A stretch of 64,000 nucleotides of DNA, from NCBI RefSeq assembly GCF_019192965.1, contig NZ_JAHTKU010000010.1:124001-188000 (forward strand), written 5' to 3'. Under the pieces are notes generated by a model, which was not told the origin of the DNA, ran no database searches, and worked only from the letters and a program-made list of their open reading frames with translations. Position 1 is the first letter of the stretch. Every line of letters starts with the position of its first letter. Below, piece by piece: positions 1 through 64,000 of this stretch. The position numbers and the translations under genes were made by a program. The stretch is from Nocardioides daeguensis. Its GTDB lineage: Bacteria; Actinomycetota; Actinomycetes; Propionibacteriales; Nocardioidaceae.

Positions 1-1
1 G

Positions 2-157
2 ACGGTGGTGGTGTTCATCGACCAGTACGTCACCAAGGCCGACCAGGAGCCGTTCGTGCTACGGATGTGGGCCACGTTCAACCTGGTCAAGGTCGCCGGG
101 AGCGAGTCGAAGTGGCTCCTCGACGACCTCTGCACCGACGACTCCTGCGGCGGCTGA
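2..157 (+). CDS. C-terminal fragment of a probable Mce-associated membrane protein
   Basis: The window opens inside a gene. Frame 2 reads 51 residues, starting TVVVFIDQYVTKADQEP and ending in DDSCGG before TGA. The pattern (hydrophobic strand, FIDQ, a charged stretch, then a basic strand and WLLDDL) resembles the C-terminal beta-rich domain of actinobacterial Mce-associated membrane proteins, which usually end in a segment like 'VDGRWLVSDL'. Such proteins are encoded at the end of mce lipid-import operons, and mce operons lie just upstream of rpoB in some Nocardioidaceae. The assignment rests on a short fragment and on context, so it is moderate. The N-terminal part and membrane segment lie outside the window. 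Confidence 0.5.
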   Translation, partial: TVVVFIDQYVTKADQEPFVLRMWATFNLVKVAGSESKWLLDDLCTDDSCGG

Positions 158-245
158 CGCGGGCGGGGGTCGGGGCGCGAGCTCGCCGGAGCTCCTCGCC
201 GACTCGGCCCGTACGGTCCCGGCAGCACCTCACCTGGTCTCGTGA

Positions 246-276
246 CGCGCCGCGATCTCGCTTGCTTCGCGGCGCG
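246..276 (+). terminator. Hairpin downstream of the Mce-associated gene
   Basis: CGCGCCGCG at 246-254 pairs perfectly with CGCGGCGCG at 268-276 around a 13-nt loop. It lies 89 nt after the stop of the upstream gene and before the rpoB promoter, so it is a candidate terminator. There is no T-run, as is usual in high-GC actinobacteria. Confidence 0.5.
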
Positions 277-310
277 AGGTCGCCGGCGCTCCTCGACCTG
301 CGCCCGTCGT

Positions 311-336
311 CCGCGGGCTCGCAGGCTCGCCCGCGG
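311..336 (+). terminator. Second hairpin in the pre-rpoB gap
   Basis: CCGCGGGC (311-318) pairs with GCCCGCGG (329-336) around a 10-nt loop. With the hairpin at 246-276 it may form a double terminator insulating rpoB from the upstream operon. I see no credible gene in 158-440. Confidence 0.4.
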
Positions 337-440
337 CGGGCTTGACCTCGGCGGGCTTGCCGAGCATGATCGGCGCACCGGTCCGTCGCCGGCCGCCGAT
401 GGGAGCGCTCCTCGGCTGTGTGAGGGTTACGCAGCCGACA

Positions 441-572
441 TTGTGGAGCGCTCGTGCTTCGTGTATCGTGGCTCCTTGCGCCTGCCCTCAGATGCGCTTC
501 GGCCTGCCCGGTGGCCGATGACGTGGTGGGTCAGGGCGCTCTCGAAGAGTCGAACCCGTCGAAGGACAACTC
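441..572 (+). promoter_or_regulatory. rpoB promoter and ~97-nt leader
   Basis: TTGTGG at 441-446 and TATCGT at 464-469 are separated by exactly 17 nt, a good match to a housekeeping sigma promoter. Transcription would start near 476, leaving a leader of about 97 nt. The rpoB Shine-Dalgarno is GAAGGAC at 561-567. No ribosomal protein gene (rplJL) is visible directly upstream, so rpoBC seems to have its own promoter here. Confidence 0.6.
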
Positions 573-4082
<3,510 letters not shown>

Positions 4083-4123
4083 CCGGGAGGACGCGCGAGC
4101 GCAGCGAGCGCCTGTCCTCCCGG
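4083..4123 (+). terminator. rpoB-rpoC intergenic hairpin
   Basis: CCGGGAGGAC (4083-4092), directly after the rpoB stop, pairs perfectly with GTCCTCCCGG (4114-4123); a smaller CGCGC/GCGCG stem follows near 4139. The 127-nt gap is otherwise non-coding. This may be an attenuator or RNA-processing site that tunes rpoB relative to rpoC. It is unlikely to stop all transcription, because no promoter for rpoC is obvious. Confidence 0.5.
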
Positions 4124-4209
4124 AACAGGCAAGCAGCCGCGCGAAGCGCGTCCCACCCGTCAGTCCCCAGCCTCAAATCTTCAAGTACTAACGAAGGACA
4201 GCAGCCATC

Positions 4210-8088
<3,879 letters not shown>

Positions 8089-8123
8089 ACGGAGCGACGT
8101 CCTGGTGTGAGCCAGGGTGACCT

Positions 8124-8163
8124 GCACGAGGCCCTCGCGAGCTTGCTCGCGAGGGCCTCGTGC
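8124..8163 (+). terminator. rpoBC terminator, 18-bp perfect stem
   Basis: An 18-nt arm (8124-8141, starting GCACGAGGCC) pairs perfectly with 8146-8163 around the tetraloop CTTG. It sits between the convergent rpoC and the minus-strand membrane gene, so it probably ends transcription from both sides. Confidence 0.85.
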
Positions 8164-8195
8164 TGTTCGGGGTCCCGTCCGTGCGGGACGACGGG

Positions 8196-8906
8196 TCAGG
8201 GCTGGGCGAGGGTGATCGGGCTGCGGCCGAACGCGAGCCAGACGCCGGCCACGACCAGGCCGAGGATGATCATCGCGGGCAGCCCCGGGACGCCGGTGAC
8301 GAAGACGGCGAGCAGGAGCGCGGTGGCGAGCAGGCCCGAGAGCGCACCCAGGCCGCGCGAGACCAGCCGCTCCCGCAGGGCCATCCACGCCAGGCCGTAG
8401 GCCGAGGCGAGCAGCGGGACGAAGGCGATGTAGGGGCTGAAGTCGGTCATCACGAAGTAGGTGTAGATGCCCTCGGCGTCGTAGGTGTCGCCCTCGGCCC
8501 CCGAGGGCAGGTAGTTGCCGACCGCGCCACGCCACCCGTAGGCGAGGGTGACCAGGGCGGCGGTGGCCAGCACGCCGTAGGAGACGGCGCTCGCGCCGGA
8601 GGAGCCGGGGAAGCGGCGCTCGACCCGGTGGCGCCAGGTCACGGCCGCCGCGATCAGGGCGAGCGCGAGGACGTAGCCCAGCGCACCGGAGAGCCGGTAG
8701 GGCACGTGGTCGAGGCCGAGCACGTCCTCGGCGGTGACCGGGTAGTCGAAGTCGCTGCCGTTGGCGTCGGGCCTTCCTTCGAGGAACAGCGCCACGACGC
8801 CGAGCACGCCGCACAGGCTGATCAGCAGGGGCCAGGCGGTGAAGCGACGGGCGCCGGCGGCCGGGGGAGCGGGGACGGGCGGGGACACGGGTGTGGTCTC
8901 GTTCAT
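8196..8906 (-). CDS. Polytopic membrane protein of unknown function
   Basis: This is a 236-residue protein with an N-terminal Pro/Ala-rich cytoplasmic tail and about six predicted membrane segments. Clear examples are WPLLISLCGVLGVVALFL, GYVLALALIAAAV and ALLLAVFVTGVPGLPAMII. A polar loop after the first segment carries the NGSDFDYP stretch. No catalytic motif or known transporter signature is visible, and I do not recognise the family. The start is ATG 8906. It lies downstream of a two-component system on the same strand, separated by 61 nt, so it could be read through from that operon. Confidence 0.75.
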   Translation of the reverse strand: MNETTPVSPPVPAPPAAGARRFTAWPLLISLCGVLGVVALFLEGRPDANGSDFDYPVTAEDVLGLDHVPYRLSGALGYVLALALIAAAVTWRHRVERRFPGSSGASAVSYGVLATAALVTLAYGWRGAVGNYLPSGAEGDTYDAEGIYTYFVMTDFSPYIAFVPLLASAYGLAWMALRERLVSRGLGALSGLLATALLLAVFVTGVPGLPAMIILGLVVAGVWLAFGRSPITLAQP

Positions 8907-8967
8907 GGCCCGATCCTCGGCGGCCTCACGGCCCGGGCATCAGGGCCAGGCGCCACGACCTTCCGGG

Positions 8968-9657
8968 TCAGTCGGCGTCCTCGCCGCCGAGGCCGGCCTC
9001 CCGCGCCCGCACGATCAGCTGGCCGCGGTCCGGCACGTCGAGCTTGGCGAGGATCCCGTAGACGTAGTTGCGCACCGTCTTGGTGCTCAGCACCAGCCGC
9101 CGGGCGACCGTCGCGTTGTCGTAGCCCAGCGCGATCATCTCCAGCACCTCCCGCTCCCGCCCGGTGAGCTCGGGGAAGACGCTCGCCCCGCGGGTCCGGG
9201 CAGCGGACAGGTAGGTCACGGCGCGGCGGGCCACCTCGGCGCCGAGCAGGAGCTCGCCGTTGGCCACGGCCCGCACCCCCCGCTCGACCTCGACCGGGGT
9301 CGCGCCCTTGAGCAGGTAGCCGCGCGCGCCGGCGCGGATCGCGGCGAACAGCGAGTCGTCGTCGCCCAGCATCGTCACCACCAGGACGGCCGTCTCGGGC
9401 TGCCGGGCGACGATCTGCCGGGTCGCCTCGACCCCGGAGCCGGCGAGTGCGGGATCGGAGGTCCCGTCCGGGCCGCCGGTCAGGTCGAGGTCCATCAGGA
9501 CGACGTGGGGCCGCTCGGCCTCGACCAGTTCGATGGCGCCGGCCACCGTCGCGGCGCGGCCGACGACGGTGATCCCGTCCAGGGAGTCCAGCAGCGCCGA
9601 CATGCCGATCAGGAACACGGGGTGGTCGTCGACGACGACGACACGGATCTCGTTCAT
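8968..9657 (-). CDS. NarL/LuxR-family response regulator (system A)
   Basis: This 229-residue DNA-binding response regulator has an N-terminal receiver domain (VVVVDDHPVF; phospho-acceptor Asp in VLMDLDL; Thr in VVTM; Lys in YLLKG). It ends in a GerE/LuxR helix-turn-helix (ELTGREREVLEMIALGYDN, then STKTVRNYVYGILAKL). The ATG overlaps the stop of the upstream kinase by 4 nt (9654-9657), which implies translational coupling and a cognate pair. Compared with its paralogue at 17332-17991 it has an extra glycine/aspartate-rich insert of roughly a dozen residues (GGPDGTSDPALAGS) directly after the phospho-acceptor Asp, in the beta3-alpha3 loop. The input signal is unknown. Confidence 0.93.
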   Translation of the reverse strand: MNEIRVVVVDDHPVFLIGMSALLDSLDGITVVGRAATVAGAIELVEAERPHVVLMDLDLTGGPDGTSDPALAGSGVEATRQIVARQPETAVLVVTMLGDDDSLFAAIRAGARGYLLKGATPVEVERGVRAVANGELLLGAEVARRAVTYLSAARTRGASVFPELTGREREVLEMIALGYDNATVARRLVLSTKTVRNYVYGILAKLDVPDRGQLIVRAREAGLGGEDAD

Positions 9658-11624
9658 GGCAGGAGCACCGTCACTTTCGCCCCGGTCGGGGAGTTCTCGA
9701 GATGGAGGCTGCCGCCCAGCTCCGCGGTCCGCTCGCGCATCGAGGCGAGGCCCACGCCGGGGGTCGGCGCCGGGTCGAAGCCGCTGCCGTCGTCCTCGAC
9801 CTCGACCCGGGTCTGCTGCCCGCTCGCCACCACCCGCACCACGCATCGGCGCGCCCCCGCGTGCCGGTGCGCGTTGAGAACCCCCTCGGCTGCGATGTGG
9901 TAGATCGCGACCTGCTGCTCGCCGGCCAGGAGGTCGGAACCGGCGACGTGGATCGAGACCTCGAAGTCGTCGTCGCTGAACCGGGCGGCGAGGACCTCGA
10001 GCGCCTCGGGGAGGTCCCCGTGCTCCAGCGAGGGCGGGAGCAGGGTGCGGGCCACCTGGCGCACCTCGTCGGCCCGGCGCGTCAGCTCGGCGCACAGCTG
10101 GTCGAGGAGCGCGGCGTCGGCAGGTCGCAGCGGCGAGGAGTTGCCGATCGCGCGCAGGGCCAGCGCCACCCCCGAGAGCGAGGGCCCCAGGCCGTCGTGC
10201 AGCTCGCGCCGCAACAGCCGGCGCTCCTCCTGGCGGACCTCGACCAACCGGGTCCGGGCGCGGTCCAGCGCCCGGTTGGCCGTGGCCAGCTCGAGCGCGA
10301 TGGCCACCAGCCCGGCGATCTGGTGGAGGACGCCGACCGTGCGCGGGTCCAGTCGCTGGCCGGCCGGAGGCGCGATCGCGAGGGTGCCGACCAGCCGGCC
10401 GCCGTTGTGGAGCGTGATGGTGTGCTGCAGGGCCCCACGCTCCCCGGCGGCGGACCGCGGACCGTCGGGGTCGGCCGACCCGATCTCGACCCGGCGCAGC
10501 CGCATCCCCCGGCGCAGCCCGTCGGCCAACCCGTCGAGCAGGTCCTCCTGGCCGCCGCTCGCGTCGAGGTGGCGGCCCAGGTCGACGAGCAGCTGAGCGG
10601 TGTCGGTCCCGGTGCCGAAGACGAGCCGGTCCACCTGGAGCTGCAGCCAGCGCTGCAGCGGGGCCACCGCGAGAGCGAGCGTGGCGACCGCGAGCAGGCC
10701 CGCGGACATGCCGTCCCACGGCAGCAGCCGGCTGCCCAGCCAGACCAGGACGAGGTAGGCCAGCGCGACGACCCCGCCGAGCATCGTGGCCACCACCGTG
10801 CGCGACACGGCCAGGTCGACGCGCCACGGCTCCTCCCGGGCCACGAGGGCGAACACCACCGCCAGCAAGATCACCTGGGCGACCAGCAGCACCGGCGCCG
10901 CCGCCACCAGCGAGGTGCCGGCCACCTTCAGGCCGGTCTCGAACGCGGCGTAGCCGAGGACCAGGAAGACCACGGCCACGACCAGCCAGCGCAGCGCGCG
11001 GCGCTCGTCGGGGCCCGAGCGGGCCAGCCGGACGCTCAGGTGGAGCGCCCCGCCCAGGCCGGCGGCGACGGAGAGCGGGACGGTCCATGCCTCGGCCGCC
11101 TCCGCCCAGGCGCTCAGCGCTGGGCCGGCGAACGGGTGCTCGGGGCCGCCGAAGTCGCGGCAGGCCCGCAGCGCGGTGCCGGCGACGACCAGGCTCACCC
11201 CGACGACGATCCCGACCCGGCCGGCGCGGTCGACCGGGCCCGGCGCCACCAGCCACGGCAGCACGAGCAGGGCACACAGCACGCCGGTCAGCCAGCCGGT
11301 CGCGGCCGCCACGGCCGCGACGGGCTGCCCGGGGAGGTCGTGACCCGCGCTGACCAGGACCCACTCGATGCCCACGGCCGAGACCGCGAACCCGGTGCCG
11401 ACGACGGCCAGGGCCAAGCCCGCCCCGCGCCCCGTGCGCACGGCGAGGTAGAGCCCGAGCCCGCCGTACACCAGCGCGACCAGGATGTCGGGCCAGAAGA
11501 ACTGGGGACGGATGAACGCCTGGTCGGGAACAGCCGCACCCGCGGGCGCCAGGGCGACGCCGGCCAGGCAGAGCGCGGCGAGGACCCCGCCGACGGCGTA
11601 GGCCGCTCGGGTGATGGCTGGCAC
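9654..11624 (-). CDS. Sensor histidine kinase, HisKA_3 type (system A)
   Basis: This 656-residue membrane kinase is the partner of the regulator that overlaps its stop codon. The N-terminal ~330 residues hold about eight hydrophobic helices (for example VPAITRAAYAVGGVLAALCL). A GAF-like linker follows, then the dimerisation/phosphoacceptor helix EERRLLRRELHDGLGPSLSG with its His. The HATPase_c domain has N-box-like AAEGVLNAHRHAGA, DDGSGFDP and GVGLASMRERTAELGG. GTG 11624 is chosen because a TATCGT box lies exactly 6 nt upstream, suggesting a leaderless transcript; longer open frames upstream lack a domain. The multi-helix N-terminus suggests sensing of membrane or envelope state (inference). 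Its paralogue is at 15314-17335. Confidence 0.92.
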   Translation of the reverse strand: MPAITRAAYAVGGVLAALCLAGVALAPAGAAVPDQAFIRPQFFWPDILVALVYGGLGLYLAVRTGRGAGLALAVVGTGFAVSAVGIEWVLVSAGHDLPGQPVAAVAAATGWLTGVLCALLVLPWLVAPGPVDRAGRVGIVVGVSLVVAGTALRACRDFGGPEHPFAGPALSAWAEAAEAWTVPLSVAAGLGGALHLSVRLARSGPDERRALRWLVVAVVFLVLGYAAFETGLKVAGTSLVAAAPVLLVAQVILLAVVFALVAREEPWRVDLAVSRTVVATMLGGVVALAYLVLVWLGSRLLPWDGMSAGLLAVATLALAVAPLQRWLQLQVDRLVFGTGTDTAQLLVDLGRHLDASGGQEDLLDGLADGLRRGMRLRRVEIGSADPDGPRSAAGERGALQHTITLHNGGRLVGTLAIAPPAGQRLDPRTVGVLHQIAGLVAIALELATANRALDRARTRLVEVRQEERRLLRRELHDGLGPSLSGVALALRAIGNSSPLRPADAALLDQLCAELTRRADEVRQVARTLLPPSLEHGDLPEALEVLAARFSDDDFEVSIHVAGSDLLAGEQQVAIYHIAAEGVLNAHRHAGARRCVVRVVASGQQTRVEVEDDGSGFDPAPTPGVGLASMRERTAELGGSLHLENSPTGAKVTVLLP

Positions 11625-11630
11625 GGGCCC

Positions 11631-11636
11631 ACGATA
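11631..11636 (-). promoter_or_regulatory. Leaderless -10 box of kinase A
   Basis: On the minus strand TATCGT is followed by 6 nt and then the GTG start at 11624, so the transcript would begin at the start codon. No Shine-Dalgarno precedes the GTG. Confidence 0.55.
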
Positions 11637-11760
11637 GGGGCCCGGACGGCCCGGGACCCAGGGTCGAGCGGCCCGGCCGCCGAGGTCGTCGGCGCGCCGC
11701 ACCGCCGTGCGACACCGGCCCGACACGGGTCCGGTGGTGCCGGGCTGGAATGATGGGTCC

Positions 11761-13032
11761 ATGGATCGCACGACGACGAGCACCGACGTCCTCGTCGTCG
11801 GCGCCGGCCCCGCCGGCTCGGCCGCCGCCACGTGGGCTGCTCGCGCGGGGCTCGACGTCGTGCTCGCCGACGCCGCCGTCTTCCCGCGCGACAAGACCTG
11901 CGGCGACGGACTGACGCCGCGCGCGATCGGTGAGCTCGAGCGGCTCGGGCTGCGCGACTGGGTCCGCTCGCACACGGTCAACCAGGGGTTGCGGGCGCAC
12001 GGGTTCGGCCAGACGCTGCACCTGCCCTGGCCGGGCGGCAACCTGCCCGACTGGGGCAGCGCCGTCGCCCGGACCGAGCTCGACGACCACCTGCGGACCA
12101 CGGCGATCAAGGCCGGCGCCACCGGGCTCGACGGGGCGCGCGCGGTCGACGTACGCATGGACGGCGACCGCGTCGCGGCGGTGCGGTTCCGAGGCGCGCA
12201 AGCGCGCACCTCGACCACCGAGGACATGGTCGAGATCGCCTGCCAGCGGCTGGTCGTGGCCGACGGCGTGCGCTCGCCGCTCGGCAAGGTGCTCGGACGG
12301 GAGTGGCACCGCGACACCGTGTACGGCGTCGCCGGGCGCTCCTACGTCACCTCGACCCGCGCCGACGACCCCTGGATCAGCTCGCACCTCGAGCTGCGCG
12401 GCGAGCAGGACGAGATCCTGTCCGGCTACGGCTGGATCTTCCCGCTCGGCAAGCAGAGCGGCGAGGTCAACCTCGGCGCCGGCACGCTCGCGACCGCGAA
12501 GCGGCCCGCCGACGTGGCGGTCAAGCCGCTGATGAAGCTGTACGCCGACCGGCTTCGTGCGGAGTTCGGGCTCGGCGAGGAGCTGCGGGCCCCGACCTCG
12601 GCGCTGCTGCCGATGGGGGGCGCCGTCTCCCATGTCGCCGGCCGCAACTGGGCGCTGATCGGCGACGCCGCCGCCTGCGTCAACCCGCTCAACGGCGAGG
12701 GCATCGACTACGGGCTGGAGACCGGCCGGGTGGTCGCCGAGCTGCTGGCCGACTCGCCCGGCGCCGACCTGGGCACGCTCTGGCCGGCGCTGCTGCGCGA
12801 GCACTACGGCGAGTCGTTCTCGATCGCCCGCCGGCTCGCCGGCCTGGTGACCGTGCCGCGGCTGCTGCCGGCGCTCGGCCCGATCGGCATGCGCTCCGAC
12901 CTGCTGATGACCCTGGCGCTGCGCTGGATGGGCAACCTGGTCACCGAGGAGGACCGCGACCGCTCCGCCCGGGTGTGGCGCTGGGCCGGACGCCACTCGC
13001 TGGCCCGCGACAGCCGCCCGCCGTTCTCCTGA
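11761..13032 (+). CDS. Geranylgeranyl reductase family FAD-dependent oxidoreductase
   Basis: This 423-residue flavoprotein probably saturates double bonds of an isoprenoid chain, such as the menaquinone side chain or a prenyl lipid. It has the N-terminal dinucleotide-binding motif DVLVVGAGPAGSAAA (residues 9-23), the family signature DKTCGDGLTPRA, and the second FAD motif LIGDAAACVNPLNGEGIDYG. These are shared with mycobacterial MenJ, but the exact substrate cannot be read from sequence. ATG 11761 gives a start just before the Rossmann strand; AATGAT lies 6 nt upstream, so it may be leaderless. It diverges from kinase A. The downstream Nudix gene starts 23 nt later but has its own -10-like box. 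Confidence 0.88.
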   Translation: MDRTTTSTDVLVVGAGPAGSAAATWAARAGLDVVLADAAVFPRDKTCGDGLTPRAIGELERLGLRDWVRSHTVNQGLRAHGFGQTLHLPWPGGNLPDWGSAVARTELDDHLRTTAIKAGATGLDGARAVDVRMDGDRVAAVRFRGAQARTSTTEDMVEIACQRLVVADGVRSPLGKVLGREWHRDTVYGVAGRSYVTSTRADDPWISSHLELRGEQDEILSGYGWIFPLGKQSGEVNLGAGTLATAKRPADVAVKPLMKLYADRLRAEFGLGEELRAPTSALLPMGGAVSHVAGRNWALIGDAAACVNPLNGEGIDYGLETGRVVAELLADSPGADLGTLWPALLREHYGESFSIARRLAGLVTVPRLLPALGPIGMRSDLLMTLALRWMGNLVTEEDRDRSARVWRWAGRHSLARDSRPPFS

Positions 13033-13042
13033 ACCGAACCCC

Positions 13043-13048
13043 TAGGGT
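13043..13048 (+). promoter_or_regulatory. Leaderless -10 box of the tandem Nudix gene
   Basis: TAGGGT lies 7 nt upstream of ATG 13056, with no Shine-Dalgarno in between. This is the same arrangement seen at several other genes in the window. Confidence 0.5.
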
Positions 13049-13055
13049 GGACAGC

Positions 13056-13940
13056 ATGGGGCAGCGGGTGCAGCGGCTGGCGGCGTACGCCGTGATCGTC
13101 CGCGGCGACCAGATCCTGCTCTCCCGGCTGGCGGAGCGGGTGACCAAGCGCGAGCTGTGGTCCCTGCCGGGCGGCGGCGTCGACCACGGCGAGGCCCCGC
13201 GCGACGCGGTGGTCCGCGAGGTCTACGAGGAGACCGGTCTGCACGCCGAGGTCGGTGAGACCGCCCACGTCCACTCGATGCACGTCGCCGACTCGTGGCG
13301 GCGCGGGCGTCGGGTCGACGCGCACTCGGTGCGGATCGTCTACGAGGGCTGGGTGCCGGCCGACGCGCCCGAGCCGCACGTCACCGAGGTCGACGGATCG
13401 ACCGCCGAGGCGGCGTGGAAGCCGATCGCGTCCGTGCTCGACGGCAGCCTGCCGACGGTGAGCCTGGTGAGCGACGCGCTGACGTCGTACGCCGTGCGCC
13501 AGCGGCAGCGCACCGCCGCCTACGCCTACGTCGTGCGGGACGGCGCGATCCTGCTGACCCGCACCTCCGACCTCGCGCCCGACCCTGGGACCTGGCACCT
13601 GCCCGGCGGCGGGATCGACCACGGCGAGTCGCCGAGCGACACGATCCGGCGCGAGCTGTGGGAGGAGTGCGGGCTCGAGGGGGAGGCCGGCGCGCTGCTG
13701 ACCGTGCTCGACCACCACTTCACCGGCACCGCCCCCAACGGTCGCGAGGAGGACTTCCACGCGATCGGGATCATCTACCGCGCCGAGGTCGGGCCGGGTG
13801 AGCCGCGGGTCGTCGAGGAGGGCGGGACGACCGACGCGGTGGCCTGGGTCCCGCTCGCCGACGTCGCCGCCCGCAAGCTCAAGGTCTACGGATCGGTCCG
13901 GGCGGCCATCGAGGCGGCCGGCGATAACGTGTCGGCGTGA
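13056..13940 (+). CDS. Tandem Nudix hydrolase (two Nudix domains in one chain)
   Basis: This 294-residue protein consists of two complete Nudix domains. Nudix enzymes cleave nucleoside diphosphates linked to another moiety. The first box is GGVDHGEAPRDAVVREVYEE followed by TGL (residues about 41-63). The second is GGIDHGESPSDTIRRELWEE followed by CGL. Both keep the REXXEE metal-binding core. The halves are similar to each other (AAYAVIVRGDQILLSRL versus AAYAYVVRDGAILLTRT), indicating internal duplication. It is translationally coupled to the next gene (GTGA overlap at 13937-13940). Substrate unknown; a sanitising role for damaged nucleotides or cofactors is possible. Confidence 0.9.
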   Translation: MGQRVQRLAAYAVIVRGDQILLSRLAERVTKRELWSLPGGGVDHGEAPRDAVVREVYEETGLHAEVGETAHVHSMHVADSWRRGRRVDAHSVRIVYEGWVPADAPEPHVTEVDGSTAEAAWKPIASVLDGSLPTVSLVSDALTSYAVRQRQRTAAYAYVVRDGAILLTRTSDLAPDPGTWHLPGGGIDHGESPSDTIRRELWEECGLEGEAGALLTVLDHHFTGTAPNGREEDFHAIGIIYRAEVGPGEPRVVEEGGTTDAVAWVPLADVAARKLKVYGSVRAAIEAAGDNVSA

Positions 13941-15229
13941 GCCAGGACCTGACCCAGCACGAGACCGTCTTCACCTACGCCGCGCCCGCGTTGAAGTTCG
14001 GGCGGGGCGCCGCCGCCGAGGTCGGGTACGACGTCCGCGGCTGGGGTGCGCGCCGGGCGCTGCTCGTCACCGACCCGGGCGTGCTGGCGGCCGGGCACGC
14101 CGAGACGGTCGCGGCCTCGCTGCGCACCCACGGCGTCGAGGTCGTGACCTACGCTGGCGCGCGGGTCGAGCCGACGGACGCCTCGCTGGAGGAGGCGGTG
14201 GCGTTCGCCCGAGGCGAGGGCCCGTTCGACGCGGTGGTCGCGGTCGGCGGCGGCTCCTCGATCGACACCGCGAAGGCGGTCGCACTGCTCGTGACCAACC
14301 CGGGTGAGCTGATGGACTACGTCAACGCGCCCATCGGCAAGGCGCGCGCGCCCGAGCAGCCGGTGCTGCCGCTGGCCGCCGTACCGACGACGACCGGCAC
14401 GGGCGCGGAGTCGACGACGATCTGCGTGATGGACGTGCTGGCGCTCAAGGTGAAGACCGGGATCAGCCACCCGGCGCTGCGTCCGCGGCTCGCCGTCGTC
14501 GACCCCGCGCTGTCGGCGACCCAGCCGCCGGGCGTGATCGCGGCCGCCGGCATGGACATCCTTTGCCACGCGCTGGAGAGCTACACGGCCCGCTGGTACG
14601 GCGAGTACCCCGCCAAGCAGGCGCAGCAGCGGGTGCCCTACTGCGGCGCGAACCCGATCGCGGACCTCTGGTCGGAGCGCGCGCTGGGAATGCTGTCCGG
14701 GGCGTTCCGGAGCGCCGTGCGGTCCGCTCGTGAGGGGGAGGGGGCGTCCGAGGCGGCCGAGCAGATGGCGCTCGCGGCGACCTTCGCCGGACTCGGCTTC
14801 GGCAACGCGGGCGTCCACATCCCGCACGCCAACGCCTACCCGATCGCCGGGAGGGTCCGGGCGTTCCACCCCGCCGACTATCCGCAGGACGAGGCGATGG
14901 TGCCGCACGGGATGGCCGTCGCGCTGACCGCGCCCGAGGCGTTCCGGTTCACCTTCGACGCCGCGCCCGAGCGACACCTGCGCGCCGCCCGCCTGCTCGA
15001 CCCCACCGTGGGGGGCGACGACGCCGGCGTGCTGCCGCAGGTGATCGCCTCGCTGATGCGCGACATCGGCATCCCCAACGGCCTCGCCGAGGTCGGGTAC
15101 GTCGCCGGCGACGTGGACGCGCTCGTCGAGGGTGCGCTGCAGCAGCAGCGCCTGCTCGCCACCGCTCCCAAGGACGTCACTGCCGACGACCTGGCCACGA
15201 TCATGAAGGCCTCGCTCGAGCACTGGTGA
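13937..15229 (+). CDS. Iron-type alcohol dehydrogenase, hydroxyacid-oxoacid transhydrogenase-like
   Basis: This is a 430-residue member of the Fe-ADH superfamily. Nucleotide-binding motifs are VVAVGGGSSIDTAKAVALL and AVPTTTGTGAEST. Metal ligands are suggested by GMDILCHALES and GFGNAGVHIPHANAYPIAG; the latter is characteristic of the HOT (ADHFE1) branch, which couples 4-hydroxybutyrate oxidation to 2-oxoglutarate reduction. It overlaps the Nudix stop by 4 nt and is probably translated with it. HOT is the best subfamily guess; a general iron alcohol dehydrogenase remains possible. Confidence 0.85.
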   Translation: MSQDLTQHETVFTYAAPALKFGRGAAAEVGYDVRGWGARRALLVTDPGVLAAGHAETVAASLRTHGVEVVTYAGARVEPTDASLEEAVAFARGEGPFDAVVAVGGGSSIDTAKAVALLVTNPGELMDYVNAPIGKARAPEQPVLPLAAVPTTTGTGAESTTICVMDVLALKVKTGISHPALRPRLAVVDPALSATQPPGVIAAAGMDILCHALESYTARWYGEYPAKQAQQRVPYCGANPIADLWSERALGMLSGAFRSAVRSAREGEGASEAAEQMALAATFAGLGFGNAGVHIPHANAYPIAGRVRAFHPADYPQDEAMVPHGMAVALTAPEAFRFTFDAAPERHLRAARLLDPTVGGDDAGVLPQVIASLMRDIGIPNGLAEVGYVAGDVDALVEGALQQQRLLATAPKDVTADDLATIMKASLEHW

Positions 15230-15313
15230 GTGGGCCGGCGTCCCGACGGCCCTCGCGGTCGGGACATCGGGCCCTGGAACCCGGGCCGTCGGGCCGAGGA
15301 GCATCACACCGCG

Positions 15314-17335
15314 ATGCCCAGGACGACGCCCCGATCCCGCCTGCCCGCCCTCGCCGTGGCCGCCGGGTCGTGGAGCACGGCGGCGCTCGCGCTGGTCCTG
15401 TTCGCGCTCAACGGCGGTCACAGCGGGGCGTTGGCCTACTGGCTGATGGACGTCCTGGTCGCCGTCGTCTACGGCGGCGCCTGTCTCCTGCTGCTGCCGC
15501 GCTCGCGCCACCCCGTCACCTGGATCCTGGTCCTGGCCGCCCTGGGCTGCGGGGTCTCCGCGCTGCTCAGCGCCGCCCTCGAGACAGCCGCGGCCCACCA
15601 CGCGACCGTGCCCCCGCTGCTGCCGGTGCTGGCCGGCGTCGTGTGGGTGCCGGGAACCTACGCCTCGATCGCGGTCCTGCCCTGGCTGGTCGGCCCGGAG
15701 CCCCTGCCCCGTCGGCTGCGCCCCGTGGTCGCGCTCGGGATCGCGGCCCTCACCTGGCGGGTGCTGGCCTCGCTGACCGCACGCTACGTCGGGCTCGACA
15801 ACCCGTTCGACGTCGTACCCGAAGGAGTGCACGCGCTGCGCCGGACGGTCGGTCTGTGGCCGGACCGGCTGTGCGTGGTCCTCGGCTTCGCCGGGGCTGC
15901 TCGGCTGGTGTGGCGCTGGCGGACGGTGTCGGCCGAGGAGGCACGCGGGCTGGGCTGGCTGAGCATCGGCGCGCTCTTCCTCGCGGTGTCCTTCGTGCCG
16001 GTCGTCGTGCCGATGCCGATGGCGGTGGACCGGGTCGCACTGGACCTCTCCGGGATCCTCCTGATCGCGGCGCAGCCCTTCCTGGTCGGCGCCCTGCTGA
16101 CCGTCGTGCTCGGCCAGCGGCTGTGGGGGGTCGACGTGGCGGTCGACCGGGCGACCCTGTGGCTCCTGCTCACCCTCGCCCTCATGGCCGGCTACGTCGT
16201 CGTGGGCTGGGGGATGCAGCGCACCCTCGCGCTGTCGGCCGACACAGCGGCCTGGCTGGGGTTCGCCGCCATGCTCGTGGTCTCCCACCCCCTGCGGACC
16301 TGGCTGCAGGCGCGCGTCGACGCCCTCGTGTACGGACCGGCGCACGACCCGACCCGGCTGCTGGGATCGGTCGGCTCGGTCGCCGGAGCGCCGGTGAGCG
16401 CCCGGGGCAGCCTGGAGGCGTTGGTCGACGGACTGGCAGCCGGGCTGCGCCTGGGGCGGGTCGAGGTGCACGACGAGCGGGCCGGTGTCGTCGTCGCGGT
16501 CGGCGCGGCCACGCCGGCCCAACGTCGCTACCCGCTACGCGTCCACGGCCGCCGGCGCGGCGAGCTGGTCGTCGCCGCCCCGCCGGGGCAGCTCCTCGAC
16601 GCGCGCACCGACCACCTGGTCGAGCAGTTCGCCGGAGTCGTGGCGGTCTTCTTGGAGCTCACCGAGGTCAACGAGCAGCTCGACCGGGCACGCGACCGGT
16701 TGGTCCAGGTGCGCCACGAGGAGCGCCGGATCCTGCGCCGGGACCTGCACGACGGGCTCGGCCCCGCGCTCGCCGGGATCGGTCTCGGGATCGCGGCGGC
16801 CCGGCGCCGTACCGCCACCGACCCGGCCGGTGCCGTGGCCCTGCTCGACGACCTGGCCGAGGAGGTCGGGCGGCGGACCCAGGACGTGCGGCTGCTCGCG
16901 CGTTCGATGCTGCCGGTCGCCCTCGACGACGGAGACCTGCCGGGGGCGCTCGCCGCCCTGGCCGCCCGGTTCGAGGCGGCGGGGACCCAGGTGGAGGTGG
17001 ACGTCGAGGACCGGCCCGAGATGGACACCCCCCGCCAGATCGCGACCTACCACGTGGCGTCCGAGGCGCTCGTCAACGCCTGGCGGCACGGCGGTGCCCG
17101 CCACGTCCGCATCCGGGTGGCCGCCGGCCCGGCGGGGGAGGTCGTGCTCGAGGTCAGCGACGACGGCTCGGGCATCGGCTCGGCGACCGGGTCCGGCCCC
17201 GCAGCGGGCGCGGCGGCGCCGGCTGCTCGCGGGATCGGCCTGGCCTCGATGCGCGAGCGGGTCGACGAGCTCGCCGGGCACCTCAGCCTCGAGGGCGGCG
17301 AACGGGGTACGACAGTGCGCATGGTGCTGCCGTGA
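15314..17335 (+). CDS. Sensor histidine kinase, HisKA_3 type (system B)
   Basis: This 673-residue membrane kinase is paralogous to kinase A. About eight N-terminal hydrophobic helices (WSTAALALVLFALNGG, LLLTLALMAGYVVVGWGM and others) precede a GAF-like linker. The HisKA_3 helix EERRILRRDLHDGLGPALAG carries the phospho-accepting His. The HATPase_c domain has SEALVNAWRHGGA, DDGSGIGS and GIGLASMRERVDELAG. ATG 15314 is chosen because GAGGA at 15296-15300 precedes it and the membrane domain begins soon after; in-frame codons reach back to 15230. The stop overlaps the next gene by 4 nt. Its order (kinase then regulator) matches system A. Confidence 0.92.
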   Translation: MPRTTPRSRLPALAVAAGSWSTAALALVLFALNGGHSGALAYWLMDVLVAVVYGGACLLLLPRSRHPVTWILVLAALGCGVSALLSAALETAAAHHATVPPLLPVLAGVVWVPGTYASIAVLPWLVGPEPLPRRLRPVVALGIAALTWRVLASLTARYVGLDNPFDVVPEGVHALRRTVGLWPDRLCVVLGFAGAARLVWRWRTVSAEEARGLGWLSIGALFLAVSFVPVVVPMPMAVDRVALDLSGILLIAAQPFLVGALLTVVLGQRLWGVDVAVDRATLWLLLTLALMAGYVVVGWGMQRTLALSADTAAWLGFAAMLVVSHPLRTWLQARVDALVYGPAHDPTRLLGSVGSVAGAPVSARGSLEALVDGLAAGLRLGRVEVHDERAGVVVAVGAATPAQRRYPLRVHGRRRGELVVAAPPGQLLDARTDHLVEQFAGVVAVFLELTEVNEQLDRARDRLVQVRHEERRILRRDLHDGLGPALAGIGLGIAAARRRTATDPAGAVALLDDLAEEVGRRTQDVRLLARSMLPVALDDGDLPGALAALAARFEAAGTQVEVDVEDRPEMDTPRQIATYHVASEALVNAWRHGGARHVRIRVAAGPAGEVVLEVSDDGSGIGSATGSGPAAGAAAPAARGIGLASMRERVDELAGHLSLEGGERGTTVRMVLP

Positions 17336-17991
17336 GCGCGGGCGCCGCGGCGATCCGGGTGGTGGTGGTCGACGACCACCCGACCTTCCGGATCGGGATG
17401 TCCGCGCTGCTCGCGGCCACGCCCGGGCTGGAGGTCGTCGGGCAGGCGGCGAGTCGCGCCGAGGCGGTCGGGGTCGTGCTCGGTGCCGACCCGGACGTGG
17501 TCATCATGGACCTCGACCTCGGCGACGGCTCCGGGGTCGACGCGACGCGCGAGCTGCTCGCTCGCAGACCTGAGGTCGCGGTGCTCGTGGTGACGATGCT
17601 CGACGACGAGCACGCGGTCTACGACGCCATCCGGGCCGGCGCACGGGGCTACGTCCTCAAGGAGGCGCAGCCCCAGGAGGTCGAGCGTTCGATCCGGTCG
17701 GTGGCCGGAGGCGGGCTCGTGCTCGGCGCCGGCGTCGCCCGCCGCGCGATGGAGGGGCTCGCCGCTCGCGCCGACGCCCGGCCCTTCCCCCAGCTGACCG
17801 ATCGGGAGCGAGAGGTGCTCGCGCTCCTCGCCCAGGGGCTGGACAACGCGGCCATCGCCCGCTCGCTGTTCGTGACGACCAAGACGGTGCGCAACTACGT
17901 CTACGCGATCTTCACCAAGCTCGAGGTCAAGGACCGCGCGGCGCTGGTCGTGCTGGCGCGCGAGGCAGGCTTCGGAGGCGACGAGCGGTGA
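17332..17991 (+). CDS. NarL/LuxR-family response regulator (system B)
   Basis: This 219-residue regulator is coupled to kinase B by a GTGA overlap. The receiver has VVVVDDHPTF, phospho-acceptor Asp in VIMDLDL, Thr in VVTM and Lys in YVLKE. The C-terminal helix-turn-helix is QLTDREREVLALLAQGLDN followed by VTTKTVRNYVYAIFTKLEV, almost identical in the recognition helix to system A (TKTVRNYVY). This suggests related or shared target sites. It is the last gene of its operon, followed by the 14-bp terminator at 18005-18039. Confidence 0.93.
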   Translation: MSAGAAAIRVVVVDDHPTFRIGMSALLAATPGLEVVGQAASRAEAVGVVLGADPDVVIMDLDLGDGSGVDATRELLARRPEVAVLVVTMLDDEHAVYDAIRAGARGYVLKEAQPQEVERSIRSVAGGGLVLGAGVARRAMEGLAARADARPFPQLTDREREVLALLAQGLDNAAIARSLFVTTKTVRNYVYAIFTKLEVKDRAALVVLAREAGFGGDER

Positions 17992-18004
17992 CCTGCGCTG
18001 CCAC

Positions 18005-18039
18005 GACCGGGGTCCGCGCCGGTGACGCGGACCCCGGTC
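18005..18039 (+). terminator. Convergent terminator, 14-bp perfect stem
   Basis: GACCGGGGTCCGCG (18005-18018) pairs perfectly with CGCGGACCCCGGTC (18026-18039) around a 7-nt loop. It separates response regulator B from the convergent secreted-protein gene and is likely bidirectional. Confidence 0.85.
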
Positions 18040-18058
18040 GGGGTGGGGGTGCTGCGGG

Positions 18059-19582
18059 TCAGCGGACCCGGACCCGCAGCACGGTCTCGGCCGGCGCGAC
18101 GCTCGCCGAGCCGAGGTAGCGGACCCGGTAGCGTGCCTTGCCGACGGGCTGGCGGCGCAGCGTGAGGACGATGCGGCCGGCACGGACGTAGCCGGTGGCG
18201 ACCACGGCGCGCCCACGGCGCACGACCACCTCCCCGTCGGCGGGCAGCGGGCCGGCGACGACCCGGATCCGCAGCCGGACCCGTCGGTGCGACAGCGCCT
18301 TCCCGCGCGCCGTGACCGAGGCGGAGGCCCGGTCGCCCTGGTCGGTCGTGGGGCCGCCAGGCTTGCCAGGCCCGCCGCCGGGTGCCGGGGCGACGTCGAT
18401 CCCGTTCGCGGCCGGGAAGTCGGTGGTCACGTAGCCCTCCCACTCGGCACGCACGAACGCGCTCAGCCGGTGGCCCTGGTCGGCGGCGGAGACGGCGTAC
18501 GTCGTGCCGGTGGCACCCGGGATCTCGACGCCGTCGCGGGTCCAGCGGACGGTGAGCGTCGGGGCGCTCGCCGCCAGGGACGGGCGCCGCTGGTAGCCGG
18601 CCGTGAGCGTCTGGCCGACCCGGCCCTCGCCGCTGACCGCCACGTCGGCGACGACGTCGGGCATCGGGGCCAGCGGGACCGGCAACGGCTCCGAGGTGGC
18701 GCTGGCTCCGGGGAAGCCGGCCCGCTGCGCGGTGCAGCGCAGGGCGAGGTTGTGGCCGAGATCGTCCTGCTCGACCGTGCGCAGGTGGGCGGTGGCGCCG
18801 GGGATCGGTGCCCCGTCCCGCAGCCACTGGCAGCCGGTGGTGTCCGGGGCAGGGCTGAACTCCGCGGGGGTCCCGGTCAGCACGGACCCGAGGCTCGGCG
18901 TCCCCGTGATCTTCGGGGGCGCGGTCGCCCGGAGGCCGTCGACGACGTGGTAGACGAAGGGCGACACGATCGTGTTGCCGGCCTTGTCACGGGCTCGGAC
19001 CGCGAGCGAGAAGTCGCCGACGGTCGTGGCCGGCAGCACGCTCCCGCTCGGGAGGTCGCCGGTGCACTCCGCCAGCCCGGAGACGCCCGGTCCGGTCGCG
19101 TCGGCGCAGGAGTAGTCCCACCGCGCATCGCCGCCGAGGGGGATCGTGACGCCGGGCTTCAGGCCCTCGTAGACGACGACGGGGACGGCGCGGTCGATGC
19201 GGACCTGGAAGTCGGCGTAGGCGGAGTTGCCGTTGCCGTCGACCGCCTCGACCTCGACCCGGGTGATGCCGTCGCCCCCGATCCAGATGTCGCCGCCGGC
19301 GACCCGGTCGAGCTGGCCCGACCCGACGTTGGCGCCGGTGAGCCGGTAGGTCACGACGCTCACCCCGGTGGCCAGCGGGCCTTCGTCGACGGCCCGCACC
19401 CGATAGGTCAAGCCGGTGTTGTGCCAGGCGTCGTCCGGCAGGGGCGAGACGCTCAGCACCGGAGGAACGACGTCCTCAGGCGGGTCCTCACCCCCGCCGG
19501 CCGCCGAGGCGGCGGCCGGCGCGAGGAGGCTGGAGGTGAGCAGCGCAAGGCCGCTCAGGCGCAGGAAGTGGGCTCTCGACAT
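18059..19582 (-). CDS. Secreted multidomain Ig-like repeat protein
   Basis: This 507-residue exported protein has a signal peptide (MSRAHFLRLSGLALLTSSLL then APAAASA). The N-terminal half has PPVLSVSPLPDDAWHNTG and VRARDKAGNTIVSPFVY-type beta-sandwich segments. Two copies follow of an actinobacterial Ig-like module with the pattern 'W-x-R-D-G-x-x-I-P-G-A-T' (CQWLRDGAPIPGATAHLR and VRWTRDGVEIPGATGTTY). A basic Ig-like C-terminus ends RYLGSASVAPAETVLRVRVR. No enzyme motif is seen, so a surface adhesive or structural role is possible (inference). ATG 19582 places the signal peptide at the N-terminus; in-frame codons upstream do not extend a domain. It is divergent from the gene at 19770, which shares the module. 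Confidence 0.8.
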   Translation of the reverse strand: MSRAHFLRLSGLALLTSSLLAPAAASAAGGGEDPPEDVVPPVLSVSPLPDDAWHNTGLTYRVRAVDEGPLATGVSVVTYRLTGANVGSGQLDRVAGGDIWIGGDGITRVEVEAVDGNGNSAYADFQVRIDRAVPVVVYEGLKPGVTIPLGGDARWDYSCADATGPGVSGLAECTGDLPSGSVLPATTVGDFSLAVRARDKAGNTIVSPFVYHVVDGLRATAPPKITGTPSLGSVLTGTPAEFSPAPDTTGCQWLRDGAPIPGATAHLRTVEQDDLGHNLALRCTAQRAGFPGASATSEPLPVPLAPMPDVVADVAVSGEGRVGQTLTAGYQRRPSLAASAPTLTVRWTRDGVEIPGATGTTYAVSAADQGHRLSAFVRAEWEGYVTTDFPAANGIDVAPAPGGGPGKPGGPTTDQGDRASASVTARGKALSHRRVRLRIRVVAGPLPADGEVVVRRGRAVVATGYVRAGRIVLTLRRQPVGKARYRVRYLGSASVAPAETVLRVRVR

Positions 19583-19769
19583 GGACGAAGGTTCCCTGTG
19601 CCCGCAGCCCGGGAACCAGATGCGGCTGTCCCGAGGTCGTCGGGCCGTGCCGGCGGGACAACGCCCGGGACTGGCGTCCTCCCTCTCGACGGGACCCGTG
19701 GCTCTTGCCCCCGGGGCGTCCGGGCCGGGGAGGGTGGCGTCACATCCCGACCGACCTCCGGAGGCCCCC

Positions 19770-21035
19770 ATGACCCACCCTTCGCGCCGGATCGCCGGAG
19801 CCGCCGTTGCAGCGCTGTGCGCAGCCGGCCTCTCGGTGCCGCTCGCGTCCGTCCCGACGGAGGCGGCCGCCGCGGCCGACCCGGGGACGATCACCTTCAT
19901 CAAGGACCACAACGTGTGGATCGCACGAGGTGACGGCACCCAGGCTCGTCCCCTGACGACCGACGGACACGCCGGCCTGCCCTACCGGGCACCCAGCCAG
20001 TCCGACACCGGCCTGGTCGCGGCGGTCCGCTACTCGCACATCGTGACCATGGACCAGCAGGGGCGGGTGATCGCCGAGATCGACCCCCCACGCCTGCCCG
20101 ACTCGTTGGGCACCTCGATGGACGGTAGCCCGGTCGCCACGGCCGTCTCGCCCGACGGAGCGCTGATCGCCTACACGTTCGCCGAGTACTCGTGCGGGAG
20201 CGGTTGCCAGTGGCGTACGGCGACCGGCTACGTCAGCACGTCGGGCGGCGGGACGCCGGCGACCTACGGGAGCTCCTTCTTCGCCGACCCCTCCTGGGTC
20301 ACCAACCGCCGGGCCCTGCACAGCGGCGGGTTCAACTACCACGTGATGGTGCACGACATCGGGTCCCCGACGCAGCAGCACTGGTTCGACGACGGGGACA
20401 TCTGGTCGCCGAGCGACGACTTCGGCAACGTGGAGGTCTCGCCCGACGCGACCCTGCTGGCGGGCGTGCGCGGGTCCGGGGACGACCGCGACATCCTGAC
20501 CTACCGGATCGCCGGCGACATCCGGTCCGGTGCACTGCCCGGGCCGCCCGACGACGCCTGCCGGCTCGACGGCGGCGCCGCCGACCGCATCACCGACCCC
20601 ACCTGGTCGCCCGACAGCAGCACGCTGGCCTTCGCCGCCTCGGACGGGGTGTGGACCTTCGCCGACAACAAGACGCCCGGGTGCGGCGGAGAGCTGCGCC
20701 TGCTGCTGCCCGGCGCCAGCCAGCCGGACTGGTCCGCGGCCCCCCTGGCGCCGCCGGCGGCCGCTCCCGCACTGGTGAACCTCGAACGGGCGGCGGTGCG
20801 GGGCAGAGCGCGGGTGGGCAAGGTGCTGCGTGCGACCAGTGGCAGGTGGAGCGCCGGCGTCACGGTCGTGTCCTACCAGTGGCTGCGCAACGGGCGAGCG
20901 ATCAAGGGCGCGACCGGGCAGCGCTACAAGGTGCGCCGGGCGGACCGCGCGCGCCGGGTGTCGGTGCGGGTCACCGTGCGCAGCGCGACGGCCACCGGTG
21001 TCTCGGTCAGCAAGGCCACGCGGGTGCGGCGCTGA
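19770..21035 (+). CDS. Secreted TolB-like beta-propeller protein with C-terminal Ig-like module
   Basis: This 421-residue exported protein starts at ATG 19770 after GGAGG at about 19760-19764. The signal peptide is MTHPSRRIAGAAVAALCAAG, with cleavage likely near the EAAAAADP stretch. WD40/TolB-type repeats follow: ITFIKDHNVWIARGDGTQ, AVSPDGALIAYTF, VEVSPDATLLAGV and PTWSPDSSTLAFAASDG. A separate C-terminal ~80 residues (VSYQWLRNGRAIKGATGQRY) form the same Ig-like module seen in the divergent secreted protein. The two may act together at the cell surface. No ligand can be inferred. Confidence 0.82.
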   Translation: MTHPSRRIAGAAVAALCAAGLSVPLASVPTEAAAAADPGTITFIKDHNVWIARGDGTQARPLTTDGHAGLPYRAPSQSDTGLVAAVRYSHIVTMDQQGRVIAEIDPPRLPDSLGTSMDGSPVATAVSPDGALIAYTFAEYSCGSGCQWRTATGYVSTSGGGTPATYGSSFFADPSWVTNRRALHSGGFNYHVMVHDIGSPTQQHWFDDGDIWSPSDDFGNVEVSPDATLLAGVRGSGDDRDILTYRIAGDIRSGALPGPPDDACRLDGGAADRITDPTWSPDSSTLAFAASDGVWTFADNKTPGCGGELRLLLPGASQPDWSAAPLAPPAAAPALVNLERAAVRGRARVGKVLRATSGRWSAGVTVVSYQWLRNGRAIKGATGQRYKVRRADRARRVSVRVTVRSATATGVSVSKATRVRR

Positions 21036-21044
21036 GGGCCCGAC

Positions 21045-21050
21045 TACGAT
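21045..21050 (+). promoter_or_regulatory. Leaderless -10 box of the small membrane peptide operon
   Basis: TACGAT is followed by exactly 6 nt and then GTG 21057, so transcription should start on the start codon. This supports the 28-codon gene as a real, first-in-operon gene. Confidence 0.55.
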
Positions 21051-21056
21051 CGACGG

Positions 21057-21143
21057 GTGAACCCGCGCCACCGCCGCCTGATCATCCCGGCCGCGCTGGT
21101 GGCGCTGCTCCTCATCGTGCTCGTGGCGGCGCTGGTCAAGTGA
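21057..21143 (+). CDS. 28-residue single-span membrane peptide
   Basis: GTG 21057 to TGA 21143 encodes MNPRHRRLIIPAALVALLLI plus VLVAALVK. It is a basic N-terminus followed by one hydrophobic helix of about 19 residues, as in known small membrane proteins. Two things support it: a TANNNT box exactly 6 nt upstream, and a 4-nt GTGA overlap (21140-21143) with the methyltransferase gene, which implies translational coupling. It is too short to be assigned to a family. It could alternatively be only a leader that delivers ribosomes to the methyltransferase. Confidence 0.6.
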   Translation: MNPRHRRLIIPAALVALLLIVLVAALVK

Positions 21144-22333
21144 GCACGCTCGCGCTCGACGACGGCCTGGCGCGGGTCCGGGCGGACCTGCTGGCCGAGG
21201 ACCGCCTGGTGCGGGCCGTCGCGTCGGGACGCCGGCGGACCGCCGTACCCCCGTGGCGCCGGGTCGAGCTGCGCTGGGTGGACCTCAAGGCGGGGCGCCA
21301 CCTCCAGGTCGTGCGGTACGACGCCACCCAGGCCCACACGTCCAACCACCTGCGCGGCGAGGCGGCCGAGCAGGCGGTCGACGGGCTGCTCGCCGAGCCG
21401 TTCGGCAACTGGACGGTCGAGACCGCCGAGCAGCAGCTGAGCCTGCGGGTGACCAAGAAGGGCGACGCGGCCGTGCACGTGGCTGCGCGCACCGGGGAGG
21501 CGCCGGCGAACCGGGGTCACGACCGGGCCAAGGAGCGGCTGCTGCCGGAGGACGACCCGGTGTTCGCGGCGCTCGGGCTGGCCGACGCGCAGGGCCGGAT
21601 CAAGCCGAGCCGGATGGCGAAGTACCGCCAGGTCGAGGACTTCCTGCGGATCCTCGACCGCTCGGTCACCGAGGCGATCGCCAAGGGCCGGCTGCGCAAG
21701 CCGACGCCGGAGGACCCGCTGCGGGTGGTCGACCTCGGCTGCGGCAACGGCTACCTCACCTTCGCCGCGCAGCGCTACCTCAGCGAGCGCCGCGGCCTGC
21801 CGGTCCGGGTGACCGGCGTCGACGTGAAGGAGCAGTCGCGCGACCACAACGCCTCGGTGGCGCGCTCGCTCGGGATCGACGCCACGTTCGTGGCCGGCAC
21901 CATCGGTGCGGCCGAGCTGGAGCAGGCCCCCGACGTCGTGCTCGCGCTCCACGCCTGCGACACCGCCACCGACGACGCGCTCGCCCGGGCGGTCGAGTGG
22001 GAGGCGCCGCTCGTGCTGGCCGCGCCCTGCTGCCACCACGACATCGCGGCCCAGCTGCGCAGCGCGGAGCCGCCGGCGCCGTACGCCTCCCTGGCGCGCG
22101 ACGGCATCCTCCGCGAGCGGTTCGCCGACACCCTCACCGACACGCTGCGGGCGCTGCTGCTGCGACGGGCCGGCTACCGGGTCGACGTGATGGAGTTCGT
22201 CGACAGCCAGCACACGCCGCGCAACACGCTGCTGCGCGCGGTGCGTACCGGGGCTGCCGCCGACGACGGGGAGTACGACGCGCTCGTCGCCGCGTGGGGG
22301 ATCCACCCGCGGCTGGGGGAGCTCCTCGGGTGA
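21140..22333 (+). CDS. Class I SAM-dependent methyltransferase
   Basis: This 397-residue protein has its own N-terminal domain of ~180 residues (RRTAVPPWRRVELRWVDLKA). The Rossmann methyltransferase domain follows, with motif I VVDLGCGNGYLTFAAQ, motif II VTGVDVKEQSRDH, ALHACDTATDDAL and the signature APCCHHDIAAQL. The CCHH segment and 'LHACD' are typical of the Methyltransf_32 group, related to putative RNA methyltransferases. The substrate is unknown, and tRNA or rRNA modification is a guess. GTG 21140 overlaps the small peptide gene and its stop overlaps the next gene by 4 nt, giving a three-gene coupled operon. Confidence 0.82.
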   Translation: MSTLALDDGLARVRADLLAEDRLVRAVASGRRRTAVPPWRRVELRWVDLKAGRHLQVVRYDATQAHTSNHLRGEAAEQAVDGLLAEPFGNWTVETAEQQLSLRVTKKGDAAVHVAARTGEAPANRGHDRAKERLLPEDDPVFAALGLADAQGRIKPSRMAKYRQVEDFLRILDRSVTEAIAKGRLRKPTPEDPLRVVDLGCGNGYLTFAAQRYLSERRGLPVRVTGVDVKEQSRDHNASVARSLGIDATFVAGTIGAAELEQAPDVVLALHACDTATDDALARAVEWEAPLVLAAPCCHHDIAAQLRSAEPPAPYASLARDGILRERFADTLTDTLRALLLRRAGYRVDVMEFVDSQHTPRNTLLRAVRTGAAADDGEYDALVAAWGIHPRLGELLG

Positions 22334-23301
22334 GGAGGATCCTGGCGCTCGTGCTGCTGGTGCCCTTCGCGATCGGGTTCCTCGCGCCGGGCGCCGCCGT
22401 CGAGCCGCCTCCCGGGCAGCCGGTCTTCGGCTTCACCGACCCGGAGATCACCGAGTCCAGCGGGCTGGTCGCCCGGGACGGCCTGGTCGTCACCGTCAAC
22501 GACTCCGGGGACAGCAACCGGGTCTTCACCGTCGATCCCGCCACCGGTGACACCGTCGGCGTCACCCGCTGGCAGGGCGATGCCACCGACATCGAGGCGC
22601 TGGCCCCGGCGGGCGGTCCGGGCAGCGGCGAGGTGTGGGTCGGCGACATCGGCGACAACACCGGCGCGCGCGACCACGTCGAGGTCGCCCGCGTGCCGTT
22701 CGGCCGCGGGAACCGCGAGGTCGACGCGCCGACGTACGAGCTGACCTATCCCGATGGTCCCCACGACGCCGAGACACTGCTCGCCGACCCGGCGACCGGC
22801 CGGCTGTACGTGGTCGCCAAGGAGTTCATCGGCCGCCTGTACGCCGCACCCGAGCGGCTCGATCCCGACGGCCCCAACGAGTTGAGCGCCGTCGACGAGG
22901 TCCTCGGCATCGCCACCGACGGCAGCTTCACGCCCGACGGCAAGCATCTCGTGCTGCGCAACTACGGGCAGGCGGCCGTCTACACCTGGCCGGGGCTGCA
23001 GCGCGTCGCGCAGGTCGACCTGCCGCGGCAGCCGCAGGGGGAGGGGCTCGCGATCAGCGAGTCCGGCGAGGTGCTGGTGAGCTCGGAGGGTGTCGAGGCG
23101 GAGGTGCTGCGGGTCGCGGTGCCGCTGGGTTCGTCGCCGTCCGCGTCGTCGTCGCCGTCGCCGTCGTCGGATGCGGACGGGAGCGAACAGGCGCCCGTGC
23201 AGGCCGAGGAGCAGGGGTCGTGGTGGCCGTGGGCGCTCGGCGGCATCGCCGGTGTGGTGATGGTGGGCGTGCTGCTGCGCTCGCTGCGGCCGCGGGACTG
23301 A
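22330..23301 (+). CDS. Membrane-anchored extracellular beta-propeller protein
   Basis: This 323-residue protein has an N-terminal signal sequence (MRRILALVLLVPFAIGFLAP). The NHL/SdiA-like propeller repeats include ITESSGLVARDGLVVTVNDS, VGDIGDNTGARDHVEV, YPDGPHDAETLLADPATGRL and GLAISESGEVLVSSEG. A low-complexity Ser/Pro linker (SPSASSSPSPSS) leads to the C-terminal membrane helix WPWALGGIAGVVMVGVLL with a short basic tail. It would be displayed outside the cell on a flexible stalk. The start GTG 22330 overlaps the methyltransferase stop by 4 nt. Function unknown; the SSGLV...NDSG...D..E pattern is common in secreted propellers near nucleases and kinases. Confidence 0.8.
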   Translation: MRRILALVLLVPFAIGFLAPGAAVEPPPGQPVFGFTDPEITESSGLVARDGLVVTVNDSGDSNRVFTVDPATGDTVGVTRWQGDATDIEALAPAGGPGSGEVWVGDIGDNTGARDHVEVARVPFGRGNREVDAPTYELTYPDGPHDAETLLADPATGRLYVVAKEFIGRLYAAPERLDPDGPNELSAVDEVLGIATDGSFTPDGKHLVLRNYGQAAVYTWPGLQRVAQVDLPRQPQGEGLAISESGEVLVSSEGVEAEVLRVAVPLGSSPSASSSPSPSSDADGSEQAPVQAEEQGSWWPWALGGIAGVVMVGVLLRSLRPRD

Positions 23302-23329
23302 TCCGCCGGATTCGGGTTACCTCCCCGAC

Positions 23330-24286
23330 GTGGCCCGGCTGCGTCGTACCTCTCCAGAAGAGCCGGGCTGGACCCGGCGCCGGGCGGGGCGCGGGTTCGT
23401 CCACGTCGGGCTCGACGGTCGCCCGCTGGGGGCCGAGGACGCGGCCCGGTGCAGGGCGCTGGTGATCCCACCGGCGTGGAACGACGTGTGGATCTGCCCA
23501 CGACCGAACGGTCACCTGCAGGCGGTGGGCACCGACGCGGCGGGCAGGCGGCAGTACCTCTACCACCCGGACTGGGTCGAGCAGCGGGCGGCGCAGAAGC
23601 ACGAGCGCGTGGTGGGGCTCGGGCGCCGACTGGCCCGGGTGCGCGAGCGGGTGCTCGCCGACCTCGCCGACGACGACCTCGGCCCGCGTGCGACCTGCGC
23701 CCTGGCGGTGCGGCTGATCGACCTGGGCTGCTTCCGGATCGGGAACGACGTGTACGCCGAGGAGTACGGCTCGTTCGGCCTCACCACGCTGGAGCGCCAG
23801 CACGTGCGCCGTACCGGGGACGTGCTCGTCTTCGAGTTCACCGGCAAGTCGGGGATCGAGCACCACGTCGAGATCGACGACCCGGTCGTGGTGGAGGCGC
23901 TGGACCGCAGACGACGCCGTCGCCGGCAGGACCCGCGGCTGCTCGACGTCACCGGGACCGACGTCAACGACTACCTGCGCGAGGTGAGCGGACTCGACGT
24001 GACCGCCAAGGACTTCCGGACCTGGCACGGCACCGTGCTGGCGGCGGCCGCGCTCGCGGACGCACCCGGGCCCGACGCGTCGCGGACCGCCCGGAAGCGC
24101 GCGGTCGTGGCCGCGATGCGCGAGGTCGCGGACTTCCTCGGCAACACGCCCGCGCTCGCCCGGTCGGCGTACGTCGACCCGCGCGTCGTCGACGCCTATG
24201 AGGAGGGCCGCACGATCCGGGCCCGACCGGGAGCCAGGCAGGAACAGCTGGAGCGGGCGACGCTGCGCCTTGTCGGTGGTCGGTGA
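23330..24286 (+). CDS. DNA topoisomerase IB (poxvirus/bacterial type)
   Basis: This 318-residue enzyme relaxes supercoils by single-strand cleavage through a 3'-phosphotyrosine, the small bacterial form of eukaryotic topoisomerase I. The N-terminal substrate-binding domain has FVHVGLDGRPLG and VIPPAWNDVWICPRPNGHLQ. The catalytic domain has RLIDLGCFRIGNDVYAEEYG (catalytic Arg and fold signature), FTGKSGIEH (Lys), KDFRTWHGT, and NTPALARSAYVDPRVVDAY with Tyr281 as the probable nucleophile. The GTG start has a TTACCT box 7 nt upstream, so it may be leaderless. It is followed at 12 nt by DUF1905 and macrodomain genes. Confidence 0.93.
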   Translation: MARLRRTSPEEPGWTRRRAGRGFVHVGLDGRPLGAEDAARCRALVIPPAWNDVWICPRPNGHLQAVGTDAAGRRQYLYHPDWVEQRAAQKHERVVGLGRRLARVRERVLADLADDDLGPRATCALAVRLIDLGCFRIGNDVYAEEYGSFGLTTLERQHVRRTGDVLVFEFTGKSGIEHHVEIDDPVVVEALDRRRRRRRQDPRLLDVTGTDVNDYLREVSGLDVTAKDFRTWHGTVLAAAALADAPGPDASRTARKRAVVAAMREVADFLGNTPALARSAYVDPRVVDAYEEGRTIRARPGARQEQLERATLRLVGGR

Positions 24287-24298
24287 CACGATCGGACC

Positions 24299-24604
24299 GT
24301 GACCGAGCACGAGTTCACCGCCGAGCTGTGGCGCTGGCAGGCGCGTGAGGAGGAGACCGGCGGCGCGTGGTTCTTCGTCAGCCTGCCGTTCGAGGTCTCC
24401 GACCTGATCGACGAGGCCGGGCCGCGCAAGGGCTTCGGCAGCGTCCGGGTCGAGGTGAGCGTGGGGGGCAGCACGTGGCGCACGTCGGTGTTCCCGAGTG
24501 CCGAGGAGAAGACCTTCGTGCTGCCCGTGAAGAAGGCGGTCCGCGCCGCCGAGGGCCTGGTCGAGGGTGGACCGTGCACCGTCCGGCTCCGTACGGTCGA
24601 CTGA
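24299..24604 (+). CDS. DUF1905 domain protein
   Basis: This is a 101-residue protein made of a single DUF1905-like beta-barrel: FTAELWRWQAREEETGGAWF, then VSLPFEVSDLIDE, and GFGSVRVEVSVGGSTWRTSV ending in VLPVKKAVR. The pattern 'W-x-x-P-x-x-x-S-x-x-I' and the terminal KKAVRAA..L..G helix are typical. The biochemical role of this family is unknown. GTG 24299 is directly preceded by a CACGAT box at a 6-nt distance. Its stop codon overlaps the macrodomain start by one base, so the two are translated together. Confidence 0.85.
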   Translation: MTEHEFTAELWRWQAREEETGGAWFFVSLPFEVSDLIDEAGPRKGFGSVRVEVSVGGSTWRTSVFPSAEEKTFVLPVKKAVRAAEGLVEGGPCTVRLRTVD

Positions 24605-25095
24605 TGGACATCGAGGTCGTCGAGGGCGACATCACCACGCAGGAGGTCGACGCGGTCGTCAACGCCGCCAACCGCCGGATGCGCGGAGGCGGCGGGGTCG
24701 ACGGGGCGATCCACGCGGCCGGTGGGCCGGATATCCTCGCCGACTGCGTCCGCCGCTTCCCCGACGGGCTGGCGACCGGCGACGCCGGCTGGACCACGGC
24801 GGGCCTGATGCCGGCCCGGTGGGTCATCCACGTGGTCGGGCCCAACCGCCATGCCGGGGAGACCGACCGGAACCTGCTGACGTCCTGCTACCGCCGCGCG
24901 CTCGAGGTCGCCGACGAGCTCGGCGCCCGCTCGGTCGCGTTCCCGTTGGTGAGCGCCGGTGTCTACGGCTGGCCCCAGGAGGACGCCGTCGACGCGGCGC
25001 TCGAGACGCTGCGCGCGACGGCCACGCAGGTCGAGCTGGCGCGGATGGTGGCGTTCGGGCGCTCGGCGTACGAGCTCATCGCGAGTCGCCTCTGA
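24604..25095 (+). CDS. Macrodomain protein (ADP-ribosyl/O-acetyl-ADP-ribose hydrolase family)
   Basis: This 163-residue protein is a stand-alone MacroD-type domain. Hallmarks are VEGDITTQEVDAVVNAANRR, RGGGGVDGAIHAAGG (the ADP-ribose-binding glycine loop with the Asn-Asn-Gly-like catalytic region), WVIHVVGPNRHAG, and FPLVSAGVYGWPQEDAV with the distal-ribose loop. It probably removes ADP-ribose from aspartate/glutamate or deacetylates O-acetyl-ADP-ribose, the by-product of sirtuins; a sirtuin is encoded at 56472-57308. It is coupled to the DUF1905 gene. Confidence 0.92.
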   Translation: MDIEVVEGDITTQEVDAVVNAANRRMRGGGGVDGAIHAAGGPDILADCVRRFPDGLATGDAGWTTAGLMPARWVIHVVGPNRHAGETDRNLLTSCYRRALEVADELGARSVAFPLVSAGVYGWPQEDAVDAALETLRATATQVELARMVAFGRSAYELIASRL

Positions 25096-25351
25096 GCGTC
25101 GCGCCGGCCATCAGTTGTCACGCGGGTGACAACGGGGCGCCGAAGTTGAGCGCGATCGGTCCGTGTCCCCACGTCGGCGACATCTGGTCGGAGAGCCTTT
25201 GCCCGAGGCTCCGCCCTGTCGCCGCCACGGCCGCCCACGGTCGCTGGCGTGGGCTGTGCGGAGCCCCCGGATGGGGAGTCCGGTCAGAGCAGTCGCCACT
25301 CGGTGCCCGGAGTCCGGGCGCCACGGGTGGTGACGTGAATCGGGAGGTCAG

Positions 25352-25705
25352 ATGGATCCGATGGACGAGGGCGTGGCACCGCACCACCACGAGGACGGCG
25401 GTGTCGGGGGACCGGCGACGGGCGAGACGGCGTACGGCCGGGCATCGCTGGCGCTCCAACGGGCGCAGGAGCGAGCCGCCCAGGCAGCGCTCCGCATGAC
25501 GCACCAGTTCCTGGCGGGCATCGAGCCGGCCGAGGCCGACGTGGCGCAGTTTCGCCGGCACAGTGCCGGGTTGAGGTTCGCCGAGGCTGTCTGGCGGGTG
25601 GAGGCGGAGAACCTGGTCGCGGCTGGCATGTCCCAGCTGCCGAGCGCGCTGCGCACCAGTGCGGTCGGCCGGAGCCCGCAGGCAGAGGCGGGCGATCTGA
25701 TCTGA
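25352..25705 (+). CDS. Small soluble protein of unknown function
   Basis: This 117-residue protein starts at ATG 25352 behind a good Shine-Dalgarno (GGGAGG at about 25342-25347). After an acidic, His-rich N-terminus (MDPMDEGVAPHHHEDGG) the rest is predicted alpha-helical and Ala/Gln/Glu rich (LALQRAQERAAQAALRMTHQ, RRHSAGLRFAEAVWRVEAEN). No family is recognised. The alanine-rich helices could form a small coiled coil. It stands alone, with 256 nt of featureless upstream sequence and a repeat-containing gap downstream. Confidence 0.6.
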   Translation: MDPMDEGVAPHHHEDGGVGGPATGETAYGRASLALQRAQERAAQAALRMTHQFLAGIEPAEADVAQFRRHSAGLRFAEAVWRVEAENLVAAGMSQLPSALRTSAVGRSPQAEAGDLI

Positions 25706-25711
25706 CCGGAA

Positions 25712-25731
25712 CGCCCGCCCGTGCTCGGGCG
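25712..25731 (+). terminator. Weak hairpin after the small unknown gene
   Basis: CGCCCG (25712-25717) pairs with CGGGCG (25726-25731) 6 nt after the stop codon. The stem is only 6 bp, so termination is uncertain. Confidence 0.35.
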
Positions 25732-25919
25732 GCGTCGCCGTCGGCGACGAGGCGGTAGAGGCCGAGCCGGTTGGAATCGCCAGGCGACTTTCCCCTTGTT
25801 CCTAGGGGTTTTCGAGGTCGTCCACCAAGGCGCTGAGGATCGCTGCGCGAACTCCTCGACCGCCGCTCGGGACAGTAGCCCGATCGCGGAACCCGGCACC
25901 TACGACCCTTCCTCGTTGT

Positions 25920-25985
25920 TCGGAACATGCGGCACCTCAACCGAGAGGAAGCGGCACCTCAACCGAGAGGAAGGGCCAGGTCAAC
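25920..25985. repeat. Three tandem 22-nt repeat units
   Basis: Three units end at 25941, 25963 and 25985, each closing with TCAAC at an exact 22-nt period; a 22-nt window (25929-25950) is repeated without mismatch at 25951-25972. Read on the minus strand the units begin GTTGAGGTGCCGC or GTTGACCTGGCCC. They match the repeat family at 45491-45726 in both period and core. The surrounding gap 25706-26110 shows no gene otherwise. Confidence 0.75.
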
Positions 25986-26110
25986 GATCGGCGGTGTGAC
26001 CTGCAGCCGCTTGGGACCCGGTCCCGATTTCGGGGCGGGGTCGTCACCCGTCGTACCGGACCTCGTTGGTCAGGCACCGAACCACCCGGCGCGACGAGGA
26101 GGAGACGACG

Positions 26111-26386
26111 ATGTCGATGGAGCTCACCACTGCAGCCCTGCTGATGGCGTTCGCCCTGGTCTGCGCGGGCTGGCTGGTGCGCTCGCGGGGGGCGGTCGCC
26201 TCGATGCCGGGCATGGGGCCGGACATCGAGGAGTGGCGGTCCGCCGCGGTGCGGCACTTCCAGGAGCACCGCGACCTCGAGCGCGCCGTCGCCGAGGTGC
26301 TGGCCACCCCGGGGGCCGTGCGTGGTCCCGGCCGCACCGAGCTGTTCGTCGCGCTCGGTGCGAGCCGGGTCGACGTCTACGCCTGA
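26111..26386 (+). CDS. Small single-span membrane protein of unknown function
   Basis: This 91-residue protein starts at ATG 26111 after the purine-rich GAGGAGGAGA (Shine-Dalgarno at about 26096-26105). Residues 6-22 (TTAALLMAFALVCAGWL) form one membrane helix. The remaining ~65 residues are a predicted cytoplasmic alpha-helical tail (DIEEWRSAAVRHFQEHRDLE). Its only neighbours are the 22-nt repeat array upstream and convergent serC 13 nt downstream. No family is recognised. Confidence 0.65.
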   Translation: MSMELTTAALLMAFALVCAGWLVRSRGAVASMPGMGPDIEEWRSAAVRHFQEHRDLERAVAEVLATPGAVRGPGRTELFVALGASRVDVYA

Positions 26387-26399
26387 CCAGCCGGAGCGC

Positions 26400-27608
<1,209 letters not shown>

Positions 27609-27623
27609 TCAATCGGTTTCGTC

Positions 27624-28106
27624 ATGCAAGCCTCCCTCGAACTGCGCGCCGTCGGCTACCTCCACCCGGATGCCGCGGGCCTCGTCGCCCGCGTCCAGCA
27701 GGAGTACGTCGAGCGCTACGGCTCGCCCGACGAGAGCCCGGTGGACCCGGCGCTCTTCGACCTCCCCGAGGGCCTGTTCCTCGTCGGGTACGACGCAGCC
27801 GGGACGCCCGTCGCCACCGGCGCCTGGCGCCGCTCGGCGGTGCAGGTGCTCGGCGGCACCAGTGCGGTCGAGGTCAAGCGGATGTTCGTGGTGGGCGAGC
27901 AGCGCGGCCGGGGGTTCGCCCGCGCGGTGCTGGCCGCGCTCGAGGACTCCGCCCGCACGGCCGGTCACGACCTGGCCGTGCTCGAGACCGGCCTGCGCCA
28001 GCCCGAGGCGATCGGGCTCTACCGCGCTGCGGGCTACGAGGAGATCCCCGGCTTCGGGTTCTACCGGGACTCGCCGCTGTCGCGGTGCTTCGCCAAGCTG
28101 CTCTGA
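27624..28106 (+). CDS. GNAT-family N-acetyltransferase
   Basis: This 160-residue protein is a single GNAT domain that would transfer an acetyl group from acetyl-CoA to an unknown amine. It has the central beta4 strand and pyrophosphate loop VKRMFVVGEQRGRGFARAVL (Q/R-x-x-G-x-G/A), followed by LAVLETGLRQPEAIGLYRAA and the terminal GYEEIPGFGFY, where Tyr often acts as general acid. ATG 27624 is the first start that leaves the fold intact. It is convergent with the PNPOx-like gene, with 27 nt between stops. Confidence 0.88.
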   Translation: MQASLELRAVGYLHPDAAGLVARVQQEYVERYGSPDESPVDPALFDLPEGLFLVGYDAAGTPVATGAWRRSAVQVLGGTSAVEVKRMFVVGEQRGRGFARAVLAALEDSARTAGHDLAVLETGLRQPEAIGLYRAAGYEEIPGFGFYRDSPLSRCFAKLL

Positions 28107-28133
28107 CGTCCCGTCGACGAGCCTCGGCTCCGG

Positions 28134-28802
28134 TCAGCTCGCGCGGGACCTGACGTCGGGCGGTACGTCGAGCCCGGCCGGGTTGTCGTTCGCGGGCACC
28201 GGCGCGTCGATGACCCGGCGGACCGGGACGTGCCCGCCCCAGACGCCGGCCGCCACGTCCGCAGGCTCGTCGACCGGGCCGCCGGCGCGCGCCTTCATCG
28301 ACGCCTCGGTGAGGGGGACGGCGAGCACGGCGGTGGCGGCCAGCTCCTTGCGGGTGCTCGGGCGCAGCGTCGCGGCCCGACCCGGGATCATGTGGTCGAC
28401 GATCAGGTCGAGCGCGTGCTGGCGCTCGGCGGGTTCCTCGACCACCCGGGCCCGGCCGATGACGACGGCCGAGCGGTAGTTCATCGAGTGGTGGAAGGTC
28501 GAGCGCCCGGCCACCAGTCCGTCGAGCTCGGTGACGGTGACGCAGACCGTGGCGCCGGCGGACTCGTGCAGCCACCGGGCGGCGACCGAGCCGTGGACGT
28601 AGAGGGTGCCGCCCTCGTCGGGCCCGTCGGCGTCGACCGCGAACGCCGTCGGGAGCACCACCGGGTGGTCGCCGACGACGACGCCGAGGTGGGCGACGAG
28701 GGCGTCGTCCAGCAGCGCCAGCAGGTCACTCCGGTCGGCGACCGCGCGGTGGCGGCCGCGGCGGATCCGGGTGCGGTCGGTGGGCTCCATGACAACGCTC
28801 AT
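28134..28802 (-). CDS. Pyridoxamine 5'-phosphate oxidase-related flavin-binding protein
   Basis: This 222-residue protein belongs to the FMN-binding split-barrel family. It shows a conserved beta-barrel segment VVLPTAFAVDADGPDEGGTL followed by YVHGSVAARWLHES, then VCVTVTELDGLVAGRSTFHH and MNYRSAVVIGRARVVE. Members bind FMN or F420 and act as oxidoreductases, and this clade typically sits beside MocR regulators. It is divergent from the MocR/PdxR-like gene, with 73 nt between starts carrying an inverted repeat, so it is the probable target of that regulator. ATG 28802 is used; an internal ATG at 28790 is possible. Confidence 0.85.
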   Translation of the reverse strand: MSVVMEPTDRTRIRRGRHRAVADRSDLLALLDDALVAHLGVVVGDHPVVLPTAFAVDADGPDEGGTLYVHGSVAARWLHESAGATVCVTVTELDGLVAGRSTFHHSMNYRSAVVIGRARVVEEPAERQHALDLIVDHMIPGRAATLRPSTRKELAATAVLAVPLTEASMKARAGGPVDEPADVAAGVWGGHVPVRRVIDAPVPANDNPAGLDVPPDVRSRAS

Positions 28803-28824
28803 GGGTCTAGGGTGAGGCGCCAAG

Positions 28825-28868
28825 TGGCCTGTTCGCACGGGCCAGTTTCCCGCCAGTTCGACAGGCCA
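28825..28868. promoter_or_regulatory. Inverted repeat in the PNPOx/MocR divergent promoter
   Basis: TGGCCTGTTCG (28825-28835) is mirrored by CGACAGGCCA (28859-28868), with GGGCCAGTTTCCCGCCAGTT between them supplying two further CCAGTT half-sites. MocR regulators usually bind paired repeats between themselves and a divergent target gene, so this is a candidate operator. Confidence 0.55.
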
Positions 28869-28875
28869 TTTCCTG

Positions 28876-30207
28876 ATGCTGCCCGTTCGCCTCGACCGCA
28901 CCGACCCGCGTCCGCTCGGCACCCAGCTCGCCGACCAGGTCCGCCGGCTGGTACTCGGCGGCGCCCTCGCCCGCGGCGACCGGATGCCCGCCACCCGCCG
29001 GCTCGCCGCCGACCTGGGCGTGTCCCGCTCGGTCGTCGAGCAGGCCTTCGACCAGCTCCTCGCCGAGGGCTGGCTGGAGGCCCGCCAGGGCTCCGGGACC
29101 TGGGTCGCCGGCGGCGCGTCCGGGCCGCCTGCGGCGACCCGCCGCCGGCGTACTCCGGTGGTGGAGCGGCCGCTGGTCATGCTCGACGCCGGGACGCCGT
29201 GGATCGACCCGAAGCACCGGGCGGTGTGGCGGCGGGCCTGGCGGGAGGTGTCGGTCGCCACCGCGCCGCAGGGGTACGACGACCCGCGCGGCCTGCCCGA
29301 GCTGCGCGCGCTGCTGGCCGAGCGACTCGGCCGCACTCGCGGGCTGGCCGTCGACGCCGAGCAGGTGCGGCTCACCGGCGGCACGGGAGCGGGGCTGCGG
29401 CACCTGCTCGCCGTCCTGCCCCGGGAAGCGGTGGCGGTCGAGGACCCCGGCTACCGCGCCGCGGTCGCGACGGTGCGCGAGTCCGGGCGCGAGGTCCGTG
29501 ACCTGCCGGCGCTCGAGCCGGTCACCGACCTCGCAGGCTGCAGCGCGGCGTACGTGACGCCCGCCCACCAGCACCCGCTCGGCCGGGTGATGCCCGCCGC
29601 CGACCGGCTCGGCCTGCTCGCCACCGCCCGCCGCGACGACGCGATCGTCGTCGAGGACGACTACGACTCCGAGTTCCGCTACGACGTCGCGCCGGTGCCC
29701 GCGCTCGCGTCCCTCGACCGCGAGCGGGTCGCCTACCTCGGCACCGCGTCGAAGGCGATCCTGCCGTCGCTGCGGCTGGGCTGGTCGGTCGTCCCCGACC
29801 GGCTGCTCGACGCCTACGACGCGCACCGGGCGCTCACCCACGACGCGCCGCCGTGGCCGGTGCAGCGGGCGCTGGTGACGCTCCTGCGCGACGGGTACGT
29901 CGAGGCCGTGGTCCGCTCCGCGCGCCGGGTCTACGCGGAGCGGGCGCCGCGCGTGGTCGCCGCGCTGTCGCCGTACGCCGAGCTGGCGGGCCCGGTCGCC
30001 GGCATGTACTCCACCTGGCTGCTGCCCCACGCCCGCGCCGTGCGGGTGCGGGCGGCCGCGGAGGAAGCGGGGTTCCGGGTCAACCTGCTGCGCGACTACT
30101 GCCGCACGGCGCGGCTCAGCGGCCTGGTCGTCGGTTTCGGTGGGCCGAGCGACGACGAGCTGGACCGGGCGCTCGAGGTGCTCGTCGCGGCGCTCGCCCG
30201 CTTGTAA
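28876..30207 (+). CDS. MocR-family regulator (PdxR-like): GntR domain fused to aminotransferase fold
   Basis: This is a 443-residue fusion of an N-terminal GntR winged helix (residues about 10-75: QLADQVRRLVLGGALARGDR, TRRLAADLGVSRSVVEQAFD, EGWLEARQGSGTWV) with a class I aminotransferase-like domain. The PLP lysine is in YLGTASKAILPSLRLGW, and the cofactor aspartate is in IVVEDDYDSEFRYD, the MocR hallmark. PdxR members sense PLP and control vitamin B6 synthesis or salvage. The divergent PNPOx-related gene and nearby pdxH and serC fit that role. The stop codon lies inside a perfect 24-bp inverted repeat. Confidence 0.9.
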   Translation: MLPVRLDRTDPRPLGTQLADQVRRLVLGGALARGDRMPATRRLAADLGVSRSVVEQAFDQLLAEGWLEARQGSGTWVAGGASGPPAATRRRRTPVVERPLVMLDAGTPWIDPKHRAVWRRAWREVSVATAPQGYDDPRGLPELRALLAERLGRTRGLAVDAEQVRLTGGTGAGLRHLLAVLPREAVAVEDPGYRAAVATVRESGREVRDLPALEPVTDLAGCSAAYVTPAHQHPLGRVMPAADRLGLLATARRDDAIVVEDDYDSEFRYDVAPVPALASLDRERVAYLGTASKAILPSLRLGWSVVPDRLLDAYDAHRALTHDAPPWPVQRALVTLLRDGYVEAVVRSARRVYAERAPRVVAALSPYAELAGPVAGMYSTWLLPHARAVRVRAAAEEAGFRVNLLRDYCRTARLSGLVVGFGGPSDDELDRALEVLVAALARL

Positions 30208-30289
30208 CTAAGTGTTACGTACCCGATTTGGGGCGCATGGGGCTCATGTTGTGGATATCCGTGGTGTAACACTTAGTTACAAGCGGGCG
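30195..30289. repeat. Perfect 24-bp inverted repeat spanning two convergent stop codons
   Basis: Bases 30195-30218 (core TAACTAAGTGTTAC) are the exact reverse complement of 30266-30289, with a 47-nt spacer. The left arm holds the TAA of the MocR gene and the right arm holds the TAA of the MFS gene, so both proteins end in Ala-Arg-Leu. It can act as a bidirectional terminator. The unusually AT-rich arm core and perfect identity also resemble the ends of a small palindromic element. Confidence 0.8.
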
Positions 30290-31524
30290 GTGGCGATCTT
30301 GCCCGGCCGACCGGCGACGTACCCGACGACGACCTGGACGGCCGCGGTGGCGAGGAGCAGGGCGAAGGCGGCCGCCCAGCTGCCCGACGCGTCGTGGAGG
30401 ACGCCGACCAGGAACGGACCACCCGCGGCGAGCAGGTAGCCGACGCTCTGCGCCATCATCGAGAGCGAGGCCGTGTCGGTGGCCGACGACGTGCGCAGCG
30501 CGAACAGGGCCAGTGCCACCGGGAAGACCGCGCCGCCCGCCCCCAGCAGTGCGGCCCACAGCCAGGCGCCGCCGGCCGGGGCGACCCACAGGCCCACCCA
30601 GCCGAGCGCGGTCAGCGTGGTCAGCGCGAGGACCAGGTGGCCCCGATGGCGCAACCGCACCGCGACCACCGGCGCGACGAAGAAGAAGGGCAGGCCGATC
30701 ACGATGCTCGTCGCCAGCAGCAGGCCGGCCTTCGCGTCGCTGAACCCGGCGTCGGCGTACACGCTCGGGAGCCAGCTCATCATCACGTAGGCGTTGAGCG
30801 ACTGGGTCGCGAACAGCAGGGTGACCGCCCACGCGATCGGGCTGCGCCACAGCGAGGCGCCGCGGACCTGCGCGCGTTGCGGGTCGCGCCGCCGGCAGTA
30901 CGGCGCCCAGGCGACCCCGGCGGCGACGGCAGCCAGCGCCCACACGCCGAGCCCCGCCCGCCAGGAGCCGGCGGCGTCGGCGATCGGGACCGTGGCGGCC
31001 GCGCCGACGGCCGAGCCGAGGGAGAGCACGGCGGAGTAGGCGCCGGTCATGGTGCCGATCCGGTGGGGGAAGTGCTCCTTGACGATCGCGGGGATGAGGA
31101 CGTTGCCGAGCGCGATGCCGGAGCAGGCGACCGCGGTGCCGGCGACCAGCGCGGGCGTGCCGTCGAGGACCCGGAGCGCGAGGCCGGCCGCGATCAGGCC
31201 GAGGGCGACGATCAGTCCGCGGTCGACGCCGATGCGCCGGGTGAGGGCCATCGCGGTCGCACCGACGGCGGCGAAGCACAGGACCGGGACCGAGGTCAGC
31301 ACGCCCTGGGCGGCCGCGGAGACGCCGAGGTCGCCGAGGTGGTCGAGCAGTGCGCCGAGCGAGGTGATCGCGAGACGGAGGTTGAACGCGACCAGCAGGA
31401 CGGCGATCACCAGGCCTGCGCCAGCGCGGCCGCCGCCGCTCGCTGCGGTCGTGGCTGCGGTCGTGGCTGCTGTCGTGGCTGCGGGTGACGGCTCGGCGGC
31501 GGCATCATGGACCGAGGCGGACAT
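30277..31524 (-). CDS. CynX/NimT-family major facilitator transporter
   Basis: This 415-residue permease has about 12 membrane helices. The first helix motif VLLVAFNLRLAITSLGALLD (NLR after helix 1) is characteristic of the CynX/NimT branch, whose members export or import cyanate, 2-nitroimidazole or similar small compounds. The low-complexity N-terminus contains Ala-Thr-Thr triplet repeats. ATG 31524 is chosen over an in-frame ATG at 31545 because TATTCT lies exactly 6 nt before it, indicating a leaderless transcript. It is divergent from an FCD-GntR regulator that probably controls it. Confidence 0.85.
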   Translation of the reverse strand: MSASVHDAAAEPSPAATTAATTAATTAASGGGRAGAGLVIAVLLVAFNLRLAITSLGALLDHLGDLGVSAAAQGVLTSVPVLCFAAVGATAMALTRRIGVDRGLIVALGLIAAGLALRVLDGTPALVAGTAVACSGIALGNVLIPAIVKEHFPHRIGTMTGAYSAVLSLGSAVGAAATVPIADAAGSWRAGLGVWALAAVAAGVAWAPYCRRRDPQRAQVRGASLWRSPIAWAVTLLFATQSLNAYVMMSWLPSVYADAGFSDAKAGLLLATSIVIGLPFFFVAPVVAVRLRHRGHLVLALTTLTALGWVGLWVAPAGGAWLWAALLGAGGAVFPVALALFALRTSSATDTASLSMMAQSVGYLLAAGGPFLVGVLHDASGSWAAAFALLLATAAVQVVVGYVAGRPGKIATARL

Positions 31525-31530
31525 CCCGCT

Positions 31531-31562
31531 AGAATACGCAGACATCCGATCATTGGACCAAT
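31531..31562. promoter_or_regulatory. MFS promoter and candidate GntR operator
   Basis: On the minus strand TTGGTC (31556-31561) and TATTCT (31531-31536) form a promoter with a 19-nt spacer, 6 nt before ATG 31524. The palindrome ATTGGACCAAT (31552-31562) covers the -35 element and lies 19 nt before the regulator start, a natural site for the divergent FCD-GntR protein. Confidence 0.55.
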
Positions 31563-31580
31563 ATCGCTCGAAGGAGCTCC

Positions 31581-32237
31581 ATGCCGCTCGTCCCCACCAC
31601 CCCCGCCTCGCTGGTCGACCAGGCCATCGCGGGGATGCGTGCGCTGCTCGAGAGCGGCGAGTGGGAGGTCGGCACCCGGATCCCGCCCGAGCCGGCCCTC
31701 GCCTCCGCCCTCGGCGTCAGCCGCAACACCGTGCGCGAGGCCGTCAAGGCGCTCGCCCACCTCGGGCTGCTCCAGGTGCGGCGCGGCGACGGCACCTACG
31801 TCGCCGCCATGACCGACATGCAGGCGCTGATGCGCAAACAGCTCGACCGGGTCGACATCGCCCACCTGCTGGAGGTCCGGCACGCGATCGAGGTCCGGGC
31901 CGCGGCGTTGGCCGCGGAGCGCCGTACCGCCGCCGACCTGGCGGAGCTGGACGCGATCATGACCCGCCGGCGCGAGGCCCTCGGCGCGGGTGACGGGCCC
32001 GCGTTCGTCGACGCTGACGTCGCCTTCCACTGCGCCGTCGTCGCGGCGGCCCACAACCCCCTGCTCGTCGAGCTCTACGACGGCCTCGTCGGGACCCTGC
32101 GCGCCAGCATCGAGCTGCCGGACGACGCCGACCTGCTCGCCGCCGAGCACGACGCGGTGCTCGCCGCGGTCCGCGCCGGCGACCCGGCCCTCGCCGCGTC
32201 GGCCACCGGCGACCTGCTCGACCACGTGGTGCGCTGA
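31581..32237 (+). CDS. FCD-domain GntR-family transcriptional regulator
   Basis: This is a 218-residue repressor-type regulator. The N-terminal GntR winged helix is residues about 8-75 (LVDQAIAGMRALLESGEWEV, GVSRNTVREAVKALAHLGLL, VRRGDGTYV). The C-terminal all-helical FCD ligand-binding domain has LLEVRHAIEVRAAALAAERR and the metal-type residues Asp and His in FVDADVAFHCAVVAAAHNP and EHDAVLAAVRAGD. FCD proteins usually bind a small organic acid with a metal. AAGGAG lies just upstream of ATG 31581. The divergent NimT-type transporter is the likely target. Confidence 0.9.
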   Translation: MPLVPTTPASLVDQAIAGMRALLESGEWEVGTRIPPEPALASALGVSRNTVREAVKALAHLGLLQVRRGDGTYVAAMTDMQALMRKQLDRVDIAHLLEVRHAIEVRAAALAAERRTAADLAELDAIMTRRREALGAGDGPAFVDADVAFHCAVVAAAHNPLLVELYDGLVGTLRASIELPDDADLLAAEHDAVLAAVRAGDPALAASATGDLLDHVVR

Positions 32238-32247
32238 GCCCGACCGG

Positions 32248-33153
32248 TCAGCGTCGGGTGAGCTGGCCGCCGAGGATCGCGGCCAGGGCGAGCGCGAACC
32301 CGGCGAGCTGCACCGGCCGCAGCGCCTCGTCGAGGACCAGCCAGCCGAGCGCGGCCGCCACGACGGGGGAGAGCAGGCCGAGGAGCGCGGTCGCGACGAC
32401 GGGCAGCGAGCCCAGGCCGCGGAACCACAGCAGGTAGGCCGCCAGCCCGCCGATCGCACCGAGCCACAGGTAGCCGGCGGCCGCGGGGGCGTCGATCGCG
32501 GGCGGCGCACCCTCGGCGAGGAAGGTCGCCGGCAGCAGGGCCAGGCCGCCGGCCGTCAGCAGCCAGCTCACCAGGACGCCGGAGCCGACGCCCTCCGGGC
32601 GGCCCCAACGGCGGGTCAGGACGACGCCGGTGGCCATCGACAGCGCGCCGCCGAGCCCGGCCAGCAGTCCGACCGGGTCGAGGGCGGCATCGGGGCCGAG
32701 CACCACGAGCGCGACGCCACCGACGCCGGCCACCGCCCAGCCGACACGTGCGGCCGTCGGGTGCTCGCCCAGCAGCGGGAGCGCCAGGGCGATCACCAGG
32801 AGCGGCTGGACCGCGCCGACCGTCGCCGCCACGCCGCCGGGCAGGCGCTCGGCGGCGATGAAGAGCAGGGGGAAGAACGCGCCGATGTTGAGCGTGCCGA
32901 GAGCGAGCGAGCGCCACCACCACGCGCCGTGGGGGAGCCGGCGGAAGACCGCCAGGAGGAGCAGTCCGGCGGGCAGCGAGCGCAGCAGGCCGGCGAACAG
33001 CGGATGGCCGGGCGGCAGCAGCTCGGTCGTGACCAGGTACGTCGTGCCCCAGACCGCCGGGGCGAGGGCGGTGAGGGCGGTGAGCCCGGCCGTGCCGGTG
33101 CTCGTGCTGGCGGTGGTCGCCCGGGGCGCCGGGCGGTCGAGCGTGGTGGACAT
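32248..33153 (-). CDS. EamA/DMT-family drug-metabolite transporter
   Basis: This 301-residue permease has ten predicted helices in two EamA repeats. The first repeat has APAVWGTTYLVTTELLPPGH with the conserved WG motif; the second has AAGYLWLGAIGGLAAYLLWF and VVAAALGWLVLDEALRPVQL, the typical 'G-W-L-x-L-x-E' element. Such proteins export amino acids or metabolites. ATG 33153 follows no strong Shine-Dalgarno. It is divergent from a LysR regulator, with a palindrome between them, so it is the probable regulated gene. Confidence 0.88.
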   Translation of the reverse strand: MSTTLDRPAPRATTASTSTGTAGLTALTALAPAVWGTTYLVTTELLPPGHPLFAGLLRSLPAGLLLLAVFRRLPHGAWWWRSLALGTLNIGAFFPLLFIAAERLPGGVAATVGAVQPLLVIALALPLLGEHPTAARVGWAVAGVGGVALVVLGPDAALDPVGLLAGLGGALSMATGVVLTRRWGRPEGVGSGVLVSWLLTAGGLALLPATFLAEGAPPAIDAPAAAGYLWLGAIGGLAAYLLWFRGLGSLPVVATALLGLLSPVVAAALGWLVLDEALRPVQLAGFALALAAILGGQLTRR

Positions 33154-33210
33154 GCGTCCAGGGTCCGCCGGGTCGATCAATGAGTCCAACACATGCTTTT
33201 CATCAGATTG

Positions 33211-33225
33211 ATCTTGAATCAAGAT
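33211..33225. promoter_or_regulatory. LysR-type binding palindrome
   Basis: ATCTTGAATCAAGAT is a perfect 15-nt palindrome around a single central base, with the T-N11-A pattern recognised by LysR regulators. It sits 7 nt before the LysR start and 58 nt from the divergent EamA start, and is AT-rich compared with its surroundings. Confidence 0.7.
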
Positions 33226-33231
33226 GGATCT

Positions 33232-34104
33232 GTGGAACTGCAGCAGATGAGGTACGTCGTGGCGATCGCCGAGCACGGCAGCTTCACCCGCGCCGCGGCG
33301 GCCTGCTTCGTGGTGCAGTCCGCGCTGAGCCACCAGGTGGCCCGGCTGGAGCAGGAGCTCGGCACCCGGCTGTTCCACCGCACCAGCCGCCAGGTCCGGC
33401 TCAGCCCCGCGGGACAGGCGTTCCTGCCGATCGCCCGGCAGTGCCTCGACGCCGCGGACCGGGCCCGCGCCGAGGTCGCCGCCGCGACCGGCGTGGTGCG
33501 GGGGCCGCTGTCGATCGGTGTCATCCCGACGGTGGCGGCGCTCGACGTACCGGAGACGTTGCGGACCTTCCGCGAGCGCTACCCGGACGTGCAGGTGCGG
33601 CTGACCAGCGGCAACAGCGACACCCACGTGCAGCAGGTGGCCGACGGTGCGTTGGACCTGGCGTTCCTCGGGCTGCCCGACGGGTGGGAGCTCACCGGTG
33701 TCGCTGGGCGCTTGCTCGCCCGCGACCGCCACCGGGCCGTGATGGCGCCCGGTCACCCGCTGGCCGGGAGGTCGCGCTTGACCCTCGCCCGGCTGGCCGG
33801 CGAGGCCTTCGTCGACTTCCCGGCCGGCACGACCGGCCGACTGCAGTCCGACAGCGCCTTCGCCGACGCCGGGCTGCGCCGCGAGGTCAGCTTCGAGACC
33901 ACCGACATGCTGCTGATGGCTCGGCTGCTGCGGGCCGGGCTCGCGGTGGCCCTGCTGGCGTCGGCGTTCGTGGAGCAGCTGCCCGGCCTGGTCGCCGTAC
34001 CGGTGACGAGGGCGCCGGTCCGCACCGAGCACGTCGTGTGGAGCCCGTTCGGCCCCTCGCCGGCGGCCGCGGCCTTCCTCGAGCAGATCGGCGTCCCGTC
34101 CTGA
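33232..34104 (+). CDS. LysR-family transcriptional regulator
   Basis: This is a 290-residue regulator with an N-terminal winged helix (residues 1-60: LQQMRYVVAIAEHGSFTRAA, then VVQSALSHQVARLEQELGTR and LFHRTSRQVRLSPAG) and a C-terminal periplasmic-binding-protein-like effector domain from residue about 90. GTG 33232 aligns with the usual LysR N-terminus; an upstream ATG at 33193 would run through the operator palindrome and add a non-domain extension. It probably controls the divergent EamA exporter and itself. Confidence 0.9.
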   Translation: MELQQMRYVVAIAEHGSFTRAAAACFVVQSALSHQVARLEQELGTRLFHRTSRQVRLSPAGQAFLPIARQCLDAADRARAEVAAATGVVRGPLSIGVIPTVAALDVPETLRTFRERYPDVQVRLTSGNSDTHVQQVADGALDLAFLGLPDGWELTGVAGRLLARDRHRAVMAPGHPLAGRSRLTLARLAGEAFVDFPAGTTGRLQSDSAFADAGLRREVSFETTDMLLMARLLRAGLAVALLASAFVEQLPGLVAVPVTRAPVRTEHVVWSPFGPSPAAAAFLEQIGVPS

Positions 34105-34140
34105 CCCTCAGCTCGCCCGGTCGCGCGCCGATGGACCGGC

Positions 34141-34716
34141 ATGTCCGTCGTGCGCGCCCTGCTCGCCGCGGCCCTGGTGGCCACGGCGCTGACACTGCTG
34201 CCCGCCTCCGGCGCCGTCGCCGACAACGCCCCGATCGAGGACTACGCGCCCTACGAGCCGCCCACTCGCTGCGCGCCCCACGACCGGACCGGGACCCGCC
34301 TGGTCGCGCGGTGGACGGTGCGCCGCTTCGGCGGCGGCTTCGGCGGCATCTCCCGGGCCTGTGGTGCCACCCCCTCGGAGCACGCCGAGGGGCGGGCGTT
34401 CGACTGGGCGGTCGACGTGCGGAGCCGGGCGGACCGGCGCCGGGTCCGGCGCCTCCTGGCCGCGCTGTTCGCGCCCGACGCCGCCGGCAACCCCGCCGCG
34501 CTGGCCCGCCGGATGGGCGTCATGTACGTGATCTGGGACGACACCTCGTGGGCGTCGTGGCGCCGGTTCGCCCCGGCGCCGTACCTGAGCACGGGCTGCC
34601 CGACGCGGCGTGAGTGCTCGCGGACGCTGCGGCACCGCGACCACGTGCACATCTCGCTCACCCGTGCCGCCTCGCGCGGCAAGCTGTCCTGGTACGCCGG
34701 GCGGGTCGGTCGCTGA
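34141..34716 (+). CDS. Secreted protein with an M15/LAS-peptidase-like zinc motif
   Basis: This 191-residue exported protein has a signal peptide MSVVRALLAAALVATALTLL ending near SGAVA. The mature part carries PSEHAEGRAFDWAVDV and RHRDHVHISL, which resemble the H-(x)n-G-x-A-x-D and H-x-H zinc-binding motifs of M15 (VanY/LAS) peptidases that cleave peptidoglycan peptides. Spacing and the segment YLSTGCPTRRECS are like actinobacterial 'extensin-like/ARB_07466' C-terminal domains of unproven activity. A cell-wall role is inferred; catalytic activity is not certain. Confidence 0.7.
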   Translation: MSVVRALLAAALVATALTLLPASGAVADNAPIEDYAPYEPPTRCAPHDRTGTRLVARWTVRRFGGGFGGISRACGATPSEHAEGRAFDWAVDVRSRADRRRVRRLLAALFAPDAAGNPAALARRMGVMYVIWDDTSWASWRRFAPAPYLSTGCPTRRECSRTLRHRDHVHISLTRAASRGKLSWYAGRVGR

Positions 34717-34718
34717 TC

Positions 34719-34777
34719 GCACCCCATGCGGATCGGTCGTGCATCCGTCGTTTCTTCGACCAATGCGCATGGGGCGC
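34719..34777. terminator. Convergent hairpin with the GCACCCCATGCG motif
   Basis: GCACCCCATGCG (34719-34730) pairs with CGCATGGGGCGC (34766-34777), with one A-C mismatch and a 35-nt loop. It lies between the convergent secreted-protein and citrate synthase genes. The same arm sequence occurs at 50085-50096. Confidence 0.6.
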
Positions 34778-34797
34778 GGTTCAGATCGGGGGGAGGA

Positions 34798-35901
34798 TCA
34801 CTCCGCCCAGACGGGGTTCCAGCCCTCGATGGCGCTGGCGGGGCGGGTGGCGGGGCCGGTGTAGACCGCCGAGGGGCGGATCAGGCGCCCGGTCCGCTTC
34901 TGCTCGAGGATGTGGGCCGACCAGCCGCCGGTGCGGGCGCAGGTGAACATCGAGGTGAACATGTTGGCCGGGACCTCGGCGAAGTCGAGGACGATCGCGG
35001 CCCAGAACTCGACGTTGGTCTCCAAGACGCGGTCGGGGCGGCGGGCCCGGAGCTCGGCGAGGGCGGCCTTCTCCAGGGCCTCGGCGACCTCGTAGCGGGG
35101 CGCGTCGAGCTCGCGCGCGGTACGGCGCAGCACCCGGGCGCGCGGGTCCTCGGCGCGGTAGACGCGGTGGCCGAAGCCCATCAGGCGCTCGCCGGAGTCG
35201 AGCAGGTTCTTGACGTAGGCCTCGGCGTCGCCGGACTTCTCGACCTCCTCGATCATGTGCAGCACGCGGGACGGGGCGCCGCCGTGGAGCGGGCCGCTCA
35301 TCGCGCCGATCGCGCCGGAGAAGGCGGCCGCGACGTCGGCGCCGGTCGAGGTGATGACGCGGGCGGTGAAGGTGGAGGCGTTCATGCCGTGCTCGGCCGC
35401 CGAGGACCAGTACGCGTCGATCGCGTGGGCGTGCTTCGGGTCGGCCTCGCCGCGCCAGCGGATGAGGAACTTCTCGGCGAGGGTCTTGCCCTCGTCGACC
35501 GCCCGCTGGGGTACGACGGGCAGGTGGATGTCGCGCGCCGACTGGCCGGCGTACGACAGGACCATCACGGCCACCCGGGCGAGGTCCTCACGGGCCTGCT
35601 CGTCGGTGATGTCGTAGGTCTGGCCGAAGCCGAAGGCGGGCGCGAGCATCGCGATCGCGGCCTGGACGTCGACGCGGACGTCGCCGGTGTGGACCGGGAG
35701 GCTGAACGCCTCGGCCGGCGGCAGCCCGGGGGTGAAGGAGCCGTCGATGAGCAGGCCCCAGACGTTCTCGAACGGAACCCGGCCGGCCAGGTCCTCGATG
35801 TCGACACCGCGGTAGCGCAGCGCTGAGCCTTCCTTGTCGGGCTCCGCGATCTGGGTCTCGAAGGCGACGACGCCCTCCAGTCCGTGGTGTACCTCAGGCA
35901 T
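34798..35901 (-). CDS. Citrate synthase 2 (short bacterial type)
   Basis: This 367-residue enzyme condenses oxaloacetate with acetyl-CoA, or with propionyl-CoA in methylcitrate-type members. Conserved catalytic segments are SGPLHGGAPSRVLHMIEEV and LMGFGHRVYRAEDPRARVL (two His), and FWAAIVLDFAEVPANMFTSM with the Asp region. The length and the N-terminus MPEVHHGLEGVVAFETQIAE match the actinobacterial CitA/citrate synthase II branch. ATG 35901 follows a strong GAAGGAG. It is divergent from pdxH, as in several actinobacteria. Citrate versus methylcitrate preference cannot be decided from sequence. Confidence 0.93.
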   Translation of the reverse strand: MPEVHHGLEGVVAFETQIAEPDKEGSALRYRGVDIEDLAGRVPFENVWGLLIDGSFTPGLPPAEAFSLPVHTGDVRVDVQAAIAMLAPAFGFGQTYDITDEQAREDLARVAVMVLSYAGQSARDIHLPVVPQRAVDEGKTLAEKFLIRWRGEADPKHAHAIDAYWSSAAEHGMNASTFTARVITSTGADVAAAFSGAIGAMSGPLHGGAPSRVLHMIEEVEKSGDAEAYVKNLLDSGERLMGFGHRVYRAEDPRARVLRRTARELDAPRYEVAEALEKAALAELRARRPDRVLETNVEFWAAIVLDFAEVPANMFTSMFTCARTGGWSAHILEQKRTGRLIRPSAVYTGPATRPASAIEGWNPVWAE

Positions 35902-35995
35902 CGGCGAACTCCTTCGTTGGACGGTGCGGACGCTCCGTGCCGGACGATCCGCGGGCCACCCGGCATTCTGCCCCACCGCCCGCAGCGGCGGTCCC

Positions 35996-36001
35996 TAAGG
36001 T
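35996..36001 (+). promoter_or_regulatory. Leaderless -10 box of pdxH
   Basis: TAAGGT is followed by 6 nt and ATG 36008, with no Shine-Dalgarno. The transcript would begin with the start codon. Confidence 0.55.
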
Positions 36002-36007
36002 GGTCCC

Positions 36008-36679
36008 ATGGCCTCCGACCTGACCGCCCACCCCGATCTGGCCGCCCTCCGCCGGGAGTACGGCGAGATCGGGCTCGTCGAGGCCGACGCACCGCCCGGG
36101 CCGTGGCCGCTGTGGCAGCACTGGTTCGAGGAGATCTCCGCCGCCGGCGTGCACGAGCCCAACGCGATGGTGGTCGCGACCGTCGACCCCGACGGGTCGC
36201 CCTCGGCGCGGATGGTGCTGCTCAAGGGGGTCACGACGGACGGGCCGGACGACGGGTTCACCTTCTTCACCAACACCGCCTCGCGCAAGGGCGCGGCGCT
36301 GGCCTCGGAGCCGCGCTGCTCGCTGCTGTTCCCGTGGCACCCGCTGGAGCGGCAGGTCCGGGTCGAGGGCACGGCCCACCTGCTGGGCGAGGAGCAGGTC
36401 GCGGCCTACTTCGCCGCCCGCCCGCGCGGCGCGCAGGTCGGCGCCTGGGCCTCGCCGCAGTCGCAGGTGGTCGACGGGCGGGCCGAGCTCGACCGGCGCT
36501 ACCGCGAGGCCGAGGAGCGCTTCGCCGACGGTGAGGTGCCGGTGCCACCGGGCTGGGGCGGCTACCGCGTCCAGCCGGCGTCCTTCGAGTTCTGGCAGGG
36601 CCGGGCCGGCCGGATGCACGACCGGCTGCGCTACGCCCGGACGTCGAGCGGCTGGGAGCTGACCCGACTGGCGCCCTGA
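36008..36679 (+). CDS. pdxH: Pyridoxamine/pyridoxine 5'-phosphate oxidase
   Basis: This 223-residue FMN enzyme oxidises pyridoxine or pyridoxamine phosphate to PLP, the last step of vitamin B6 synthesis and salvage. Family motifs include FEEISAAGVHEPNAMVVATV, PSARMVLLKG, GFTFFTNTASRKGAALASEP, WHPLERQVRVEG, ASPQSQVV and the C-terminal FEFWQGRAGRMHDRLRY substrate loop. The length is normal. With serC and a PdxR-like regulator within 10 kb, it forms part of a B6-related neighbourhood. Its 3' end overlaps a convergent gene by 49 nt. Confidence 0.96.
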   Translation: MASDLTAHPDLAALRREYGEIGLVEADAPPGPWPLWQHWFEEISAAGVHEPNAMVVATVDPDGSPSARMVLLKGVTTDGPDDGFTFFTNTASRKGAALASEPRCSLLFPWHPLERQVRVEGTAHLLGEEQVAAYFAARPRGAQVGAWASPQSQVVDGRAELDRRYREAEERFADGEVPVPPGWGGYRVQPASFEFWQGRAGRMHDRLRYARTSSGWELTRLAP

Positions 36680-37317
36680 GGCAGGCCGCTGTCGGACGGC
36701 TGGTCCGCCTGCTGGGCCGCGGCATAGAGCGCCGCGAGCACGATCAGCACCGCGAGCACGGCGACCAGGATGAAGGTCTCCCGGCGGTCCGCGCCCGGAC
36801 GGGGTGCGGTGGCCGGTGCTGCCGGTGCTGCCGGCACCGCCGGTGCGGCCGGTGCGGGCCGAGCAGCGGGCGGGGTCTCGGTCTCGGCCGCCGGTGCGGG
36901 TTCGGTCTCGGGAGCCGGTGCGGGCTCGGGCGTGACGGCCGCCGGTGCGGGCGCGGAGGAGCGGCGGCGCCGGCTGCGGCGGCGGTGCACGACCTCGTCG
37001 CCGAGGCCGGGGAACTCGCCGGCGCCCTCGAGCGGCTCGAAGCGCGGGATCGCGTGCTTGGTCACCACGACCCGGCGGAAGGCGTCGTGCTCGTCGTCGG
37101 GCAGCTCCTCGACGGGCTCGACGGGCTCGTCCACCTCGGTCTCCGGCCCGGCCTCCGGGCCCGCATCCGCCTCCGCGTCCGGCTCCGTGTCGGTCAGCGA
37201 CTCGAACCGCGGCACCTCGCGCGAGGGGATGAGCAGCGAGCGGAACTCGGCGTGCTCACGCGCCCGCTCCTCGGCACGGAGGAGGTCGCGAGGGTCGGTC
37301 GGGTCCGCAGCTGCCAC
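36631..37317 (-). CDS. Acidic, proline/alanine-rich single-span membrane protein
   Basis: This 228-residue protein is of unknown function. A cytoplasmic N-terminal part contains two similar short motifs, IPSREVPRFESL and VTKHAIPRFEPL, separated by an acidic Glu/Pro run. Then come a basic patch (VHRRRSRRRRSS), a Pro/Ala/Glu low-complexity linker, one membrane helix (TFILVAVLAVLIVLAALYAA) and a short outside tail. GTG 37317 is the likely start. Its last 49 nt overlap the convergent pdxH, so the final 16 codons are antisense to a conserved enzyme. Confidence 0.65.
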   Translation of the reverse strand: MAAADPTDPRDLLRAEERAREHAEFRSLLIPSREVPRFESLTDTEPDAEADAGPEAGPETEVDEPVEPVEELPDDEHDAFRRVVVTKHAIPRFEPLEGAGEFPGLGDEVVHRRRSRRRRSSAPAPAAVTPEPAPAPETEPAPAAETETPPAARPAPAAPAVPAAPAAPATAPRPGADRRETFILVAVLAVLIVLAALYAAAQQADQPSDSGLPQGASRVSSQPLDVRA

Positions 37318-37357
37318 GGGGCCATCCTCTCCGATCCGGCGCCTGCCTCGCTCCGGG

Positions 37358-37405
37358 GGTCGTGTGCCTGAGAACCCGCTACTGCGGGCTTTCCGGCACA
37401 CGACC
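37358..37405 (-). terminator. Nested hairpin ending the glycolipid-like cluster
   Basis: GGTCGTGTGCC (37358-37368) pairs with GGCACACGACC (37395-37405); inside it CCCGC (37375-37379) pairs with GCGGG (37384-37388). The stop codon of the last cluster gene lies inside the loop region. The structure probably stops the long minus-strand transcript before the gene at 37317. Confidence 0.7.
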
Positions 37406-38671
37406 TCCCGCGGCGCGGCCGAGGAGCCGGACGCGTACCTCGGCGGCGATGGTCTCGACGGCCGGCGCACGGGCGATGTCGGCGGCGAGCGTCTCGGCCC
37501 GGAGGCGGTACGACGGCTCGTCGAGCACCCGCCGCAGGGCAGCAGCGAGGTCGTCCGGCCGGCGTACCCGCACCGCGACCCCGGCGTCCACCAGGCGCAC
37601 CGCATGGTCGAACTGGTCGTAGTCGACCGGCCACACCACCGACGGCAGCCCGGCGGCGAGGGTGTGGCCGAGCACGCCGGCACCGCCGTGGTGGACGACC
37701 GCGGCGAAGCGCGGCAGGTCGCGGGCGTAGTCGACGTAGTCGTGCACCACCAGGCCGGGCGGCACCGCCCCGACCGGCCCCGAACCGACCGGCCCCGAAC
37801 CGCCCAGGCTGACGTGCACCTCGACGTCCGGCAGGGCTGCGGCCGCACGAGCCGCGCCGGCCACGAGGTCGCTCTTGTGCCAGGGCAGGTGGGTCCCTGC
37901 GGTCACCAGCACTGCTCGCCGCCCGGTGTCGAGCACCGGCGCGGCGAGTGGCGTGGGCGGGGTGTGCAGCACCGGGCCGACGTACCGCACCGCCGACGGC
38001 AGCGCCCGGGGGTACTCCACCGAGGCCGGGGTCAGGGCGAACACCCGCTCGGCGGAGTAGATCGTCTCCGAGCCGTCCGGGCGGTACTGGCGGGTGACGC
38101 CGACGTCGGCCAGCCGGACCCCGGCCAGCCGCGGTGCGAGCCGCTTGAACCCGCGCACCCACGACCGCCCGACGGCGTCGCGTGCCCGGCCGACCCGCGA
38201 GCGACCCGGCCGCCACCCGCCGAGGTACGACGGCGGTCCGGCCCGACCCTCGATCGCGCACGGCGAGGGGTGGGTGGTCCACCACGGCACGCCGATCTCG
38301 TCGGCGGCGGTGCCGACGGCGGCCATGGTGAAGTCCGCGATGACCAGGTCCGGTCGCTGCGCAGACCAGGCGGCGAGCAGCTCGCGGCGGAAGTCCGCCT
38401 GCAGCGCGAGTGCCGCGCGGAACTGGCGGAAGAGCAGGCGCGGGTTGCTCCCGATCCGGTACGGCGGGTTCACGACGGTCTCGATCACCTCGTCGGCGCC
38501 CTCGAGCAGGGCGACGCCGGTGACGCCGGACGCGGCGATCGCCGGCAGCGCGGCCGCCGTGCTGATCACCCGCACCTCGAGTCCCGGCTCGACCGCGAGC
38601 CGGGCGGCGACGCCCAGCACCGGATGCAGGTGGCCGGCCATCGGTGGTGTGACCAGGTCGACGCGTCTCAT
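37379..38671 (-). CDS. MGT/UGT-type glycosyltransferase (GT1 fold)
   Basis: This 430-residue glycosyltransferase is predicted to transfer a nucleotide-activated sugar to a lipid or small molecule. The N-terminal acceptor domain has RRVDLVTPPMAGHLHPVLGV. The C-terminal donor-binding domain carries the GT-B signature FAAVVHHGGAGVLGHTLAAG followed by PSVVWPVDYDQFDHAVRLVD, where HHGGAG and the D/Q pair contact the nucleotide sugar. A Gly/Pro/Val repeat (GSGPVGSGPVGAVPP) sits in a loop. It is the last gene of the minus-strand cluster; its ATG shares one base with the preceding stop codon. It probably adds the final sugar. Confidence 0.88.
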   Translation of the reverse strand: MRRVDLVTPPMAGHLHPVLGVAARLAVEPGLEVRVISTAAALPAIAASGVTGVALLEGADEVIETVVNPPYRIGSNPRLLFRQFRAALALQADFRRELLAAWSAQRPDLVIADFTMAAVGTAADEIGVPWWTTHPSPCAIEGRAGPPSYLGGWRPGRSRVGRARDAVGRSWVRGFKRLAPRLAGVRLADVGVTRQYRPDGSETIYSAERVFALTPASVEYPRALPSAVRYVGPVLHTPPTPLAAPVLDTGRRAVLVTAGTHLPWHKSDLVAGAARAAAALPDVEVHVSLGGSGPVGSGPVGAVPPGLVVHDYVDYARDLPRFAAVVHHGGAGVLGHTLAAGLPSVVWPVDYDQFDHAVRLVDAGVAVRVRRPDDLAAALRRVLDEPSYRLRAETLAADIARAPAVETIAAEVRVRLLGRAAGGRVPESPQ

Positions 38672-39234
38672 CACAGCTCCGTCACCAGCTCGGCCACCAG
38701 GTCGCCGCACAGCTCGGCGAGCGTCGGCGCGGCCAGGTAGTCGAGGTGGCCGGCGTCGACCTCGACGTCGTACGGCCACCAGCGCGCGAGGTGGTCGCCG
38801 CGGCTGCCGACCCGGATCGTGCGACAGGCCGGCGGCCGGGTGGCGACGGCGCCGTAGGCGACGACGGTGAGCCGATCCAGCACGTCCCCGGGCAGGTCGA
38901 GACGTCCCAGCAGGTCCAGCCCGATCGACCCGGCCAGCACGAGTGACCGGTCGGCGGCCCGCAGCTGCTCCTCGACCGTCGGCCGGTGCCGTCGCGCCCA
39001 CCGCCGGCCGAGCAGCCGGATCCGCCAGAACAGCACCAGGTGGCGCAGGCTGCCCAGCCACAGCGGCACCGGGCGGTACGGCGCCAGCCGGGCGTCGTAC
39101 GGGAAGTTGAGCCGGACCTTCGCCTGCTCCGGCAGCGCGAGACCGTCGAGGAAGGCGTGCTGGGCCGGCGAGAGCGCGCACGAGCGCGGGTCGCTCTGGC
39201 CGGTCAGGTGGAGCACCTGCAGGCGCGGGCTCAT
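38671..39234 (-). CDS. Unknown protein of the glycolipid-like cluster (alpha/beta fold likely)
   Basis: This 187-residue protein is of unrecognised family. It begins MSPRLQVLHLTGQSDPRSCA and has a hydrophobic segment VPLWLGSLRHLVLFWRIRLL. It also has DRSLVLAGSIGLDLLGRLDL and VVAYGAVATRPP strands that resemble the core of an alpha/beta hydrolase, with a Gly-Ser-Ile-Gly turn in place of a nucleophile elbow. A C-terminal His/Asp-containing stretch is VDAGHLDYLAAPTLAEL. It might be a small hydrolase or acyl/glycosyl-transfer accessory. It is coupled to both neighbours by stop/start overlaps. Confidence 0.65.
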   Translation of the reverse strand: MSPRLQVLHLTGQSDPRSCALSPAQHAFLDGLALPEQAKVRLNFPYDARLAPYRPVPLWLGSLRHLVLFWRIRLLGRRWARRHRPTVEEQLRAADRSLVLAGSIGLDLLGRLDLPGDVLDRLTVVAYGAVATRPPACRTIRVGSRGDHLARWWPYDVEVDAGHLDYLAAPTLAELCGDLVAELVTEL

Positions 39235-40430
39235 CGCACCGGGGAGAAGTCGTCGTCGGCACGCACCCGGTAGATGCGGGTGCGCCAGCGGATGGTGCGC
39301 TGCACGGCGCCGTGCCCGAGGTGCGCCGGCTGGACCAGCTCGGACACGAGCGAGGGCAGCGGTGCGTGCAGGGAACGCCCGTAGACCCGGCGGTGCACGA
39401 CCTGCAGCAGCAGCCACCGGCCGCCGAGCAGCGCCACCAGCGGACCGGGCCGGCGGGCCCGGGCCGAGCCGACCAGCACCGCCCAGAGCAGCGGGGGATG
39501 GGTGCCGTGCAGCACGCTGATCGCGGCCACGGTGCCGAGCGGCTGGCGGCGCAGCAACAGGTCGGCGAAGAGCATCCAGCGGTGCAGCAGCCGCACGTAG
39601 TGGCCGGGAGAGTCGACGGTCGTGGTGATCCACTGCGGCGACGCGGTCTGGCAGATCGTCCCGCCGCCGCGCTGCACCGCGCCGGCCACGGCGAGGTCGT
39701 CGGTCAGGTTGCGCAGGATCGGCGTGAACCCGCCGACCGCCCGCAGGTCCGCGACCCGCATCGCCCAGCACATCCCGTTGATCGTCACCGGCGCCATCGG
39801 CAGGTAGGTCAACGCCGCGTTGTTGTCGACGAACTGCTCGACGAGCCGTGCCCACGGCGTCCTCCCGGGCAGGTACGCCGGCAGGCCGGTCGCCAGCGTG
39901 GCTCGGTCGAGACCGCCGAGCAGTGCACCCAGGCTGGTGCGCGGCAGCCGGGTGTCGTCGTCGAGGACGAGGAACACCTCGTCGTCGGCGCAGTCCTCCA
40001 ACGCCGGCTGCAGCTTGGCGAGCTTGGGGTTGACGCCGTCCGGCGCCGGTGGGCAGAGCCGGACCTCGATGCGGGGTGCCGAGTCCCCCGAACCGTTCGA
40101 TCGAACGGTCAGGGGGAGGTCTGCGGCCGACATGTCCCCCGAACCGTTCGATCGAACGATTCGATCGACCACCCGCCGCCCCTCCGCGTCGTCCTCGTCG
40201 ACCAGCCACACGAACCGCGCTCCGGCCAGGGAGAGCAGGTTGTCGCGCAGCGCGTCCTCGAGGCCCGGGTCGCCGGACAGGATCGGCTGGACCACGACGA
40301 CCCGCGCGACGTCCTCGTCAGCGGGCTCCACCGCCGCGGGTGCCCGCGACGCGGCCCGCAGCGCAGCGACGGTCTTGCCGGCCTGCAGCGCGAGGTAGCC
40401 CGCCGCGGCGCCGCGCAACCAGTGGCTCAC
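39231..40430 (-). CDS. Family 2 glycosyltransferase, ceramide-glucosyltransferase/HpnI-like
   Basis: This 399-residue membrane-associated GT-A glycosyltransferase has an N-terminal helix SHWLRGAAAGYLALQAGKTV. The catalytic domain has VVVVQPILSGDPGLEDALRD, FVWLVDEDDAEGRRVVD, PKLAKLQPAL, EVFLVLDDDTRLPRTSL (D-x-D), NLTDDLAVAGAVQRGG and LLHRWMLF, resembling the D1-D2-D3-RW signature of processive and lipid-acceptor enzymes. C-terminal hydrophobic helices follow. Residues about 91-116 hold an in-frame duplicated segment (VRSNGSGD twice) made by a palindromic DNA repeat. GTG 40430 overlaps the epimerase stop by 4 nt. It is predicted to glycosylate a lipid-like product of the cluster. Confidence 0.82.
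   Translation of the reverse strand: MSHWLRGAAAGYLALQAGKTVAALRAASRAPAAVEPADEDVARVVVVQPILSGDPGLEDALRDNLLSLAGARFVWLVDEDDAEGRRVVDRIVRSNGSGDMSAADLPLTVRSNGSGDSAPRIEVRLCPPAPDGVNPKLAKLQPALEDCADDEVFLVLDDDTRLPRTSLGALLGGLDRATLATGLPAYLPGRTPWARLVEQFVDNNAALTYLPMAPVTINGMCWAMRVADLRAVGGFTPILRNLTDDLAVAGAVQRGGGTICQTASPQWITTTVDSPGHYVRLLHRWMLFADLLLRRQPLGTVAAISVLHGTHPPLLWAVLVGSARARRPGPLVALLGGRWLLLQVVHRRVYGRSLHAPLPSLVSELVQPAHLGHGAVQRTIRWRTRIYRVRADDDFSPVR
40083..40158. repeat. Intragenic 25-nt direct repeats carrying a 14-nt palindrome
   Basis: Two identical 25-nt copies (40083-40107 and 40134-40158) lie 51 nt apart, which is 17 codons, so the glycosyltransferase frame is kept. Each copy contains the perfect palindrome CGTTCGATCGAACG. 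The insertion falls in a loop between two predicted strands of the GT-A fold. Confidence 0.8.
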
Positions 40431-41401
40431 AGCCGCTCCTTCTGCCAGGCCACGAACTCCTCGACCCCCTGCGCAACCGGCACCGCCGGCGGGCCGAGGT
40501 CGCGCAGCATCTTGTCGGGCACGAACGTCTTGGACCACGAGAGCACCCCGACGCCGTACGGCGTGATGGGCGGCTCGCCCGGGAGGCGCAGCAGCCGCCA
40601 GGCCCGCTCGAGCACGCCGGCCGCGCGCATCGCGGTCGTGAGGCTGACCTCCCGCGTGGGCGGGGCGAAGCCGAGCCGGGCGATGACGTCGAGCAGCATC
40701 GCCTGGATCTCGACCGGCTCGGCGTTGGTGAGGTGGTAGACGCCGCCGAGCTCGGGTCGTCCGGCGAGCTGCAGCAGGTAGTCGGCGAGGTTGTCGACGT
40801 AGATCAGGTCGCCCACGGCCGGGGTGCTCCGCCCGGTCAACCGCGGCACCCGGCCTGCCTTCGCGGCCGCGATGATCCGGGGGAAGAGCACCGTGTCGCC
40901 GGGGCCGAAGACGGCGCGGGGACGGGCGATCACCCACGAACCGCCGTAGGTGCGGACGATTCCCTCCGAGGCCGCCTTGGTCCGGGCGTAGTCGTTGGCG
41001 AACTCCGTCGGCACCGGCGAGTCCTCGGTGAGGTCGAGCTGGTCGCCGTCGCGGTAGAGCACCGACGACGACGAGACGTGCACCAGCCGCGGGGCGCCGA
41101 GGCGCGCGCACCAGTCGACGACCGTCCGCGTGGCGGTCACGTTGTCACGCTCGTAGGCCTTGCGGGGCGCGTACGGCGTGGCCCGCGCTGCGCAGTGGAT
41201 CACCGCGTCCGGCCGCCACGGCAGCTCGGGCAGGTCCTCGGCCCCGACGACGCCGAGGTCGACGCTCAGGTAGCCCGGCCGGTCCAGCTTCCGCCGGCCG
41301 ATCCCGACCACCTCGTGCCCGGCCGCGGTCGCCCGCTCCCACAGTCGTCCGCCCACGAACCCGGACGCACCGGTCACCAGCAGTTTCACGGGGTGGGTCA
41401 T
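40427..41401 (-). CDS. NAD-dependent epimerase/dehydratase (3-beta-HSD-like)
   Basis: This is a 324-residue extended short-chain dehydrogenase. The cofactor motif is VKLLVTGASGFVGGRLWERA (GxxGxxG), the downstream signature is IHCAARA, and the catalytic triad is LVHVSSSSVLY (Ser) with YARTKAASEGIV (Tyr-x-x-x-Lys). Relatives include sugar-nucleotide epimerases and the OleD-type reductases that reduce beta-keto acids from OleA condensation. In a cluster with a KAS III-like enzyme a 3-keto reductase role is attractive, but a sugar epimerase is equally possible. ATG 41401 follows AGGAAGG and overlaps the upstream stop by 4 nt. Confidence 0.85.
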   Translation of the reverse strand: MTHPVKLLVTGASGFVGGRLWERATAAGHEVVGIGRRKLDRPGYLSVDLGVVGAEDLPELPWRPDAVIHCAARATPYAPRKAYERDNVTATRTVVDWCARLGAPRLVHVSSSSVLYRDGDQLDLTEDSPVPTEFANDYARTKAASEGIVRTYGGSWVIARPRAVFGPGDTVLFPRIIAAAKAGRVPRLTGRSTPAVGDLIYVDNLADYLLQLAGRPELGGVYHLTNAEPVEIQAMLLDVIARLGFAPPTREVSLTTAMRAAGVLERAWRLLRLPGEPPITPYGVGVLSWSKTFVPDKMLRDLGPPAVPVAQGVEEFVAWQKERL

Positions 41402-42651
41402 GACACCTTCCTGATCCGTCGTCGCTTCGCGTCGGGCGCCTGCACCGGCCACGCCATCGGTACGACGGCCGGTGCCGTCGTGCCCAACCGCTGCGCCAGC
41501 CGCCCGATCTCCGTGGCCACCCGCTGCGTCGCACCTGACGAACCGGTCGTGGTCGCCAGCCGCCACTCGGTGCCGTGCTGCTCGATCCGGTAGTCGCCGA
41601 GGTCCCCGGCCAGGGCGACCGTGTGACGCAGCACGTCGGGGTAGACGGGCACGTCGCCGAGGGTGAGCACATCGTCGGCCCGGCCGAGCACCGCGTGGAT
41701 GGAGCGACCCGGCCGCCCGCACGGGCAGGGGCCGGGAGCCGCGAGCAGGACGTCGTCGAGCCGGTGCCGCACGACGTACTGCGTGGTCCGGGTGAAGTCG
41801 GTGACGACGGGGTGGAAGCGCTGGTGGTCGATCCACTCGGGCTCGATGTGGACGTGCGCCTCGTTGAGGTGGAGCCGCCCGGCGGGGCAGCTGACCGCGA
41901 GCAGGCCCTCGGTGGCCTGGTAGATCTGCTCGACCGGTCGCCCGAACGCCTCCCGGACGACGGCCTCGTCGTCGGGCTCCAGGGTCTCCGCGACCGAGAC
42001 GACCTGCAACGGGCGCAGGCCCGCGGGGCGAGCCGCCGCGATCTGCCGGAGCACGCTCGCCGGCGCGACCAGCACGTCGGTCCCGGGCAGCGACGGCAGG
42101 TGCGCCGTCACCGGCAGCGTGAGGTCGTGCCACGAGAAGGAGACCCGGCGGCTCTCGAGGGTCTCGTAGAGGTTGCTGTTGGCGCGCAGGAACAGGGCGA
42201 TCCGCAGCGGCCGCCGCGCGAGCACGCGAAGGGAGCGAGGGGACATGAGCTGGCCCATCAGGATCCCTGCCCACAGGCGGCTCTCCGACTGCGAGACCAG
42301 GAAGACCCCGCGGGTGCCGGAGGTCCCCGAGGACAGCCCGACGGTCACCCCGCCGGGGAGCCGATCGGAGAAGGAGCGGGACCGCTCGGCCGCCTCGGCG
42401 ACGGCGAGCGCCCGGTCCAGCGTGATGCCGTGCCGGTTGAACGCGGCGAAGTCGGCGAGCACGGTCTGCTTGTCGACGACCGGCAGCTCGGAGAGCGGAC
42501 GACCCGCGAAAGGCGCGTAGAACCGGGCCTTCGGCAGCTCCACCCGGAGGAACCGGTCGAGCGCGCGGGCGCGCGCGGCGTCGTACCGGCGGGGGAGGAG
42601 CCAGCGCTCGCGGGCGAACGCGGCGGCCACCGCCGCCTGACCGTCCGACAC
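41398..42651 (-). CDS. F390-synthetase-like / PaaK-like adenylate-forming enzyme
   Basis: This is a 417-residue member of the adenylate-forming superfamily in the CapK/F390-synthetase-related branch. The phosphate-binding loop is VTVGLSSGTSGTRGVFLVSQ. The adenine-binding segment IYQATEGLLAVSCPAGRLHL and the hinge DVLTLGDVPVYPDVLRHTV are recognisable, and PCPCGRPGRSIHAVLGR supplies a Cys-x-Cys. Such enzymes activate a carboxylate as an acyl adenylate for ester, thioester or lactone formation. Substrate unknown. GTG 42651 lies 1 nt after the hydrolase stop. It is a core member of the cluster and probably activates a fatty or aromatic acid. Confidence 0.8.
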   Translation of the reverse strand: MSDGQAAVAAAFARERWLLPRRYDAARARALDRFLRVELPKARFYAPFAGRPLSELPVVDKQTVLADFAAFNRHGITLDRALAVAEAAERSRSFSDRLPGGVTVGLSSGTSGTRGVFLVSQSESRLWAGILMGQLMSPRSLRVLARRPLRIALFLRANSNLYETLESRRVSFSWHDLTLPVTAHLPSLPGTDVLVAPASVLRQIAAARPAGLRPLQVVSVAETLEPDDEAVVREAFGRPVEQIYQATEGLLAVSCPAGRLHLNEAHVHIEPEWIDHQRFHPVVTDFTRTTQYVVRHRLDDVLLAAPGPCPCGRPGRSIHAVLGRADDVLTLGDVPVYPDVLRHTVALAGDLGDYRIEQHGTEWRLATTTGSSGATQRVATEIGRLAQRLGTTAPAVVPMAWPVQAPDAKRRRIRKVS

Positions 42652-42652
42652 C

Positions 42653-43492
42653 TCAGGCCCCGGTGGACCAGGCCGCGTGGCCCTCCGGGCAGTGCGCCGG
42701 CAGGATCAGCAGGTCGTCGTGGGCGGCGTCGAGGGCGTGCAGCACGCCGAGGGTGCGCACCGTCGAGTCCCAGTCGTGCATGACGCCCTTCGCCAGCCGG
42801 GACGGCGGCCTGAGGTCGCGGAACGAGCGCGAGGTCCACGCGGCGTCGCCGACGAGGAGCACCTGCCGGCCGCCGGAGGTGAACAGCAGGCCGAGGTGGC
42901 CGGGCATGTGGCCGGGCAGGTCGACGGCGAGGAGGCTGCGGTCGCCGAGCAGGTCCCAGGTGCGCAGGCCGCCGACACTCACCTGTGCGAAGCCGTCCAC
43001 CGGGTCGAGGCGGTCGCGCAGGTCGCCGGGCAGCAGGGCAGGCAGGATCGCGTGCCGCACCGCGTTGATGCCGCGCAGCGACAGGGCGTGCTCGGCTCCG
43101 GAGGCACCCGCGATGATCCGGGCCCGCGGGTGGTCGAGCAGGCCACCGACGTGGTCGCCGTGGAAGTGCGAGACCACGATCCGGCGTACGTCGCCTGGGT
43201 CGATGTCGAGCGCCGCGAGCTGGCGCGGCAGGTGCTCCTCGGGGCGCAGCGTCACCGGCAGGGTGTTGCGGTAGAGCAGCTCCGGGAGCCGGCTGGTCGC
43301 GTCCAGGAAGTGCTGGGAGTAGCCGGTGTCGAACAGCGTCCAGCCGTGCTCGGGATGGTGCAGCGCCCCGACGTACGAGGGGAACTCGATGATCCGCAGC
43401 CGCCCGCCCTGGCGGGCCATCGCCTCGGGGCCCTTGCAGTGGCCGACGCGCAGCCAGTGGAAGGTGACCTCGGGCTGGTCGGTCAGTAGCAC
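42653..43492 (-). CDS. Metallo-beta-lactamase-fold hydrolase
   Basis: This 279-residue hydrolase carries the dinuclear zinc motif IVVSHFHGDHVGGLLDHPRA (H-x-H-x-D-H). Additional ligands lie in LLAVDLPGHMPGHLGLLF (His), VLLVGDAAWTSRSF (Asp) and LLILPAHCPEGH (His). The subgroup resembles lactonases and thioesterases. In the cluster it could release or hydrolyse a thioester or lactone made by the KAS III-like and adenylating enzymes. GTG 43492 begins 10 nt inside the upstream gene, so the genes are coupled. The N-terminus VLLTDQPEVTFHWLRVGHC has no signal peptide. Confidence 0.85.
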   Translation of the reverse strand: MLLTDQPEVTFHWLRVGHCKGPEAMARQGGRLRIIEFPSYVGALHHPEHGWTLFDTGYSQHFLDATSRLPELLYRNTLPVTLRPEEHLPRQLAALDIDPGDVRRIVVSHFHGDHVGGLLDHPRARIIAGASGAEHALSLRGINAVRHAILPALLPGDLRDRLDPVDGFAQVSVGGLRTWDLLGDRSLLAVDLPGHMPGHLGLLFTSGGRQVLLVGDAAWTSRSFRDLRPPSRLAKGVMHDWDSTVRTLGVLHALDAAHDDLLILPAHCPEGHAAWSTGA

Positions 43493-44481
43493 AGCACGAT
43501 CCCACCCATGCTGAGCCCGGCTCCGGTGCCGAGCAGGAGCGCGTGGTCGCCGCGCTGCAGCCGGCCGGACTCGATCGCGGCGTGCAGGGCCGACGGCAGC
43601 GAGGCTCCGACCTGGTTGCCGTGGTCGGCGTAGATGTCCACGAGGCGTCCCTCCTCGATGCCGAAGTGGTGCTGCACCCACGCGAGCGCGTGGTGGCTGG
43701 CCTGGTGGGGGACGACGACCGGCAGGTCCGCCATGGTGGTGCCGGCGGAGGTCAGCAGCCGGTCGACGAACGGCGGCAGGTGCTTGATCGCCAGCCGGAA
43801 CACCGCGCCGCCCTCCATCCGGAACCGGCCCCAGTCGGCGTACGCGCCCTCGACCCGGTCGGGTGCGAACCGTGAGCCGCCCCCGCGGATCTCGCAGGTG
43901 TGGGCGCCCTCGCTGAAGGTGGCGAAGTCGGCGGCGAGCACGGCCGAACCGGTCTGGCCGGCGGGCCCGACGACGGCCGCGGCGGCCCCGTCGCCGAAGA
44001 TCCCGGACGCGCCGAGGTCGGACCAGTCGAGGCCGACGGAGGCCAGGTCGCTGGAGACGATGAGGATCCGCTCGTGGCGGCCGGCGTCGACCAGGGTGGC
44101 GGCGAGGTCGAGCGCGACCAGGAAGCTCAGGCAGCTCGCGTTGACGTCCCAGGCCGCGATCGGCCGCTGGGGGGCGAGCTCCTCGTGCAGCAGCGCGGCG
44201 TTGTAGGGCAGCGGCTGGTCGGGGGTGGCGCTCGCGCCGATGATCACGTCGATGTCGTCGAGGGCGAGGCCGGCCGCCGCGAGGGCCTTGCGGGCCGCGC
44301 GGGCCCCGAGCTCTGCGGCGCTGCCGCGCTCGACGTACCGGACCCGGACGCCGGTCCGCTCCTCGACGGTGCCGGGCGCGAGCCCGAGGCGCTCGTCCAG
44401 CGCCGCGCTGGTGAGGGCCTCGTCGGGCAGCACCGCGCCCGTGCCGAGGATCCGCAGGGCACGGGGCCCGAGAGCTGGCAC
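43483..44481 (-). CDS. 3-oxoacyl-ACP synthase III-like condensing enzyme
   Basis: This 332-residue thiolase-fold enzyme carries out Claisen condensation of acyl thioesters. The triad is Cys117 (DVNASCLSFLVAL), His259 (VVVPHQASHHALAWVQHHFG) and Asn289 (ADHGNQVGAS), matching KAS III/FabH. The GDGAAAAVVG glycine loop is intact. Housekeeping FabH is normally in a fab operon, whereas this copy heads a cluster with an adenylating enzyme, a hydrolase, a reductase and two glycosyltransferases, so it is more likely a specialised starter or OleA-like enzyme. GTG 44481 follows the strong Shine-Dalgarno GAAGGAGG. It is the first gene of the run. Confidence 0.88.
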   Translation of the reverse strand: MPALGPRALRILGTGAVLPDEALTSAALDERLGLAPGTVEERTGVRVRYVERGSAAELGARAARKALAAAGLALDDIDVIIGASATPDQPLPYNAALLHEELAPQRPIAAWDVNASCLSFLVALDLAATLVDAGRHERILIVSSDLASVGLDWSDLGASGIFGDGAAAAVVGPAGQTGSAVLAADFATFSEGAHTCEIRGGGSRFAPDRVEGAYADWGRFRMEGGAVFRLAIKHLPPFVDRLLTSAGTTMADLPVVVPHQASHHALAWVQHHFGIEEGRLVDIYADHGNQVGASLPSALHAAIESGRLQRGDHALLLGTGAGLSMGGIVLCY

Positions 44482-44553
44482 GGAGGCCTCCTTCGTCGTG
44501 TGCCTCGGAGGATAGTCGGGCGCCAGTGGCCATCGGGACCGACGGTCCGGTGC

Positions 44554-45468
44554 CTACCGTCCGGCGTCGTCGAGGGCGGCCTTCGTCAGCGTCCGGCCGA
44601 GGTCGACCAGCTCCCCGGCGCGGTGGAAGTCGATGGTCCGGGCGGCGCTGAGCGGGACGGTGACGAGCACGTCGGGCGGCAGCGTGGCCAGGCGGTAGCG
44701 GGTGATCAGGCTCTGCATCGCGTCGAAGGCGAGCGACACCACCTCGGCGGTCCGCACGTCCGGGCGTACGTCGACCGCGTCGGCCGGCGGCGCCTCCGCG
44801 GGCGCCTCGGGCGACTCGGTGAGCTCCTCCTCGCCGCGCCGGAACCGGCGCCGCAAGTCGGCCGCCCACTCCGCGCGGCGTACCGAGAAGCCGCGCGCCG
44901 GGGAGGTCGGCTCGTGCGGCTCGCGCGGGCCCTGCAGGGAGACGGCGACGGTGAAGTCGGCGGTCGCGGCCGCGGTGGGCTCGAGGGGCAGCGGGTTGAG
45001 CAGACCGCCGTCGACGAGGACCCGGCCGTCGACCACGGCCGGTGTGAACAGGCCGGGGATGGCGAAGGAGGCCCGCATCGCGGGAATGAGCGGCCCACGC
45101 TGGAACCACACCTCGCGGCGGGCGGCGAGGTCGGTCGCGACCGCGGTGAACGGGATCGGCAGCGACTCGATGAGAACGTCGCCGACGATCTCGTCGAGCG
45201 CGGCCATCAGCTTCTCCGCCGTCGCGGCGCCGCCGCCGGTCCACGTGGGGTCGGCCAGGCGCACCACGCGACGCCCGGTCAGCGTCGAGGCCCAGGCGGT
45301 GAAATCGGCGTCCTTCCCGGCGGCGACCAAGCCGCCGACGACGGCACCCATCGACGTACCCGAGACCGCGACGATCTCGTGACCGCGTTCGCGCAGCTCC
45401 TGGACCGCGCCGAGGTGGGCATACCCGCGGGCACCCCCGGAACCGAGAACGAGAGCGACACGGGCCAT
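44554..45468 (-). CDS. Patatin-like phospholipase (RssA-type)
   Basis: This is a 304-residue serine lipase/acyl hydrolase. The oxyanion loop is GSGGARGYAHLGAVQEL, the nucleophile elbow is VSGTSMGAVVGG (G-x-S-x-G), and the catalytic Asp is in VLVDGGLLNPLPLEP. A C-terminal extension (TAEVVSLAFDAMQSLITRYR) follows a Pro/Glu-rich linker. It may cleave membrane lipids or the lipid product of the adjacent cluster. ATG 45468 has a CACAAT box 6 nt upstream. It is on the same strand as the cluster, 72 nt before its first gene, and so may belong to it or be independently transcribed. Confidence 0.88.
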   Translation of the reverse strand: MARVALVLGSGGARGYAHLGAVQELRERGHEIVAVSGTSMGAVVGGLVAAGKDADFTAWASTLTGRRVVRLADPTWTGGGAATAEKLMAALDEIVGDVLIESLPIPFTAVATDLAARREVWFQRGPLIPAMRASFAIPGLFTPAVVDGRVLVDGGLLNPLPLEPTAAATADFTVAVSLQGPREPHEPTSPARGFSVRRAEWAADLRRRFRRGEEELTESPEAPAEAPPADAVDVRPDVRTAEVVSLAFDAMQSLITRYRLATLPPDVLVTVPLSAARTIDFHRAGELVDLGRTLTKAALDDAGR

Positions 45469-45490
45469 GGCCCCATTGTGGGTCCCCAGC

Positions 45491-45578
45491 GTTGAGTTGC
45501 CGGAAACTCGCCGTTGAGCTTCCCCATCCTCGCCGTTGAGTTGCCACAAGCTCGCCGTTGAGCTTCGCCATCCTCGCC
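45491..45578. repeat. Left array: four contiguous 22-nt repeats
   Basis: Units 45491-45512, 45513-45534, 45535-45556 and 45557-45578 all begin GTTGAG and end CTCGCC. They alternate between type A (GTTGAGTTGCC) and type B (GTTGAGCTTC). A degenerate fifth unit follows. There are no spacers, so this is not a CRISPR array. Confidence 0.85.
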
Positions 45579-45616
45579 CTCGAGTCGCCGACTGTCCTGC
45601 GGACGGGGGCAGCTCG

Positions 45617-45726
45617 AGGGACGACGGGGCAGGTCGACCTGAAGTCAGGGGAAGCTCAACGGGGAGTTCCCGGCAGGTCACCGGCGAGTTCCCGGCAGGT
45701 CAACGGTGAGTTTGCGGCAGGTCAAC
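45617..45726. repeat. Right array: five contiguous 22-nt repeats, opposite orientation
   Basis: Units of exactly 22 nt at 45617-45638, 45639-45660, 45661-45682, 45683-45704 and 45705-45726 read GTTGACCTGCCG or close variants on the minus strand. They mirror the left array about a centre near 45598. With the left array they fill most of the 304-nt gap between patatin and tetR. Confidence 0.85.
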
Positions 45727-45736
45727 GTGAATTCGC

Positions 45737-45765
45737 TTGTGAGTGAGTACTCACTCACTTACGCT
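45737..45765 (+). promoter_or_regulatory. Autoregulated tetR promoter with palindromic operator
   Basis: TTGTGA (45737-45742) and TACGCT (45760-45765) are separated by 17 nt. The perfect 20-nt palindrome GTGAGTGAGTACTCACTCAC (45739-45758) fills the spacer. TACGCT ends 7 nt before ATG 45773, so the transcript is probably leaderless and would be blocked by its own TetR product. Confidence 0.75.
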
Positions 45766-45772
45766 GGCGGGC

Positions 45773-46357
45773 ATGCCCCCGCGTGCCGCCCCGCTGTCCG
45801 CCGAGGACCGACGGGAGATGTTGATCCGGGCGACCCGGCCGCTGCTCTACGAGCACGGGCGCCGGGTCACCACGCGGCTGATCGCCGAGGCGGCGGGGGT
45901 CGCGGAGGGCACGATCTTCCGGGTCTTCGAGTCCAAGGACGACCTGCTCGACGCCACCGTCGCCCGCGCCTTCGAGCCCGGCGACGTGCTGGACCGCCTC
46001 GACGGGATCGACCCCGCCCTGCCGCTGCGCGAGAGGATGGTCGCGATGACCTCGATCCTGCAGCAGCGGTTCCTGGCAATCTTCGAGCTGATGCGCGCCC
46101 TCGGCGCGGTCGGCCCGCCCCAGCACCTCCACGACCGGCCCGAGCTCGTCGCGGGCCTGGAGGAGGTACGACGCCGGCTGCTCGCGCTGATCGAGCCCGA
46201 TGCCGACCGGCTGACCCTGCCGCCCGAGCAGGTGCTCCACGTGTGGCGGCTGCTCACCTTCGCCGGCTCCCACCGGGAGATCGCCGACAACGACCTGCTC
46301 ACCCCGACCCTGATCGTCGACACCGTGCTGCACGGCGTCGAGAGGAGAGACTGCTGA
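45773..46357 (+). CDS. TetR-family repressor of the ABC exporter operon
   Basis: This 194-residue regulator has an N-terminal TetR helix-turn-helix (residues about 12-58: REMLIRATRPLLYEHGRRVT, then TRLIAEAAGVAEGTIFRVFE and SKDDLLDATV). The C-terminal helical ligand pocket is variable. It is the first gene of a three-gene operon: its stop shares one base with the ABC start. The perfect palindrome in its promoter is the expected operator, giving autorepression relieved by a substrate of the exporter (inference from the common actinobacterial design). Confidence 0.9.
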   Translation: MPPRAAPLSAEDRREMLIRATRPLLYEHGRRVTTRLIAEAAGVAEGTIFRVFESKDDLLDATVARAFEPGDVLDRLDGIDPALPLRERMVAMTSILQQRFLAIFELMRALGAVGPPQHLHDRPELVAGLEEVRRRLLALIEPDADRLTLPPEQVLHVWRLLTFAGSHREIADNDLLTPTLIVDTVLHGVERRDC

Positions 46358-48096
46358 TGCTCGGACAGCTGTTGCGCAGTTACCTGCGCCCCTACAAGGG
46401 CTGGCTCTCGGCGATCGTCGTGCTCCAGTTCACCGGCACCGCCGCGATGCTCTACCTGCCCAGCCTCAACGCCGACATCATCGACCAGGGCGTCGCCCGC
46501 GGCGACACCGGCAGGGTGGTTCAGCTCGGCGCGATCATGCTCGCCGTGGCCCTCGTCCAGGCCGCCTGCTCGATGACCTCGGCGTGGTTCGGCGGCCAGG
46601 CGGCGATGGCGTTCGGCCGTGACCTGCGCAAGGCCGTGTTCGGGCGGATCGGCAGCTTCTCCGCGCGCGAGGTCTCCACCTTCGGCGCCCCGTCGCTGAT
46701 CACCCGCGCGACCAACGACGTCCAGCAGGTGCAGATGCTGGCGATGATGACCTGCCTGATGGCGGTGACCATCCCGATCATGATGATCGGCGGGGTCATC
46801 ATGGCGATGCGCGAGGACTTCGGCCTGTCCTGGCTGGTCGTCGCCGTCGTCCCGGTGCTCTTCGTCTGCATCGGCGTCGTCGTCTCCCAGATGGTGCCGG
46901 CGTTCCGCCAGGTCCAGGAGCGGCTCGACGACGTCAACCGGGTGCTGCGCGAGCAGATCTCCGGCATCCGGGTGGTGCGGGCCTTCGTCCGCGAGCCCCA
47001 GGAGGTGCAGCGCTTCGAGCGGTCCAACGCGGACCTCACGGCTGTCTCGCTGCGTGCCGGCCGCTGGATGGCGCTCATGTTCCCGCTCGTGATGGGTGTC
47101 TCGAACGTCGCCAGCGTCGGCGTGATCTGGTTCGGCGGCCACCGCGTCGACAGCGGGCAGATGGAGGTCGGCGCGCTCACCGCCTTCCTGGCCTACCTGA
47201 TGCAGATCCTGATGTCGGTGATGATGGGCACCTTCATGCTGATGATGATCCCGCGGGCCTCGGTCAGCGCCGATCGGATCGGTGAGGTGCTCGACACCCG
47301 CACCACCGTCGTCCCGCCGGCCCACCCGGTCACGGAGGTCGCCGTCGCCGGCCACCTCGACCTCGAGGGCGTCGGCCTCACCTACCCCGGTGCCGAGGCG
47401 CCGGTGCTGCGCGACGTCACCTTCTCCGCGCGTCCTGGCCAGACCATCGCGGTGATCGGTTCCACCGGCGCCGGCAAGACCACCCTGGTCAACCTGGTGC
47501 CGCGACTGCTCGACGCCACCGAGGGCGTGGTGCGCGTCGACGGCGTCGACGTCCGGGACCTCGAGCCCGAGCTGCTCTGGTCGCGGATCGGGCTGGTGCC
47601 GCAGCGGGCCTTCCTGTTCTCCGGCACCGTCGCCTCCAACCTGCGCTACGGCCGACCGGACGCGACCGACGAGGAGCTGTGGGAGGCGCTCGAGATCGCG
47701 CAGGGCGCCGACTTCGTGCGCGCGATGCCCGACCAGCTCGACACTGCCGTCGCCCAGGGCGGGACGACCGTCTCCGGCGGCCAGCGCCAGCGGCTGGCCA
47801 TCGCCCGCGCGCTCGTACGACGACCTGAGATCTACCTCTTCGACGACGCCTTCTCGGCGCTCGACGTCGCCACCGACGCCCGGCTACGGGCAGCGCTGAA
47901 GCCGGTGACGCGGGACGCGACCGTGCTGATCGTCGCGCAGCGGATCGCCACCATCCGTGACGCCGACGTGATCCTCGTGCTCGAGGACGGCGAGGTCGTC
48001 GGCCAGGGCACCCACGACGAGCTGTTGCGGGACAACCCGACGTACCAGGAGATCGCCGCCTCGCAGGGCATCAAGGGAGAGGAGGTCGTGGCATGA
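46357..48096 (+). CDS. ABC exporter subunit 1 (degenerate-site half-transporter)
   Basis: This 579-residue half-transporter has an N-terminal six-helix ABC exporter domain and a C-terminal nucleotide-binding domain. Walker A is IGSTGAGKTTLVNLV, the Q-loop is GLVPQRAFLFSGTVASNL, and the signature VSGGQRQRLAIARAL is canonical. The Walker B end is YLFDDAFSALD, so residue 497 is Asp where the catalytic Glu is expected. The switch residue is Gln528 (IVAQRIAT) instead of His. This is the pattern of the inactive site in heterodimeric exporters such as TM287/288 and BmrCD. It therefore probably pairs with the next gene product. Confidence 0.93.
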   Translation: MLGQLLRSYLRPYKGWLSAIVVLQFTGTAAMLYLPSLNADIIDQGVARGDTGRVVQLGAIMLAVALVQAACSMTSAWFGGQAAMAFGRDLRKAVFGRIGSFSAREVSTFGAPSLITRATNDVQQVQMLAMMTCLMAVTIPIMMIGGVIMAMREDFGLSWLVVAVVPVLFVCIGVVVSQMVPAFRQVQERLDDVNRVLREQISGIRVVRAFVREPQEVQRFERSNADLTAVSLRAGRWMALMFPLVMGVSNVASVGVIWFGGHRVDSGQMEVGALTAFLAYLMQILMSVMMGTFMLMMIPRASVSADRIGEVLDTRTTVVPPAHPVTEVAVAGHLDLEGVGLTYPGAEAPVLRDVTFSARPGQTIAVIGSTGAGKTTLVNLVPRLLDATEGVVRVDGVDVRDLEPELLWSRIGLVPQRAFLFSGTVASNLRYGRPDATDEELWEALEIAQGADFVRAMPDQLDTAVAQGGTTVSGGQRQRLAIARALVRRPEIYLFDDAFSALDVATDARLRAALKPVTRDATVLIVAQRIATIRDADVILVLEDGEVVGQGTHDELLRDNPTYQEIAASQGIKGEEVVA

Positions 48097-50081
48097 GCGG
48101 GACCCCCAAGGCCGGTGCCGGCAGGAACGGCACCATGAAGCAGACCGAGCGGATCGTCCAGCAGGGCGGTCCGGGCCGCGGCCCGATGGGCGGCATGGTC
48201 GGTCAGAAGGCCGACGACTTCGGTGCCTCCGCCAGGCGGCTGCTCTCCCTGCTGCGCCCCGCGCGCGGCAAGGCGGTCGCCGTCCTGCTGCTCGGGCTCG
48301 GCAGCGTCGCCTCCGTCGTGATCGGCCCCTACCTGCTGGGCAAGGCCACCGACGCCGTGTTCACCGGCCTGATCGGCCGCCGGCTCGAGGGACACACCCA
48401 GGCCGAGGCCGTCGCCCAGGCGGAGGCGCGCGGTGACAGCGGCATGGCCGACTTCCTGCGCGGCCTCAAGGACGTCGTCCCGGGGCAGGGCGTCGACTTC
48501 GACAAGGTCGGCCACCTGCTGCTCATCACGCTGCTCGTGTACGTGGGCGGCCAGGTGCTCGGCTGGCTGCAGGGCTACCTCGTCAACGACGTCGTGCAGG
48601 CGACCGTGAAGCAGATGCGCTCCGACGTCGAGGAGAAGATCCACCGTCTCCCGTTGGCCTACTTCGACAAGCAGCCCCGCGGCGAGCTGCTGAGCCGGGT
48701 CACCAACGACATCGACAACGTCGCGCAGAACCTGCAGCAGACGATGAGCCAGCTGCTCACCTCGCTGCTCATGGTCGTCGGTGTGCTCGGCGCGATGTTC
48801 TGGGTCTCGCCGTTGCTGGCGGTGATCGCGCTGGTGTCGGTCCCGATCGCGATGTTCGTGACCGGCCGGGTGATGAAGCGCTCGCAGAGCCAGTTCATCA
48901 ACCAGTGGCGCCAGACCGGCCGGCTCAACGCTCAGGTCGAGGAGTCCATCTCGGGGCACGCGCTGGTCACCGTCTTCGGCCGGCGCGCCGCTGTCGAGGA
49001 CGAGTTCGACAGCGCCAACGAGGAGCTCTACCAGTCGTCGTACCGGGCCCAGTTCATCAGCGGTCTCGTGATGCCGCTGATGATGCTGGTCGGCAACCTC
49101 AACTACGTCGTGATCGCCGTGGTGGGCGGACTGCGGGTCGCCTCGGGTTCGCTCTCGCTGGGCGAGGTGCAGGCGTTCATCCAGTACTCCCGCATGTTCA
49201 CCCAGCCGATCACGCAGATCGCGTCGATGGCCAACCTGCTGCAGTCCGGCGTGGCGTCGGCCGAGCGGGTCTTCGAGCTGCTCGACGCCGACGAGGAGGT
49301 CGCGCCCTCCTCGCTGTCGACGGTGCCCGAGCGCTCGACGACCCGCGGCGAGGTCGCCTTCGAGGACGTCTCGTTCTCCTACGACCCCGACGAGCCGCTC
49401 ATCGAGCACCTCTCGCTGGTCGCGCACCCCGGCCAGATGGTCGCGATCGTCGGCCCCACCGGCGCCGGCAAGACCACCCTGGTCAACCTGATCATGCGGT
49501 TCTACGAGCTCGACGGCGGCCGGATCACCCTCGACGGCACCGACATTGCCTCGCTCGGTCGTGGTGAGCTCCGCAGCCGGATCGGGATGGTCCTCCAGGA
49601 CACCTGGCTGTTCGAGGGGTCGATCCGCGACAACATCGCCTACGGCCGCCCGGACGCGACGGAGGAGGAGATCCGCGAGGCTGCGCGGGCGACGTACGTC
49701 GACCGGTTCGTGCACTCCCTGCCGGAGGGCTACGACACGAGGGTGGACGACGAGGGCTCCAACCTGTCGGCCGGCGAGCGCCAGCTGATCACCATCGCCC
49801 GCGCCTTCCTGGCCCAGCCGGCGCTGCTGATCCTCGACGAGGCGACGTCGTCGGTCGACACCCGCACCGAGCTCCTGCTGCAGCAGGCGATGGCGGCGCT
49901 GCGCACCGACCGGACGTCGTTCGTCATCGCGCACCGGCTCTCCACCATCCGCGACGCCGACCTGATCTTGGTGATGGAGGACGGCCGGATCGTGGAGCAG
50001 GGCTCGCACGCCGAGCTGCTCGGGCGCGAGGGGGCGTTCGCCCGGCTGCACGCGGCGCAGTTCGCTGCGGCGGCGGTGTGA
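48093..50081 (+). CDS. ABC exporter subunit 2 (catalytic half-transporter)
   Basis: This 662-residue partner has a Gly-rich cytoplasmic N-terminus, a six-helix domain with an extended loop between helices 1 and 2, and a complete nucleotide-binding domain. Walker A is IVGPTGAGKTTLVNLI, Walker B ends ILDEATSSVD with catalytic Glu583, and the switch His614 is in IAHRLST. Its signature NLSAGERQLITIARAF is non-canonical (SAGE for SGGQ). That matches heterodimers in which this signature faces the degenerate site of subunit 1. ATG 48093 overlaps the previous stop by 4 nt. Multidrug or lipid export is likely. Confidence 0.93.
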   Translation: MSGTPKAGAGRNGTMKQTERIVQQGGPGRGPMGGMVGQKADDFGASARRLLSLLRPARGKAVAVLLLGLGSVASVVIGPYLLGKATDAVFTGLIGRRLEGHTQAEAVAQAEARGDSGMADFLRGLKDVVPGQGVDFDKVGHLLLITLLVYVGGQVLGWLQGYLVNDVVQATVKQMRSDVEEKIHRLPLAYFDKQPRGELLSRVTNDIDNVAQNLQQTMSQLLTSLLMVVGVLGAMFWVSPLLAVIALVSVPIAMFVTGRVMKRSQSQFINQWRQTGRLNAQVEESISGHALVTVFGRRAAVEDEFDSANEELYQSSYRAQFISGLVMPLMMLVGNLNYVVIAVVGGLRVASGSLSLGEVQAFIQYSRMFTQPITQIASMANLLQSGVASAERVFELLDADEEVAPSSLSTVPERSTTRGEVAFEDVSFSYDPDEPLIEHLSLVAHPGQMVAIVGPTGAGKTTLVNLIMRFYELDGGRITLDGTDIASLGRGELRSRIGMVLQDTWLFEGSIRDNIAYGRPDATEEEIREAARATYVDRFVHSLPEGYDTRVDDEGSNLSAGERQLITIARAFLAQPALLILDEATSSVDTRTELLLQQAMAALRTDRTSFVIAHRLSTIRDADLILVMEDGRIVEQGSHAELLGREGAFARLHAAQFAAAAV

Positions 50082-50082
50082 A

Positions 50083-50145
50083 CCGCACCCCATGCGTTCT
50101 GGTTGCGGATCCGGCCATTCGACGACCGATCTGCAGGGGGTGCGG
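50083..50145. terminator. Convergent hairpin after the ABC operon
   Basis: CCGCACCCC (50083-50091) pairs perfectly with GGGGTGCGG (50137-50145), and the stem can continue through ATGC with mismatches. The left arm contains GCACCCCATGCG, also found at 34719-34730. Confidence 0.65.
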
Positions 50146-50150
50146 GAGCG

Positions 50151-50777
50151 TCAGCAGTCGAACTGGAAGTACGCCGGCTCGCCGCCGGTGACCGCGATCG
50201 CGCTGATCGGGGTGTCTGCGGAGACCTCGCCCGGGGGCGCGTCGAGGAGGAACCCGAAGTAGGGCAGCCCGTCCTCCTCTCCGGGCGGGTAGACCGACGA
50301 CTGGTCGAACCCGTCGGCCACCGGCCGGGTGAGGGTCGGGAACGCGGCCAGCAGGTCGCCGTACGTCGAGCCGACCTGGAGGTCGCCGTGCGCGGTGACC
50401 GGCCCCGGCGCGGTCACCCACAGCTGGGTGATCGTCGCGTCCTCGTCGGTCAGCACCCGCAGCCCGACGCCGTCCGGGTCGTCCTTCCAGTGGATCAGCT
50501 CGCCCTCGCAGATCGCCGCCCCGTCGGCGAACAGCCCGGTGGCCGACCACTCGGCGCGGGTCATCCCGACCCGGGCATCGCCGATCGCGCCCGGCCGGAT
50601 CACCAGGGCCGGCAGGGCGGTGCTGGGTGCCCGCGTGGTGCGGGTCGGCGTGGGGGTCGGCGTGGACGTGGTCGACGAGCGAGGGGGACCCGGCTCGCTC
50701 GCGGGCCCGCCGTCGTCGGACGAGCAGCCGGTGAGGGCGAGCAGCAGGGCGGCGGCGAGGATCAGCGGGCGGGCCAT
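50151..50777 (-). CDS. Secreted lipoprotein of unknown function
   Basis: This 208-residue lipoprotein has signal sequence MARPLILAAALLLALTGCSS with a clear lipobox (LTGC; lipidated Cys at position 18), then a Thr/Pro/Ser-rich linker. The globular domain has VIRPGAIGDARVGMTRAEWS, ICEGELIHWKDDPDGVGLRV and VGSTYGDLLAAFPTL. The 'G-D-A-R-V-G-M-T' and 'G-S-T-Y-G-D-L' pattern is common in actinobacterial lipoproteins of unknown role. ATG 50777 is preferred because GGGTAG lies 9 nt upstream; an in-frame GTG at 50786 would overlap that site. Confidence 0.82.
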   Translation of the reverse strand: MARPLILAAALLLALTGCSSDDGGPASEPGPPRSSTTSTPTPTPTRTTRAPSTALPALVIRPGAIGDARVGMTRAEWSATGLFADGAAICEGELIHWKDDPDGVGLRVLTDEDATITQLWVTAPGPVTAHGDLQVGSTYGDLLAAFPTLTRPVADGFDQSSVYPPGEEDGLPYFGFLLDAPPGEVSADTPISAIAVTGGEPAYFQFDC

Positions 50778-50902
50778 GGCGTGCACCTACCCGCGGTTGC
50801 GTCGTACCAACCGAGCTCGTCGTGAATCCGCCTGCCGGACGACGAATCCGGTCGTTGCGCCGTCCCACGGTCCACGGCGCCGGAGACCGCGGCCAAATCC
50901 CG

Positions 50903-50931
50903 TTGTGCGCCGCCGATCCGCGACCTACCGT
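50903..50931 (+). promoter_or_regulatory. Promoter of the leader-peptide transcript
   Basis: TTGTGC (50903-50908) and TACCGT (50926-50931) have a 17-nt spacer. Transcription would start near 50938, just upstream of the exceptional Shine-Dalgarno at 50945-50958 and the 12-codon ORF. Of the 456-nt gap between the lipoprotein and MFS starts, this is the upstream part. Confidence 0.6.
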
Positions 50932-50963
50932 GGTCGCACACGGGAAAGGAGGTGGTCCGAAGA

Positions 50964-51002
50964 ATGAGTTCTTCCAGGACGCGTGAGGTGGCTGCCCGCT
51001 AG
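50964..51002 (+). CDS. 12-residue leader peptide MSSSRTREVAAR with an extreme Shine-Dalgarno
   Basis: ATG 50964 to TAG 51002 encodes MSSSRTREVAAR. It is preceded by AAAGGAGGTGGTCC (50945-50958), complementary to 14 nt of the 16S rRNA 3' end except for one G-U wobble. Genes seldom have such a long match. The promoter upstream and the structured RNA downstream (51047-51108) suggest a translated regulatory leader for the MFS/MarR operon. I do not recognise a published family for it with certainty. Confidence 0.6.
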   Translation: MSSSRTREVAAR

Positions 51003-51046
51003 CAGCCCCGCAGTTCAGGCTGCGCGCGAATCCAACGCAGCCACCC

Positions 51047-51108
51047 GACCCGCAGGTGAAACCGGGATCGTCCCCCGGCCCGGTCCGCACGGACCGCACC
51101 TGCGGGTC
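51047..51108 (+). other. Structured RNA element between leader peptide and MFS gene
   Basis: GACCCGCAGGTG (51047-51058) pairs perfectly with CACCTGCGGGTC (51097-51108). A second hairpin, CGGTCC/GGACCG around GCAC (51081-51096), stacks directly against the closing arm. The compact two-stem fold starts 45 nt after the leader-peptide stop and could be a terminator/anti-terminator or ligand-binding leader. Confidence 0.6.
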
Positions 51109-51154
51109 GTTCGCTGTCACGGGCCGGTCGGCGAGGTCGAGCACCGCTCCACTG

Positions 51155-51200
51155 GTTGACGAGATCAACTATCTCCGGATATGGTTGATGCCTGACAACC
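51155..51200 (+). promoter_or_regulatory. MFS promoter with candidate MarR operators
   Basis: TTGACG (51156-51161) and TATGGT (51180-51185) form a promoter with an 18-nt spacer. GTTGA-N5-TCAAC (51155-51169) covers the -35, and GGTTG-N8-CAACC (51183-51200) covers the -10 and start site. The two similar half-site pairs would suit the MarR protein encoded at the end of this operon. Confidence 0.6.
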
Positions 51201-51233
51201 ATTCGGGTGATGACGAGAAGAGATGACGACTCG

Positions 51234-52853
51234 ATGACCAACGCAGCGTCGGCCACCGCCGCGCCGGGCCAGATGACGCACCGCGAGATCATGGAGGCCC
51301 TGACCGGGCTGCTGCTCGCGATGTTCGTGGCCATGCTCTCCAGCACCGTGGTGAGCAACGCCCTGCCCGCGATCGTGACCGACCTCCACGGCAGCCAGAC
51401 CGGCTACACGTGGGTCGTGGTCGCGACGCTGCTGACCATGACGGCGACCACCCCGATCTGGGGCAAGCTCGCCGACCTGTTCAGCAAGAAGATCCTCGTG
51501 CAGGCCGCCCTGGTCATCTTCTCGGTGGGCTCCGTCGTCGCCGCGGCCGCGCCCACCATGGGCGTGCTCATCGGGGCGCGGGCCTTCCAGGGGCTCGGCG
51601 TCGGCGGCCTGACCGCGCTGGTCCAGGTCGTCATCGCCTCGATGGTCCCCCCGCGCGAGCGTGGCCGCTACAGCGGCTACATCGGGGCGGTGTTCGCGAC
51701 GGCGACCGTCAGCGGCCCGCTGCTCGGTGGGCTGATCGTGGACAGCCCGATGGGCTGGCGCGGCTGCTTCGTCGTCGGCATCCCGATCGCCGCGCTCGCC
51801 TTCGTCGTCCTCCAGAAGACCCTGCACCTGCCGACCATCAAGCGCGAGGTGAGGATCGACTACCTCGGCGCCACCCTGATCATGGCCGGCATCAGCCTGA
51901 TCCTGGTCTGGGTCAGCCTCGCGGGCACCAACTTCGACTGGATCTCCGCTACGTCGGCCGCGCTGGTCGCTGGCAGCCTCGCCCTCATCGGCGGCGCGCT
52001 GTGGGTCGAGGCCCGGGTCGCCAGCGAGCCCGTGATCCCGCTGCGCCTGTTCCGCGACCGCACCACGTCGCTCGCCACCGCCGCCTCCGTGATGGTCGGC
52101 GTCGCGATGTTCGGCGCGACCGTCTACCTCAGCCAGTACTTCCAGCTCGCACGCGGCATGAGCCCGACCGAGGCCGGCCTGATGTCGGTCGCGATGGTCG
52201 GCGGCCTGCTCGTCTCGAGCATCGTCAGTGGCCGGGTCATCACGCGCACCGGCCTGTGGAAGCGGTGGCTGGTCGGCGGCATGGTCTTCGTCATCGTCGG
52301 CATCGCCCTGCTCGGCACTATCGACGCCACCACGTCGCTGTGGGTGGTCGGCGGCTACATGGCGCTGACCGGCATCGGCCTCGGCGCCACCATGCAGAAC
52401 CTGGTCCTGTCGGTGCAGAACAACGTCGCCGTCCAGGACCTCGGCGCCGCCAGCTCGGTCGTCGCGATGTTCCGCTCGATCGGCGGCTCGGCCGGTGTCG
52501 CGGCCCTCGGCGCGGTGCTCGCCCACCAGGTCACCAGCGGCGTCAAGGACGGCATCACCGCCCTGGTGAAGGCCGGCAAGATCAGCCAGGAGCAGCTCGC
52601 CGCGATGCAGCACTCCACCGGCGACATCCCCCGCCTGGCCGACCTCCCGGCCCCGATCCGGGCGCTCTACGAGGCCTCCTTCGGCGACGCCGTCGGCCAC
52701 CTGTTCCTCGTCGCGGTGCCGTTCGCCGTCGTCGCCCTCGTCTGCGTCGTGTTCATCAAGGAGGTCCCGCTGCGGACCTCCCACGGCCCCGTCGCGCCGG
52801 CAGAGTCCGGTGAGGAGGCCGGTGAGGAGACCGGGCTCGAGGCCGCGCGATGA
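51234..52853 (+). CDS. DHA2-family multidrug MFS transporter (14 helices)
   Basis: This 539-residue drug:H+ antiporter has the motif MLSSTVVSNALPAIVTDLHG in helix 1. Motif A-like LADLFSKKILVQAALVIF follows, then motif C-like GYIGAVFATATVSGPLLGGL (GxxxGPxxGG) and a total of about 14 membrane segments. The cytoplasmic tail is acidic (AESGEEAGEETGLEAA). ATG 51234 has AGAAGAGA upstream; in-frame starts at 51207 and 51210 are possible. It is followed by, and overlaps by 4 nt, a MarR repressor gene. It would export drugs or toxic metabolites sensed by that repressor. Confidence 0.9.
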   Translation: MTNAASATAAPGQMTHREIMEALTGLLLAMFVAMLSSTVVSNALPAIVTDLHGSQTGYTWVVVATLLTMTATTPIWGKLADLFSKKILVQAALVIFSVGSVVAAAAPTMGVLIGARAFQGLGVGGLTALVQVVIASMVPPRERGRYSGYIGAVFATATVSGPLLGGLIVDSPMGWRGCFVVGIPIAALAFVVLQKTLHLPTIKREVRIDYLGATLIMAGISLILVWVSLAGTNFDWISATSAALVAGSLALIGGALWVEARVASEPVIPLRLFRDRTTSLATAASVMVGVAMFGATVYLSQYFQLARGMSPTEAGLMSVAMVGGLLVSSIVSGRVITRTGLWKRWLVGGMVFVIVGIALLGTIDATTSLWVVGGYMALTGIGLGATMQNLVLSVQNNVAVQDLGAASSVVAMFRSIGGSAGVAALGAVLAHQVTSGVKDGITALVKAGKISQEQLAAMQHSTGDIPRLADLPAPIRALYEASFGDAVGHLFLVAVPFAVVALVCVVFIKEVPLRTSHGPVAPAESGEEAGEETGLEAAR

Positions 52854-53308
52854 GCAGCACGCTCACCCGCAGCGAGGCCCTGAAGGACCTCGAGGTGGAG
52901 GTCGGTGTCCTCATCCGTCGGGCTCGCCGGGTGGTCGGGGAGCGCGCCCGCGCGGTGCACCCGGAGCTGCTGCCGGCGTCGTACCTCATGCTCGGCTACG
53001 TCCGCGACAACGGCCCGCTGCGGGCCTCGGCGATATGCTCGGTCTTCGACATCGACAAGGCCGCGATCAGCCGGCAGGTCCAGCACCTGATCGACCTCGG
53101 TCTGGTCGACCGGGAGCCCGACCCGGAGGACGGCCGGGCCACCCTGCTCAGCGTCAGCGAGGAGGGGGCCCGACGCCTCGAGGCCGTCGCCGTGGAGCGG
53201 CGCGAGCTCCTCGCGGAGCGGCTGGGGGACTGGCCGGTCGACGAGCTGGAGGACTTCGCGGCGTTCCTGCGCCGCTACAACGACGTGCTCGGCGCTGACC
53301 GCTCCTGA
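52850..53308 (+). CDS. MarR-family transcriptional regulator
   Basis: This 152-residue winged-helix regulator has ASAICSVFDIDKAAISRQVQ (recognition helix) and HLIDLGLVDREPDPEDGRAT (wing with the conserved D-x-R), typical of MarR proteins that sense phenolic compounds. It overlaps the MFS stop by 4 nt and probably represses the operon through the repeats at 51155-51200. Its last 34 nt overlap the convergent GH13 gene. Confidence 0.92.
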   Translation: MSSTLTRSEALKDLEVEVGVLIRRARRVVGERARAVHPELLPASYLMLGYVRDNGPLRASAICSVFDIDKAAISRQVQHLIDLGLVDREPDPEDGRATLLSVSEEGARRLEAVAVERRELLAERLGDWPVDELEDFAAFLRRYNDVLGADRS

Positions 53309-54906
53309 CCGCTAGCTGTGATGCCCAGCCAGACGGCGGTGTCCGGCGGCAGCACGCCGCCGGGCAGCGGCCCGCTGCTGATCAGCACCTCGCCCTCCGG
53401 CAGCGGCGCCGGGTAGGTGCCGGCGTTGAGGACGATCCTCACCCCCGCCCGGCGTACGACGAGCAGGTCGTCCTCGGCGCTCGCGACCGTCTCGTCGTCG
53501 GCCCCGGCGAACACCGCGCGTCGCGCGGCCAGGGCCCGGCGGTAGAACGCCAGTGTCGAGTCGGGGTCGGCGAGCTGGGACTCGACCGTCAGGTTCGCCC
53601 AGTCGTCGGGCTGGGGGATCCAGGGCTGGCTGCCCGCCGGACCCCCGAAGCCGTACGGCGGCACGGTGCCCGACCACGGCAGCGGCACCCGGCACCCGTC
53701 ACGTCCCGGCTTGCCGGTGCGGAACCACGACGGGTCCTGGCGCGCCTCGGGCGGCACGTCGACCTGCTCGAGACCGAGCTCCTCGCCCTGGTAGAGGTAC
53801 GCCGAGCCGGGCAGGGCCAGCATGGTCAGGGTCGCGGCGCGGCCCCGGGCGAGACCGACCGGGCCGCCGCCGTACCTCGTGGGATGGCGCTCGACGTCGT
53901 GGTTGGAGAGCACCCAGGTCGGCGCCGACGCGGCGGCGGCGACGGCGGCGATCGAGTCGGTGATCACGTCGGCGAAGGCCTCGGCGGACCACGGCGTGCC
54001 GAGCCAGCCGAAGTTGAACGCCTGGTGCAGCTCGTCGGGACGGATGAACATCGCCATCGACGCGGCGGTCTGGGTCCACGCCTCGGCGACGGCCATCCGC
54101 TCGCCCGGGTAGGAGTCGAGCACCTTGCGCCAGCGCCGGTAGACCTCGTGGACCTCGGGCTGGTCCCACATCGGCTCGTCGTGCAGGACTCGCTCGACCA
54201 TCGACTCGGCCGCCTTCTTCGGCTTCCTCGGGCGGACCTGGTCGCGCAGCGCGGCGTCCTTGTACAGCCCGTGCGCGACGTCGACCCGGAAGCCGTCGAC
54301 CCCGCGGTCGAGCCAGAACCGGAGCACCCCCTCGAACATGTCACCGACCTCCGGGTTGCGCCAGTCGAGGTCGGGCTGGGAGGCGTCGAACAGGTGGAGG
54401 TACCACTCGCCGTCGGGCACCCGGGTCCAGGCGGGGCCGCCGAAGATCGAGTCCCAGTTGTTCGGCGGCTGCACGCCGTCCTTCCCCCGACCTGAGCGGA
54501 ACAGGTAGCGCGCCCGCTCCGGCGACCCCGGACCGGCGGCGAGCGCGGCCCGGAACCAGGCGTGCTGGTCGGAGGTGTGGTTGGGGACGAGGTCGACGAT
54601 CACCCGCAGCCCCAGCCGGTGGGCGGTCTCGAGCAGCTCGTCGAGGTCGGCCAGGGCGCCGAACAGCGGGTCGACGTCGGAGTAGTCGGCGACGTCGTAG
54701 CCGTGGTCCTTCTGCGGTGAGGTGTAGAACGGCGTGATCCACAAGGCGTCGACGCCGAGGTCGCGCAGGTAGGGCAGGCGCGAGGTGATGCCGGGCAGGT
54801 CGCCGATCCCGTCGCCGTTCCCGTCGCCGGTGGGCAGGCCGTCGGCGAAGCTGCGGACGTAGACCTGGTAGACGACCGCGTCGTACCACCACGGGTGCCT
54901 CGTCAC
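53275..54906 (-). CDS. GH13 alpha-glucosidase / oligo-glucosidase
   Basis: This 543-residue cytoplasmic TIM-barrel glycosidase acts on alpha-linked glucose oligomers or a related disaccharide. The four GH13 regions are [14 protein letters not shown] (I), [13 protein letters not shown] (II, nucleophile Asp), MAVAEAWTQ (III, acid/base Glu) and [16 protein letters not shown] (IV, Asp). The start [20 protein letters not shown] and [20 protein letters not shown] are typical of oligo-1,6-/alpha-1,4-glucosidases. GTG 54906 overlaps the upstream gene stop by 4 nt. No signal peptide is present. Confidence 0.93.
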
Positions 54907-55622
54907 CGGAAGGCCTCCGGGTCGACGGTGAACCAGGTGTGCTCCGCGGTCGCGACCACCTCGTCGTGCGGGCCGTAGATCGTCGCGGCCGTGAACGTCT
55001 TGCGCCCGTCGATGCCGCGCTGCTCGCCCACGACGACGTAGCGCTCCGAGGTCCGCGGCAGGCTGCGCAGCTCGGCGGTCATCCGGCCGAGCACCGACGG
55101 ACGGCCCTCGAGGTCGCTGGCCCAGCCGCCGGGGCAGTCGAGGGCGGCCCAGGCGATCGGCACCGCGCTCTCGTACGGCGTCCAGGTGGCCGCCACCCGG
55201 GCGTCGTCGGCGTCGTCCGGGGCCACCGGGCCGGCGAAGATCCGCAGCCCGTCGCCGACCCGGCGGTCCGGGCCGCACGCGAAGCAGGTCGGGAACGGGT
55301 GCGAGCGGTGGCCCAGGTAGCGGGCCTCGGCCTCGGCGGCGGTCGCGGGCGAGACGGGGGCGACGGGGACCGGCCGCGTCTCGGCGTACACCGCCTCGGC
55401 GACGGGCTGCCCGTCCCGGGTGAGCGTCGCACCGGCGGCGGTCGCGACGACCGGCATCGGCACGTCGAGCGGCGGGGGCAGACGCAGGGTGACGGTGATC
55501 GCCGTACCGATGCCCTGGGCGGGGAGCGTCGCCGCGAGGGCCCCGCAGGTCCAGCCGCCGTTGCCCGAGCGGGGCGGTCCGTTGAAGCGGTGCGGGACGA
55601 TCAGCGGGGGCAGCGTGCTCAC
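54903..55622 (-). CDS. Hotdog-fold thioesterase-like protein
   Basis: This 239-residue protein resembles double-hotdog acyl-CoA thioesterase-like proteins. [20 protein letters not shown] marks the substrate pocket, followed by [13 protein letters not shown] and a Cys-bearing [11 protein letters not shown] segment typical of an actinobacterial group of unknown function. The second half is [20 protein letters not shown], then [12 protein letters not shown] and [11 protein letters not shown]. It is translated with the GH13 gene, although the metabolic link is unclear. Confidence 0.75.
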
Positions 55623-55670
55623 CCGCCCAGCATGGCAGGCCGCTGGTGTGCGGCCTTTCTCTTAATGGGT

Positions 55671-55676
55671 CAGAAT
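55671..55676 (+). promoter_or_regulatory. Leaderless -10 box of ideR
   Basis: CAGAAT is followed by 6 nt and GTG 55683. The start is independently fixed by the alignment of metal-ligand numbering with mycobacterial IdeR, so this is the best-anchored leaderless case in the window. Confidence 0.5.
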
Positions 55677-55682
55677 AGGGAG

Positions 55683-56369
55683 GTGAGCGATCTCATCGAC
55701 ACCACCGAGATGTACCTCCGCACGATCTACGAGCTGATCGAGGAGGGCATCGTCCCGCTGCGGGCCCGCATCGCCGAGCGCCTGCACCAGAGCGGGCCGA
55801 CGGTGTCGCAGACGGTGGCGCGGATGGAGCGCGACGGCCTGTTGACCGTCGAGGGCGACCGCCACCTCGAGCTCACCGAGGAGGGCCACCGCCTCGCGAC
55901 CCGCGTCATGCGCAAGCACCGCCTCGCCGAGCGCCTGCTCACCGACGTGATCGGCCTCGACTGGGAGCTGGTCCACGAGGAGGCGTGCCGCTGGGAGCAC
56001 GTCATGTCCGAGACCGTCGAGCGCCGGCTCATCGAGCTCCTCGGCCACCCGACCGAGTCGCCCTACGGCAACCCGATCCCGGGCCTCGGCGAGCTCGGCC
56101 AGGCCGCCGTCGGCGAGACCTTCATGGCCGACGTCGAGCCGCTCTCCAAGGCCGCCGGGCCCGAGTCGGCCCGCGCCGTGGTGCGCCGCATCTCCGAGGA
56201 GATGCAGAAGGACGACTCCCTGATGAGCGCCATGCGCCGGGTCGGCGCGCTGCCCGACAAGACGATCACCATCCAGGCCACGTCCGACGGGGTGCTCGTC
56301 GGTGCCGGCGGCGAGACCGCCGAGATCTTCCCGGAGGCGGCCGACCACATCTTCGTCAGGAAGCTGTAG
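55683..56369 (+). CDS. ideR: Iron-dependent repressor IdeR (DtxR family)
   Basis: This 228-residue metalloregulator represses siderophore and iron-uptake genes when loaded with Fe(II). The winged helix is [20 protein letters not shown] (residues 37-56). All metal ligands are present at the mycobacterial positions: Met10, Cys102, Glu105, His106 (primary site) and His79, Glu83, His98 (ancillary site). [10 protein letters not shown] and the C-terminal SH3-like domain ([20 protein letters not shown]) are complete. This numbering also confirms GTG 55683 as the start. It stands alone, convergent with the sirtuin gene. Confidence 0.95.
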
Positions 56370-56384
56370 CGGATCCGGGCCGAA

Positions 56385-56454
56385 GCCAGTTTCACCGGCC
56401 GGCCGGTGAAACTGGCGCTGGGACGAGGAAACTTCCTCGTCCCAGCGCCAGTTT
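56385..56454. terminator. Overlapping convergent hairpins (32-nt palindrome and 21-bp stem)
   Basis: 56385-56416 is a perfect 32-nt palindrome (arm GCCAGTTTCACCGGCC). 56409-56429 pairs perfectly with 56434-56454 around the loop AACT (arm starts AAACTGGCGCTGGG). The two structures share the segment 56409-56416, so they are mutually exclusive. A TTTT run follows on the plus strand (56452-56455). Confidence 0.85.
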
Positions 56455-56471
56455 TCTCGTCCAGGCTGTCG

Positions 56472-57308
56472 TTATGACACCCGCTCGCCGGGCCGGGCGG
56501 CGGCCAGGGCGGGGAGCCAGTCGCTGGTCCCGGCGTCGACCTTGTACGACGCGAGGTCGTCGCCGCGGGTCGTGCCGCGGTTGACGACGACCACGGGCGT
56601 GCCGGCGCGCGCCGCCCGGCGGACGAACCGCAGCCCGCTCATCACGGTCAGGCTCGAGCCCGCGACGAGCAGGGTGCCGCCGGTGCCGGCGAGCCGGTCG
56701 ACCGCGGCGTAGCAGCGCTCGACCCGCGGCTTGGGGACGTTCTCGCCGAAGAACACCACGTCCGGCTTCAGCGGGCCGCCGCAGTCGGCGCAGCCGGGGA
56801 CCACGAAGTCGGCGGTGTCCTCGAGGGCGACGTCGCCGTCGGGCCGGGCCGCGACGTCGGCGTGCCGGGCCGCCCAGCCGGGGTTGGCGGCCTCGAGTCG
56901 CTGCTGCAGCGCGGCCCGGGGCGTCGTACGACGGCAGGCGAGGCAGCAGACCTCGGCGATGCGTCCGTGCAGGGCGACCAGCGCGGGGGTGCCGGCTGCC
57001 TCGTGGAGGCCGTCGACGTTCTGGGTGATGACCAGGTCGGCGCCGAGGGCGGCGACGGCGCGGTGGCCGGCATTGGGCTCGGCGCGGCGCATCCGCGCCC
57101 AGCCGAGGTGGCTGCGCGCCCAGTACCGCTGCTGCGCGGCCGGCCCGGACACGAACTCCTGGTAGGTCATCGGCATCCGCGCGGGCGCGCCGGGGCCGCG
57201 GTAGTCGGGGATGCCGGAGTCGGTCGACAGGCCGGCGCCGGTCAGCACGACGAGCGGGCCGGACGCGCACAGCTCGAGCGCCGCGTCGCGCTCCCCGACG
57301 AGACTCAC
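56472..57308 (-). CDS. Sir2-family NAD-dependent deacylase
   Basis: This 278-residue sirtuin removes acyl groups from lysines using NAD+. Motifs are VVLTGAGLSTDSGIPDYRG (NAD binding), VITQNVDGLHEAAG (with catalytic His in LHGRIAEV), a zinc site from CCLACRR and CADCGG, PDVVFFGENVP and LLVAGSSLTVMSGL. GTG 57308 overlaps the upstream gene stop by 4 nt. Its product O-acetyl-ADP-ribose is a typical substrate of the macrodomain protein at 24604-25095. Confidence 0.94.
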   Translation of the reverse strand: MSLVGERDAALELCASGPLVVLTGAGLSTDSGIPDYRGPGAPARMPMTYQEFVSGPAAQQRYWARSHLGWARMRRAEPNAGHRAVAALGADLVITQNVDGLHEAAGTPALVALHGRIAEVCCLACRRTTPRAALQQRLEAANPGWAARHADVAARPDGDVALEDTADFVVPGCADCGGPLKPDVVFFGENVPKPRVERCYAAVDRLAGTGGTLLVAGSSLTVMSGLRFVRRAARAGTPVVVVNRGTTRGDDLASYKVDAGTSDWLPALAAARPGERVS

Positions 57309-57865
57309 CGCTCCAGCGTACGCAGCGGGACGAAGTCGTACCGCCCGTGTCGCTCGACCCGCAGCATCTCCCCGGCCACCGGCCCGACCAGGACCCCGCG
57401 GCGCCGGAGCTGGCGGACCAGGGCGTTCGGCAGGACCGGCGCCTCGGCCGACACCAGCACCCGGTGGTACGGCGCCTCGGCGGGCCAGCCCAGCACCGCC
57501 GGATCGGCCTGGTGCAGCCGGATGGTCGGGTGCGGCGGGGGGAGGTTGCGGTGCGCCATCGCCAGCACCTCCGGCACCAGCTCGACGCCGACCACGAGCC
57601 CGGTCGGACCGGTCAGGTGCGCGAGCAGGGCCGTCGTCCACCCGGACCCGCATCCCACGTCGAGCACCCGGTCGCCCGGCTCCACGTCCAACAGCGCGAG
57701 CATCGCCCGCACCGTCGAGGGCTGGGAGTTGGTGACGCCGTACCCGAGGGGCAGGGCGTTGTTGACGCCGGCGAACCGGACCTGGTCGGGCGGCAGGAAG
57801 CGCTCGCGCGCCACCGCGGCGAACGCCTCGTCGAGCCGGCGCTCAGCCGTAGCGGAGCCGCGCAC
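57305..57865 (-). CDS. Protein-L-isoaspartate O-methyltransferase-like methyltransferase
   Basis: This 186-residue class I methyltransferase may repair isoaspartyl residues in damaged proteins. It shows RERFLPPDQVRFAGVNNALP (start of the PCMT domain), SQPSTVRAMLALLDVEPGDR, motif I VLDVGCGSGWTTALLAHL, VVGVELVPEVL and LVSAEAPVLPNALVRQLR. The S-Q-P motif is conserved, while the chain is slightly shorter than the usual ~210 residues. GTG 57865 lies 23 nt inside the DUF2277 gene. It is in an operon with DUF2277 and the sirtuin. Confidence 0.85.
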   Translation of the reverse strand: MRGSATAERRLDEAFAAVARERFLPPDQVRFAGVNNALPLGYGVTNSQPSTVRAMLALLDVEPGDRVLDVGCGSGWTTALLAHLTGPTGLVVGVELVPEVLAMAHRNLPPPHPTIRLHQADPAVLGWPAEAPYHRVLVSAEAPVLPNALVRQLRRRGVLVGPVAGEMLRVERHGRYDFVPLRTLER

Positions 57866-58109
57866 GCTCGCGTGCCTTGTCGGCCTCGACCTCCCGGTTC
57901 TTCGGCGGCGCGGTCGTCACCAGGTCGTCGAGGAGGTGCTGGGTGATGTGGGCGATCTCGGCGACCGCCCGGTCGAAGGCCGGCTGGTTGGCCTGGCTGG
58001 GCTTCGTCGTCCCACTCACCTTGCGGACGAACTGCAGCGCCGCCGCGGTCACCTCGTCCCGCGTGGCCGGCGGCTCGAAGTTGTTGAGCGGGCGGATGTT
58101 GCGGCACAT
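57843..58109 (-). CDS. DUF2277 family protein
   Basis: This 88-residue protein begins with the family signature MCRNIRPLNNFEPPATRDEV. The rest is helical (AALQFVRKVSGTTKPSQANQ, FDRAVAEIAHITQHLLDDLV). The N-terminal Cys and Arg-rich start is strongly conserved in this widespread family of unknown function. Its TACCGT box 6 nt upstream suggests a leaderless transcript that also carries the methyltransferase and sirtuin genes. Confidence 0.92.
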   Translation of the reverse strand: MCRNIRPLNNFEPPATRDEVTAAALQFVRKVSGTTKPSQANQPAFDRAVAEIAHITQHLLDDLVTTAPPKNREVEADKARERARLRYG

Positions 58110-58115
58110 GGCTCC

Positions 58116-58121
58116 ACGGTA
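58116..58121 (-). promoter_or_regulatory. Leaderless -10 box of the DUF2277 operon
   Basis: On the minus strand TACCGT is followed by 6 nt and ATG 58109. The start is secured by the invariant MCRNIR N-terminus. Confidence 0.6.
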
Positions 58122-58170
58122 CGCCGGGGCGGGGACAGCGGGCTCGGGTTCGGCACCACCCGCGCCACGC

Positions 58171-60204
58171 CTACAGCTCGAGGAACTGCGCCTCCTCGCC
58201 GGTCACCAGCACCACCCGCCCGTCGGGCAGCGGCACGGCGCGGACCAGGTCGACGTCGGCGCCGTACTCGACCTTGATCCGGCGCTCCTGCAGCCGGCCG
58301 CCGGCCAGCTTGAGCACGGACAGGTAGCCGACGCGGCGGCTGCCCCACCTCTCGACGACGGTCAGCACGGTGCGCCGGTCGGGCAGCCAGGTGAACGCGC
58401 GGGGGTCGGTGCCCGCGAGGGCCGAGGTGGCGCGGCCGTAGCCGAGCACGTCGAGCCGGGACACCCGGTCGGTGTCGCGTACGTCGAACAGGCCGACCTG
58501 CGCGCCCCAGCCGTCGGGGCCCGGGCCCGCGCCGACGCCGATCAGGCGGGCGCGCCCCAACGGGTGGAGGTAGGCGGAGAAGCCGGGGATCTTCAGCGCG
58601 CCGAGCAGGCGTGGGGCGGAGGTGTCGCTGAGGTCGACGGTGTAGAGCGGGTCCCGGCGCCGGAAGGTCACGACGATCGCGAGGTCGTCGAACCAGCGCA
58701 CCGACTCGATCTCCTCGTTGCGACCCAGACCGTCGAGCCGGCCGCGCTCGACGAGCTCCCGACCCTGCTGCTCGAAGGTGACCACGGAGCTGAAGTTGCC
58801 GGTCTCGCTGGTGGGCCCGACGGCGACGCGCAGCACGCCGCCGGCCTCGTCGAGCGACCACCGGTCGCGGATCGCCCCCTCGACCTCGCCGGAGGCGACG
58901 TGGGTGGCGCGGGTGCCGTCGAGCGCGAAGCCGAAGACGTACGACGTCCCGTCGTTCAGGCCGCCCGGGAACGCCCGCGACGTGCCGGTCACCACGTCGC
59001 CGCACCAGTCGATGCAGCCCCAGGAATCGGAGCCGGCGCTGGCGAGGTAGAGGTGGTCGGCCGACTCGTAGGCGATGTCGGCGAGCCCGGCCAGCCCGAT
59101 CGCGTCGAGGCGGCCGGCGTCGGTGGCGTCGAAGCCGACGACGCCGGTGGTGCCGAGCGCGAGCGCGTCGGAGGGGAGCGCGACGTCACGGCAGTCGAGG
59201 AGCTGGGTGGGCTTGGCGTCGCCGACGGCCACGGTCGGCAGCCAGTCCGCGAGGGTGCTGTCCGTCACGGCCTTGCGGTTGTGCGCGAGCGCCTCCTGCT
59301 CACTGCGCTTGCCCGTGGGCTCGACGAAGTCGAGCTCGGGCAGGCCGTTGGCCAGGACCAGGCGGACGGTGTCCTCGTGCTGGCGGGCCGACACCTCGCG
59401 GGCGTCGTACCGGACGTCGTCGACGACCTTCGGCGCGGCCGGGTCGGCTATGGACACGGTCAGCACCCGGGTCCCGGGCGCCTCCGCCGGGGTGCCGGCG
59501 TCGCGGCCGAGCGCGACCACGGTGTCGCCGGCCAGCAGGATCTCCGGTCCCTCGACTCCCGGGAGGTCGACGGTGGACACCTTCGCGGTCGAGGAGCCGG
59601 TGACGTCGTACACGTCGAGGCGGTCGTGGCGGACGGCGACCAGTACCGAGCCGTCGGTCTTCACCGTGTCGGGTTCGTCGACGCCCGCCTCCTGCACGTT
59701 GGTGCCGGTCTCGCTGTTGGTCTGCCGCTCGGTCCGCGGGGTCCTCGCGGCGCCGACCGCCTGGTCGGAGTCCGGCGTCGAGATGGACCGCCTCAGCAGG
59801 TCGCCCTCCATGCCGTAGGCGATCGGTCCGCCGCCGCTCCAGCCCCAGGGCCCGACGAGCTCCAGCCCCCGGCGGACGTACGACGCCCGCAGGTCGTCGC
59901 ACGACGTCGCCGGCTCCAGGTCGGCCTGGAAGGCGACGTGCCGCGGCAACCGGTCCACGCCGCCCGCTCCGGCCGACGGCCCGCCCGGACCCGACCCGCC
60001 CGGACCCGACCCGCCCGGCCCGCCGGTCAGGGCGCCGGCCAGGTAGGCGCCGGCCAGGGCGGTCACGGCGGCGGCGGTCAGCAGGGGCCGGACCAGCACC
60101 CGGCGGCGCCGACCGCGGCCGGTGCTGTCGGCGGCAGTGAGGATCGCGCCGACCGGAGCGGGTCCGGTCGGGTAGGCGTCCCAGAGGTTCTCCAGGTCGG
60201 TCAT
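58171..60204 (-). CDS. Membrane-anchored beta-propeller protein coupled to a sigma factor
   Basis: This is a 677-residue protein. A cytoplasmic N-terminus of ~38 residues (MTDLENLWDAYPTGPAPVGA, then a basic GRGRRRRVLV patch) precedes one membrane helix (LLTAAAVTALAGAYLAGAL). A collagen-like Gly-Ser-Pro linker encoded by a 15-nt DNA repeat (59981-60010) follows, then a large extracellular propeller of the Beta_propel family. Representative segments are EPDTVKTDGSVLVAVRHDRL, IESVRWFDDLAIVVTFRR and LYTVDLSDTSAPRLLGALKI. ATG 60204 overlaps the sigma-factor stop by 4 nt. The topology suggests an anti-sigma or signal-sensing role toward that factor (inference). Confidence 0.8.
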   Translation of the reverse strand: MTDLENLWDAYPTGPAPVGAILTAADSTGRGRRRRVLVRPLLTAAAVTALAGAYLAGALTGGPGGSGPGGSGPGGPSAGAGGVDRLPRHVAFQADLEPATSCDDLRASYVRRGLELVGPWGWSGGGPIAYGMEGDLLRRSISTPDSDQAVGAARTPRTERQTNSETGTNVQEAGVDEPDTVKTDGSVLVAVRHDRLDVYDVTGSSTAKVSTVDLPGVEGPEILLAGDTVVALGRDAGTPAEAPGTRVLTVSIADPAAPKVVDDVRYDAREVSARQHEDTVRLVLANGLPELDFVEPTGKRSEQEALAHNRKAVTDSTLADWLPTVAVGDAKPTQLLDCRDVALPSDALALGTTGVVGFDATDAGRLDAIGLAGLADIAYESADHLYLASAGSDSWGCIDWCGDVVTGTSRAFPGGLNDGTSYVFGFALDGTRATHVASGEVEGAIRDRWSLDEAGGVLRVAVGPTSETGNFSSVVTFEQQGRELVERGRLDGLGRNEEIESVRWFDDLAIVVTFRRRDPLYTVDLSDTSAPRLLGALKIPGFSAYLHPLGRARLIGVGAGPGPDGWGAQVGLFDVRDTDRVSRLDVLGYGRATSALAGTDPRAFTWLPDRRTVLTVVERWGSRRVGYLSVLKLAGGRLQERRIKVEYGADVDLVRAVPLPDGRVVLVTGEEAQFLEL

Positions 60205-60719
60205 CGGCTTCCCCCCGTGAAGTCGAGCAGGTGGTCGTCGGCGGCGAGGTGGGCGAGCGCGCGGGACAGCCGGCTCTTCACCGTCCCCGCGGCGATGCCG
60301 AGCACCTCGGCGGTCTGGCGTTCGGTCAGCTGAACGAAGTACCGCAGCACGACGACCTCCCGGTTGGGCTTGGTCAGGCCGCCGAGCGCTCGGTGCACCG
60401 CGTCGGCGAGGGCGACCCGGTCGGTCGCGTCGGGCTCCGCGGTGTGCGCGGCGTCGAGGCCGGCGTCGTATTGCCGGTCCTTCCACCAGCGAGTACGACG
60501 CACGTCGCGCAGGCAGTTGAGCAGCATCCGGTAGACGTAGGCGTCGCGGTTCTCGGCGCTGCTGACCTTCGTCCAGCCGGTGTAGCAACGCACCAGCGTG
60601 GTCTGGGCCAGGTCCTCCGCCTCGTGCGGGCGGGCGCCGAGGAAGACGGCGGCGCGCACGAGCGACGGCCAGCTCTGCTGGACGGAGTCGGCGTACGCCG
60701 CCTCGGTCTCGGGTTCCAC
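60201..60719 (-). CDS. SigE-family ECF RNA polymerase sigma factor
   Basis: This is a 172-residue extracytoplasmic-function sigma factor. Region 2 is LGARPHEAEDLAQTTLVRCY (core binding and -10 recognition), and region 4 is LTERQTAEVLGIAAGTVKSR followed by LSRALAHLAAD (-35 helix-turn-helix). Length and motifs fit the actinobacterial SigE-family ECF group. GTG 60719 follows AGGAG. It is coupled by a 4-nt overlap to a membrane beta-propeller gene, the position normally taken by an anti-sigma factor. Confidence 0.92.
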   Translation of the reverse strand: MEPETEAAYADSVQQSWPSLVRAAVFLGARPHEAEDLAQTTLVRCYTGWTKVSSAENRDAYVYRMLLNCLRDVRRTRWWKDRQYDAGLDAAHTAEPDATDRVALADAVHRALGGLTKPNREVVVLRYFVQLTERQTAEVLGIAAGTVKSRLSRALAHLAADDHLLDFTGGSR

Positions 60720-60841
60720 GTGCTCTCCTGCCTGTGTCGAACCTATGACGGGCGCCGGGGGCGGGAAGGTTCCCTCGGTCTCGAGATGCTCGCGGGGCGA
60801 TCTCCTCGACCACCGTGCGGCGCGGATGGAAGAGTGGGGGC

Positions 60842-62032
60842 ATGGCTGACAGCACGCGCCCCTACGACGTCGTCCTGTTCGGAGCCACCGGCTTCACCGG
60901 GGGACTCACCGCCGACTACCTGGCCCAGCACGCCCCCGCCGACCTGCGCTGGGCGCTCGCCGGCCGCAACGAGCGCAAGCTCGAGGGGGTGCGCGAGCGC
61001 CTCGCCGCCGTGAACCCCGCGCTCGCCGACCTGCCGCTGCTGGTCGCCGACGCCGAGGACGCCGACGCGCTGGCCGAGGTGGTGGCGACCACGAAGGTGG
61101 TGGCGACGACGGTCGGCCCCTACCTCGAGTACGGCGGTCCGCTGGTCGCCGCATGCGCCAACGCCGGCACCGACTACGTCGACCTGACCGGTGAGCCGGA
61201 GTTCGTCGATCGCACCTACGTCGAGCACAACGCCGCCGCCGAGGGATCGGGCGCCCGGCTGGTCCACTGCTGCGGCTTCGACTCGATCCCGCACGACCTC
61301 GGTGCCTACTTCACGATCAAGGAGCTGGCGAAGGAGGTCGGCGGCGAGATCACGACCCCGGTCACGATGCGCGGCGTCGTCCGCGCCGGGGCCGGATTCT
61401 CCGGCGGCACGTTCCACTCCGCCCTCACGGCCTTCTCCCGCGCCCGGCAGATGAAGGAGGCGTCGACCGCGCGGCGCCGGATGGAGCCGCGCCCCGAAGG
61501 CCGCCGCTCCCGCGCGAGCGCCGGCCGCCCGCGCCGCGACGCCGACCTCGGCTACTGGCTGCTCCCGCTGCCCACCATCGACCCGTTCGTCGTCGCCCGC
61601 AGCGGCGCCCACCTGCCGTCGTACGGTCCGGCGTTCAGCTACTCCCACTTCGCCGGCACCAAGACCCTGCGGTACGCCGCCGGCGGCGCGGTGGGCGTGA
61701 CCGGCCTGGCCCTCGCGGCCCAGGTCCCGCCGCTGCGCAACGCACTGCTCAAGCGGGTCCCGCAGGGTGAGGGGCCCTCGCCGAGCCGGCGCGAGAAGTC
61801 CTGGTTCACCGTCGACTTCGTCGCCGAGACCGCCGGGAAGAAGGTCCGCACCCGGGTCTCCGGCGGCGACCCGGGCTACACCGAGACCGCGAAGATGCTG
61901 GCCGAGTCCGCGCTGTGCCTGGCCCTCGACGACAACCCGAACGTCACCGGCCAGGTCACCACCGCCACCGCGATGGGCGAGGCGCTGCTGGCCCGCCTGG
62001 AGCGGGCGGGGATCTCCTTCGAGCGCCGCTGA
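60842..62032 (+). CDS. Saccharopine dehydrogenase-like NAD(P)-binding oxidoreductase
   Basis: This 396-residue enzyme of the saccharopine dehydrogenase/trans-acting enoyl reductase family has an N-terminal Rossmann domain (YDVVLFGATGFTGGLTADYL, residues 7-26), then LPLLVADAEDADALAEVVAT and YVDLTGEPEFVDRTYVEHNA. Signature segments are VHCCGFDSIPHDLGAYFTIK and GAGFSGGTFHSAL. The actinobacterial branch includes Rv2449c-like proteins and the enoyl reductase of phthiocerol lipid synthesis. Lipid-chain reduction is possible but unproven. The start ATG 60842 has an AAGAGT box 6 nt upstream. It is divergent from the sigma factor. Confidence 0.88.
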   Translation: MADSTRPYDVVLFGATGFTGGLTADYLAQHAPADLRWALAGRNERKLEGVRERLAAVNPALADLPLLVADAEDADALAEVVATTKVVATTVGPYLEYGGPLVAACANAGTDYVDLTGEPEFVDRTYVEHNAAAEGSGARLVHCCGFDSIPHDLGAYFTIKELAKEVGGEITTPVTMRGVVRAGAGFSGGTFHSALTAFSRARQMKEASTARRRMEPRPEGRRSRASAGRPRRDADLGYWLLPLPTIDPFVVARSGAHLPSYGPAFSYSHFAGTKTLRYAAGGAVGVTGLALAAQVPPLRNALLKRVPQGEGPSPSRREKSWFTVDFVAETAGKKVRTRVSGGDPGYTETAKMLAESALCLALDDNPNVTGQVTTATAMGEALLARLERAGISFERR

Positions 62033-62207
62033 CGGCGCCGGCGGTGAGCTGCCCCAGCCGCCCGCGGACCGGGCTCGGCCGTTCTGCAGTGGGTCAAGCG
62101 TCCGCTTAGGTACCCTCTCCTCGGGCGTGGAGGCGTCCGGGGAGACGTCCGTGCGGCGGCGGAGGGGGTACGACGACCGCGCGGGCCCAGTGGGAGGAGA
62201 CCCGTCG

Positions 62208-63977
62208 ATGGCGCGCGCCAGCCTGCGTCGTACCCCGTCGCGTCCAGCGCGAGGCTCCGAGCGCGGGGCCACCACGGTGCTGATGGCCGTGTTCTTGGCG
62301 GTGGCCCTGGTCTCCGCGGCGTTCGCGGTCGACCTCGGCATGCAGCGGGTGCTGCGCCGCGACCTGCAGGCCGTCGTCGACGTGGTGGCCCTCGACCTCG
62401 CGCGCGAGCTGACCGGCAAGAAGGCGGGGGACTACGCCGCCGCCGACCGCGCCGCGATCGACACGGCCAAGGCTGCCAGCCTGCGCCGCAACAGCCGCCT
62501 GGTCGGCGGGGAGGTGCCGGCGGCCGACGTCACCTGGGAGCTCGTCTCCCTCGTCGACGGTGCGTGGCGGCCCTCGGCGGCGACCGAGATCCCCGGCGGT
62601 GTCCGGGTGAGCGCCCACTCCGACGTCGCCTTCGCCTTCGGCGGGATCACCGGCGTCGAGAAGGGCGAGTCGTCGCGCACGGCGGTCGCGTCGGCCCGGC
62701 CCAGCGCGTGCCTGCAGGTCGGCTCGTACGCCGCCCAGCTCGACACGAAGCAGTCCTGGCTGCTCAACCCGCTGCTCGGCAAGCTGCTCGGGTCCGACCT
62801 CGCGCTCAAGGTGCTCGACCCCAAGGCCGGACTGGCGGGGGTCAACCTCAACCTGCTCGACCTGATCGAGGAGCTGGACCCGCTGGTCAGCGCCGACATC
62901 TCGGCGGCCTCCTTCACCCAGGTCGCCGGGGTCGACGTGGGGCTGTCCCAGCTGATGCTCGCGGCGGTGAAGGTGCTGGAGCGGCAGAGCGGCCGGCTGG
63001 CCGAGGTCGACCTGCTGCGCAACGTCTACAACGGCGTCCAGGCCAACCTGCCCGCGGTCGGGATCAAGCTCAGCGACCTCGTCCAGCTCGCCACCGCCGA
63101 CGACGCCGCGGCCAACCTCGACCTCAACCTGTTCGATCTCGTCGCGGGATCGCTGGCGATCGCCAACGGCACCAACGTGATCAAGCTGCCGCTCGCCGTG
63201 AAGCTGCCGCTGCCGCTGGGACCCGGTGGCACCAGCCTGGTCGACCTCAAGGCCAGCGTGAAGGTCGGTCAGAAGCCGGTCTGGAGCTGCACGAAGGCCG
63301 CCAGCTCGCAGATCGAGATCACCCTCCAGGGCGACGCGCTCGCCCTCGACCTGGGCCTGATCGCCGTTCGGGTCCCGCTCTCCGTCAAGCTCACCCTCGC
63401 CGACGCCAGCGCCACCGTCACCGCGGTCGAGTGCCTGCCGACCGGCAAGCGGATCAAGATGCTCGTCGACAGCGGGCTGCTCGGCGTCGACGTCCGTCTC
63501 GGCCAGCGCGCCGACGACCCGACCTCGCCCAAGCTCAGCGTCTCCCTGCTCGGCCTCGGCATCCCGGGCTGGAACGGCATCGAGGTCGTCAGCGGCACCG
63601 TCGCCCTGTCCAGCGGGGCCAACCCGAACCGGCCGGTGCGCAGCACGCACCTCGACATCGTCGGCGAGAACTACGACGCCACGGTGCCGATCCAGCAGGG
63701 CGGCCTCGGCGTGCCCGACCTGTTCTTGTCGGTCAACAGCCTCAAGCTGCTGGGCGGCCTCGGCCCGCTCTCGGACCTGCTGGCCTTCCTCGGCATCCCG
63801 AGCCTGCTGCAGTGGGTCGTCGACCTGGTCCTCCAGGGCATCGTCAACCCGCTCAAGAACGGGCTCGACAAGTGGCTGCTCGGACCGCTGCTCACTGCTT
63901 TGGGCGCCGACGTCGCCGGCGGCACGGTCAACGCCGTGCCGAAGGTCGACTGCGGGACGCCGCGCCTGTCCGGCTGA
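62208..63977 (+). CDS. TadG-like pilus-assembly/secreted membrane-anchored protein
   Basis: This 589-residue protein starts at ATG 62208 after GGGAGGAGA (about 62192-62200). The N-terminal ~60 residues are the Tad-type anchor GSERGATTVLMAVFLAVALV followed by VDLGMQRVLRRDLQAVVD, as in TadE/TadG proteins. A long extracytoplasmic part of leucine/valine-rich repeats follows (LLGKLLGSDLALKVLDPKAG, LNLLDLIEELDPLVSADISA, LGIPSLLQWVVDLVLQGIVN). It has four or so cysteines and no known enzyme motif. It ends 23 nt before the window edge, so following genes of a tad-like locus cannot be seen. Confidence 0.75.
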   Translation: MARASLRRTPSRPARGSERGATTVLMAVFLAVALVSAAFAVDLGMQRVLRRDLQAVVDVVALDLARELTGKKAGDYAAADRAAIDTAKAASLRRNSRLVGGEVPAADVTWELVSLVDGAWRPSAATEIPGGVRVSAHSDVAFAFGGITGVEKGESSRTAVASARPSACLQVGSYAAQLDTKQSWLLNPLLGKLLGSDLALKVLDPKAGLAGVNLNLLDLIEELDPLVSADISAASFTQVAGVDVGLSQLMLAAVKVLERQSGRLAEVDLLRNVYNGVQANLPAVGIKLSDLVQLATADDAAANLDLNLFDLVAGSLAIANGTNVIKLPLAVKLPLPLGPGGTSLVDLKASVKVGQKPVWSCTKAASSQIEITLQGDALALDLGLIAVRVPLSVKLTLADASATVTAVECLPTGKRIKMLVDSGLLGVDVRLGQRADDPTSPKLSVSLLGLGIPGWNGIEVVSGTVALSSGANPNRPVRSTHLDIVGENYDATVPIQQGGLGVPDLFLSVNSLKLLGGLGPLSDLLAFLGIPSLLQWVVDLVLQGIVNPLKNGLDKWLLGPLLTALGADVAGGTVNAVPKVDCGTPRLSG

Positions 63978-64000
63978 CCCCGCCCGGGACGCTCAGCCCG

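Follow-up and report, generated by a model that had tools for sequence, protein, structure and literature searches.

Olefin and beta-lactone pathways use a thiolase-fold condensing enzyme (OleA), a hydrolase (OleB), an AMP-forming enzyme (OleC), and a reductase (OleD). In quinolone signaling, PqsA, PqsD, and PqsE are an acid-activating enzyme, a KAS III, and a hydrolase of the metallo-beta-lactamase (MBL) fold, respectively; we know of no OleD-like reductase or glycosyltransferase in that system. MxnB and CorB serve the polyketide synthase (PKS) assembly lines of myxopyronin and corallopyronin; they join two chains, according to PMC4578411, and lack the catalytic Glu of OleA (same source, and our KAS alignment). 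Here, we analyzed a 64,000-nucleotide stretch of Nocardioides daeguensis (the window) that carries a seven-gene operon. Like OleABCD, this operon brings together a condensing enzyme, an AMP-forming enzyme, a hydrolase, and an OleD-type reductase; however, its KAS lacks the catalytic Glu (Glu117 in X. campestris OleA), its adenylating enzyme (adenylator) is PaaK-type rather than OleC-type, an MBL hydrolase is found instead of the alpha/beta hydrolase OleB, and glycosyltransferases are added. The core of the operon has the same three enzyme classes as PqsA-PqsD-PqsE, but from other KAS and MBL subfamilies.

Operon layout and the four-gene core

The operon consists of seven minus-strand genes (37379–44481) that encode, in order, a KAS III-type condensing enzyme, an MBL hydrolase, an adenylator, an extended SDR reductase, a GT-A glycosyltransferase, a 187-aa protein, and a GT-B glycosyltransferase. 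Start and stop codons overlap at five of the six junctions, and a gap of 1 bp separates the MBL and adenylator genes, which confirms the original prediction of one closely packed unit. The MBL start was placed at about 43492 and not at the ATG at 43420, because an MBL read from that ATG would lack the conserved residues G17 and C19, which are encoded further upstream. For the GT-A gene, the GTG at 40430 is the best reading of the start.

With the adenylator as the only bait, 72 of 90 loci proved to have a KAS III, a reductase, and an MBL as its neighbors. This is a biased sample, comprising the window, six plasmid loci (L024–L029), three regions from genome searches (L030–L032), and the best 80 of 563 relatives (L033–L112). 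The first four operon genes are a core cassette with varying finishing genes, and because of this co-occurrence across loci, the seven-gene unit is no accident. The four-gene core was found in Actinomycetota, Acidobacteriota, Gemmatimonadota, Verrucomicrobiota, Bacillota, Campylobacterota, and Pseudomonadota, and three of its genes in Cyanobacteriota. The distance matrices of the four core genes correlate pairwise at 0.81–0.92 over the 72 loci (500 permutations gave no value above 0.17), a correlation to which host kinship contributes. As for the 18 loci without the full core, L028 has the adenylator alone of the four genes; L032, L072, L088, L089, L100, L101, and L108 lie on short or cut contigs; L084, L092, and L102 have no KAS; L111 has no MBL; and six carry an OleA-side KAS, described below. 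A KAS of the cluster family is absent from the available DNA of 11 of the 90 loci; the contig of L084 is cut 6 kb upstream, and those of L092 and L102 are not cut nearby.

In the phylum sample, 2 of 396 were positive at E 1e-40, the organism's own genome and one further genome (G401). The adenylating gene is present in 672 of 5426 complete E. coli genomes, and all three E. coli records examined (KE48, ATCC 25922, and the probiotic Nissle 1917) hold the entire core together with genes for a PAP2 protein, a hydroxylase, and a desaturase. Co-occurrence, a check proposed with the original prediction, is conserved across phyla and supports its claim of one shared pathway; three outcomes had been named as contrary to that claim (a KAS grouping with FabH, a reductase grouping with sugar-nucleotide epimerases, and a lack of co-occurrence), and none of them came true.

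Condensing enzyme and MBL hydrolase

The KAS (43483–44481, 332 aa) was predicted to have an intact Cys117-His259-Asn289 triad, and these residues are indeed invariant in all 77 aligned sequences (a KAS occurs in 79 loci, and two with broken frames were left out). At the position of the OleA catalytic Glu, the window KAS has Leu91; Leu, Met, or Ile is found here in 71/77 and Glu in 6/77. The KAS profile scored 331 bits with MxnB, 321 with CorB, 270 with the best FabH, 173 with PqsD, and 117 with the best OleA; among solved structures, the pyrone synthases MxnB and CorB are thus closest to the KAS. Besides being its best PDB match, they share with it the C-H-N triad, an NASC motif around the Cys, and a hydrophobic residue where OleA and PpyS have the catalytic Glu. 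Its setting is different, as it sits with a reductase, an MBL, and an adenylator in an operon that encodes no carrier protein, whereas MxnB and CorB serve PKS assembly lines. A role as housekeeping FabH was rejected: on TIGR00747 (FabH) the window KAS reached 201 bits against a cut-off of 292.1, a separate FabH in the same genome reached 372.8, and the tree against OleA and FabH called for in the original prediction separates cluster KAS from FabH. This KAS is not a FabH, and it is not an OleA either. A shared clade with MxnB and CorB was recovered at 98/98 in a 49-row tree (43 of the 77 KAS plus six references) and at 83/90 in a 34-row tree (28 plus six), in which AU tests gave p = 0.243 for a clade of cluster KAS only and p = 0.128 for MxnB and CorB grouped with FabH; neither arrangement was rejected, and the two may lie inside, beside, or outside the cluster KAS.

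The MBL (42653–43492, 279 aa), a putative thioester or lactone hydrolase in the AHL-lactonase branch, has the zinc site H109-x-H111-x-D113-H114 plus H195, D216, and H267; at each of these positions, identity is 95% or higher across 78 loci, so that the HxHxDH zinc hydrolase first noted in the window stands. AHL lactonases are its nearest profile relatives (89 bits), and the PqsE thioesterase scores 26–27 bits; "lactonase" is therefore as well founded as "thioesterase." The score on the AHL lactonase family (AiiA/AttM) is 61 bits and does not reach the cut-off of 390. In an alignment judged by eye, the place that we take to match Tyr194, presumably the catalytic residue of AiiA, is Trp in 74/78 and Tyr in 4/78.

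Six actinobacterial loci (L071, L079, L080, L087, L091, and L098) combine a related adenylator with an OleA-side KAS. All six of these KAS bear the OleA Glu, and the two tested group with OleA at 100/99; in a single-sequence PDB search with the L080 KAS, FabH entries rank just above OleA. Their adenylators fall within the cluster adenylator family (four of six tested, in a tree of 38 of the 90 adenylators). No MBL was found in any of the six, whereas 72 of the 73 other KAS-bearing loci have one, and the KAS of these loci (71/73 aligned) all lack the Glu. This covariation of KAS type and MBL probably reflects one evolutionary event.

Adenylator and reductase

The adenylator (41398–42651, 417 aa) scored 298.6 bits on TIGR02304 ("F390 synthetase-related protein"; cut-off 251.9), and it has the SSGTSGT loop read earlier from the window. 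Across the 90 loci, G105, S107, G109, T110, G112, and Lys409 reach 95% conservation, and the second and third Ser are below it. It matched neither of the two NCBIfam olefin beta-lactone synthetase (OleC) models nor Pfam AMP-binding, on which the positive control, Shewanella OleC, scored 921 bits (best OleC model) and 168 bits, respectively; a profile comparison with Shewanella OleC, weak as a test, also gave no match. These profiles place the adenylator in the PaaK/F390 group and outside the OleC family. We know of no tested function behind the TIGR02304 name; a score over its cut-off does not imply a role in coenzyme F390, and such a function, suggested by the name, was set aside. In passages of PMC12304814, PMC5724707, PMC5467263, PMC5501837, PMC9823363, and PMC2649909, "F390 synthetase" appears in annotation lists or as an expression change; it is one row of a transposon-mutant table in PMC9823363, and PMC2649909 places an acyl-CoA ligase-like gene within ladderane candidate clusters. 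No paper describing the four-gene cassette was found among the titles and abstract openings of the open-licence PMC literature searched, and papers outside it may do so.

The reductase (40427–41401, 324 aa) was predicted from a YxxxK motif, which is conserved as Y138-x-x-x-K142. It resembles OleD and sterol-4-carboxylate dehydrogenase: two OleD models scored 152 and 129 bits, followed by HpnA (79) and GalE (40), and the top solved relative is sterol-4-alpha-carboxylate dehydrogenase, likewise an enzyme of beta-keto/beta-hydroxy acids. Although OleD is the best family, its cut-off was not reached (152.5 versus 580 bits), and the reductase is 26% identical to Shewanella OleD, which scores 563 bits on the Shewanella model. 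In the reductase tree (51 rows from 49 of 86 loci, plus three references), the window enzyme belongs to the "downstream" clade; rows more than 5.5 kb from the adenylator, among them that of L071, were dropped, as were two of three own-genome outgroups. The original prediction of a route parallel to or derived from the Ole pathway is thus upheld as to a parallel route with an OleD-nearest reductase, but not as to its KAS, which is not OleA, or its adenylator, which is not OleC. Shewanella surugensis has an Ole set (the OleC model match being over cut-off) and the core on different contigs, which indicates that the two are distinct systems.

Finishing genes

Of the 72 core loci, 64 carry one or more of three tailoring sets: glycosyltransferases of the window type, ATP-grasp/GNAT/Rieske, and PAP2/fatty-acid hydroxylase/desaturase, as in E. 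coli Nissle 1917. Two sets occur together in a single locus and none in eight, a near exclusivity expected of one scaffold given different finishes. Both glycosyltransferases noted earlier are present, a GT21/HpnI-like GT-A enzyme (39231–40430) with conserved DDD, DD, and RW motifs and a macrolide/EryCIII-like GT-B enzyme (37379–38674). Since the core also occurs with finishing sets other than glycosyltransferases, the predicted glycolipid fits the flavor of the window but not the core.

The 187-aa protein (38671–39234), unrecognized at first, still has no Pfam or NCBIfam family, and a Pfam scan of its family gave nothing credible, but it is now predicted to be a minimal alpha/beta hydrolase. 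Its structural model (pLDDT 92.3, pTM 0.89) matched lipases with Z scores of 13.4 and 11.2, and the best Foldseek E value was 5e-3, with no match at 1e-3. It shares the predicted fold (Z 11–13) and the order of Ser, Asp, and His with B. subtilis lipase A and A. fulgidus lipase, but only about 12–16% identity. The candidate triad, S103-D147-H163, is invariant in 15/15 aligned sequences; a profile comparison with the Shewanella protein in the OleB position gave no match. The list of 18 loci with this gene was set by hand (16 plus L081 and L112); L039 and L041 were rejected as shadow reading frames, and a profile match in L033 was in the wrong frame. The gene is missing from the other tailoring flavors.

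An RssA-like patatin phospholipase gene lies just upstream of the operon, as noted earlier (44554–45468, minus strand). It adjoins the operon in Nocardioidaceae only, in four of seven such loci (the window, L031, L034, and L035); it is not beside the operon in L030 and L036, and the L033 contig is cut at that place. The patatin was therefore placed outside the conserved set and rejected as a pathway member. In E. coli, rssA is near the core, but beyond purU and ychJ.

A possible route and its alternatives

From the sequences, we infer every reaction, the reaction order, and the product as follows. The KAS would join two acyl chains: a beta-keto- or malonyl-type thioester would attack the acyl group bound to its Cys, and a beta-ketoacyl thioester would be left. 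The MBL would then free the beta-keto acid, a release that OleA performs itself; the MBL would more likely replace this step of OleA than, as had been proposed, OleB. The OleD-like reductase would give a 2-alkyl-3-hydroxy acid, which the PaaK-like adenylator would activate for the next step, to an ester, a thioester, or a lactone. In the window, the GT-A and GT-B enzymes would glycosylate the scaffold, and the small alpha/beta hydrolase would remove or move an acyl group. The core most likely makes a new lipid from two fatty chains, to which the window would add sugars. That the operon is a glycosylating flavor of a widespread four-gene pathway running through joining, MBL release, reduction, and activation is our leading reading, held at somewhat under even chances.

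A scheme like that of quinolone signaling, which we consider unlikely, would need one chain only: the PaaK-like ligase would make the CoA ester of an aryl or fatty acid, the KAS would condense it with malonyl-CoA, the MBL would act as a beta-ketoacyl-CoA thioesterase, and the reductase would yield a beta-hydroxy acid. PaaK-type relatives often use aryl acids, the same three enzyme classes occur together, the OleA Glu is missing from the window KAS and, within one alignment, from FabH too, and PqsE and PqsD are among the MBL and KAS relatives; yet the KAS is much nearer MxnB/CorB than PqsD, the MBL is much nearer lactonases than PqsE, and the scheme would explain neither why six loci have exchanged their KAS for an OleA-side one nor the OleD-like reductase. 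It is improbable that the KAS makes an alpha-pyrone or butenolide, to be reshaped or opened by the lactonase-like MBL and the reductase before glycosylation: pyrones need no OleD-type reductase, an OleA-side KAS can substitute, and the seven operon proteins include no carrier protein and no PKS, even though the closest characterized, solved KAS relatives are pyrone synthases and the MBL is within the lactonase branch. A canonical olefin/beta-lactone pathway with oleB and oleC missing or moved would account for the OleD-like reductase and the thiolase-fold KAS; we rejected it as very improbable because its defining features (the OleA Glu, an OleC model match, an OleB-like core hydrolase, and a reductase over the OleD cut-off) are absent, and S. 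surugensis holds the Ole set and the core apart.

The two-chain route may extend further. It is possible, if doubtful, that a single cross-phylum pathway combines MxnB/CorB-type joining, MBL release, and OleD-like/PaaK-type finishing with lineage-specific modules, namely sugars in the window, ATP-grasp/GNAT/Rieske in Pseudomonas, hydroxylation and desaturation in Nissle-type E. coli, and possibly sulfation in Rhodobacterales. If so, its products would form a new class of bacterial lipids or signals, and this pathway may be the source from which the pyrone synthases MxnB and CorB were recruited. The loss of the MBL where the KAS type is exchanged gives a concrete prediction of the role of the MBL, and with the E. 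coli form, the product can be tested directly in a tractable strain.

Operon layout and protein families

The seven minus-strand genes at 37379-44481 had been described as a tight set, and their junctions bear this out, since five overlap and one is a 1-bp gap. They encode a KAS III (43483-44481), an MBL hydrolase (42653-43492), a PaaK-like adenylating enzyme (adenylator; 41398-42651), a reductase (40427-41401), the glycosyltransferase GT-A (39231-40430), a 187-residue protein (38671-39234), and the glycosyltransferase GT-B (37379-38674). A search of window 37000-46000 for sigma-70 consensus promoters and intrinsic terminators found none, a result that is weakly informative for the host organism. 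The GT-A gene carries a palindrome-bearing repeat, TCGATCGAACGGTTCGGGGG (window 40085-40155), with 16 genome copies at ≤1 mismatch and none of a reversed control pattern. Two in-frame copies lengthen GT-A by ~25 residues absent from a distant relative (e.g., that of locus L038), and shadow frames suggest that the GT-A proteins of loci L033 and L035 likewise bear repeats. A short repeat, GAAGCTCAACGGCGAG, occurs in four copies at ≤2 mismatches 5' of the patatin gene (window 45507-45666), a count matched by 0 of 100 shuffles. An Ms_IGR-5 actinobacterial sRNA lies at window 50938-51115 (108.3 bits).

The top NCBIfam model of the KAS is PRK07204 (345.6 bits, under the 402 cut-off); on PRK09258 (cut-off 285) it scored 104 bits and Shewanella OleA 517. 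It is 96% identical to the Pimelobacter simplex KAS, by which the host genome resembles that of a Nocardioidaceae relative of this species, and its closest solved relatives in a PDB comparison are MxnB and CorB. The MBL hydrolase falls in the AHL-lactonase branch. The adenylator exceeds the TIGR02304 cut-off, and PaaK-like proteins are among its PDB relatives; unlike Shewanella OleC, which hits them, it matched neither the Pfam AMP-binding model nor the OleC models. The reductase scored 152.5 bits on the OleD model, well under the 580 cut-off and about twice its best non-OleD family. GT-A belongs to Pfam GT21 and is HpnI-like, and GT-B is EryCIII/macrolide-like.

The 187-residue protein, originally reported as unrecognised, indeed matched no Pfam or NCBIfam family. 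Its AlphaFold model (pLDDT 92.3, pTM 0.89) gave no Foldseek match at E 1e-3 or better; the best were Bacillus lipase A and the A. fulgidus lipase (E 5e-3 to 7e-3). VIA-align gave Z 13.4 for the latter (157 residues, 3.2 A) and Z 11.2 for B. subtilis lipase A. D147, H163, and S103, the last in an AGSxG elbow whose A and G differ in one row, are invariant in 15 aligned members. From the fold comparisons, the model, and these residues, the protein is read as a minimal alpha/beta hydrolase, with S103-D147-H163, by conservation and residue order, as its candidate triad.

The core cassette and its tailoring sets

With the adenylator as sole bait, we searched plasmids (26 records, six opened) and ran one scan of genome contigs, from which the best 80 of 563 relatives were taken. 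The co-occurrence that the original prediction put up for checking was found: the adenylator, KAS, MBL hydrolase, and reductase stand together in 72 of the 90 loci, which include those best 80 of 563. Distances among the four genes across the 72 loci correlate at 0.81-0.92, a value to which the shared ancestry of the hosts adds. The core cassette is real and conserved, and we found no description of it in the literature searched. A Pseudomonas amygdali megaplasmid (L028) carries a family adenylator without the other three core genes and with an ATP-grasp-type gene nearby.

Among the 72 full-core loci, ATP-grasp, GNAT, or Rieske genes occur in 30; PAP2, fatty acid (FA) hydroxylase, or FA desaturase genes in 12; and GT-A together with the 187-residue protein and GT-B in 17. 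One locus combines glycosyltransferase genes with the PAP2 set, and eight have no tailoring set. Four others (L039, L041, L105, and L075) have glycosyltransferase genes without the 187-residue protein, L105 having no GT-B match and L075 a GT-B-like match only. For the Rieske, FA desaturase, FA hydroxylase, PAP2, and sulfotransferase genes, a single example of each was checked and confirmed with Pfam; those of the ATP-grasp and GNAT genes had no Pfam match at 0.001, and their names come from record annotation. The complete seven-gene set occurs in 17 of the 90 loci (best 80 of 563 relatives included), from Actinomycetota, Acidobacteriota, Gemmatimonadota, Verrucomicrobiota, Pseudomonadota, and Bacillota.

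The reductase takes two forms. A downstream form, including that of the window, is a clade of 20 rows (100/100); the others are encoded ahead of the adenylator, in most cases with KAS on one side and MBL on the other, and were not recovered as one clade, OleD branching among them without clear support. Three Verrucomicrobiota loci (L043, L052, and L059) pair the downstream form with no glycosyltransferases, and L081, L084, and L112 pair the upstream form with glycosyltransferases. Both forms are found together in Buttiauxella (L096) and Klebsiella (L093), where the second adjoins the glycosyltransferases. Given these mixed pairings, one form can apparently stand in for the other, and the glycosyltransferase set is a module.

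Relation to the Ole pathway

The originally reported KAS triad is intact, being invariant in all 77 aligned sequences. The catalytic Glu of OleA is replaced by Leu, Met, or Ile in 71 of the 77 and kept in six. MxnB and CorB also lack it; Kresovic et al. (PMC4578411) noted their Val at this place, accounted for it by a nucleophile of greater acidity, and assigned both to the FabH clade. In our larger tree, the cluster KAS (minus the Glu-bearing ones) formed one group with MxnB/CorB (98/98) that excluded both FabH and OleA, and a smaller set gave the same grouping at 83/90. AU tests on the smaller set failed to reject a clade of the cluster KAS by themselves or a grouping of MxnB/CorB with FabH; a tree forcing only the window KAS to join OleA had p 0.055. 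MxnB/CorB are thus the nearest characterised relatives seen, in a position compatible with more than one branching order.

The six Glu-bearing KAS, all with an IEPATS motif, come from Psychromicrobium (L071) and five Microbacteriaceae loci (L079, L080, L087, L091, and L098). Their adenylators, where tested (L071, L079, L080, and L091), fall inside the family in a 100/99 group with the window, and the reductases of three tested Herbiconiux loci belong to the downstream clade. The L071 and L080 KAS, the two tested, group with OleA (100/99). A single-sequence PDB search with the L080 KAS placed FabH entries (117 and 108 bits) slightly above OleA (105; MxnB 36), so it is the Glu and the tree that tie it to OleA. 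An MBL was found in 72 of the 73 other KAS-bearing loci (exception L111) and, in the locus DNA examined, in none of these six. OleA frees its product as a beta-keto acid, on which OleD then works; NCBIfam names the OleD model 2-alkyl-3-oxoalkanoate reductase. The simplest reading is that MBL provides beta-keto acid release in the main form, OleA doing so itself. The KAS exchange and MBL absence are probably one evolutionary event, and so count as one observation. These six loci, at about 9.9-15.6 kb, are a second system with shared parts; in L080, the genes that follow are identified by Pfam as a cytochrome P450 and a zinc alcohol dehydrogenase, and similar genes occur in most of the other five.

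Shewanella surugensis has the Ole set and the core cassette on different contigs, which shows that they are separate systems. The proposed parallel to the Ole pathway holds as kinship in logic and fails for membership. We tentatively infer a scheme in which the KAS would join two chains, MBL release the beta-keto acid, the reductase yield a beta-hydroxy acid, and the adenylator activate it.

Genomic site and distribution

The TIGR02304 cut-off was exceeded in 3 of 40 genus genomes, all three with the full operon, and in 1 of 396 phylum-sample genomes, the window's own; one further genome scored slightly under the cut-off (243.7 bits). Elsewhere, E. coli ATCC 25922 and Nissle 1917 carry the core together with genes for PAP2, a hydroxylase, and a desaturase between narI and the tyrT/purU region, and KE48 has the same cluster beside narI on a replicon filed as a plasmid. 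This narI-purU cluster has seven genes and is lipid-like and uncharacterised. The adenylator gene, searched alone, occurs in 672 of 5426 complete E. coli genomes, 670 places being chromosomal.

The operon is flanked by pdxH on one side and a pair of ABC transporters on the other. We measured their spacing in 38 genomes with both genes on one contig (two further genomes had no ABC match). From pdxH to the second ABC gene it was 10.8-12.0 kb in the three operon carriers, ≤4 kb in 22 genomes, and 4-10 kb in 11; G462 had 12.3 kb without an adenylator, and in G028 the two lay far apart. Across 37 of the 38, the spacing spans about 1.8-12.3 kb. Given this range and the patchy carriage, the operon is an optional insertion into a site that is conserved but variable, and this site resembles a hot spot where optional genes collect.
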